40,661 nt of DNA from Candidatus Nitrotoga sp. BS. GTDB taxonomy: Bacteria > Pseudomonadota > Gammaproteobacteria > Burkholderiales > Gallionellaceae. The stretch covers positions 1-40,661 of the forward strand of contig NZ_CAKMLL010000085.1 in NCBI RefSeq assembly GCF_927797785.1. Direction: 5' to 3'. The notes beneath the pieces are model-generated. The model was not told the DNA's origin and ran no database searches. It was given only the letters and a program-made list of their open reading frames with translations. Of this stretch, positions 1-40,661 are shown in pieces (the first letter of the stretch is position 1; each line of letters begins with the position of its first letter). The translations under genes and the position numbers were made by a program.

Positions 1-91
1 CTTGTTTCTTCGGCGCGATTTTCGGCAACCGCCGATTACTGCGCTAACATTCAAATATTTCATTCCATCACAGCATCTTTACTATTACACT
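1..91. other. Left-edge sequence without a recognised gene
   Basis: Short stretch downstream of the mutarotase gene. A plus-strand frame runs through it, but it mostly lies antisense to the mutarotase gene and resembles no family I know. No convincing hairpin terminator is visible. Confidence 0.3.
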
Positions 92-1000
92 TTACTCAAT
101 GCTGTAGGTTACATGCAACGAGTGGGTTGCACCCGCTGCGACTTTAATTACATTCTCCGCTGCATTCACGCTTTCCACGCAGACCATGCCGCGATAGCCT
201 GTGTCGCTGCCAAAATCACCCATTTTCGCGGCTTTTTCCACCCATGGATTCCACACTACTGTGGAACGACTACCGCGCTTGGCAATACGAATACTGCGCT
301 TTTGGCCACTGTCATCAATCAAACAGTCTGAGTCGGTATCCACATAGAGGCGGTCTACTTCAGCGGCTATCGTAATTGCGCCAGATTGTGTTTTGCGTTG
401 CCAATCACCCACTTTGTCAAGATACGCACAGCCTTCCAAACCGGTGATGCGAATTTGGTCTACATCGCTGATAGCGAAGTAAGTATGCAACGCTTCGCCA
501 ATTTCAAACATGGTTTGGCCGGTATTTTCGGTGATCAGTTCCACGGTCATCTCCTTGCCGATCGTAACGACGTTTCGCACCCGACAAGCATGCGGCCATT
601 GCGCAGAAGGAATTGAACTCTGCGGCAGTTCAAAGGTGATACGCGTGCTGCCATCTGGTAATGCTTCGCTGGCCACAACTTGCCAAGGAACGGTGCGGGC
701 AAATCCATGGCTTGGGAAAGTGCTGTCGGTTGCGTGGGCACCAAACCACGGCCAACAAATTGGCACGCCGCCACGAATAGATTTGCCAGGTGCTAATTTG
801 GCTGCGGGGCTAAGCCAAATGACCGGTTTTTCGCCCACCGGCTCAAAGGACATGACATGCGCACCCTGTAATGAAATGGTAGATTTTGCTTGTTTGTTTG
901 CAATGCACGCAAGAACCAAACCGCTTACATCTTCAGTAAACTCAAGTTGTCCAGGAATGGCGAATTGCTGGTTCAGCGTGGTTACATTCAACTGGCTCAT
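92..1000 (-). CDS. D-hexose-6-phosphate mutarotase (YeaD-type aldose 1-epimerase)
   Basis: The 302-residue product has the galactose-mutarotase-like fold signature of the YeaD/YMR099c family. These cytoplasmic enzymes interconvert the alpha and beta anomers of glucose-6-phosphate and related hexose phosphates. Visible family marks are the GGVPICWPWFG segment (about residues 77-87), the SHGFAR motif with a conserved His (about 97-102) and GEALHTYF (about 167-174), which carries the second conserved His. The length is normal and the frame is intact. It is the last gene of the leftward housekeeping group, 53 bases beyond the ferredoxin gene, so co-transcription is possible. The family assignment is firm; the exact sugar substrate cannot be read from sequence. 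Confidence 0.9.
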   Translation of the reverse strand: MSQLNVTTLNQQFAIPGQLEFTEDVSGLVLACIANKQAKSTISLQGAHVMSFEPVGEKPVIWLSPAAKLAPGKSIRGGVPICWPWFGAHATDSTFPSHGFARTVPWQVVASEALPDGSTRITFELPQSSIPSAQWPHACRVRNVVTIGKEMTVELITENTGQTMFEIGEALHTYFAISDVDQIRITGLEGCAYLDKVGDWQRKTQSGAITIAAEVDRLYVDTDSDCLIDDSGQKRSIRIAKRGSRSTVVWNPWVEKAAKMGDFGSDTGYRGMVCVESVNAAENVIKVAAGATHSLHVTYSIE

Positions 1001-1053
1001 TTTTAATCCTTAGTATTATTCCACGTCAAACAAAAACTATTGGCTGCTGCTTG

Positions 1054-2342
<1,289 letters not shown>

Positions 2343-2346
<4 letters not shown>

Positions 2347-3686
2347 TGCACGGCTCCCTCTTTATTACTGGTTTTTTTTGTTTCCGGCGCACCAACTATC
2401 ACAGTTGCCATCGCATCTGGATTCACGCGCCGTTTAAAGGCTGAGCGAATTTGCGCGGCGGTGACTTTATTAATATTTCCTACAAAGTCTTCTAGATGGG
2501 TCAAAGGTAACTCATAAAATCCAATAACACTGAGGTAGTCAACTATTTTTCTATTGCTATCGATACGCAACGGAAAACCGCCAATGATGTTTTGCTTGGA
2601 TGCTTGTAATTCCTTTTTTGTCACGCCTTTATCAATAAACTCGCGTAGCGTAGCGCGCACTAGTTGCAGCGCTTCATCGGCTTGATCTTTTTTGGTTTGC
2701 AGCCCGACTTGAAACTCGCCTGGCAGCTTCATCGGCATAAAGTAACTATAGACACTATAAGCAAGGCCGCGCTTCTCGCGAATTTCATGCATCAGGCGGG
2801 ACACAAATCCCCCTCCGCCGAGAATGTGATTGCCTACATAGAGGGGGTAATAATCCGGGTCATTACGTGCCATACCGGGTACGCCCATCAGAATATGACT
2901 CTGACTGGCCGGATGATCTATGCGCTGCTCATTCGCTTTAATTTGCATGACCACTGGTGCAATCTCTGCCACCTCAACGCCTTGTGGTAATTGCTCGGTA
3001 AGCTTTTGCGCGATGGCTTCAGCTTCGACACGCGTCACATCGCCCATAATGGCAACCACAGAATTTTTGGCTAAATAATGTGTACGAAAAAATGCCTCGA
3101 TGTCAGCACGCTGAATTTTTTCCACGGTGGCGACTTCACCCGACGACGGCAAACCATAAGGATGGGTACCGAATACGGCCTTGCCGAAGGCTTTGGCAAC
3201 AATGCTTTCCGGCTTGGTTTCCGCTTCTTTCAGACCCGCGATCAAGCGCGTCTTTTCTCGTACCAACACATTTTCTGGAAATAGCGGATGTTGCAGCACT
3301 CGTGCCACTATATCCAACGCCTGAATACGTTCCGCACTACTGCTCAATGTCCGCAAGCTTACACCGGCACGATCGGCATCGAAATTCATTCCCAGTTGCG
3401 CACCAATGTCGGCCAGATTTCGCGCGATGTCGTCCTCGCTCAAACCTTCTGCACCGAGATCCAGCATTTTATGGGTCAGCCCTGCTAATCCGGATTTTTC
3501 TGCCACATCAAAGCTACTTCCTGCAGCAAAAGTAACGGTTAAATCCAGCATTGGCAGATCATGGTTTTCCACAAAATAGACACGCGCGCCGCTCGGCGAT
3601 TTCCAATGCTGGATGTTGGGAGTGGCGAGTGCAGGTGCGATACCGGCTAGAAACAAGACCACAACGGCAAATAACTTAGTGTGCAT
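2343..3686 (-). CDS. M16 family peptidase-like protein, non-catalytic partner
   Basis: The 447-residue product has an N-terminal signal peptide (about residues 1-21, ending in ALA), so it should act in the periplasm. It has the two-domain M16 fold (peptidase_M16 then M16_C). The zinc motif HxxEH is not conserved: the matching segment reads LTHKMLDLG. The C-terminal half contains the conserved SHILMGVPG and a glycine-rich loop (ILGGGGFVSRLMHEIREKRG). In paired bacterial M16 systems one subunit carries zinc and the other substrate-binding residues. The gene starts inside the end of the catalytic M16 gene (11-base overlap), so a heterodimer is likely. Substrate unknown. Confidence 0.9.
2354..2358 (-). 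promoter_or_regulatory. Shine-Dalgarno GGGAG deciding the rsmD start
   Basis: On the minus strand GGGAG is followed after 7 bases by ATA (2344-2346), in frame with the conserved RsmD N-terminus. It lies inside the last codons of the preceding M16 gene. Its spacing supports initiation there despite the non-canonical codon. Confidence 0.45.
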
Positions 3687-5061
3687 GCGATGCCCCTTTA
3701 TTCATTTGTTTCGGTTTGCCGGAAAGCGGCTGTGGCTCAAGCACGGCAATGGTCAGCTGGTCGTCCTGCAGAAACTCCCGCGCTACATCCTGCACCTGTT
3801 GCGCCGTTACCGCCTGCAGTTTTTTTAAGATCACAGGGATAGCTTTGTATGACAGCCCTATACTTTCCATTTGTCCAATCTGCATTGCCTGATAAAACAG
3901 CGAATCGAGCTTGTATACTTCACTGGCAGTCACTTGTGCCTTAACACGTTTAAGTTCATCTTCGTTCACGCCGTCTCGTTTCAAAATTGCTATTTGCTCG
4001 CGCAAACCCTCTTCCATCTCTGCCACACTCTTGCCTTCGCTGGGGGTGCCTTCTAACACGAACAAGCTTGGTCCACGCGAGGTTGCGTCATATCCGGCGC
4101 CTACATTACTGGCCAGTTGCTTTTCTCGTACCAATATTTTGTTCAAGCGCGCCGAAGCATTGCCATCGAGAATGCCGGACAGTATTTGCAAGGCATAGGG
4201 CTGCCAATCTTTCTCTGGGTCACGTAGCGCGGGAGCGTGATAAGCCATTACCAGATGCGGCAGCTCTGCTGGCGCTTTAACTACAATGCGCTTCACGCCT
4301 AACTGCGGAGGCTCGCTGAAATGCTTGCGCACAGGCAAGCTACGCGCTGGAATCGAGCCATAAAAACGTTGCGCCAGCGCAAATACCTCGCTCGCCTTCA
4401 CATCTCCTGCCACGACCAATGTCGCATTATTAGGCGCATACCAATTTTTATACCACGTCTTGGCATCATTGACTGAAAGTGTCTGCAAATCGTTCATCCA
4501 GCCAATTATTGGAGTCCGGTAGGGATGCTCTTGGTAAGCCGTGGCCATCAATTTTTCACTCACCAGACCCTGCGGCTCATCATCCGTGCGCATGCGTCGC
4601 TCTTCCATAACGACTTTAATTTCTTTACTGAATTCAGTCTCCGTCAGATGCAAGTTGCGCATGCGATCAGATTCGAGTTGCATGGCGAGAGGTAGCTTGG
4701 ATTTGTGCAATTGTTGAAAATATGCAGTGTAATCGTTACTGGTAAAGGCGTTTTCTCGTCCGCCTGCAGCGGCTATGCGCTTAGAAAACTGTCCAACCGG
4801 CACGGTCTTTGTACCCTTGAACATCATATGCTCCAGTACGTGTGCGACACCGGTGACTCCAATATTTTCATCCATGCTGCCGGCGCGATACCACACCTGT
4901 TGAACAATAACTGGGGCACGGTGGTCTTCCTTGACTATTACCTTAAGGCCATTGCCGAGTGTCTTTTCAAACACTTCCGCCTTTGCCTCAACAGCGGATA
5001 AAAGCACTGCAGGCCATAAAACAGCAATAGTCAGCAGGTATTTTAATATTTGTATATGCAT
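3676..5061 (-). CDS. M16 family zinc metallopeptidase, catalytic subunit
   Basis: Periplasmic pitrilysin/processing-peptidase-like enzyme. A signal peptide (MHIQILKYLLTIAVLW... ending in EAKA) precedes the M16 domain. The inverted zinc motif HVLEH lies at about residues 74-78, with a downstream acidic segment (EIKVVMEERRM) supplying the distal Glu ligand. I use ATG 5059-5061 rather than the TTG at 5077-5079 because the signal peptide starts properly there. Its end overlaps the non-catalytic M16 gene by 11 bases. It is divergent from ftsY with about 120 bases between them, in which promoters for both must lie. M16 pairs next to ftsY recur in betaproteobacteria; their physiological substrate is not established. 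Confidence 0.92.
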   Translation of the reverse strand: MHIQILKYLLTIAVLWPAVLLSAVEAKAEVFEKTLGNGLKVIVKEDHRAPVIVQQVWYRAGSMDENIGVTGVAHVLEHMMFKGTKTVPVGQFSKRIAAAGGRENAFTSNDYTAYFQQLHKSKLPLAMQLESDRMRNLHLTETEFSKEIKVVMEERRMRTDDEPQGLVSEKLMATAYQEHPYRTPIIGWMNDLQTLSVNDAKTWYKNWYAPNNATLVVAGDVKASEVFALAQRFYGSIPARSLPVRKHFSEPPQLGVKRIVVKAPAELPHLVMAYHAPALRDPEKDWQPYALQILSGILDGNASARLNKILVREKQLASNVGAGYDATSRGPSLFVLEGTPSEGKSVAEMEEGLREQIAILKRDGVNEDELKRVKAQVTASEVYKLDSLFYQAMQIGQMESIGLSYKAIPVILKKLQAVTAQQVQDVAREFLQDDQLTIAVLEPQPLSGKPKQMNKGASHAH

Positions 5062-5181
5062 TTTTTTAGCCCAAAACAACTCAATCAGAATAGAATAACG
5101 ATGGCGGCAAAAGCCGCCACAACTAACATGTATTATGCGCCATTTAGCTATCTTTCTGCCACCTCCAAAAATCTCCTTATA

Positions 5182-6156
5182 ATGTTCGGCTTCCTAAAAA
5201 AATCTCCTGTTGAAGGGAAATCCAACCCTGTCGAAGATCTGCCTAAAAAAAGCGGCTGGATCAGCCGACTTAAGACCGGGCTGGCGCGTACGTCAGATCA
5301 AATGTCCAATCTGTTTGGCCGTGGCGGCAAGATCGACGACGAGATGTACGAAGAGCTGGAAGCCATCCTGGTTACCGCAGATGTCGGAATGAACGCCACT
5401 CGATTTTTACTGGCCGAGTTGCGCGGGCAAGTCAAAGCACAGCGACTCACTGAAGCGTCTCAGCTTAAAGAAGCATTAGCGCACGGCCTGATCAAACTGC
5501 TCAAGCCACTGGCACTGCCATTGGAAACTGCCTTACATAATCCCTGCGTCATTATGCTGGCCGGGGTAAACGGCGCTGGCAAAACAACTTCCATAGGCAA
5601 GCTGGCGAAATATTTCCAAGGGCAAGGCAAGTCAGTGCTACTGGCCGCAGGCGATACCTTCCGTGCCGCTGCACGGGAACAGTTGATGGAATGGGGTGCG
5701 CGCAATAATGTGACGGTTATCGCCCAGCAGAGCGGCGATGCCGCAGCGGTGATTTTCGATGCGGTGCAAGCAGCTCAGGCACGCAAAATCGACATCGTGC
5801 TGGCGGATACCGCCGGACGCCTGTCTACACAGATTCATCTGATGGAAGAAATCAAAAAGGTTAAACGCGTTATCGCCAAAGCGTTACCCGGCGCACCGCA
5901 TGAAGTGCTGCTGGTACTGGACGCAAACACCGGGCAGAACGCTCTAAGCCAAGTCAAAGCATTCGATGATGCGCTGGCTGTCACTGGGCTGATACTGACT
6001 AAGCTGGATGGCACGGCCAAAGGCGGCGTAATTGCTGCCATCGCCAAGGCACACCCCATCCCTCTGCGCTTTATCGGTGTGGGAGAAGGTCTGGACGACC
6101 TGCGCCCATTTGTAGCGGAAGACTTCGTCGCGGCACTGCTGGGGCTGGAGGAATGA
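5182..6156 (+). CDS. ftsY: Signal recognition particle receptor FtsY
   Basis: FtsY is the membrane-associated GTPase that docks SRP-ribosome complexes at the Sec translocon. The product is about 324 residues: a short charged A-domain remnant, the N-domain helical bundle and the G domain. Visible GTPase motifs are GVNGAGKTTS (P-loop), DTFRAAAREQL (insertion box), DTAGR and TKLDGTAKGG. I start at ATG 5182, giving MFGFLKKS. The frame is open upstream to 5050, but that part overlaps the divergent peptidase gene and looks non-coding. The ribosome site at 5182 is weak. ftsE follows with an ATGA overlap, so ftsYEX forms one operon. Confidence 0.96.
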   Translation: MFGFLKKSPVEGKSNPVEDLPKKSGWISRLKTGLARTSDQMSNLFGRGGKIDDEMYEELEAILVTADVGMNATRFLLAELRGQVKAQRLTEASQLKEALAHGLIKLLKPLALPLETALHNPCVIMLAGVNGAGKTTSIGKLAKYFQGQGKSVLLAAGDTFRAAAREQLMEWGARNNVTVIAQQSGDAAAVIFDAVQAAQARKIDIVLADTAGRLSTQIHLMEEIKKVKRVIAKALPGAPHEVLLVLDANTGQNALSQVKAFDDALAVTGLILTKLDGTAKGGVIAAIAKAHPIPLRFIGVGEGLDDLRPFVAEDFVAALLGLEE

Positions 6157-6806
6157 TCCAGTTCAGCCAAATATGCAAGCGCTACCCCGGAGGTTATGAA
6201 GCACTGAAAAATGTTAGTTTTGAGATCACCGAGGGTGAAATGATTTTCCTCACTGGCCATTCCGGCGCAGGCAAGAGCACTTTGCTTAAACTCATTGCCG
6301 CCATTGAACGACCTAACTCTGGCAGCATTGTAGTCAAAGGACAAAATGTCAGTTCGATCAAGAGTGGAGCATTGCCCTACTTGCGTCGCAACCTTGGCTT
6401 GATTTTCCAGGATCATAAAATACTGTTCGACCGTAGCGTGTTTGACAACGTAATGCTGCCGCTGCAAATCTGTGGCTTCGATCACCGCGAAAGCGCCAAG
6501 CGCGTTCGAGCTGCATTAGACAAGGTAGGCTTACTAAAGCGCGAAAAAACCAGTCCGATCGCTCTGTCCGGCGGCGAGCAGCAACTTTTGTGCATCGCAC
6601 GTGCCATCGTCAACCGTCCTTCCATCCTTTTGGCAGACGAACCGACCGGCAATCTTGACGCGGACTATGCCCGCGACATCATGAAAATCTTCAAATCCTT
6701 CCATCAGGTTGGCGTTACGCTGCTGATTTCTTCTCATGACGAAAACATTCTAAGCCAGTTTAAGGGACGCGTGCTGGCACTAAAAAATGGGGAATTGTGC
6801 CCATGA
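6153..6806 (+). CDS. ftsE: Cell division ATP-binding protein FtsE
   Basis: This ABC-type ATPase pairs with FtsX at the inner membrane. In other bacteria the complex activates septal peptidoglycan hydrolases through periplasmic partners. The 217-residue product has all nucleotide-binding motifs: Walker A GHSGAGKSTLLKL (about 35-47), Q-loop FQDHKILF, signature LSGGEQQ, Walker B ILLADEPTGNLD and the switch His in SSHDE. The start overlaps the ftsY stop by four bases and the end overlaps the ftsX ATG, so the three genes are translationally coupled. Length and motifs are normal. Confidence 0.97.
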   Translation: MIQFSQICKRYPGGYEALKNVSFEITEGEMIFLTGHSGAGKSTLLKLIAAIERPNSGSIVVKGQNVSSIKSGALPYLRRNLGLIFQDHKILFDRSVFDNVMLPLQICGFDHRESAKRVRAALDKVGLLKREKTSPIALSGGEQQLLCIARAIVNRPSILLADEPTGNLDADYARDIMKIFKSFHQVGVTLLISSHDENILSQFKGRVLALKNGELCP

Positions 6807-7711
6807 AAAACTTGCTGATATCTCATGTCCACGTGTTGCTAATTACCCTGCGCCGTTTCCTCACCACACCGCTGTCCAGTCTGCTAAACATTCTGGTCAT
6901 CGGCATCGCACTCAGCTTACCGGCGGGCATGTATTTATTGCTGAAAAGCGTACAAGGACTGGCTGCGCAAGAAGTTGGAACACAGCAGATCAGTATATTT
7001 TTGAGCATGGATACCAGCCAGGACGAAGTCGCCCATATCGGCAAACAACTCAAGCAACACGTTGGCATCAAGCAGGTAAAATTTGTGCCACGTGACCAAG
7101 CGCTGGAACAACTAAAGCAGACCACCGGACTGACTGACGTAATCGGCGGAATAGCACAAAATCCGCTACCGGATGCCTATATTGTGTATCCAAAAAAATC
7201 TGATGCGCATGCGTTGGAAACGTTGCGTGATGATTTGCAAAAATGGCCTAACTTCGAGCATGTGCAACTGGATTCAGCTTGGGCATACAAGCTTGAAGCA
7301 ATGCTCAAATTCGGTCTGTTGGCCGCACTCTTTCTCGCCGTACTGCTTAGCTTTGCGCTAGTGGCCGTTACCTTCAATACCATCCGTTTGCACATCCTCA
7401 CCCAACGCGAAGAGATCGAAGTGTCCAAACTGATCGGCGCCACCAATGCCTTCATACGCCGACCATTTCTGTACTTCGGTTTTCTACAGGGGCTGCTAGG
7501 TGGTGCGGCAGCGTGGCTTATCATTACCACCAGCTTGTATTTGCTCAATACCAGCCTCTCTGAGTTAACGCATTTGTACGCCAGTAGCTTTACTCTGCAA
7601 TTTCCCTCTGTAGGCGAGAACACTATACTATTGCTGCTATCCGCTTACCTTGGCTGGCTAGGAGCTTGGCTGTCCGTCGCCCAACACTTATGGAAAATTG
7701 AACCTCGTTAA
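6803..7711 (+). CDS. ftsX: Cell division protein FtsX (permease-like)
   Basis: FtsX is the integral membrane partner of FtsE. The product of about 302 residues has one N-terminal transmembrane helix (about 22-45), a large periplasmic domain that contacts amidase activators in related systems, and three C-terminal helices, the type-VI ABC FtsX topology. The family segment QREEIEVSKLIGATN is present after the second helix. ATG 6803 overlaps the ftsE stop as ATGA and is preferred over the in-frame GTG at 6797. In many proteobacteria rpoH follows ftsX; here it is absent and a gene-free stretch with mobile repeats follows. Confidence 0.95.
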   Translation: MKNLLISHVHVLLITLRRFLTTPLSSLLNILVIGIALSLPAGMYLLLKSVQGLAAQEVGTQQISIFLSMDTSQDEVAHIGKQLKQHVGIKQVKFVPRDQALEQLKQTTGLTDVIGGIAQNPLPDAYIVYPKKSDAHALETLRDDLQKWPNFEHVQLDSAWAYKLEAMLKFGLLAALFLAVLLSFALVAVTFNTIRLHILTQREEIEVSKLIGATNAFIRRPFLYFGFLQGLLGGAAAWLIITTSLYLLNTSLSELTHLYASSFTLQFPSVGENTILLLLSAYLGWLGAWLSVAQHLWKIEPR

Positions 7712-7729
7712 GGACCCTAAATTTCTTTC

Positions 7730-8035
7730 TATAGGGCGCCTTTAAAAATTTAAGTTGCTAGCAGCCTGTCGGACTTAAAGAATCGTAGCGAAAATTGAGC
7801 TGAGCGAGGGTAGATTTTGATGATTTTGCAGGGTAATAGTTGTTCTATTGCCCAAAAAAGCGGCGAAATAGTCACCGCTCCGCTCAATTTGCAGACGATT
7901 TTCTTTAAGTCCGACAGGCTGCTAGACAAGGCGAGAGCAAACAATTGATCTCAGCATCTATTCGATATGTAGGCGAAAATTTTTACTCTCTAATACTGTC
8001 TTGTGACGAAAATTGAATTTTATAGGTACCCTATA
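7730..8035. mobile_element. Family B miniature inverted-repeat element, copy 1, split by family A copy 1
   Basis: The element proper is 7734-8031. Its ends are inverted repeats: the left reads GGGCGCCTTTAAAAATTTAA, and the right, read on the other strand, starts GGGTACCTATAAAATTCAA. TATA flanks both sides (7730-7733 and 8032-8035), consistent with a 4-base TA-centred target duplication. Removing family A copy 1 leaves about 134 bases that align with family B copy 2 near 40 kb, including shared stretches such as CTAGACAAG, GATATGTA and TTGTGACGAA. It encodes nothing, so it must have been moved in trans by a transposase not in this window. Confidence 0.75.
7758..7925. mobile_element. Family A miniature inverted-repeat element, copy 1 (168 bases)
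   Basis: Both ends carry the inverted repeat CTAGCAGCCTGTCGGACTTA, with CTAG at each outer edge. The interior is an extended imperfect palindrome centred on GGGTAATAG/CTATTGCCC, so the strand could fold into one long hairpin. A second copy of exactly the same length lies at 17881-18048 in opposite orientation. This copy sits inside family B copy 1 at a site that in family B copy 2 reads TTCTAGACAAG, so the CTAG at both edges fits a target-site duplication. It is non-coding. Confidence 0.85.
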
Positions 8036-8427
8036 CCCAACAATAAACGTATTAGTGGCAATTATGACCTCTAACCTAAAATTGTGACTGCTTCGATTGT
8101 GTTATCGTTTATTCACTTGTTAGACTCAAATTAACGCTGTGTCTTCCAAGCTAAAGTGAAATATCATGGGTGAGCTGGGCTCTCAATTAATTTGAAATAA
8201 CCACTGCTTTGTTAATGCCTTTTTTAAAATCTGGCTTTAATGAAAGAAAATCAAACTCTAAAAAAATTTCCTTATCCGAGCACTTGTAAATTCAATAACA
8301 TATTGAATATTTGTTGAATAAATAAATTCAGGAATGAAACTAAATTCACGCTAAGCAAACAAATTGTTATCACTGACTCCAATACTTATATATGGCATTG
8401 CCTAAAAAAAATTAAAATGAGGAAATC

Positions 8428-9639
8428 ATGAGATTCCAATATTTTTACCTTGTGCTAGCTGCCGGCGTCACATTTTCTTTGATTTCTTCTCTTGCCGCAG
8501 CCAAAACACCGGAACAAATTTTTGAACAAGTGTCACCTTCCGTTGTGGTAGTGGATATCTTCGATTCGAAGGATGATTTCATAGGGCAAGGCAGTGGCGT
8601 GGTAATAAGCACCGGCCAGGTAATTACCAATTGTCATGTTGCGAAAAGAGGAAAAAGTCGACAAGTGCGGCAATCTGGAAAAAAATTCTCTGCCACTATG
8701 CAATACTCGGATCCTAGTCGCGACCTGTGTCAATTAAATGTGCCGGATTTACAAGCACCCCCCGTCGTTCTGGGCACCGCCAAAAAGCTCAAGGTGGGCC
8801 AGCGCGTCTATGCCATCGGCGCACCGGAAGACCTGGAACTGACCTTGAGCGAAGGACTTATCTCTAGTTTGCGACCGCATGAAGGCTCGGACTACATTCA
8901 GACCTCTGCCGCGATTTCTCTCGGCTCCAGTGGGGGCGGGCTATTCGATGACCAAGGGCAATTAATCGGTATCACCACGTTTTATCACGCGGAGGGACAA
9001 AATCTTAACTTTGCCTTGCCCGTAGATTGGATAGGGGAGTTGCCGAAACGAGCCCAAAATACCTCGGCGATGGCGAAAAAGAGCGGGTTGGTTTGGCTCA
9101 ACCGAGTAGTTGCGTTGGAACACAAAAAAAACTGGCCAGGAATGTTGAAGCTTTCGCAGCAGTGGGTAAAAAGTGAGCCCGATAGTGCAGACGCTTGGTT
9201 TAGTTTGGGTATCGCTCACAAAAATCTTAATCAATATGAGCAGGCAATTAAGGCCTATCGAAGTGCGCTACGCATTCAGCCTGAGTATGCCGATGCTTGG
9301 AATAATCTGGGCAATATCTACAACAACATCAAGCAACACGAACAAGCAATTCGAGCCTATCGCGAGGCGCTACGCATTAATCCAGAGTATACCTCTGCCT
9401 GGAATAATTTGGGCATAGCGTATGGCAATTTTAAACAATATGAGGAGGCGATTTCCGCTTACCGAGAGGCAGTTCGCATCGAACCGGAAAATGCAAGTGT
9501 CTGGTATAACTTGGGGGAAGCTTATTTCCGCCAAGGTCAGCAGGACAAAGTGCTAGAAAATTATCAAATCTTACGAAAGCTCGATTTTAAAATAGCAAAC
9601 GCATATTCGAACGCTTTTATTTCGCCTTTAACCAAGTAA
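8428..9639 (+). CDS. Secreted trypsin-like serine protease with C-terminal TPR repeats
   Basis: The 403-residue product has a signal peptide (about 1-25, ending in AAA) and should be periplasmic or exported. Residues 27-205 form a trypsin-like (DegP/HtrA-type) protease domain. Its triad is recognisable as His70 in TNCHVAK, Asp99 in DPSRDL and Ser168 in SLGSSGGGLFD (the usual GNSGG, with Ser for Asn). No PDZ domain follows. Instead about four tetratricopeptide repeats occupy roughly 255-387, three nearly identical (AWNNLG...A YREALRI). HtrA enzymes normally use PDZ domains for substrate choice, so the TPRs probably do this or mediate assembly. ATG 8428 has a GAGG ribosome site. It is monocistronic, and its partner is unknown. 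Confidence 0.88.
   Translation: MRFQYFYLVLAAGVTFSLISSLAAAKTPEQIFEQVSPSVVVVDIFDSKDDFIGQGSGVVISTGQVITNCHVAKRGKSRQVRQSGKKFSATMQYSDPSRDLCQLNVPDLQAPPVVLGTAKKLKVGQRVYAIGAPEDLELTLSEGLISSLRPHEGSDYIQTSAAISLGSSGGGLFDDQGQLIGITTFYHAEGQNLNFALPVDWIGELPKRAQNTSAMAKKSGLVWLNRVVALEHKKNWPGMLKLSQQWVKSEPDSADAWFSLGIAHKNLNQYEQAIKAYRSALRIQPEYADAWNNLGNIYNNIKQHEQAIRAYREALRINPEYTSAWNNLGIAYGNFKQYEEAISAYREAVRIEPENASVWYNLGEAYFRQGQQDKVLENYQILRKLDFKIANAYSNAFISPLTK
9191..9510 (+). repeat. In-gene tandem repeats encoding TPR units (102-base period)
   Basis: About three successive units of roughly 102 bases (34 codons each) are similar at the DNA level, for example CAATTAAGGCCTATCG against CAATTCGAGCCTATCG. This suggests fairly recent internal duplication, and copy number may vary between strains. 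Confidence 0.6.
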
Positions 9640-9954
9640 TGTAGATACGCCTTGGTCATTCCCACGTATATTGTTTTGACGAAGCCCTTGATACAGTCTT
9701 CTCTTCTAAGAAAACTGTAGTGGTCAAATTTACATGGACACCTCGATAGGTGGGAAATGTGTTGGTTGTGAGCTGGAGTAACTACCCGAGATCGAAATGC
9801 CACTCGATTGGAAGCCTCACTGTAATGGGATTTGGTTGTTCACCCAAAAAAAGCCCTGCTAGTTTCCTAACAGGGTTTTAAGCTTTAAAATTGCCCGTAA
9901 TATATCAACACGATTGAAGAAAGGTTTGGTACATACGCCCTTGTTAACATTTAC
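9640..9954. other. Intergenic region between protease gene and typA
   Basis: Two convergent genes end here. Bases 9846-9879 hold the typA terminator. Around 9718-9746 the sequence GTAGTGGTCAAATTTACATG resembles IS3-type terminal repeats, but no transposase reading frame accompanies it. Nothing else is recognisable. Confidence 0.4.
9846..9879 (-). terminator. Rho-independent terminator of typA
   Basis: On the minus strand the stem CCCTG...CAGGG closes a loop of about 12 bases and is followed by a run of seven T residues. It lies about 75 bases past the typA stop codon. The plus strand has a shorter TTTT run after the same hairpin, so some termination of the protease transcript is possible. 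Confidence 0.75.
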
Positions 9955-11760
9955 CTAGCGGGAAGCGCGCTTACGATCTTGCTCAGTAAGATGACGCTTA
10001 CGCACACGTATGGATAGCGGAGTGATTTCAACCAACTCGTCGTCGTCAATAAATTCAACAGCTGACTCCAGTGTCAGCTGAATTGGCGTGGTCAAGCGCA
10101 CCGCTTCATCCGTGCCGGAGGAACGCACATTGGTCAGTTGCTTGCCTTTTATCGGGTTAACCACAAGGTCGTTATCGCGGCTGTGTATGCCTATGACCAT
10201 GCCTTCATACAATTTATCACCGGGGCTGACGAACATGCGGCCACGGTCTTCCAATTTCCATAAGGCATAGGCCACAGCCTCGCCATTGTCTTGAGAAACC
10301 AGTACGCCATTATGTCGCCCTGGCATATCCGGCTTGACCGGGCCGTAGTCGTCAAACACGTGCGAGATAAGCCCGGTGCCACGGGTCATGGTCATAAAGT
10401 CACCCTGAAAACCGATCAAGCTGCGTGCCGGAATACGATACTCCAATCGCACACGGCCTCTTCCATCTGGCTGCATATCCTGCAAATCGCCGCGCCGGCG
10501 ACCCAGCTCTTCCATAACTGCACCCTGGTTTGTCTCGTCCACGTCCACAGTGAGCATTTCATATGGCTCGCTTTTTTCACCGTTAATTTCACGAAACACC
10601 ACGCGCGGTTTCGAAACAGCTAATTCAAAACCCTCTCGACGCATGGTTTCCAGCAAAATGGTCAAGTGCAATTCACCACGTCCCGACACGAGGAAAGAGT
10701 CTGTCTCACCCGTATCCTCCACGCGCAATGCCACGTTGACCAATAATTCTTTTGTCAGACGATCTCGAATCTGTCGGCTAGTAACGAACTTACCTTCTTG
10801 TCCTGCCAAGGGGGAATTGTTCACTTGGAAGGTCATAGTCAAAGTAGGCTCATCCACCTTAGGCATAGGCAGCGCTTCTGGCTGGTTAATATCGGCTAAG
10901 GTAACACCAATACCGATGTCTTCAATACCGTTGACTAGAATGATGTCGCCAGCAGCCGCTTCTTCCATTTGTACCCGCTCTATACCACGGAAGCCCAGCA
11001 ACTGATTGACCCGCGCTTTCTTCGGCGGTTTATCGCCATTCAACAGCATAACCTCTTGACCAGGCTTAATTCTTCCCCGCGAAACACGCCCAACACCAAT
11101 GCGCCCAACAAAGCTGGAATAATCTAGTGCAGAAATTTGGAATTGCAGCGGCCCGTCTGTATCGCCAGTCGGCTCCGGCACATGCTTTAATACGGTCTCG
11201 AACAACGGGCGCATATCCGTGCTCGGATTCGCCAAATCCAATGTCGCGTAACCATTCAACGCTGATGCGTAGACTATTGGAAAATCCATTTGTGCTTCAG
11301 TTGCACCAAGCTTATCGAATAAGTCAAAGGTATGATCTACTACCCACTCTGGCCGCGCGCCGGGTCGATCAACTTTGTTAATTACCACGATAGGGCGCAA
11401 ACCCAGTGCCAGCGCTTTGCGTGTAACAAATCGGGTTTGCGGCATCGGCCCTTCCACCGCATCTACCAGTAACAAAACGCCATCTACCATCGACAGAACA
11501 CGTTCTACCTCGCCACCAAAGTCGGCGTGTCCTGGCGTGTCCACGATGTTGATATGCACACCTTCATATTCCACTGCACAATTCTTTGCCAGAATGGTGA
11601 TGCCACGTTCCTTTTCAAGATCGTTATTGTCCATCACGCGCTCAGCAACATGCTGGTGCGCGGCGAAAGTGGCTGTCTGAGACAGCAGCTTGTCCACCAA
11701 AGTGGTTTTGCCATGATCAACGTGGGCAATGATGGCGATATTACGGAGTACGCGCGACAT
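9955..11760 (-). CDS. typA: Translational GTPase TypA/BipA
   Basis: This ribosome-binding GTPase of the EF-G family affects 50S assembly and growth at low temperature or under stress. The 601-residue product has normal length. G-domain motifs are [15 protein letters not shown] (G1), [12 protein letters not shown] (G3) and NKVDRP (G4). EF-Tu-like domain 2, EF-G domains III and V and the BipA-specific C-terminal domain (ending with basic residues [14 protein letters not shown]) follow. ATG is at 11758-11760. The gene stands alone between two intergenic gaps and has its own terminator. No anomaly seen. Confidence 0.97.
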
Positions 11761-11936
11761 GTTTACTACCTAAGCTGGATAAAGGGCGCGCATTCTAGCA
11801 TACATATAAAGGACGCCTCTAAACATTACAATTCATTCCAAACAGCTACATTTGGAGTAAACGTACTTGAAGCCTAATCTTGGCAGACTTCACGGCACGA
11901 CCAGATATATTCTCTGGCTATTATTGCTTAGCTGTG

Positions 11937-11942
11937 TATAAT
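11937..11942 (+). promoter_or_regulatory. Putative -10 box (TATAAT) for the helicase gene
   Basis: Perfect TATAAT preceded by TGTG, but without a good -35 hexamer at 16-18 bases. Transcription from here would give a leader of about 185 bases. Confidence 0.45.
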
Positions 11943-12132
11943 GCGGCCTCGCTGCGATATTGTGCAGCGATGGCTCATCGTTTTCTGACCTCTGGCGTCT
12001 CCGACGCGTCTTGCTTTTACCGGTTAGCGACGATGTTTTGCGCTGGTAGAGTCTATGATCTCCCTACTAAATTCTAATGTGTGGCTTTAGCCACGCATGC
12101 GCTTTGATTTAATCATTAATTAAGGAACAATC
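11943..12132 (+). promoter_or_regulatory. Long structured 5' leader of the DEAD-box helicase gene
   Basis: The leader contains at least two hairpins: CGCTGC/GCAGCG (11950-11969) and GTGGC/GCCAC with a 4-base loop (12081-12094). The ribosome site AAGGA (about 12122) follows. Long structured leaders are known for cold-inducible RNA helicase genes, so post-transcriptional or temperature control is possible. This is inference. Confidence 0.4.
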
Positions 12133-13527
12133 GTGTCTATTGATAACACAGCTACACCTATTAAAGTTATTACCTTTTCTTCTCTGGGATTGAATCCCTT
12201 AATCCTCAATGCTGTAGAAGAATCGGGCTATACCGTGCCTTCACCCATTCAGGCCGAAGCCATTCCCGAAGTCATGGCGGGTCACGATCTGATGGCATCT
12301 GCCCAGACCGGCACCGGCAAAACTGCTGCTTTCATCCTGCCCGCGTTACACCGCATCGCCGAACCTGCCGCCGTGCGTAGCAAGGGACCGCGCGTGCTGG
12401 TGTTAACTCCGACGCGCGAACTGGCACAACAAGTTTCAGACGCCGCCGCTAAATATGGCAAGAACATGCGCCTGAAAGTAGTGAGCATTCTCGGTGGCAT
12501 GCCCTACCCACTACAAAACAAACTGTTATCCAGCCCAGTAGATATTTTAGTGGCCACTCCTGGTCGCTTGATTGATCACATCGAGCGCGGCCGCATCGAC
12601 TTTTCGCGCCTCGAAATGTTAGTGCTGGATGAAGCCGACCGCATGCTGGATATGGGTTTCATTGATGATGTGGAGCGCATCGCAGCAGCCACTCCGGCCA
12701 CGCGCCAGACGCTATTGTTCTCTGCCACCCTGGACGGTGTAATTGGCAACCTGGCAAAACGACTGCTCACGAATCCAAAACGCATAAGCATCGCAGCTAC
12801 GCATGCACGCCACGAAAACATCGAACAACGCCTAATGTATGTGGACGACATGGCACACAAAGGCCGTTTGCTAGATCACCTACTACGTGATACGGATTTG
12901 AACCAAGCATTGGTATTCACCGCTACCAAGCGCGACGCTGATGCTTTGGCTGACAAACTGTTGTCCCAAGGACATTCGGCCGCCGCGCTACATGGCGATA
13001 TGAACCAGCGCGAACGCAACCGCACCTTGGTTAACCTACGCCGTGGTCAAGTGCGTATTTTGGTGGCAACTGACGTGGCCGCGCGTGGCATCGACGTTCC
13101 GGGTATTTCTCACGTGATCAATTTCGACCTTCCCAAGGCCGCCGAAGACTACGTGCACCGTATCGGCCGCACCGGTCGCGCCGGATCTTCCGGCATCGCA
13201 GTTTCGTTCGCATCCAACCGGGATACTGGAAACCTGCAAAAGATCGAGCGCTACACGGGGCAAAGCATTACTGCTCATATCGTTGCCGGCCTTGAACCAA
13301 AATTCAAACCGCGCTCACAGCCCTCCAGTACACGTGGCAAACCCGGCGGATACGGACGCCATGCTCACGCTGATGGCGCTAGACGCGAGGGTCAATCTCA
13401 TAATCGTTTCGGCGACAATGCACCACGGCGTAATGGGAACACCGGCAACACGGGTCCTGCTGGGCAGGAACGTCGTCCAGCAAGCAGCTTCTCGAATGGA
13501 CGCGGCTACAACAGCGGCAACCGTTAA
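12133..13527 (+). CDS. rhlE: DEAD-box ATP-dependent RNA helicase, RhlE type
   Basis: Cytoplasmic helicase that remodels RNA, in ribosome assembly or RNA decay. The 464-residue product has all the motifs: Q motif (PSPIQAEAIP), ASAQTGTGKTAAF (I), PTRELAQQ (Ia), TPGRL (Ib), DEADRMLDMGF (II), SAT (III), ARGIDVPGISHVINFD (V) and HRIGRTGRAG (VI). A low-complexity basic, Gly/Asn/Arg-rich tail from about residue 385 probably binds RNA and is typical of RhlE proteins. The start is GTG (12133), with AAGGA 6 bases ahead. It is preceded by a long leader and followed by a strong terminator, so it is monocistronic. RhlE rather than DeaD or SrmB is judged from length and tail. Confidence 0.93.
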   Translation: MSIDNTATPIKVITFSSLGLNPLILNAVEESGYTVPSPIQAEAIPEVMAGHDLMASAQTGTGKTAAFILPALHRIAEPAAVRSKGPRVLVLTPTRELAQQVSDAAAKYGKNMRLKVVSILGGMPYPLQNKLLSSPVDILVATPGRLIDHIERGRIDFSRLEMLVLDEADRMLDMGFIDDVERIAAATPATRQTLLFSATLDGVIGNLAKRLLTNPKRISIAATHARHENIEQRLMYVDDMAHKGRLLDHLLRDTDLNQALVFTATKRDADALADKLLSQGHSAAALHGDMNQRERNRTLVNLRRGQVRILVATDVAARGIDVPGISHVINFDLPKAAEDYVHRIGRTGRAGSSGIAVSFASNRDTGNLQKIERYTGQSITAHIVAGLEPKFKPRSQPSSTRGKPGGYGRHAHADGARREGQSHNRFGDNAPRRNGNTGNTGPAGQERRPASSFSNGRGYNSGNR

Positions 13528-13558
13528 GCACTCAACGATTTTTTCGCTAAAAGCAAAA

Positions 13559-13584
13559 AGGCATGCCTAGGCGTGCCTTTTTTG
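13559..13584 (+). terminator. Rho-independent terminator of the helicase gene
   Basis: An 8-base-pair stem (AGGCATGC/GCGTGCCT, one G-T pair) with a CTAG loop is followed directly by a T run (13578-13583). It lies about 30 bases after the stop codon. Confidence 0.88.
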
Positions 13585-13840
13585 TTTCTACTGGCTATCA
13601 CACTGTTGGGCCGCCTCTAAAAACTCAGGATTTGACCAAATGCCAAGTGCGGACTGAATTATTCAAGCATTTGCTGTTTAACTCTCCATGTCGAAACGCA
13701 ATAGCCGGAAATAGAGTTGTTTAACGAAGCAACTTGTATGGCAGATTGCCCAGATTTTTTTATTTTTAAAGGTGTCCTGTTGTGCTGACAGCCGCTATCC
13801 ACTATGCTTGCCACCGTTTCTTCTTAAAATCTAAGTAATT
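13585..13840. other. Intergenic region before map, possible degenerate repeat
   Basis: Bases 13609-13777 begin with GGGCCGCCTCTAAAAACTC and end with ATTTTTAAAGGTGTCC, a loose inverted repeat resembling family B ends. CTGTTG flanks both sides (13604-13609 region and 13777-13782 region). The interior does not match family B, so I do not call an element. No promoter could be fixed for map. Confidence 0.3.
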
Positions 13841-14632
13841 ATGACCGTCAGTATCAAGACTCCTCAGGAAATAGAAAAAATGCGCATCGCAGGCCGCTTG
13901 GCCAGCGAAGTTCTGGACTACATCACCCCCTTTATTCAAGCTGGCATTACTACTGGCGAAATTGACCGCCTCTGCCATGATTACATGGTGAATGTGCAAC
14001 AATGTATTCCTGCGCCGCTTAATTACGCGCCGCCAGGACATGCGCCCTATCCTAAATCCATCTGTACCTCAGTCAATCATCAGATATGCCATGGCGTGCC
14101 GGGTGAAAAAAAACTTAAGAATGGCGACATCCTTAATATTGACGTCACCACCATCAAACAAGCGTATCACGGCGATACCAGCCGCATGTTCTATGTCGGC
14201 GAAACTTCCATCCAGGCAAAACGGCTGTGTGAAACCACTTTCGAGGCAATGTGGCGAGGTATCCGCGTGGTCAAACCCGGCGCGTATTTGGGCGATATCG
14301 GCCATGCCATCCAGAGCTTCGTCGAAGCGACGGGCTACAGCGTGGTACGTGAATTCTGCGGCCACGGCATTGGCAGGGGATTTCACGAAGCGCCACAAGT
14401 GTTGCACTATGGTAAGCCTAAAAGTGGTTTGAAACTAGAAGCGGGCATGATCTTCACCATAGAACCGATGATTAACGCTGGCAAGGCTGGCATCACTCAA
14501 CTCAGTGATGGCTGGACCATCGTGACCAAGGATCACAGTTTATCAGCTCAGTGGGAACATACCATTCTGGTAACCGAATCCGGCTTTGAAGTGCTGACTG
14601 TTTCCGCTGGAACGCCCTCTCCACCACCGTAA
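13841..14632 (+). CDS. map: Methionine aminopeptidase, type I
   Basis: Removes the initiator methionine from nascent proteins. The 263-residue cytoplasmic enzyme has the pita-bread fold with the five metal ligands in place: Asp in ILNIDVTT, Asp in HGDTSRMF, His in GHGIGRGFHEAP, Glu in FTIEPM and Glu in WEHTILVTE. The substrate His is in ICHGVPG. The C-terminus is slightly extended by a proline-rich tail (GTPSPPP). glnD starts 7 bases after its stop, so both are probably one transcript. This map-glnD order is common in betaproteobacteria. Confidence 0.96.
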   Translation: MTVSIKTPQEIEKMRIAGRLASEVLDYITPFIQAGITTGEIDRLCHDYMVNVQQCIPAPLNYAPPGHAPYPKSICTSVNHQICHGVPGEKKLKNGDILNIDVTTIKQAYHGDTSRMFYVGETSIQAKRLCETTFEAMWRGIRVVKPGAYLGDIGHAIQSFVEATGYSVVREFCGHGIGRGFHEAPQVLHYGKPKSGLKLEAGMIFTIEPMINAGKAGITQLSDGWTIVTKDHSLSAQWEHTILVTESGFEVLTVSAGTPSPPP

Positions 14633-14639
14633 ATAAGTC

Positions 14640-17177
14640 ATGCAAAGCGCCGCTGAAATTCGTCAGAGCTTGCGTGCCGCACGATTACTCCTGCAACAGA
14701 ATTATGAGCATCACGCGCAACCAGCGCGCCTGCTGCGTTCTCATGCCAAGCTGGTAGATGAACATTTACGCTCGGCATGGCAACTTCTCGCCATGCCGCC
14801 AACTCAAACACTTGTAGGAGTAGGTGGCTATGGGCGTAGTGAGCTATATCCCAAATCTGACATTGACCTGTTAATCCTGTTGCCAGAGGAACCGAATTCG
14901 GCAATGCAACATAAGTTGCAGGAACTGGTTGGCCTGCTGTGGGACATTGGCCTGGAAGTTGGCCACAGCATCCGTACCGTTGCTCAATGTTTAGAGGAAT
15001 CGGTTGATGTTACGGTACAGACCAACCTATTAGAAGCTCGTTTAATTATCGGCGCACCCGAACTGTTTGAGGAAATGGTCAGCGTGCTGACGCAACACCT
15101 TGATCATCGCGCATTCTATCTTGCCAAGCAGAATGAACAGCAACAGCGCCACGCGCGCTTCATCGATGCGGACTACAACCTTGAGCCACACATAAAAGAA
15201 AGCCCCGGTGGCCTGCGCGATTTACAGACCGTGCTGTGGATTAGCCGCGCCTGCAACTTGGGCGACACTTGGCGTGAACTAGCCAAGGCAGGTATGATTA
15301 CCGAGCCTGAGGCGCGCGCCATCGCGCGTCACGAAACCCTGCTGCAAAACCTTCGCATCCACCTGCATTATTTGGCCAGCCGACGTGAAGATCGCCTGCT
15401 ATTCGATTACCAGACCGAACTGGCAAAACAAATGCACATCGCTGCTACAAGTGTGCGCCGTGCCAGCGAACACCTGATGCAACGTTACTACCGTACCAAA
15501 CAAGCGGTGCTACAACTCAATGCCGTGCTATTGCAAAACTTGCGCACACACCTGTTCCCCGAAGCAAGCACAATGCACCCCCTAAATGAACGCTTCATAA
15601 CGCGCGATGATTTGCTCGAAGCGCGTGATGAAGCCCTGTTCGAACGGGAACCTTCAGCCATTATGGAATGTTTCCTGTTGCTGGAACAACATCCTAGGCT
15701 GAGCGGATTTTCTGCACCCACTTTGCGCGCTCTGTGGCGGGCGCGCCATAAAATAGATGCTGCATTCCGACGCAATGCACACAATCGGGCATTGTTCATG
15801 GCTATTCTGCGCCAACCGCACGGACTTACTCATGCGCTACGGCGCATGAATCAAAATGACATCCTGGGCCGCTATCTACCTGCGTTTGGTCGCATCGTCG
15901 GACAAATGCAGCACGATCTGTTTCATGTTTATACAGTAGACAAACATATCCTGATGGTGGTGCGCAATCTGCGCCGTTTAACCTTGGCAGAACATGCGCA
16001 TGAATCTCCCTTGTGTAACAAGCTGATCAAGGATTTCGCGCGCGTAGAGGTGCTATATATCGCTGGGCTATTCCACGATATCGCCAAAGGTCGCGGTGGC
16101 GACCATTCAATACTCGGCTGTGCGGATGCTGCACGCTTCTGCAAACAGCACGGACTGACGAGTGAAGATGCCGACCTGGTGGTATGGCTGGTAGCACATC
16201 ACCTAACAATGTCCACCACCGCACAAAAACAAGACTTGTCAGACCAGGACGTGATCGCTACCTTCGCTGCAAAAATAAAAAATGATCGTTATCTAGTAGC
16301 GTTGTATTTGCTCACTGTGGCTGATATTCGTGGCACCAGTCCAAAAATATGGAATGCCTGGAAGGGCAAGTTACTTGAAGATCTATTCTGGGCAACGCGC
16401 CGCTATATGGTTGACGGTAAGATTGCCGATCAAGTCGGCGAAATCCGCACACGCACATTAGAAATACTAAGCTTGCATGCGATTGCACCTGAAGTACACG
16501 AAACACTTTGGGCACAATTAGATCCAGAATATTTCCTGCGCCACGAACCGCAGGAAATTGCCTGGCACACTCGCCTGCTTGCACATCAAGTCAATAGCCA
16601 CTCGGCCATCGTCAAGACACGTTTAAGCCCCATCGGGGAAGGTATTCAGCTGACGGTCTACAGTCCTGACCAGCCTTATATTTTTTCGCGCATCTGCGAT
16701 TTTCTCGAGCGACTGAACTACAACATCATGGAAGCAAAGATCCACACCACCCACCACGGTTACACACTAGATAGCTTTCTGGCAATGGATGCAAGCAATA
16801 GCAAGCCAGCATATCGCGATATCATGAATTACATAGAGTATGAGCTATCACGCAAGATAGTCGCCGCCGACGAACTTTCCGCACAAAAAACCGCCAGAAT
16901 ATCCCGCCAACTCAAACATTTTCCCATCGCATCCGAAGTTAATATAACGTCAGACAATAAAGGTAATTATCTACTTTCCATTATCGCCGGCGACCGCCCC
17001 GGCCTGCTGGCGCGCATCGCACATGTGCTGGCGCGGCATGGCATAGTGATTCGTAGCGCCAAGATCAATACTCTGGGAGCACGCGCCGAGGACACCTTCC
17101 TTTTAGCCAGCGCAGAGCTAATCCAACCGCAGTCAATAACTGCACTTCGCGAAGAATTATTAAGAAAGATTTCTTAA
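14640..17177 (+). CDS. glnD: [Protein-PII] uridylyltransferase/uridylyl-removing enzyme
   Basis: GlnD is the nitrogen-status sensor: it uridylylates PII under nitrogen limitation and removes UMP when glutamine is high. The 845-residue product has the full domain order. The nucleotidyltransferase domain contains GVGGYGRSELYP with Asp74 and Asp76 in SDIDLL. Next come the GlnD PII-uridylyltransferase region, an HD phosphohydrolase domain (FHDIAKGRGGDHS, HD at 479-480) and two C-terminal ACT domains (about 665-735 and 775-845) that bind glutamine. ATG 14640 lies directly after map. No truncation. PII and glutamine synthetase genes are not in the window. Confidence 0.97.
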   Translation: MQSAAEIRQSLRAARLLLQQNYEHHAQPARLLRSHAKLVDEHLRSAWQLLAMPPTQTLVGVGGYGRSELYPKSDIDLLILLPEEPNSAMQHKLQELVGLLWDIGLEVGHSIRTVAQCLEESVDVTVQTNLLEARLIIGAPELFEEMVSVLTQHLDHRAFYLAKQNEQQQRHARFIDADYNLEPHIKESPGGLRDLQTVLWISRACNLGDTWRELAKAGMITEPEARAIARHETLLQNLRIHLHYLASRREDRLLFDYQTELAKQMHIAATSVRRASEHLMQRYYRTKQAVLQLNAVLLQNLRTHLFPEASTMHPLNERFITRDDLLEARDEALFEREPSAIMECFLLLEQHPRLSGFSAPTLRALWRARHKIDAAFRRNAHNRALFMAILRQPHGLTHALRRMNQNDILGRYLPAFGRIVGQMQHDLFHVYTVDKHILMVVRNLRRLTLAEHAHESPLCNKLIKDFARVEVLYIAGLFHDIAKGRGGDHSILGCADAARFCKQHGLTSEDADLVVWLVAHHLTMSTTAQKQDLSDQDVIATFAAKIKNDRYLVALYLLTVADIRGTSPKIWNAWKGKLLEDLFWATRRYMVDGKIADQVGEIRTRTLEILSLHAIAPEVHETLWAQLDPEYFLRHEPQEIAWHTRLLAHQVNSHSAIVKTRLSPIGEGIQLTVYSPDQPYIFSRICDFLERLNYNIMEAKIHTTHHGYTLDSFLAMDASNSKPAYRDIMNYIEYELSRKIVAADELSAQKTARISRQLKHFPIASEVNITSDNKGNYLLSIIAGDRPGLLARIAHVLARHGIVIRSAKINTLGARAEDTFLLASAELIQPQSITALREELLRKIS

Positions 17178-17329
17178 ACGTAATCTGGAGAATACGTAAG
17201 GCTCTCTCAGCAATAGCAGCATAATGACTATATGTAACAACTTATCGTTCCATGATGTATAAATGTCCGCAAAACAACCAATAACCCCAAAAATATTACA
17301 CAGGGCCGCATACAAAAGCCAGAAGCAAT

Positions 17330-17605
17330 TTATAGCGTCTTTTGCATCCTCATTGGTGCGGCCTTTATCAATTGGCGCAAGAACTCGGTGCTGCTGGCTT
17401 TAGTCTAGTTGTGGTAAATGCGGATATACCCACCGTGCTGCACGGTCAATGGCGACAAGCATGCCTGAGCCGGTGTCAGTGGTGCATTAAATGTGTGCGG
17501 GCGACGAGAACGATCCGGAACGTTTTCGCGTCTTTCCCACTTGCGAGCTGGTGGCAACAGTGATGTCGTACAAGCAAGCCAATGTCGTGACGTTTGCAGG
17601 TGACC
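17330..17605 (-). pseudogene. IS481-family transposase remnant
   Basis: Minus-strand translations in two frames give hallmarks of IS481 transposases. WERRENVPDRSRRPHTF...PLTPAQA matches the helix-turn-helix/linker region. Then AIDRAARW (first Asp region of the DDE core) continues, after a frame change, as YIRIYHN-stop-TKASSTEFLRQLIKAAPMR. The middle of the protein is missing and a TAG interrupts the frame, so the gene is dead. The rest of the catalytic core and both IS ends were not found. Confidence 0.6.
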
Positions 17606-17625
17606 TATGGCGGATTCATTGTCAG

Positions 17626-17868
17626 AGAGCGCAGTTGGCAGTTCTCGGTCTTCAATTGGCGTATGAGTTGCTGCTCGGCAGTGATAGGTTCTCGATACCG
17701 GTTTTACCCAGTTGCTCAGTCCGATATTGTTCAATCAAGCGACTCATCACCTCTGTGCGACCAAGGCTCATGTCTTTAACCACTTGCGTACTCAGTCCTT
17801 GATCAACTACCATGCCTGCAACTTCAAATTAAAATGCGGCGTAGTACTGCTTACGGTGTTTGCTTATT
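17626..17868 (-). pseudogene. IS3-family OrfA (transposase HTH subunit) remnant
   Basis: The minus strand reads SKHRKQYYAAF-stop-FEVAGMVVDQGLS and then a helix-turn-helix region ending RLIEQYRTEQLGK. After a frameshift it continues as PITAEQQLIRQLKTENCQLR, the leucine-zipper segment typical of IS3 OrfA. A TAA stop, a frameshift and a lost start (ATA for ATG) make it non-functional. It begins about 13 bases from the edge of family A copy 2. The OrfB/DDE gene is absent. Confidence 0.6.
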
Positions 17869-17880
17869 TGCGATCCCTCT

Positions 17881-18048
17881 CTAGCAGCCTGTCGGACTTA
17901 AAGGAAATCGGCTGCAAATTGAGCTGAACGGTGTATATTTCGCCGCCTTTTTGGGCAATAGAACAACTATTACCCTGCAAAATCATCAAGATCTACCCTC
18001 GCTCAGCTCAATTTTCGCTGCGACTCTTTAAGTCCGACAGACTGCTAG
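17881..18048. mobile_element. Family A miniature inverted-repeat element, copy 2 (168 bases)
   Basis: Same length as copy 1 and inverted relative to it. The left end is CTAGCAGCCTGTCGGACTTA, and the right end is its complement with one change (GACAGACTG). CTAG is at both edges. The interior shares long identical runs with copy 1, such as GGGCAATAGAACAACTATTA and CTCGCTCAGCTCAATTTTCG. Copies this similar at two loci 10 kb apart indicate recent activity. Confidence 0.85.
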
Positions 18049-18331
18049 CTGAATAATAATCCTATCGAAGTGTACGTTTCTATTAGGCCGCTACAAGTCA
18101 ATCGGCCTGTTGATTAGCCACATTCAACGTTACATGATGGCTATGCATGAAGAACCAGGTTAGGTGATGGAGTGGATGGTCTAGACGAGCTGTGAGATGT
18201 TAGGCTTCATTTTCATTCAGCCAAACTTCCAAGCCTATCTGAACAGGGAACATACCACTACGCAATTGACAAACTGAAGGATTAATACCGCAAAAAAATA
18301 GCATAACTCTTTAAGCCATTGCACTAACAAC

Positions 18332-18368
18332 AAAGGCTTGCAGGATATAAATTCTGCAAGCCTTTCTT
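18332..18368 (-). terminator. Hairpin terminator downstream of tRNA-Phe
   Basis: A perfect 12-base-pair stem (AAAGGCTTGCAG/CTGCAAGCCTTT) with a 10-base loop lies just past the 3' end of the tRNA. On the minus strand it is followed by TTTGTTGTT. The T tract is imperfect but the stem is strong. Confidence 0.65.
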
Positions 18369-18373
18369 TAATT

Positions 18374-18449
18374 TGGTGGCCCGGGGCGGAATCGAACCAC
18401 CGACACGAGGATCTTCAATCCACTGCTCTACCAACTGAGCTACCAGGCC
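18374..18449 (-). tRNA. tRNA-Phe (anticodon GAA)
   Basis: The 76-base minus-strand sequence folds as a standard cloverleaf. Acceptor GGCCTGG pairs with CCGGGCC (one G-U). The D-arm is TAGCTCAGTTGGTAGAGC, the anticodon loop ATTGAAGAT carries GAA, the T-arm contains GGTTCGATTCC, and CCA is encoded. The position of GAA in the loop makes the phenylalanine identity clear. Mobile-element debris lies on its 3' side, but no copy of the tRNA 3' end was seen there, so it does not look like a used attachment site. Confidence 0.96.
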
Positions 18450-18552
18450 TATGCGAAGGTGCGCATTATAACGACAAAATACAATTTAAGGAACCTTAGA
18501 ATTGAGATAGGCCACACACGCAACAATGCCAACCTTACTGTTTGCAAATTCC

Positions 18553-18580
18553 AAAAAAAACCCTGCACAAGGCAGGGTTT
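18553..18580 (-). terminator. Rho-independent terminator of groESL
   Basis: On the minus strand the stem ACCCTGC/GCAGGGT with a short loop is followed by a run of eight T residues, about 30 bases beyond the groEL stop. Confidence 0.88.
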
Positions 18581-18611
18581 GTTAGCTTCAGCAGCACATG
18601 AGATGCAACAA

Positions 18612-20321
<1,710 letters not shown>

Positions 20322-20376
20322 TTACCGAAGGTTATCTCGCCCTATTTAAGGGGCTGCAAGACTGTATATCTGGTTA

Positions 20377-20667
20377 TTAAATTTCGATTACGCCGATAAT
20401 TTGTTCTTCGTGCATCGTTATGTATTCTTGGCCATCAATTTTAAAAGTCTGAGAGGCGTGTCTACCAAACAAAACCTTATCGCCAACTTTTACAGTCATT
20501 GGGATTAGTTTTCCATCATCACTATGTTTGCCAGGACCTACTGCAACAACTGCGCCTTGATCAGGCTTCTCGGTGGCAGCATCAGGAATCACAATTCCGG
20601 ACGCAGTCTTGCGTTCTTCTTCCGTGCGCTTGATAACAACACGATCATGCAAAGGACGGACCAACAT
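20377..20667 (-). CDS. groES: 10 kDa co-chaperonin GroES
   Basis: GroES caps the GroEL chamber. The 96-residue product has [12 protein letters not shown]-type N-terminal residues ([16 protein letters not shown]), the mobile-loop region [12 protein letters not shown] and the C-terminal [12 protein letters not shown] 20665-20667 is preceded by AAGGAG. It is the first gene of the groESL operon, with the CIRCE operator about 50 bases upstream. Confidence 0.98.
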
Positions 20668-20715
20668 ATTTTATTCTCCTTAAACAAACAATTAACAAAA
20701 TAACGACATCTCTAG

Positions 20716-20742
20716 TTAGCACTCGATGCCAGAGAGTGCTAA
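20716..20742 (-). promoter_or_regulatory. CIRCE operator (HrcA binding site)
   Basis: A perfect 9-base inverted repeat, TTAGCACTC and GAGTGCTAA, separated by the canonical 9-base spacer. It lies just downstream of the -10 box of the groES promoter. This predicts repression by HrcA and derepression on heat shock. hrcA itself is not in the window. Confidence 0.97.
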
Positions 20743-20770
20743 TAATAAGGGCGGAACACACTAATTTCAA
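20742..20770 (-). promoter_or_regulatory. Sigma-70 type promoter of groESL
   Basis: On the minus strand TTGAAA (20765-20770) is separated by exactly 17 bases from TATTAT (20742-20747). The -10 box touches the CIRCE operator, so HrcA binding would block initiation. No clear sigma-32 consensus was seen nearby. Confidence 0.75.
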
Positions 20771-21120
20771 GAGCAGAATGAAAATTTCTTTAAACAATGA
20801 TTACGAAGAAAGGTCACGGATAACTTTAAAATGCGACATCAAGCATTGAATTCACCGGCTGTAGGAGATGCAAAAATAAATATCAGTCTGTAGTTTCAAA
20901 CTGATTGGTTTATGTTGCATATGCGCCGTGTCGTTGATGAACATCATGGCTCAACACTTGAGCTTTGGAGGCGGAGCAGTAATGCGGTTGACGCAGTGTT
21001 GCTTTCTCAGCTGCTTGCTGGGCACCAAGTGCCGAGACAAGGGTATGACCTCATCTCGGCCAGCACCACCATAGCCGCTGTCAAATCTGTGCCTTTTTTA
21101 CTATGCTAGGCGCTCAGGCT
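20771..21120. other. Intergenic region between groESL promoter and BolA-family gene
   Basis: A plus-strand frame (20912-21109) is open but resembles no known family and lacks a ribosome site. I see no other structure. Confidence 0.3.
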
Positions 21121-21387
21121 TTATGCTTCGGGAGGAGTTCTGGTTTTCAAGCTGTCGACTGCGTGAACAGGGGCCGCGTCTCCCTCCATCAAATGAGAGA
21201 TCGCACTGTATACCATCCGCTGACTCTCAAGCATGTTTTTGCCAGCGAACGCAGGCGACGTCACGTTAATGCTAAAGTGCCCGCCACCGCCGCTCACCTC
21301 GGCCTGTGAACTAGGAATCTGCCGTTCGATTGCCTCTTGTAGCGCGTCAATGACGGAGCCTTTAAAATCAGTAGTGTGACACGACAT
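21121..21387 (-). CDS. BolA/IbaG family protein
   Basis: The 88-residue product has the BolA-like class II KH fold pattern. An N-terminal helix (VIDALQEAIERQ) precedes a strand-loop with GGGGHFSINVTSP, then FAGKNMLESQRMVYSAISHLM and a C-terminal HAVDSLKTRTP. BolA-family proteins bind monothiol glutaredoxins with shared [2Fe-2S] clusters and act in iron-sulfur trafficking or transcription. The GHF...GK...R..VY pattern places it in the family, but BolA versus IbaG cannot be decided here. It is monocistronic; the nearest upstream -10-like sequence is TATAAT at 21417-21422. Confidence 0.85.
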   Translation of the reverse strand: MSCHTTDFKGSVIDALQEAIERQIPSSQAEVSGGGGHFSINVTSPAFAGKNMLESQRMVYSAISHLMEGDAAPVHAVDSLKTRTPPEA

Positions 21388-21688
21388 GGTTATTTCCTTG
21401 AATTAAATATGTGTAAATTATATAGGCGGTATCGAAATGTCGAATGATCAAACACTGTCAACCCGGACTGCAACGGTTGTAGCTGTTTCTGAACGATCAT
21501 TCACTGATCGACAACTGCATACTGTAAAAATTATAGTAACCAGAGCAAGGCTATCCTTTACGACTCTAACATTCACTTAACAAGTCACGCAAGTGGAAGC
21601 CTCATCGAATATGAGTTAATTCGGCATTTGATTTGCTGGATGAGTCATAATTGATCCAGTAATAAATTATTTAACTTAAGCTGCATCC
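21388..21688. other. Intergenic region right of the BolA-family gene
   Basis: AT-rich, no open frame of note. It holds a TATAAT on the minus strand (21417-21422) that could be the -10 box of the BolA-family gene, though without a good -35 box. A small inverted repeat GATCATTCACTGATC is at about 21496. Confidence 0.35.
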
Positions 21689-22060
21689 TTATACAGGAGC
21701 AAGTTCAAAGTAGCTTGTTACACGCTCGGGTGATTTCTGTAACGTGCGCGTATGGCTGGGAATCGCCTTAAGTATAAGTAGCTGCCCCTTTGTTCGCGCA
21801 AGTGCCTTGGTCATCACTGCCTGATTGAGATCGGCATTCAGCATTTCATCTGGATTCAACTCAGGGCTGAAACTCGGCAGATAAAACACTTCAACCTCGT
21901 CCTGATGTTTCACGAACCAGGCCTTAACTGGCTTGGCATGGTGGAGTCGCAAGCTATCCAGAACCATGAATATCTTGCGCTTGGCTTCATAATCATGATG
22001 TACGCATAGATGCACGTATCGCACCACCATCCTTCCTGGGCTGAGGTCTTCTCGGATCAA
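21689..22060 (-). pseudogene. IS630-family transposase, C-terminal fragment
   Basis: The 123-codon frame matches the C-terminal part of IS630-type DDE transposases. KRKIFMVLDSLRLHHAKPVK contains the second catalytic Asp, and VFYLPSFSPELNPDEMLNADL carries the final acidic residue. The tail QKSPERVTSYFELAPV is also typical. The N-terminal DNA-binding domain and first Asp are absent, and the first 25 codons are unrelated sequence running on from the end of ybeY. It has no proper start (TTG at 22058-22060). A dead remnant. Confidence 0.8.
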
Positions 22061-22545
22061 CCTCTAGACTTCCGCCCAACTTCGTAAGGATCAACATGCC
22101 CTAATTTTGCCAGCAATTTAGTTTCCAGCGCTTCCATTATGGCGGCATCTGGCTCATTTTCGTGGTCATATCCTTGCAAATGCAGGACTGCATGGACGGC
22201 GAGATGAGCGTAGTGAGCGCACGAATCCTTGCGTTGCTCGCGCGCCTCCTTTTCCACCACTGGCGCGCAGATCACGATATCGCCATACAGAAAATCGACA
22301 GTATCAGACGGCTGATCGGTATCTGCGTAGGTAAACGTAAGTACGTTAGTAGCGTAATCCTTGCCGCGAAACTGTTTGTTCAGCGCACGCCCTTCTATTT
22401 CGTCTACGATACGCAGCACGATTTGCACATCGCGTTGCAATGCAACCTTTATCCAACGACGGAACTGTTGGCGTGTGGGCAGATTCACCCTTTCAACTGC
22501 ATACTGAACAGATAGAGATAATTTTTGCGCAGTCATAGTCCTCAA
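22057..22545 (-). CDS. ybeY: Endoribonuclease/rRNA maturation factor YbeY
   Basis: Zinc-dependent single-strand RNase needed for 16S rRNA 3' processing and ribosome quality control. The 162-residue product has the metal motif HAVLHLQGYDH, with three His ligands, and the conserved RGKDYATNVLTF region. The C-terminus (after LAKLGHVDPYE) carries a few non-family residues and runs to a stop that overlaps the IS630 fragment, so insertion may have replaced the original end. The usual neighbours phoH and corC/lnt are absent on both sides. ATG at about 22543 (MRTM) or 22534 (MTAQK) is possible. Confidence 0.93.
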   Translation of the reverse strand: MRTMTAQKLSLSVQYAVERVNLPTRQQFRRWIKVALQRDVQIVLRIVDEIEGRALNKQFRGKDYATNVLTFTYADTDQPSDTVDFLYGDIVICAPVVEKEAREQRKDSCAHYAHLAVHAVLHLQGYDHENEPDAAIMEALETKLLAKLGHVDPYEVGRKSRG

Positions 22546-22699
22546 TTCAAAACCAAGTTATTGAACAACGTGTTGTATGTGCTGCCGATGGAATAATAAC
22601 GGCTATCCAAACTACTCAGAAGCTGCCTTGCAATAATTGCACTTGGCTTCATTAAGCGCAGCCTCAGTATAAAAATTCGGAAAATGTGTTCTGCAACTC
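22546..22699. other. Short non-coding stretch upstream of ybeY
   Basis: It must contain the ybeY promoter if ybeY is expressed alone. No clear hexamers and no credible gene. Confidence 0.3.
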
Positions 22700-22988
22700 T
22701 AGCTAGTATTACCGTGTCACAAACGAATTTTTGGCATACCCAATTGCAATACAGACAACGTCCCAAAGCGCTTGCGAGAGGGACGCTCAAGTACAGGCGT
22801 ACCGCTGCCTTTCGATGCTCTGCATCGCCCGCCCAGTCTATGGGAAGATATAGATTGGAATTCTACCCTGAACGCTTGCCTGGTGATACGCACGCCATAC
22901 TGCGGCAGGCTAGAAGACGCGGCGTATTTCACCAGTCATACGAGCACGGCAAACTCTTTGGCCGATAGATCAAAGCGTTTGACTTTTA
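22700..22988 (-). pseudogene. Decayed OmpR-type response regulator DNA-binding domain (tentative)
   Basis: Minus-strand translation just beyond the HDOD-GGDEF gene gives VKRFDLSAKEFAVLV-stop-LVKYAASSSLPQYGVRITRQAFRVEFQS. This aligns by eye with the winged-helix domain of OmpR/CusR regulators: a xxLTxKEFxLLxxL start, then a 'xxSRxxLxxxVWxxxF' recognition region. Later pieces lie in other frames, ending near an IGYAK that resembles the GxGY turn. Internal stop and frameshifts indicate a pseudogene, and no receiver domain is present. The call rests on short similarity only. Confidence 0.35.
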
Positions 22989-22990
22989 CT

Positions 22991-24889
22991 TCAGGTGCAA
23001 TGGGTCCTACCCTGTGCAAAGAGGCAGGTTTGGTTGCGGCCGGCGTTCTTGGCGGCGTAAAGCGCTTTGTCTGCACCCAGAATCATGTCGTCCGCATCCT
23101 CCATGCTTGCCTCCCGGCCAGCCACACCGATGCTGACCGAAGTCTGGATATCCATGCCGTCGATGCTGATCTTCAGGGCCTTGACCATCTTGCGCAGACG
23201 CTCGGCCGCCAGCAATGCCGACTGGAGATCGGTGTCGTGACACAACAGCAGGAACTCCTCACCGCCCATACGGCAGACGCTGTCGTCCTTTCGGGCAGAG
23301 GATTGGATAGCCTTAGCCACTTCCTGCAGCACCTGATCGCCCACGGCGTGGCCATGCCGGTCGTTGATAGACTTGAAGAGGTCTACATCGATCATCATCG
23401 CCGCCACAGGCTTGCCGGTGCGCATGGAGGCGCTCCAATTCCTGGACAGTGCCTCCATGCCGGCCCGTCGGTTTGGCAACCCAGTCAACAGATCAGTCAT
23501 CGCGGTGTGTTCGAGCCGTCGGTTGCTAATGGCTAAATCAGCAGCGAATTGCTTGAGTTGCGCCCGATCGTACTCCCAGGTTTCCAACAGATTCACATAG
23601 TGCAGGGCCGCCCGCATGCGGGCATTCAGGGCGCGGATGTTCATCGGTTTGGTCACGTAATCGTCAACTCCTGCCTCGAAGGCCTCGACGATGTTCTCCT
23701 CTGTCTCCACGCCCGTCAACATGATCACGTATATAGACTGACCCCAGTCCGTGGCGCGCAGTGTGCGGCAGAATTCCAAGCCGTCCATGACCGGCATGAG
23801 CCAGTCGGTAATGATAATCTGGGGGATAACCTCCAACGCCATGGTCAGGGCGTCCTTGCCATTTTCGGCTGTATAAACTTTACAGCCAAGCAGTTTGTGC
23901 AGCACGCCTTCCATCATGATGCGTGTTGTAGGTTCGTCTTCTACCAGAAGCACCCGCTTGCAGGCCGTCTTTGGCTCCTCTTGCTCAGGACGGGGAAGCG
24001 GAGCGCTGGTCATGACGCTGAACGCGGGAAGCGGGTTCGCCAGCACCTTTAGCAGCTTGCTCCATTCGTGCCATTGCTGCACGACCCGGTCGAACAGTTC
24101 GCCAAAAGATTCAACATCCAAACCGATTTTGCCGCCCAAGCGCAAAAGCTCGGATATCTTGCTATGGCGTTCAGCCTCGAAAGCCAGGCCGAGATCGGCC
24201 ATGCGTCTGGCCTGGTAGAACACATGGGTCAATTGGTAAGGCCGGGAACCCTCAGAAAAGTCAGACAGATCGGGGGCTTCGTGATAATAAATCGGTTCCG
24301 CCAGTACTTTGGCGATGCCGCAGTCGGCCAAGATGGCAGCGGTAATCTCGCAGTGATCCACGCTCAGACGTTCACGTTCCAGTGCCAGCAATTCTTCCCC
24401 GCTAGCCTGCTGTTCCAGTATGGCGGCGTAGTCCACAGGATAGGCAGTGCCCAGTGCCAGTTTGCCGATCTGCGCCAGCAGTCCACAGGCGAATAAATCG
24501 TCCGGTGAAGCAATTCGTATCACCCTGCCCAATTCCTGACTGGCCAACGCCATGAACAGGGAATGGGACCAGAATCCCTGATAGTCGAAGCCCTGACAGG
24601 TTTCTTCGTGGTACTGGTCCACTAGAGAAAAGCCCATGGCTATTTGACGAACGGCGACCATCCCGAGGCGCATGACCGCATCATTGATGGAGGCTAGTGG
24701 CCGACTCGCTTCGGCTGACGAGTTTGCCAGACGCAACAGACGGCTGGAGAGAGCAGGGTCGGTTTGCACCACTTTGGTCACCTCGCTCAGGGTCGCATTC
24801 TCGCGCAAGCTTATTTCCATGATGGTCAGCGCTACCCCTTTGGGGCTGGGTAGCTTGCCGCTTATCCGCAATTGTTCGATTCTGTTCAT
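22991..24889 (-). CDS. HDOD-REC-GGDEF protein (putative diguanylate cyclase)
   Basis: 632-residue cytoplasmic protein, last gene of the receptor-kinase operon. Residues about 10-215 form an HDOD domain (LLRLANSSAE, INDAVMRLG), a regulatory relative of HD hydrolases. About 312-430 is a receiver: DEP acidic pocket, phospho-acceptor Asp362 in TDWLMPVMDG, Lys414 in VTKP. About 460-620 is a GGDEF domain with active-site GGEEF (542-546) and inhibitory I-site RKDD (533-536), so it should make cyclic-di-GMP under product inhibition. Its start overlaps the previous stop as ATGA (24886-24889), so it is translationally coupled. It is a likely phosphorelay output of the upstream hybrid kinase. Confidence 0.93.
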   Translation of the reverse strand: MNRIEQLRISGKLPSPKGVALTIMEISLRENATLSEVTKVVQTDPALSSRLLRLANSSAEASRPLASINDAVMRLGMVAVRQIAMGFSLVDQYHEETCQGFDYQGFWSHSLFMALASQELGRVIRIASPDDLFACGLLAQIGKLALGTAYPVDYAAILEQQASGEELLALERERLSVDHCEITAAILADCGIAKVLAEPIYYHEAPDLSDFSEGSRPYQLTHVFYQARRMADLGLAFEAERHSKISELLRLGGKIGLDVESFGELFDRVVQQWHEWSKLLKVLANPLPAFSVMTSAPLPRPEQEEPKTACKRVLLVEDEPTTRIMMEGVLHKLLGCKVYTAENGKDALTMALEVIPQIIITDWLMPVMDGLEFCRTLRATDWGQSIYVIMLTGVETEENIVEAFEAGVDDYVTKPMNIRALNARMRAALHYVNLLETWEYDRAQLKQFAADLAISNRRLEHTAMTDLLTGLPNRRAGMEALSRNWSASMRTGKPVAAMMIDVDLFKSINDRHGHAVGDQVLQEVAKAIQSSARKDDSVCRMGGEEFLLLCHDTDLQSALLAAERLRKMVKALKISIDGMDIQTSVSIGVAGREASMEDADDMILGADKALYAAKNAGRNQTCLFAQGRTHCT

Positions 24890-27030
24890 GCTTGCCTGTG
24901 CAAGGGTTCTGATTTTGTGCAGGACGGCTCATCCACAGTCCAGCGCCGTTCCAGCAAGGCGGGGATTTCACTGGCGAGCACCGGTTTGCTAATGTAGTAG
25001 CCTTGTAGTATTTCACAGTCCATACCACGCAAGATGCGTGCCTGATCGAGAGTCTCGATACCTTCGGCAGTGACTGTGAATCCCAGGTTTTTGGCCAGGG
25101 AAATGATGGTCCGAATGATGGCCAGGCTCTCCATGTCTGCTGGCAGGCCGCGCACGAAACTCTGATCCACCTTGATATTATTCAGCGGCAGACTTTTAAG
25201 ATAACTCAGACAGGAATAACCGGTACCAAAGTCATCCAGCGACAACTGTATGCCAATCTCACGCAAGGCAATGAGGGTTTCCAAGGTAGAGGCGTTGTTT
25301 TCCATCAAAGCACCTTCGGTCACCTCCAACTCAAGCCATCGTGGCGCAACTTTCGTGTCGGCCAGGATGTCTTTAATTCGGCTGCCCAGTTGGGGATCCC
25401 TAAATTGAATGGGGGACAGATTAACCGCAACACGTAGCGGATGGCCGGCGGCATGCCAGCGGGCCAAGTCGCTGCAAACGGTGCGCAGGACCCACTCACC
25501 GATCGGCACAATCAGTCCGTTCTCTTCCGCCATGGGAATGAAATCCATGGGCGAAATAAGTCCCTGTTTCGGGTGATTCCAACGGATCAGTGCCTCCAGG
25601 GATTGTATGCGGCCGCTGGCCAAGTCCAGCTGAGGCTGATAGACCAGGAAAAACTCGCCACGCTCAATGGCCGTGCGCAAGTTGCTTTCCAGGTTGAGTC
25701 GCCGCATAGCCTCAATGGTGAGGGAAGCGCTGTAGAACTGGGAGTTGTCGCGCCCATGATCCTTGGCATGGTACATGGCGGTATCCGCATGCTTAAGCAG
25801 GGTAGCTGCGTCCTGGCCATCATCTGGATAGATGGCGATACCGATGCTGGTAGTCATGACGACCTCTCGCCCCTCCAGGATGAAAGGTCGGCGCAACAAC
25901 TCGTGAATACGGTGCGACGTGATCATAGCGCCTTCTGAAAACTGCAGATTGGGAATGAGCACTGTGAATTCGTCGCCACCCATTCGCGCCAGTTCGACTT
26001 CAGTCTCCACGGAAGCATTTCGCGCCACCATGTCAGCAGGACGTACCCCCTGCAGTAACCGATCGGCCACCCATTGCAACAGCAAGTCGCCAGCGCCATG
26101 GCCCAGGGTATCATTGACGTTCTTGAAACCGTCCAGATCCAGAAACAAGATGGCCAATTTGTTGCTTTGGAAGCTGGCACGCTGAATCTCTCGTTCCAGC
26201 CGATCGAAAAAGGAAAGTCGGTTGTGAAGACCGGTCAAGGGGTCGAAAAAGGCCAGACGGTGAATCCTGTTCTCGGCCTCTTTCCGCGAGGTGATATCGC
26301 GCGACAAGATAATAAAATGGGGCTTTTGTGCGGAAATGCCCTTCTTGATCGAAACAGAAAGCTCGAACCAACATGTGCCTTGGGGTAGTGGCAGTTCAAA
26401 CTGTTTACCGATAGACCTGCCTTGTTCATACGCCTCCCGCAGTGCCGACAAGCAGGTGGCTGCCGCCTCTGGTGGAAGAACTTCTGTGACCGTTTTACCC
26501 AAGAGCTGGGTGGGCGGCACGGCCAACTGGTCGCTATGTGGTGAGTGAAAATCCAGGTAGCGGCCGTCCAAGTCCATTTCGAACAGGAGATCGGGGATGG
26601 CATTCAAGATCGCCAGGTTGCGCGCATTGGAGGCGTGCAGATCCTGCAACACTCGATAGGCGCGCAGCAGATATTTCACCCGATGACCGATGAGCCCCCA
26701 GCTGATAGGCTTGGCAATAAAGTCCGTGGCGCCCGAAGCAAAGGCTTTCTCGATGGACTCATAGTCATCCATGCCGGTTACCATGATGATGGGCAGCTCG
26801 TTGCCCATCTCTTGACGCAACTGGCCGCAGACTTGATAGCCGTTCAGTCCGGGCATTTCCACATCCAGCATGACTAGATCAAAAGATTGGAGGCGAATCT
26901 GGCACAGGGCATCCTTGCCATTCTCGGCCAGACAGACTTCGTAGCCGGACTTCTCCAGTGCCGCCCGCATCAGCAGACGGGCGGTGGGATCATCGTCAAC
27001 GACCAGAATGCGCATAGGTTGATGGCTCAT
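24886..27030 (-). CDS. REC-PAS-GGDEF-EAL protein (cyclic-di-GMP synthesis/degradation)
   Basis: About 714 residues, cytoplasmic. Numbering from the GTG two codons upstream: receiver 9-125 with Asp58 in MLDVEMPG and Lys109; PAS 140-250 (ending [11 protein letters not shown]); GGDEF with intact RMGGDEF (353-357); EAL domain with EAL at 481-483, the VTE segment (573 region), DDFGTGYS (601-608), Lys622 and AEGIE. All phosphodiesterase residues look present, so the protein may be bifunctional. RPAD (332-335) lies about 17 residues before GGDEF instead of 5, so the I-site is displaced. ATG 27028-27030 overlaps the kinase stop as ATGA and is preferred over GTG 27034-27036. Confidence 0.93.
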
Positions 27031-29855
27031 GCGCACTCCACCAGTAAGGCGCGGATCTCATTCACTGCCTGATCGTATTCCCGCCGCGCCACGCCGAAAA
27101 GAGCGCTTGCCTCATCCAGCTTACCCTCTCGACCCAATCCCTCCAGTTGCCTGAACAGACCGGACAACGTCTCGGCTCCCACGTTGGCAGAACTGGACTT
27201 AAGGGAATGGACGGCGCGGCGCAAGGCCTCGGAATCGCCTGCGGCGATCGCCTGCTCGACCTGACACACCATGTTGCCTGTACTCTCCAGGTAAACCTGC
27301 ATAATCTGTCGTGCCAGATCAAAGCCGCCTGAGGGATCCAATTCGCGCAGTTGACCCATGAACTTCGTGTTGATGGCAGCAGCCCGGTTTGCTGCAACGG
27401 GCGTATCTACCACCGTTACTTCAGATGGGGCAATCCCTGCTTTTGTTTCTGGCTGCAGCCAGCGGACAAGAACCTGTTGCAACTGTTTCTTGGAATAGGG
27501 CTTGGACAGGTAGTCGTCCATACCAGCCGCGAGGCACTGGTCGCGATCGCCCTCCATGGTGTTGGCCGTCATGGCGACTATGGGCAGTCGTCTGGCGTTG
27601 CCTACTTCACGCTTGCGAATGGCCGCTGTAGCCTGATAGCCGTCCATCACCGGCATCTGACAATCCATCAGAACGATGTCGTAAGACTTTTTCTTTATGA
27701 TCGCCAACGCCTCTTCACCATTGTTGACGACATCCGCAGTCAGACCCAGGCTGCCCAGCATGGCTTTGGCCACTTCCTGGTTGACCCGATTATCCTCAGC
27801 AAGCAGGACAGCACCATGCAGGACAGATTTAGGTGCAACTATTGTCATTGCCGCAGTTTCTCCATCCACCTCTACCGAACTGATATCAGACTGGCCTTCC
27901 TTTAACGCCCAGCAAATGACCTCGTACAACTCTGACTGACGGATGGGTTTGCTGATGCAGCGCAATATCCCGGCCTGCTTGCGTTCCTGGGAATTGCCGA
28001 CCATGTAAGTGGAAGTGAGCATAATCAGGCGTGATCTGGCCAGTTCTGGCCTAGCCGTGATGGCGTGCGCCAACTGTAAACCGTCCATCTGCGGCATGTG
28101 CATATCCAGAATCACTAGATCGAAAGGCGTGCCGGCTGCTGTGGCCGAGACCATCTTCTCCAAGGCCTGATCGCCGCTTTCTGCACAAGTCACATGCATG
28201 TTCCATCCAGTCATCTGGAGCCGCAGGATCTCCAGATTGGTGTGACTGTCGTCCACCGCCAATACGCGCACTCCGTCCAGGCTGGGGCTGAAGGCCGGCA
28301 TGAGCACCATGTCTTGACTCTTGGGTAGGACGAAGTTGATCCAAAATTTGGAACCCTTCCCCAGCGTGCTTTCCACCCCTATTTTACCGCCCATCAACTC
28401 CACCAGACGTTTGCAGATGGCAAGACCGAGCCCGGTGCCACCGAACTGTCGGGTGGTAGATCCGTCGGCCTGGGCAAAATGCTCGAATATCTTTTCGTGG
28501 GCCTCTGGCGCAATGCCGATGCCGGAGTCCTCCACGCTCAGATAGATGCGGACATCCTGCTCCATTTCGACATTCGCTTGCGCACGCACGACCACCTCTC
28601 CCTTGTTCGTGAATTTCATCGCATTGTTGAGAAGATTGGCCAGTATTTGGCGCAGGCGCAGCGGGTCGCCGCGCACCTTGATGGGTATATTGGGGGGAGA
28701 CAGCTGGATCGCCAGCTCCAGTTTTTTCTCCTCAGCTTGTTGGATAAACATAGCGACCGTCTCCTCCAACAGATCGCCCAGACTGAACTCCACGGCCTCC
28801 AGCTCCATGTGTCCGGACTCGATCTTGGAGAAATCCAGGATGTCGTTGATGATGCCCAGCAAATGCCGGCCGGAATTCAGCACCGACTCGGTGTAACGCC
28901 GCTGGGTAGCGTCCAGACGGGTATCGAACAACAGCTCGCTCATGCCCAGCACACCGTTCATTGGGGTGCGAATCTCATGGCTCATGGTGGCCAGGAATTC
29001 GCTCTTGGTTCGGCTGGCCGCTTTGGCCTGCTCCATCGCCGCGCGCAGCTCGGCAGTGCGTGACTCCACCATTTCTTCCAGATGATCCCGATGTTTATTC
29101 AGGTTTTCTTCACGGCTCTGAATATTGCTCAACATGTCGTTAAAGCTGTCCACCAGAATACCTATCTCGTCATTGCTGGTCTTTATAATGCGCGACTCGA
29201 AATCTTTGGTATGGGCTACGCGGCGGGCGACTTCGGCCAGCTTCAGGATTGGTTCGCTGATGCGGCGCTGCAGGCGTACTGCCGCCAGTACTGCTACCAG
29301 AAATACCAGCAAGCTTATTCCAAAAGTAGTCAAAATATCCTGGCGGATTTGCCTCCACATGTCGGACAAATCTATGACAATGGACAGGGTACCCAGTTTT
29401 TCCGTGCTGCCTTGGGCGCCACCATGCAACTCGCTGCCGTCTCGTGCCGATAATTTGTGGTCCACTCTCAGGCGCAAGCCAGTGAACGGCATGCGCTCTG
29501 TGAAAGAATGGGGCGTTAGCTTGGTGAACATCTCGGGCGCACTATGTTCTGGATAGGTCGCGAATACTTGTTCATTGGGCAGCACAATCCGGGCGGCGAG
29601 GATTTCTCTCCGATTGCCCAGGCTGGACAGACTTACCCCCGCTGCCTTGCTGTCACCGAACACGACAGCCGATTCAGCATTAGCCGCCACAACTTCTGCC
29701 ATACCATATAATTGATCCATGATGGCAGCCTGCTGCCGCAGAACGCCAGTCGCGAAGAAGATGAGTGAAGACAGAGTCAGAGCCAGCATGGCCATACCCG
29801 CCAGCAGCCATATCAGGCGTTGTTTTAGAGAAGTTTGGTTCAAAATATTCTTCAT
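27027..29855 (-). CDS. Hybrid sensor histidine kinase with CHASE8-like sensor, two receivers and HPt
   Basis: 942-residue inner-membrane kinase of BarA/GacS-like architecture. TM1 about 15-38; periplasmic domain 40-172; TM2 about 175-195; HAMP about 195-250; HisKA with His293 in [11 protein letters not shown]; HATPase with N-box [13 protein letters not shown] and GGTGLGLAI; receiver 1 with Asp584; receiver 2 with Asp731 and Lys786 (YLSKP); HPt with His883 in [14 protein letters not shown]. The periplasmic segment ([19 protein letters not shown], then [17 protein letters not shown]) resembles CHASE8, the sensor of YfiN. The start overlaps the YfiR-like gene stop (ATGA). The phosphate chain His-Asp-His-Asp probably ends on the receivers of the two downstream proteins. 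Confidence 0.94.
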
Positions 29856-30412
29856 AGCTGCCTCACTTGTCTGGCCAGTTTGAGTAGATTGGATGACATC
29901 ACAATTTTGTTGCGCCGTGCCGCGCTCAGGTTGATGTCGAAGCGCACCTTGTTGTTCTCGACAATCAGACTGACGATCCCGCCGGCTTCGAGGAAGCGGC
30001 TTGAGCCGTTCACCGTCAGTACCGGCGTCCCAACCAGAGGTCTGAGGACTTTCTCGAAGTGCTCCGCCTCGCTCTCGGCCATCACCAGCACGTGACAGCC
30101 CATGAGATTGTCGTTGCGGTCGGCGGCGCGCACTCGCAGGCTGAGGTTATTGACGATCTTGCCCTCCATCGCCGTCAGTGTATCGAACAGTGCATCCCGC
30201 TTACCCACCATGCACATGGTCAGCTTCCCCGGCGTGTCATTCAGGGAATTGGCGGGCCACTCCACGTACTTGGCGAAGTTGAGTATGAAAGCAGCCTTGA
30301 TCTCAACCTCGGTGTACTCCGCCCAGACCAAGCCCGTAAAGGCTGTCAGCGTCAAGCCGAGAATTAGGGTTGAGTAGCTTCTAATCAGGCGCACCTTGAT
30401 CTCACAAAACAT
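29852..30412 (-). CDS. YfiR-like periplasmic protein (DUF4154), second copy
   Basis: 186 residues with an N-terminal signal/anchor (about 10-31, ending in WAE) and a DUF4154/YfiR domain. Family marks are [12 protein letters not shown] (43-54), [43 protein letters not shown] (144-161) and SSNLLKLAR. Cys67 and Cys106 match a Cys pair shared with the other copy. In Pseudomonas, YfiR is a periplasmic repressor of the diguanylate cyclase YfiN. Here the gene overlaps the kinase start by four bases, so the kinase is the likely partner. Some members of this family are described only as domains of unknown function. Confidence 0.9.
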
Positions 30413-30439
30413 ACGCTATTGATATAAAGTCTTCGAGCA

Positions 30440-32419
30440 TCAGAAACTGTAACGCATTTTCAGCCGAATACTTAGGCCGTCTTGCTCCAAGGCGTTCTGC
30501 CAATTGGTGTCGGCGCCCGGGTGCGCGTAGCGCTTGTCGAACAGGTTGTAGATAGCCAGCGAAAGGCCCAGTCCCTTGGCCAGAGCCTCGGTACTCAGGT
30601 TCAGGTTCGAAATTGCGTAGCCGCCCAGATTACTGCTATCCAAGCTCTGTCGTTTGCTGTCGTAGCGAAACTCATAGCCCGCGCGCAGGCCGGCCCACGG
30701 CAAGGGGGCGGACAGGTTCAGCTTGCCCAACACCTTGGGCGAGTTGAGCAGCTTGGCACCGCTGGTGTAGGCCAAGTTCTGCATCGACATACTGCCGCGC
30801 AGGCGTGCGCCCGCTTCCCAGGTCTTGTCGGCCGACAGCTCCAGCCCGTGGGCTTTGACTGTCTCGCCCGACTGATATTGCGCCAGGCCACTCGCCGGAT
30901 CTATGCCCAGCGTGATGAGGTCTCGCATGGTCCACTGGTATACCGAGCTTCGCAGCGTCAGATCGTTGCCCACACGATGATCAGCGACGATTTCCATCGT
31001 GTCGATGCTCTCGCCTTTCAGCTCTGGATTGCGGGCCTGCGCCAGGCCATCGTAGAAATCACGTTCGTAGACGTTGGGGGCACGATGTGCTCGACCGGCC
31101 AGCATTTTGAATGTGGTGGCCGCCGTGGCCTGCCAGATCAGGGCCGCGCGAGGGCTCGACTTGATCCCGGTGACATCGTTGCGATCAACCCGCAGGCCCA
31201 CGGTGCCCGTCAGCGTCTCGGCGATGCGCCATTCGTCCTGGACATAAGTGCCGATGCGGTAGCCCGACTTCGTGATACTGACGTTGTTGTTCGGGTTGGC
31301 AAGGTCGAGCACTGCCTGGTCTGTATGCGCGTTGTCCTGGGCTTCGACCCCCATCATCAACTTGTGTCCGGCCACCGCTGTGGATATCAGGCGCCACTCG
31401 GCACCATACCAGTCACCATTGGCAGGAAAGGAGACTAAGGTGTCGTAGCTGAGGATACTACGGTAGCGGTAATTACCCGTGAACAGCCGTCCAAACACGT
31501 GCAGCGTATCGTCGACGAAGGCGTCCTGGTACTGCAGCTGCGCCAAGTTATAGCGGTCGCCCTGATACTGCCCTGCTACAAGCGGGTCCGAGCGAAATCC
31601 GCCAGTGGGATCGTCCTTGCTGCGATCGCCATGTACCAGATTGAAAGACCAGGGGCCGCGGGCGATGCTCGCGAAGAACTTCTGGCTGCTCTCTGCATCC
31701 ATGCCAGCGGCCACGCCGGAAATGCCGGTCGAGCCGAAATCAAAGAAGCGGTCTTCACCGCGCGCGCGCAGGCTAGACACCGACACCAGTACATCGATGC
31801 CGTTGTCGAGCACCTTGCCCCAGCTTGCTCGCCCTTCGTTCGCGGCTTGTGAGCCATAGTAGGCCGCGCTCAGCTCTGTACCGCCTACATCGGCACCGGT
31901 ACGTGTGATGACGTTGACCACGCCGAACATGGCATTTTGGCCATACACCGCGCCGCCTGGACCGGGGATAAATTCGATGCGCTCAATCATATCCATGTCG
32001 AGTGGAAACTCCCGTCCTGCGGGACCACCGTCATAAACGGGATCGTTGACGCGGTTGCCGTTGACAGTGATCAGCACACGCGCCGTCAGATCGCCTGGCA
32101 GACCTAAGCCACGTGTGCCGAGATAGGTGTACTGACGGTCGTAAGTGATTTGCATACCGGGCAAGCTGGCCATTGCCTCTGCCAGTGTACGCCAGCCGAA
32201 GGTCTTGATCTCCTGGCGGGTAATAACGCTGACTGCTGCGGGAACCTTGCTTTGCTTTTGCTCGTATTTGGAAGCACCGACAATGGTGACGTTGAGTAGC
32301 TCTTCCAGACTTAATTCGGTCAGATCTTTCTTTGCCCAGGCAGCTTCACCCCAAACGGTGGCCGAAAGCAAGATCAGGATGGAAAGGCGGGAAGAGAAGT
32401 GATTAACGGGTGCTTTCAT
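30440..32419 (-). CDS. TonB-dependent outer-membrane receptor, second copy
   Basis: 659 residues: signal peptide (about 1-29), plug domain (about 55-178) and beta-barrel to the C-terminal aromatic residue (RLKMRYSF). The plug shows VPAAVSVITRQEI, TRGLGLPGD, VLITVNGNRVND and RIEFIPGPGGAVYGQNAMFG. Just after the signal is TELSLEELLNV, a motif shared with the other receptor. Such receptors import iron chelates, cobalamin, sugars or other ligands using TonB energy; the ligand cannot be deduced. No transporter, TonB or ExbBD gene is nearby, so signalling rather than uptake may be the main role here. Its ATG overlaps the previous stop (32416-32419). Confidence 0.93.
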   Translation of the reverse strand: MKAPVNHFSSRLSILILLSATVWGEAAWAKKDLTELSLEELLNVTIVGASKYEQKQSKVPAAVSVITRQEIKTFGWRTLAEAMASLPGMQITYDRQYTYLGTRGLGLPGDLTARVLITVNGNRVNDPVYDGGPAGREFPLDMDMIERIEFIPGPGGAVYGQNAMFGVVNVITRTGADVGGTELSAAYYGSQAANEGRASWGKVLDNGIDVLVSVSSLRARGEDRFFDFGSTGISGVAAGMDAESSQKFFASIARGPWSFNLVHGDRSKDDPTGGFRSDPLVAGQYQGDRYNLAQLQYQDAFVDDTLHVFGRLFTGNYRYRSILSYDTLVSFPANGDWYGAEWRLISTAVAGHKLMMGVEAQDNAHTDQAVLDLANPNNNVSITKSGYRIGTYVQDEWRIAETLTGTVGLRVDRNDVTGIKSSPRAALIWQATAATTFKMLAGRAHRAPNVYERDFYDGLAQARNPELKGESIDTMEIVADHRVGNDLTLRSSVYQWTMRDLITLGIDPASGLAQYQSGETVKAHGLELSADKTWEAGARLRGSMSMQNLAYTSGAKLLNSPKVLGKLNLSAPLPWAGLRAGYEFRYDSKRQSLDSSNLGGYAISNLNLSTEALAKGLGLSLAIYNLFDKRYAHPGADTNWQNALEQDGLSIRLKMRYSF

Positions 32420-32952
32420 GGCAGCACCTCATCAGCAAGTTTTAACAATTGGCTACTCATAATAAGACCTGCCTTGTTGGCAACGCCCTGGTTGATATTG
32501 AAACGTATTCGTCCGATGTGCAGCTTCAGTCCAATTATGCCGCCGGAATTGGTGAAGTCTTCGCTGTCACTCACTGTCAGCACCGGAGCTTTGGCCACCG
32601 CACGCAGCAGTGTTTCTACGCGTTGCGATTCATCGGCAGAAATAAACAATACATGGCAGTTGTGCCAGTCATCCGGGCCCACCGACGTGTAAACCTGTAT
32701 CACGCGCTCCTGTATCACACGACCCTGTAACTTAACAAGATTGCCGGACAAAGGTTCAGAACTCAGACCGCAGACCCGCAACTTGCCATCCTTCATGGTC
32801 TTGGCGGGCCACTCCACATATTTAGCGAAGTTGAATAGGAAGCCCGCCTTGATGCTGTCTTCCTTCTGGGTGTCGGCATGGACTACCCCAGACAGTAGCA
32901 TCAGCAACGCTAGCAAAGCCCTTTGCCAGGCAAAAATTGAGGTTACAGACAT
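32416..32952 (-). CDS. YfiR-like periplasmic protein (DUF4154), first copy
   Basis: 178 residues: signal peptide (about 1-26, ending VHA) and a YfiR/DUF4154 domain. Conserved pieces are [14 protein letters not shown] (38-51), LRVCGL (Cys61), WHNCHVLFIS (Cys99), APVLTVSDSEDF, GGIIGLKLHIGRIRFNIN (137-154) and SSQLLKLADE. It is clearly paralogous to the second copy (29852-30412), though the overall sequences have diverged. The start lies three bases after the first receptor's stop and its end overlaps the second receptor's start, giving alternating receptor-YfiR pairs. Predicted to be soluble in the periplasm. Confidence 0.9.
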   Translation of the reverse strand: MSVTSIFAWQRALLALLMLLSGVVHADTQKEDSIKAGFLFNFAKYVEWPAKTMKDGKLRVCGLSSEPLSGNLVKLQGRVIQERVIQVYTSVGPDDWHNCHVLFISADESQRVETLLRAVAKAPVLTVSDSEDFTNSGGIIGLKLHIGRIRFNINQGVANKAGLIMSSQLLKLADEVLP

Positions 32953-32955
32953 AAT

Positions 32956-34974
32956 TTAGAATTTCCAGTCTGCTTTTACATAGAAACCGCGCTGCACCTC
33001 GTTGAGGGTGGACTGTATAAATTGATTGCCAAACTCTGGATGGGCGCTATCAAGCAGGTTTTGACCGACCAGGGAAACCTCCAAATCTTTTTCAGGCTGC
33101 CAGGCCAAACGCATATCCAAGGTGGTGTAGGCGGGAATAGCGTATCGTTTGATTTCGCTGACATACCGCATCCAGGCGTCCCAGCGCACCTTTCTGGTCA
33201 GATCGAGAGAAGAGCGTAGTGAGAATTGGTGAGCCGGCGAGGTGTCGGCATATCCGCTAGGGGTTTGCCCGGGCAAGTCAGCGGTCTGCACCGCCAGGTT
33301 CAGCCAGCTGTAGTTTGCCTGCAACCGCCAGTCCGGTTTGGGTCGCCAGTCTAGAGCGGCCTCCAAGCCATGAGCACGGCCACTGTTGGCATTATTTTCC
33401 TGGGTCTGGAAAAGTAGATAACCGGCCGGCAGTATCAATGTGGGTGCTGCGTTAGCGGCACCACGCAGTTGGTCATAACGATAAAGAAAAGCGGCCAGAT
33501 CCACACTGGTGGTTGGGTTGATCTGAAAGCGCCAGCCCAGGTCCAGGGCATCCAGTTTTTCTTCCTGCAACTGGTTGTTCAAGAATTGCACTACGAAGGG
33601 CGGTACAAAAGGCGGCACTCCAACCGGATCTGCCTGCACATTGATTGCCGCGCCGCGCTCACTGCGTGAGGGCGTGCGGACTGCCCGCGCCAAGGATAAC
33701 CAGACGCTATTTTGCTTATCGGGGGTCCACATAAGACGCAGGTTGGGTTGTAACACGGCGCCGATGTAATTGTTGTGTTCCAGACGCGCGCCCATACTCA
33801 AACTCCAGAGATCAGGTTGCAGGACGATCTCGTCCTGCAGGAAGATGCTGTACTGGGCGGTGTTACGCTTCCTGTCGCTCACTATGAGCAGGGGAGAGCT
33901 GTCAATGCGGTCGCTGATGTGCCGGTAATCCAACCCCCATAACACATCATGGTGATCACCCAAGCCCAGCCGCTGCTTATATTGCAGGTCCAGTGTAAAA
34001 TGTTGCTCGGTTAAGATGACATGCTTATAGCTCGATTGCTCCAGAGAAACCTGAAAGCTGTTCTGACGAGTTGTACTTGCCTTGTCGTCCCAGCGGGCCA
34101 GCAAATGGCTGCCTGACATCTCCTGAGTAGCGCGCACCAGGGTGTTGGCTGGCGGCGCGCTGATCATCGTCAGTTCGTCCCCCGCGCGAGAATTGTAAAC
34201 ACCGCCTTGTAGTTGCAGGCTGCCTGCCTCTTTCAAACTTTCAAGCTTGAAGCCGGCGCTTTGGTTGCGCCAGTCGTCGGCACCTTTTCCACCGGTGACG
34301 CTTTGGGAAACGTCGTAGTCATGCGCCTTGGCGTGAATCTGCACGGACGTGTCCGGATCAAGATTCCAGCCGTAACGTGCCAGAGTGTAGCCGCGCAACT
34401 CACTGCCCGCAGCAAGGACAACCTTGCCACCTAAATTTTGAGAGGGGGAGCTGGTGATAATGTTGATCACACCGTTCACAGCATTGGCGCCCCAGACTGC
34501 GGCACCGGGTCCGCGGATCACTTCAATACGGGCAATATTTTCCAGCGGAATGTCCAGCGCCTCCCACAGCACACCAGAGAATACAGGGTTGTACACGCTG
34601 CGCCCGTCCACCAGCACCAAAAGTTTGTTGCTAAAGCGGTCAGCCTGGCCACGGATGGATACCGCCCATTTGTTGTTACCGAGGGCGGAGACCTGCACCC
34701 CTGGCGCCAGGCGCAGGGCCTCAGGTATATTAGAGGCGCCGCTACGGCGAATCTCCTCGGCTTGAATGACGAAGGCTGCCGCCGCCGTCTTGTGCAGGGT
34801 CTGCTCCTTCTTAGTCACGGAGGTCACCACCACTTGCATCAGCTCTTCCAGACTGAGGTCGAGCGCCGCCAGGTCGCTGTCGGCATGTGCCCAATGCGCA
34901 GGGGCTACCGCCAGGACGAGGCTGATTAATATTGGGGGGATGCGTTTTGAAGTCAAATTCAGGTCATTATTCAT
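32956..34974 (-). CDS. TonB-dependent outer-membrane receptor, first copy
   Basis: 672 residues and the first gene of the operon. Signal peptide about 1-31 (HAH-ADS), then ALDLSLEELMQVVVTSVTKKEQ, plug domain about 55-178 (RRSGASNIPEALRLAPGVQV, VSIRGQADRFSNKLLVLVDG, ARIEVIRGPGAAVWGANAVN) and barrel to the terminal phenylalanine (YVKADWKF). It has the full-length architecture of vitamin B12/siderophore/sugar-type receptors; the ligand is unknown. The DLSLEEL motif is present in both receptors here, followed by the TS(V/A)(T/S)KxEQ-like sequence. No sigma-factor-binding N-terminal extension of the FecA type is present, so signalling would not use a FecI/FecR route. Confidence 0.94.
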   Translation of the reverse strand: MNNDLNLTSKRIPPILISLVLAVAPAHWAHADSDLAALDLSLEELMQVVVTSVTKKEQTLHKTAAAAFVIQAEEIRRSGASNIPEALRLAPGVQVSALGNNKWAVSIRGQADRFSNKLLVLVDGRSVYNPVFSGVLWEALDIPLENIARIEVIRGPGAAVWGANAVNGVINIITSSPSQNLGGKVVLAAGSELRGYTLARYGWNLDPDTSVQIHAKAHDYDVSQSVTGGKGADDWRNQSAGFKLESLKEAGSLQLQGGVYNSRAGDELTMISAPPANTLVRATQEMSGSHLLARWDDKASTTRQNSFQVSLEQSSYKHVILTEQHFTLDLQYKQRLGLGDHHDVLWGLDYRHISDRIDSSPLLIVSDRKRNTAQYSIFLQDEIVLQPDLWSLSMGARLEHNNYIGAVLQPNLRLMWTPDKQNSVWLSLARAVRTPSRSERGAAINVQADPVGVPPFVPPFVVQFLNNQLQEEKLDALDLGWRFQINPTTSVDLAAFLYRYDQLRGAANAAPTLILPAGYLLFQTQENNANSGRAHGLEAALDWRPKPDWRLQANYSWLNLAVQTADLPGQTPSGYADTSPAHQFSLRSSLDLTRKVRWDAWMRYVSEIKRYAIPAYTTLDMRLAWQPEKDLEVSLVGQNLLDSAHPEFGNQFIQSTLNEVQRGFYVKADWKF

Positions 34975-35321
34975 GGCAATAAAAACTACAATCGATCAAG
35001 TCTAATAGCTATTGTCGGCAACCAAGGGCTGTACTTTAATCTCGGCAATATGCCTTACGAGGAAACCTTCTGCAGAGCGTTTGTTTCAGATTTATTTATT
35101 TAGATCTACAAAAGCTCTCGCCCGCAGGGTGCCAAAGCCCTTGCAAATGCGCACGGTGTGAAGTGGATAATGACCACCACATGAAGAATTTCCGCGATGC
35201 GCAGCAAGCGAAGAGTTGACCCGTTAAAATAATTCACAAGCACTGCACTAAGTCTGCACATTGAGTGTTCATACTTGCAAAACGCTACAATATGTCCCTC
35301 ATTATTAAATGAACTGCCGCT
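34975..35321. other. Divergent intergenic region between the receptor operon and tsaD
   Basis: It must hold the promoter of the seven-gene operon (leftward) and that of tsaD (rightward). No Fur-box-like or other known operator was identified and no convincing leftward hexamers were found. Open frames here are short and unrecognised. Confidence 0.4.
35261..35291 (+). promoter_or_regulatory. Possible tsaD promoter
   Basis: TACAAT (35286-35291) lies 30 bases before the start codon, with TTGAGT (35261-35266) upstream at a rather long 19-base spacing. Weak evidence. Confidence 0.35.
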
Positions 35322-36344
35322 ATGAAACTGATATTGGGTATTGAAAGCTCTTGCGATGAAACCGGTGTCGCCATGTATCACGTTGAGCGTGGATTGCTGG
35401 CTCATGCACTACATACACAAGTGGCCATGCACAATGAATATGGCGGCGTGGTGCCGGAACTGGCGTCACGCGATCACATCCATCGCATGCTTCCCTTGAT
35501 ACGCTTGGTGGCAACTGAAGCCAAATGCCGCCTGCAAGATGTGAACGCTATCGCTTATACCCAAGGCCCCGGTTTGTCTGGTGCGCTATTAGTAGGCGCA
35601 AGTATCGCTTGCTCGCTGGCGTATTCACTCAATATTCCTGCCATTGGCATCCACCATCTGGAAGGACATTTGTTATCCCCTCTGTTATCCGACTCCGCCC
35701 TGAATTTTCCTTTCATCGCACTGTTAGTTTCCGGCGGACATACTCAACTCATGCGCGTGGATGGTGTGGGCAAATACACTTTGTTAGGGGATACATTAGA
35801 TGATGCCGCTGGTGAAGCTTTCGATAAGAGTGCCAAGCTTATTGGCCTTTGCTACCCAGGCGGCCCCGAACTGGCTAAGCTGGCTAATCAAGGTCGGCCC
35901 GGTCGATTCCATTTGCCGCGCCCCATGCAACATAGTGGCAATCTGGATTTCAGCTTCAGCGGACTGAAGACTGCCGTGTTAACTCTAACGCGTAAACACA
36001 CGCTAGATGAACAAACTCGTGCTGACATCGCCTATGCCGCACAAGAAGCAATCGTGGATGTACTCACCACCAAGTCCGTGGCTGCAGTAAAGCAAACTGG
36101 ACTTAATCAACTGGTGATCGCCGGCGGAGTAAGTGCAAACCAACAGCTTCGCGCACGACTCAAGGAAGCGGCCAGCAATGGCGGCTTTCGCGTGTTTTAT
36201 CCTGAGCTTGAATTTTGCACCGACAATGGTGCCATGATCGCCTTTGCCGCCGCGCTTCGCCTGCAAGAACAAGAGACGAAAAGCGACTATCGTTTCAATG
36301 TCAAACCGCGCTGGGATTTGCAACAACTCAACTATTCCGAATGA
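35322..36344 (+). CDS. tsaD: tRNA N6-adenosine threonylcarbamoyltransferase
   Basis: TsaD (formerly YgjD/Gcp) transfers threonylcarbamoyl to A37 of tRNAs reading ANN codons, with TsaB and TsaE. The 340-residue product has the ASKHA-fold start [17 protein letters not shown], the metal-binding HxxxH ([10 protein letters not shown] region, and HHLEGH), the SGGHTQLM phosphate loop, [10 protein letters not shown], and [13 protein letters not shown] with [10 protein letters not shown]. Length and motifs are standard. Its end overlaps plsY tail-to-tail by 13 bases (36332-36344). Confidence 0.97.
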
Positions 36345-36946
36345 TTGCTGCCCTTCTTGAGAATGCGGCTTTCCTTGCCCGCCCAGAAATTCTGAATATT
36401 GCTCTTGTGGCGCCAAATCAACAATAATGAAATTCCCGTTAACGTCAGCAGATATTCAGACGGTAAATCCAATATCATGGCATAGATAGGTGCACTCACA
36501 GCTGCCACTAATGCCGCCAATGAAGATAGGCGGAACAACATTGCAACCAACACCCAAGTCGCCAATACCGCCAATCCTAACCACACATTAAGCGCTAGCA
36601 GCACACCCAATCCAGTAGCCACGCCCTTGCCACCGTTGAAGCGTAGAAAAACAGGAAAAAGATGACCCAGAAATACTGCAAGCGCCACTGCTGCAACCAC
36701 CATCAAGTTGCCGTCCTGTGGCTCAAAGTGTTGAGCCAACCATACCGCCAGCCAGCCTTTTGCTGCATCACCCAACAATGTTAATATCGCAGCCCATTTA
36801 TTGCCACTACGCAGCACATTGGTCGCACCCGGGTTATGCGAACCGTAAGTGCGTGGATCAGGTAATGCAAACAATCGGCTCATTATCACCGCGAAAGAAA
36901 TCGAACCCAGGAAATAAGCGCATACAACAAAAAACAGGTTCATCAT
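36332..36946 (-). CDS. plsY: Glycerol-3-phosphate acyltransferase PlsY
   Basis: This inner-membrane enzyme moves the acyl group from acyl phosphate to glycerol-3-phosphate, the first step of phospholipid synthesis. About 204 residues with five or more hydrophobic helices. Family motifs [25 protein letters not shown] and [13 protein letters not shown] are present. I use ATG 36944-36946 (MMNLFF), which has AAGG about 8 bases upstream, rather than TTG at 36976. It is divergent from folB with about 90 bases between. Confidence 0.95.
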
Positions 36947-37036
36947 TTGAAATACCTTAAAATGTGCTAATGGCAAATTTTTTTAAATTTACAAAGCCAG
37001 CAAACGCCAAACCTATCAAACTCACACTGCTTTTTC

Positions 37037-37399
37037 ATGGATATTATTTTTCTACGCGAACTTAAAATCGAAACACTTATCGGTGTATACGAATGGGAGA
37101 AGCGCGTTCCGCAAACTCTGCAACTGGATATGGAGATTGCGCTGCCGAATACTCGTGCCTGTCAAAGTGACGATATACACGACGCACTTGATTACTCCGA
37201 AATCGTGCGTCACATCCAAAACACACTAAGCAGCCACCACTTCAACCTGCTGGAAGCACTGGCTGAACACATTGCCCAGATTCTGCTTACTGACTTCAAC
37301 GTACCTTGGGTCAAAGTTAGTGTCGCCAAATTAAACGCTATACGTAATAACCGCATGGTGGGCATCAGCATTGAACGCAGTCAGACCAAACCGAACTGA
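37037..37399 (+). CDS. folB: Dihydroneopterin aldolase
   Basis: FolB cleaves 7,8-dihydroneopterin to 6-hydroxymethyl-dihydropterin and glycolaldehyde in folate synthesis. The 120-residue protein has the tunnelling fold marks LKIETLIGVYEWEKRVPQ (catalytic Glu region), DALDYSEIV and FNLLEALAEHIAQ with the conserved Glu, plus the C-terminal VAKLNAI segment with catalytic Lys. Length is typical. The ATG lacks a strong ribosome site. tsaD, plsY and folB together are a conserved neighbourhood in betaproteobacteria. Confidence 0.95.
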   Translation: MDIIFLRELKIETLIGVYEWEKRVPQTLQLDMEIALPNTRACQSDDIHDALDYSEIVRHIQNTLSSHHFNLLEALAEHIAQILLTDFNVPWVKVSVAKLNAIRNNRMVGISIERSQTKPN

Positions 37400-37426
37400 T
37401 ACAGAAACTTCTCACAACTGATTCAT

Positions 37427-38623
37427 CTAGCTTACCGTCACTCGCCCAAATTTGCGCTTGCCTACCTGAGCCACCACCACTGCACCCGTTTGCAATTGCA
37501 GAGCTTTGTCGATGACCTTTTCACCATCCAGCTTGACTGCTCCCTGAGTAATCATACGCAAGGCTTCCGATGTACTTTCCACCAGCCCGGCCTGCTTGAG
37601 TAATTGAGCAATACCGATATTCCCTGTACTGGCGGAAACCGTTACTTCCGGCATGTCTTCTGGCAGCACACCTTGCCTGAAACGCGCCTCGAATTCAGCT
37701 AAAGCATTCTCAGCTGCGGCTCGACTATGGAAGCGCGTGACTATTTCTTGCGCCAGCAATACTTTGATATCGCGTGGATTACGTTCTTGCGCTACTTCTG
37801 CGCGCCATTTGGCAATGGTGCTCATCGACTCAAATGATAGCAACTCCAGATAACTCCACATCAACTTGTCTGAAACAGACATTAACTTGCCAAACATTTC
37901 CTGCGGAGATTCAGTGATGCCAATATAATTTCCAAGAGATTTGGACATCTTGTTTACCCCATCCAAGCCCAACAATAATGGCATGGTAAGCACGCACTGC
38001 GGAGGCTGGCCGTAATGTTTTTGTAGCTCACGCCCCATGAGCAGGTTGAATTTCTGGTCAGAACCGCCTAACTCTAAGTCAGCTTTGAGCGCCACTGAGT
38101 CGTAACCCTGTATCAAGGGATAAATAAATTCATGGATCGCGATTGCCTGGCTGTTCTTGTAGCGTTTGCCGAAATCATCGCGCTCCAGCATACGCGCAAC
38201 AGTATGGGTAGCTGCGAGCTTAATTAAATCAGCCGCGCTAAATTTATCCATCCAAGTAGCATTAAAAACAATTTCGGTTTTATCCGGATCCAGCACCTTG
38301 AATACTTGCTCTCGGTAACTTTCTGCATTTTCTACTACCTGTTCACGAGATAGCGGTGGGCGAGTCGTATTTTTGCCAGTCGGATCGCCTATCATGCCGG
38401 TAAAGTCGCCAATCAAAAATAGCGCATGGTGACCGAGATCCTGTAACTGCCGCATTTTATTAAGCAACACAGTATGCCCAAGATGCAAATCCGGTGCGGT
38501 GGGATCAAATCCAGCCTTGATGCGCAAAGGGCGTCCCAGTACCAATTTTTGATTTAATTCGGTTTCCAACAGCAACTCGTCGCAACCACGTTTGATCACG
38601 CCTATTGATTCTTGTAATGTCAT
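37427..38623 (-). CDS. tyrS: Tyrosyl-tRNA synthetase
   Basis: Class I synthetase charging tRNA-Tyr. The 398-residue product has the HIGH motif as HLGH ([12 protein letters not shown]), the KMSKS loop as KMSKSLGN and a C-terminal S4-like RNA-binding domain (about 335-398). Its length and sequence suit the shorter bacterial TyrRS subgroup (TyrZ-like) found in many proteobacteria. ATG at 38621-38623. folB ends 27 bases away tail-to-tail. No terminator was clear in that gap. Confidence 0.96.
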
Positions 38624-38951
38624 GTTGAGCAGATTCTTTTATGTTCGTTAATCAAGGCAAATAATAATTTACCCATAAAACCAAACAACGCTCGCAAATT
38701 TGCGTGCGTTATTGGATATATTTGATCGGAATGTTTTAAGGCTACAGCGCAAGCAGGTTCGGTTGAGTTATCTGCCTCCCGCTCCGTTTAGTGGTTAACC
38801 AAGTGACCTGGGGAAAAGTACAACGTGCCGTGGATTGCGCTGCCAATTATCATAACTTATTGAATTAAAAACAAATGTAATTATTTTTCTAAAACACCGA
38901 TGCACTATACCAAGCCACCACTAAGTGTGGTACTTCGAAATTGAGTCCGCA
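38624..38951. other. Intergenic region upstream of tyrS
   Basis: Contains the tyrS leader/promoter area with one marked palindrome (38687-38710). No gene seen; base composition becomes AT-rich toward 38900. Confidence 0.4.
38687..38710. repeat. Near-perfect palindrome in the tyrS leader
   Basis: AACGC-T-CGCAAATTTGCG-T-GCGTT: two 11-12 base arms meeting at AAATTT with one mismatch. It could be a protein-binding site or a hairpin in the tyrS transcript. No T run follows on either strand, so it is not a standard terminator. Confidence 0.45.
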
Positions 38952-39557
38952 TTATTTTAAAGACTCAATTGAAATTCCATGCTCACTAGACCATGGAACA
39001 GGCCACGACCAAACAGTTAATGCGTATTTAGTTCCAGATGTTACATCAAGAGCTTGATGAGGGTGCGTAACCTGTCCCGGCCAAAAAAGTGCATGCCCAA
39101 CGGGAAGATCTTTGTTGTTGTAATCTTGCCGAGGAAAAGAAAGGCCGCCCCCAGTATAATCATTATTAAGCTTTACAAGCATTGATACAAGAGAGACATC
39201 ATGATGTAGCCTCATGTTTTTTACATCATTTTCTCCATAACGTACCAAATAAGGAGAAGTAAATCCTAGAATATTCAACAGTGGATAGACATAAAGAAGC
39301 GAAGGAAGACATTTGTCCATAATTTGTTTGCAAATATCGATTGAAAACACTCTGCTTAAATTATGAAGGTTAAGTTCAGAAGCGGCATATCCATCTGGAT
39401 TGTGCGCATAAAATAATTCTGGTCTTGAATCTAACTCTTTAATAAGACCCGCACAAAATTCAGGCGTCCAAAAAGGAGTCGAAAATATATCACTAGCGAC
39501 CTGTGTAAATACTCCGCATTTAGGTGCTATGTAATCTTTGCTATGTAAAATTATCAT
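38952..39557 (-). CDS. 2-oxoglutarate/Fe(II)-dependent oxygenase-like protein
   Basis: The 201-residue protein shows the double-stranded beta-helix pattern of 2OG-Fe(II) oxygenases (prolyl-4-hydroxylase-like). The facial triad is suggested by HHDVS (H-x-D) near residue 118 and His in THPHQALDVTSGTKYALTVW near 167. The Lys/Tyr after it would bind 2-oxoglutarate, and GGGLSFP is the strand before GHALFWPG. Substrate unknown; relatives hydroxylate proteins or small molecules. The gene is noticeably more AT-rich than its neighbours and lies alone at the start of an accessory stretch, suggesting horizontal gain. ATG 39555-39557 follows an AT-rich leader. Confidence 0.75.
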   Translation of the reverse strand: MIILHSKDYIAPKCGVFTQVASDIFSTPFWTPEFCAGLIKELDSRPELFYAHNPDGYAASELNLHNLSRVFSIDICKQIMDKCLPSLLYVYPLLNILGFTSPYLVRYGENDVKNMRLHHDVSLVSMLVKLNNDYTGGGLSFPRQDYNNKDLPVGHALFWPGQVTHPHQALDVTSGTKYALTVWSWPVPWSSEHGISIESLK

Positions 39558-40259
39558 TTTTATTTAATCCCAAAAAGTCAGAATTCCTGGTTCATCAGTT
39601 TTTAAATAATGCACAAACTACATGCATATATTGCTGTCCGTCATGGTAGATCCATAATAATCCCAAGATCAGCATCGTATCTTGATTTACATTGCCGCAT
39701 CACCTGCATTTAAATTTATATTAAATAAATTCAGGCCAATCTTTTATTACTTTACAAATTAAAGTTATAGCTGCGGAGCCAAACCCTCCTTAAAACGCAC
39801 AAAACTTTCCGCGTTAAGTAACAAAGCTGTCTCGCAAGAGAGCTTAGGATGGATGACATGCACGCATCTAATAAAACTCTGAAGACCGCAATGAATCATG
39901 GCACAAAAACGATAGCACATCCAGAATTGTCAGACGATTTACACCGGGACGGGGGCTCCGTGTCAGGCTAGTTGTCGCCTTAAGGGTGCCTCTAAAAATT
40001 CAATTTTCTAGACAAGTCAAGGCGCAAGTAAAAAATTTTAGCGCGGCATATAGTTGATATGTAAGCGATAATTTTTTTCGAGTAACGCAGTATTGTGACG
40101 AATTGGGGTAAGCAGGCAAGCCGCAAAGCGGCTGCTCGCAAAATTGGATTTTTAGAGGCTCCCTTAAGATTTACTATGAGGCTTGGAGACAACCATAGGT
40201 AAATTATTCAGCCAGCACAACCTACCACGCTTTAGCAAGTGGTAGTTGAGTTGCCATTT
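39558..40259. other. AT-rich accessory intergenic region
   Basis: About 700 bases with no credible gene. Bases 39980-40167 are family B element copy 2. The remainder shows no recognised repeat or RNA. Confidence 0.5.
39980..40167. mobile_element. Family B miniature inverted-repeat element, copy 2 (180 bases)
   Basis: The ends are GGGTGCCTCTAAAAATTCAA and, read on the other strand, GGGAGCCTCTAAAAATCCAA, nearly identical. TTAA lies on both sides (39980-39983 and 40164-40167), fitting a 4-base target duplication. It shares TCTAGACAAG, TATGTAAGCGATAA and GTATTGTGACGAA with copy 1. It also carries about 46 extra bases, including the hairpin GCCGC-AAA-GCGGC (about 40119), that copy 1 lacks. Non-coding. 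Confidence 0.75.
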
Positions 40260-40619
40260 TTATGAGGAATACAACCTAAATACAAACTGTTTCATGAGGC
40301 CTATCCTGAAGAGGTCTCGATCGTTTTTTGATGTAAAGGTGGTGACTCGGCTGAAGTTAACAAATCCCTTCCATGCAGTATCAATATATCGCTCTACTTG
40401 AAACGAAATCAGGCTATGCAATTGATGATCGTCCTTCCCTCGTTTATTAATCGCTACATAAGGCCCCATACCCGCGCTGGCAGCCCAACGCTTACTCAGA
40501 GGTTGTACGAACCATCCTTGGACCGCTACACCATTGCGGTGTACTCGAACTTCGTCGTCACCTTCCATAATCCCGGAAATCGAAGCCCCCCAATGGCTCC
40601 CATAGTATTTTGTAACTAC
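40260..40619 (-). pseudogene. C-terminal part of a probable outer-membrane beta-barrel protein
   Basis: The open frame (stop TGA at 40620-40622 above, end at 40260) encodes YYGSHWGASISGIMEGDDEV...GWFVQPLSKRWAASAGMGPYVAINK...LISFQVERYI...RDLFRIGLMKQF. It shows alternating polar and hydrophobic strands near a C-terminal phenylalanine, like the last strands of an outer-membrane barrel. There is no signal peptide, and the protein-like sequence continues upstream of the only ATG (40566-40568) to a stop. The N-terminal part is therefore missing or frameshifted, possibly lost at the window edge. I cannot assign a family. Confidence 0.4.
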
Positions 40620-40661
40620 TCACCCCTATAAATAATCAAGAAAACACTTGACAGGTTTTTA

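Follow-up and report, generated by a model that had tools for sequence, protein, structure and literature searches.

A candidate trans-envelope pathway from TonB-dependent receptors through YfiR-like proteins to cyclic-di-GMP in Candidatus Nitrotoga sp. BS

The signalling known for TonB-dependent receptors runs mainly through sigma/anti-sigma pairs, and in the FecA-FecR-FecI system such a receptor reports its ligand across both membranes. LuxP-LuxQ and TorT-TorS are sensors whose hybrid kinase takes its input from a periplasmic binding protein. In the published account of YfiBNR, YfiR is a repressor sequestered by YfiB, not a known ligand binder; it contacts YfiN through YfiR residues 160, 162 and 183 and the AAVVF motif of YfiN; in P. 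aeruginosa it has also been proposed to respond to periplasmic redox independently of YfiB, and the activating signal of the system was named an open question in 2012 (PMC3375315). The second cysteine pair of P. aeruginosa YfiR is required for folding and stability. YfiRs with sensor-kinase outputs have been reported as well, including Thauera sp. MZ1T with two YfiRs and one hybrid-kinase YfiN (Malone 2012; PMC3375315), and NCBIfam already names a TOL_0244 receptor (NF053590), a TOL_0243 YfiR-like protein (NF053591) and a YfiR-associated kinase (NF053592). The operon described here was put forward in a sequence-only reading as the best candidate for an undescribed system, a label that these precedents do not support in full. 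The main text of PMC3375315 (Table S4 aside) makes no mention of TonB, and we found no paper linking a receptor to YfiR plus a kinase.

The operon lies in a contig of 40,661 nucleotides from Candidatus Nitrotoga sp. BS (NZ_CAKMLL010000085.1), hereafter the window, and comprises seven co-directional, translationally linked genes on the minus strand (22991..34974), exactly where the sequence-only reading had placed them. The order is receptor and YfiR, twice, followed by a CHASE8 hybrid kinase, a REC-PAS-GGDEF-EAL regulator and an HDOD-REC-GGDEF regulator; the Pfam scan agrees with the gene and domain content first proposed. From receptor 1 to the last regulator the junctions are +3, -4, +27, -4, -10 (or -4) and -4, which bears out the claim of seven same-strand genes with four ATGA overlaps, a 3-base gap and a 27-base gap, provided that one start is an ATG: the junction between the kinase and the REC-PAS-GGDEF-EAL gene is -10 if translation begins at the GTG at 27036 and -4 if it begins at the in-frame ATG at 27030.

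Both receptors carry Pfam plug and barrel families only, with no N-terminal signalling domain. Receptor 1 (32956..34974, minus strand) is TOL_0244-like, scoring 583 bits against NF053590, below the cut-off of 645, and is 61% identical to the receptor of locus L017. Receptor 2 (30440..32419, minus strand) belongs to another receptor clade: it shares 24% identity with receptor 1, reaches 160.6 bits against NF053590, far under the cut-off, and is closest, among the fetched loci, to the receptor of L081 (50%), where receptor and YfiR stand as an isolated pair. Counted from the match listings, 24 receptors exceed 400 bits to NF053590, and 18 of these, counting the own window, lie next to a YfiR match, one is at a contig end and five have no YfiR match beside them. 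The latter stand beside an epimerase (L159), an inositol phosphatase and an ABC ATPase (L160), a REC-HK protein and a sulfotransferase (L161), and a REC protein and a PF04392 protein (L158), the neighbours at the fifth locus, L162, being labelled and not Pfam-scanned. No YfiR follows the receptor of a Nitrosomonas MAG (L018, 41%) within the 530 bases remaining before the contig end. A SLEELM-like motif at the receptor N-terminus was considered as a YfiR docking signal and rejected, being present in 8/42 YfiR-adjacent receptors and in none of the 14 at PF04392 loci.

The two YfiR-like periplasmic proteins, YfiR1 (32416..32952, minus strand; PF13689, 1.2e-39) and YfiR2 (29852..30412, minus strand; PF13689, 1.1e-39), score 118.4 and 128.3 bits against NF053591, respectively below and above its cut-off of 125. 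The top PDB matches of YfiR1 are YfiR chains (3e-5), and the AlphaFold2 model of YfiR2 (mean pLDDT 90.2) finds its best structural matches in YfiR crystals. Equivalents of YfiR residues 160, 162 and 183, numbered along the PDB chain, are conserved in both, and one of two cysteine pairs is kept, the Cys145-Cys152 pair being missing. In L083 and L133, a YfiR domain and a kinase form one protein, joined through a membrane segment, which indicates that YfiR serves as a kinase input in nature.

The kinase (27027..29855, minus strand) has the architecture CHASE8-HAMP-HisKA-HATPase-2xREC-Hpt, two hydrophobic stretches by hydropathy (residues 13-40 and 172-200), and the motifs HEIRTP and HSLKS; it scores 141.6 bits against NF053592, below the cut-off of 194. 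Its SAVVFGD resembles the AAVVF of YfiN, as judged by motif and not by alignment to YfiN; the FxD at this site is kept in 46/47 CHASE8 proteins, and a stricter AAVVF-like pattern in just 19/47. At the level of sequence, then, the two YfiRs and the kinase all carry residues similar to those of the published YfiR-YfiN contact. Downstream lie the REC-PAS-GGDEF-EAL response regulator (24886..27036, minus strand; Pfam, motifs and junction), with GGDEF, EALIR and DDFGTG motifs and 64% identity to L017, and the HDOD-REC-GGDEF response regulator (22991..24889, minus strand; Pfam and motifs), with GGEEF, an RxxD inhibitory site and 60% identity to L017.

The contrast first drawn with FecA-FecR-FecI and YfiBNR holds at the domain level. 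By Pfam, and unlike FecA-FecR-FecI, there is neither a receptor signalling extension nor a sigma or anti-sigma factor among the seven genes. YfiBNR is similar in that a periplasmic YfiR would act on a PAS/CHASE8-HAMP transmembrane protein, yet the two differ in several respects: (i) Pfam found no YfiB-type OmpA/Pal-like domain at this locus, either in the operon's seven genes or in the adjoining ybeY; (ii) a TonB receptor stands beside each YfiR; (iii) the CHASE8-HAMP part is fused to a hybrid kinase and not to GGDEF as in YfiN; (iv) a phosphorelay and two regulator genes replace the direct cyclase; and (v) the Cys145-Cys152 pair is absent. LuxP-LuxQ and TorT-TorS likewise combine a periplasmic partner with a hybrid kinase, but YfiR is of one-lobe size only, and here an outer-membrane receptor lies within the cluster. 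The NF053590-NF053592 trio, compared by family name, comprises the same three gene types, NF053592 being named for its YfiR-like neighbour, although only YfiR2 passes a curated cut-off.

The arrangement is not confined to this genome. The same five core genes are found together in a Propionivibrio MAG, at 49-64% identity, and genome G039 has them in a different arrangement. Outside the own genome there were 70 YfiR places; a contig-end fragment (G010:C108) was dropped for having no ORF of 80 residues, leaving a census of 69 YfiR genes in 37 other genomes, with the window and L017 excluded. (The dropped fragment does have a receptor before its YfiR.) A TonB receptor is adjacent to 42/69 of these genes, against 5/577 genes adjoining a receptor as background in the same regions; a CHASE8 protein lies directly downstream of 42/69, and the order receptor-YfiR-CHASE8 is found in 23/69. 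The clustering that the sequence-only reading needed in relatives is thus present. Receptor-YfiR pairs adjoin CHASE8 kinases, some of them followed by REC-GGDEF-EAL, or directly CHASE8-GGDEF-EAL proteins; a GGDEF or EAL gene is present in 29/72 YfiR runs, and GGDEF/EAL genes near YfiR are mildly enriched (36/72 vs 94/292). Double receptor-YfiR cassettes also occur in L088 and L121, and 15/69 YfiR genes are paired with a receptor in runs lacking a CHASE8 gene. Receptors are missing beside some YfiR-CHASE8 pairs, and for 22/72 YfiR genes, five of which lie at contig ends, neither strand has one out to 3 kb.

When the full-length kinase was searched against the phylum at E 1e-60, generic kinase domains dominated the matches (243/299 genomes). 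Among the matches listed, only G039 (two genes, 43%) aligns from as early as residue 7 or 8 through to the C-terminus, the G394 match beginning at residue 68 (34%) and that of G548 at residue 130 (43%). The G548 kinase is followed by REC-GGDEF-EAL (L184), and neither a YfiR nor a receptor is labelled nearby. The labels around CHASE8-type proteins without YfiR (15 regions and L137-L140) revealed no shared replacement partner, and a Pfam scan of the neighbours of L137-L140 was uninformative. At another such locus, L193, receptors lie immediately upstream of the kinase.

Mirror trees were rejected as proof of partner specificity, the correlations being weak or not partner-specific. Receptor-YfiR co-evolution is weak (r 0.149, 39 pairs; reached in 76/2000 free and 90/2000 within-genome shuffles), with r 0.01 in the 23 three-gene loci (949/2000) and a within-genome correlation of r 0.55 (22 pairs). 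For YfiR and CHASE8, r is 0.405 over 44 pairs, a value reached by 0/2000 free shuffles and, within genomes, by 1861/2000, so that this correlation is not partner-specific there.

A parallel gene set bears on what YfiR does. From 126 listed PF04392 places we sampled every second row, 1-119, giving 60 places, of which one without a single ORF was removed; the resulting 59 include L158, the source of the idea. A kinase or GGDEF/EAL protein adjoins the PF04392 protein, or forms one polypeptide with it, in 38/59; a receptor adjoins it in 16/59, and 14/59 have both a receptor and a signalling protein. A substrate-binding protein (PF04392) between receptor and signalling protein, in the slot of YfiR, is a new observation. 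The L158 PF04392 protein matches PDB 3LKV and 3LFT, two structures that, once YfiR itself is set aside, rank among the folds closest both to the crystal YfiR and to the YfiR2 model (1e-4 and 2.3e-4, respectively, for the model; TM-score ~0.53 by query length); profile comparison of YfiR with PF04392 gives a weak match (probability 36%, E 3.7e-4, against E 0.2 for the reversed control). Among the three signalling proteins of this set that were scanned, sCache_4 was found in two and CHASE8 in none, and against the CHASE8 profile those of the set score 23-90 bits, vs 146-248 for YfiR-adjacent ones. The gene after PF04392 in L158 carries a CHASE8-like label at E 0.01 only, absent in stricter runs.

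Because of the clustering, the overlaps, the outputs, the contact residues and the YfiR-kinase fusions, we favour, at slightly better than even confidence, a trans-envelope pathway running from receptors through YfiRs and the CHASE8 kinase to cyclic-di-GMP, with relay of a ligand. Each outer-membrane TonB-dependent receptor would be paired with its own YfiR-like periplasmic partner; the receptors would admit the ligand, and the YfiRs, as putative single-lobe relatives of substrate-binding proteins, would read it. Both YfiRs would act on the single inner-membrane hybrid kinase, their binding switching it, and the kinase would phosphorylate the two neighbouring regulators, so that cyclic-di-GMP is made or broken. 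The occupation of YfiR's slot by PF04392 proteins, together with their apparent fold kinship to YfiR, favours the ligand relay over a scheme in which the receptor replaces YfiB, binding or releasing a ligand-free YfiR according to its own ligand occupancy, with free YfiR repressing the kinase. Retention of YfiR by an outer-membrane protein via a conserved face is established (PMC3375315), and the adjacency of receptors to 42/69 YfiR genes and the within-genome r of 0.55 (22 pairs; 90/2000 within-genome shuffles) fit such sequestration. We nevertheless find it rather unlikely, since relatives of ligand-binding proteins take the YfiR position in parallel operons and the candidate docking motif is found in so few YfiR-adjacent receptors (8/42).

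The receptors could instead be mere clients, nutrient receptors expressed together with a cyclic-di-GMP module from one operon, with YfiR sensing redox or envelope stress; a redox response independent of YfiB has been proposed for P. aeruginosa YfiR (PMC3375315). The cysteine pair retained by the window YfiRs and the YfiR-CHASE8 pairs lacking a receptor neighbour would suit this reading, but the pair on which folding and stability depend in P. aeruginosa is absent, receptor and YfiR also stand together without CHASE8 (15/69), and double cassettes recur in L088 and L121, so that we think it improbable. Finally, horizontal transfer might have gathered genes with no functional coupling. The operon has a G+C of 56% against 48% and a composition unlike the rest of the window, and its flanks, ybeY and tsaD, are direct neighbours in six relatives, in which it is absent from this site; on these two grounds it is probably an acquired island. 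A merely loose neighbourhood is nonetheless very improbable in view of the five-gene core in other genomes, the four ATGA overlaps and the contrast of 42/69 with 5/577.

Beyond this operon, we tentatively propose, with somewhat less than even confidence, a class of TonB-receptor signalling that is widespread and separate from sigma/anti-sigma pairs, in which ligands would be passed to interchangeable co-sensors (single-lobe YfiR or two-lobe PF04392), several cassettes could serve one kinase or cyclase, and cyclic-di-GMP would be a frequent output. If this is true, YfiR would represent a substrate-binding protein in reduced form, and what YfiR systems sense would be ligands brought in by the receptors. 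The receptor-before-YfiR order, and a binding protein in the same slot, make the questions of the YfiBNR signal and of TonB signalling testable, and the recurring core gene set looks like a little-studied route for signalling by outer-membrane receptors.

The seven minus-strand genes of the operon, flanked by ybeY and tsaD, are labelled by Pfam, in transcription order, as TonB receptor 1 (32956-34974), YfiR1 (32416-32952), TonB receptor 2 (30440-32419), YfiR2 (29852-30412), a CHASE8-HAMP-HisKA-HATPase-REC-REC-Hpt hybrid kinase (27027-29855), a REC-PAS-GGDEF-EAL protein (24886-27036) and, last, an HDOD-REC-GGDEF protein (22991-24889). The successive junctions are +3, -4, +27, -4, -4 and -4, that between the kinase and REC-PAS-GGDEF-EAL genes being -4 from an ATG at 27030 and -10 from a GTG. 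The predicted kinase, GGDEF and EAL domains carry all the catalytic motifs checked for. Between 21500 and 36000, promoter-like sites (5 versus 9.4 by chance) and terminator-like sites (13 versus 11.8) showed no excess, so these predictions speak neither for one transcript nor for several. Beyond the operon's last gene, a DDE_3 transposase fragment (21689-22060) overlaps the end of ybeY.

The operon has a G+C content of 56.1%, versus 48.1% for the remaining window. A full tsaD match was obtained in 14 other genomes of the genus. Six of them place ybeY 0.2 to 0.4 kb from tsaD; in the remaining 8 it falls outside the flank examined, a contig end explaining two of these cases. Of 18 further members of the genus, G010 alone matches PF13689, the YfiR/HmsC-like family; the cluster there (L075) does not figure in the top twelve hits to genes of the window, and the other receptor in this genome (L082) shares 33% identity with receptor 2. 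Gain of the operon by the window's lineage would fit better than loss in all the others.

The association of YfiR genes with receptors extends well beyond this contig. The PF13689 search covered 41 relatives and, at the level of the class, 229 genomes, both sets including the window's own; genes around the matches were labelled by profiles grown from the window proteins. Leaving out the window and L017, a Propionivibrio dicarboxylicus region, 69 YfiR genes from 37 genomes were counted. A receptor immediately adjoins 42 of these on the same strand (29 genomes; upstream in 34), compared with 5/577 other genes of the same regions. A CHASE8 protein lies immediately downstream of 42/69; the full order receptor-YfiR-CHASE8 occurs for 23, and a receptor-YfiR pair in a run without a CHASE8 gene for 15. 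With the window and L017 included, a receptor lies within 3 kb on either strand of 50/72 YfiR genes versus 7/292 controls; GGDEF/EAL genes within 7 kb are less telling (36/72 versus 94/292). A CHASE8 kinase shares the run in 37 YfiR rows, the window and L088 each entering twice, and 15 of these rows also have a separate REC-GGDEF gene. Among these loci, a methyl-accepting chemotaxis protein (L115:2438-5065) lies directly 5' of a YfiR-CHASE8 kinase pair, and in L092 and L113 YfiR is immediately followed by a very long CHASE8 kinase bearing four Hpt labels and an additional REC.

L017, from a metagenome-assembled genome, carries receptor, YfiR, kinase, REC-GGDEF-EAL and HDOD-REC-GGDEF genes in the window's order (61, 54, 49, 64 and 60% identity, respectively); it is not an independent draw, because receptor 1 was the query that found it. 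The same five gene types occur, rearranged, in region L070 of genome G039, where receptor, kinase and both regulators share 40-52% identity with those of the window. The window's second receptor-YfiR cassette is additional to this core. Its receptor shares 24% identity with receptor 1 and has its closest relative among the loci compared (50%) in L081, a lone receptor-YfiR pair. L121 also has two such cassettes in tandem, as does L088, where they precede a CHASE8 kinase.

YfiR is reported to contact YfiN through a C-terminal hydrophobic patch (160, 162, 183) and the AAVVF motif of YfiN (Malone 2012, PMC3375315; YfiR crystal paper). The equivalent positions are kept in both window YfiRs, as is the first cysteine pair; the second is absent. 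The kinase carries SAVVFGD, likened to AAVVF by motif alone; F.D stands at this position in 46/47 CHASE8 proteins, and 19/47 have the stricter AAVVF-like pattern. In two proteins (L083:7042-9636 and L133:7408-10128) a YfiR domain and a histidine kinase are fused, and a membrane segment lies near residue 343. Malone 2012 (PMC3375315) already reports kinase outputs for YfiR and, in Thauera, a pair of YfiRs with a single hybrid kinase; NCBIfam has named families for the receptor, YfiR-like protein and kinase. Judged by titles and abstract openings, in a literature with few subscription journals and no preprints, searches on the receptor together with YfiR/DUF4154, YfiN, kinases, diguanylate cyclases, PF04392 or sensor kinases with periplasmic binding proteins, and on YfiR alone, turned up no description of this arrangement.

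A parallel set is built on PF04392. L158 holds a receptor, REC, a PF04392 protein and, at the contig end, a weakly CHASE8-like fragment left unlabelled as CHASE8 by stricter profile runs. PF04392 was found at 126 places in 86/229 genomes of the class; alternate listed places (rows 1 to 119) gave 60, of which 59 were usable. A kinase, GGDEF or EAL protein adjoins or is fused to 38/59 of these PF04392 proteins, a receptor adjoins 16, and 14 have both, in a row of receptor, PF04392 protein and kinase or GGDEF-EAL protein (L218, L220, L226, L230, L234, L239, L241, L242, L244 and L255-L259); GGDEF/EAL is in the stretch shown in 5 of the 14. Three signalling proteins of this set were scanned, with sCache_4 in 2 and CHASE8 in none. 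The L158 PF04392 protein matches the structures 3LKV (3.6e-20) and 3LFT (4.6e-18), as well as a single-domain 'ABC-type periplasmic component-like' protein; 3LKV and 3LFT are also the pair of folds that the YfiR crystal paper likens to YfiR. The best non-YfiR matches of the predicted YfiR2 model (mean pLDDT 90.2) are likewise 3LFT, 3LKV and a Rhodothermus substrate-binding protein. Compared directly, the YfiR and PF04392 profiles match weakly, at E 3.7e-4 and 36% probability (E 0.2 for the reversed control).

Mirror trees lend little support to specific receptor-YfiR pairing: r was 0.149, reached by 76/2000 free and 90/2000 within-genome shuffles, and 0.01 in the 23 complete loci. The YfiR-CHASE8 correlation is present and, within genomes, not partner-specific, which would fit either several YfiRs sharing one kinase or mere lineage effects. 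The receptor could take the role of YfiB and hold YfiR, or it could admit a ligand that YfiR reads. Since binding proteins fill YfiR's slot in other operons, and YfiR would be their one-lobe relative, the evidence favours, without deciding for, the ligand relay over sequestration; the signal would then pass from receptor to periplasmic co-sensor, to kinase and finally to cyclic-di-GMP.
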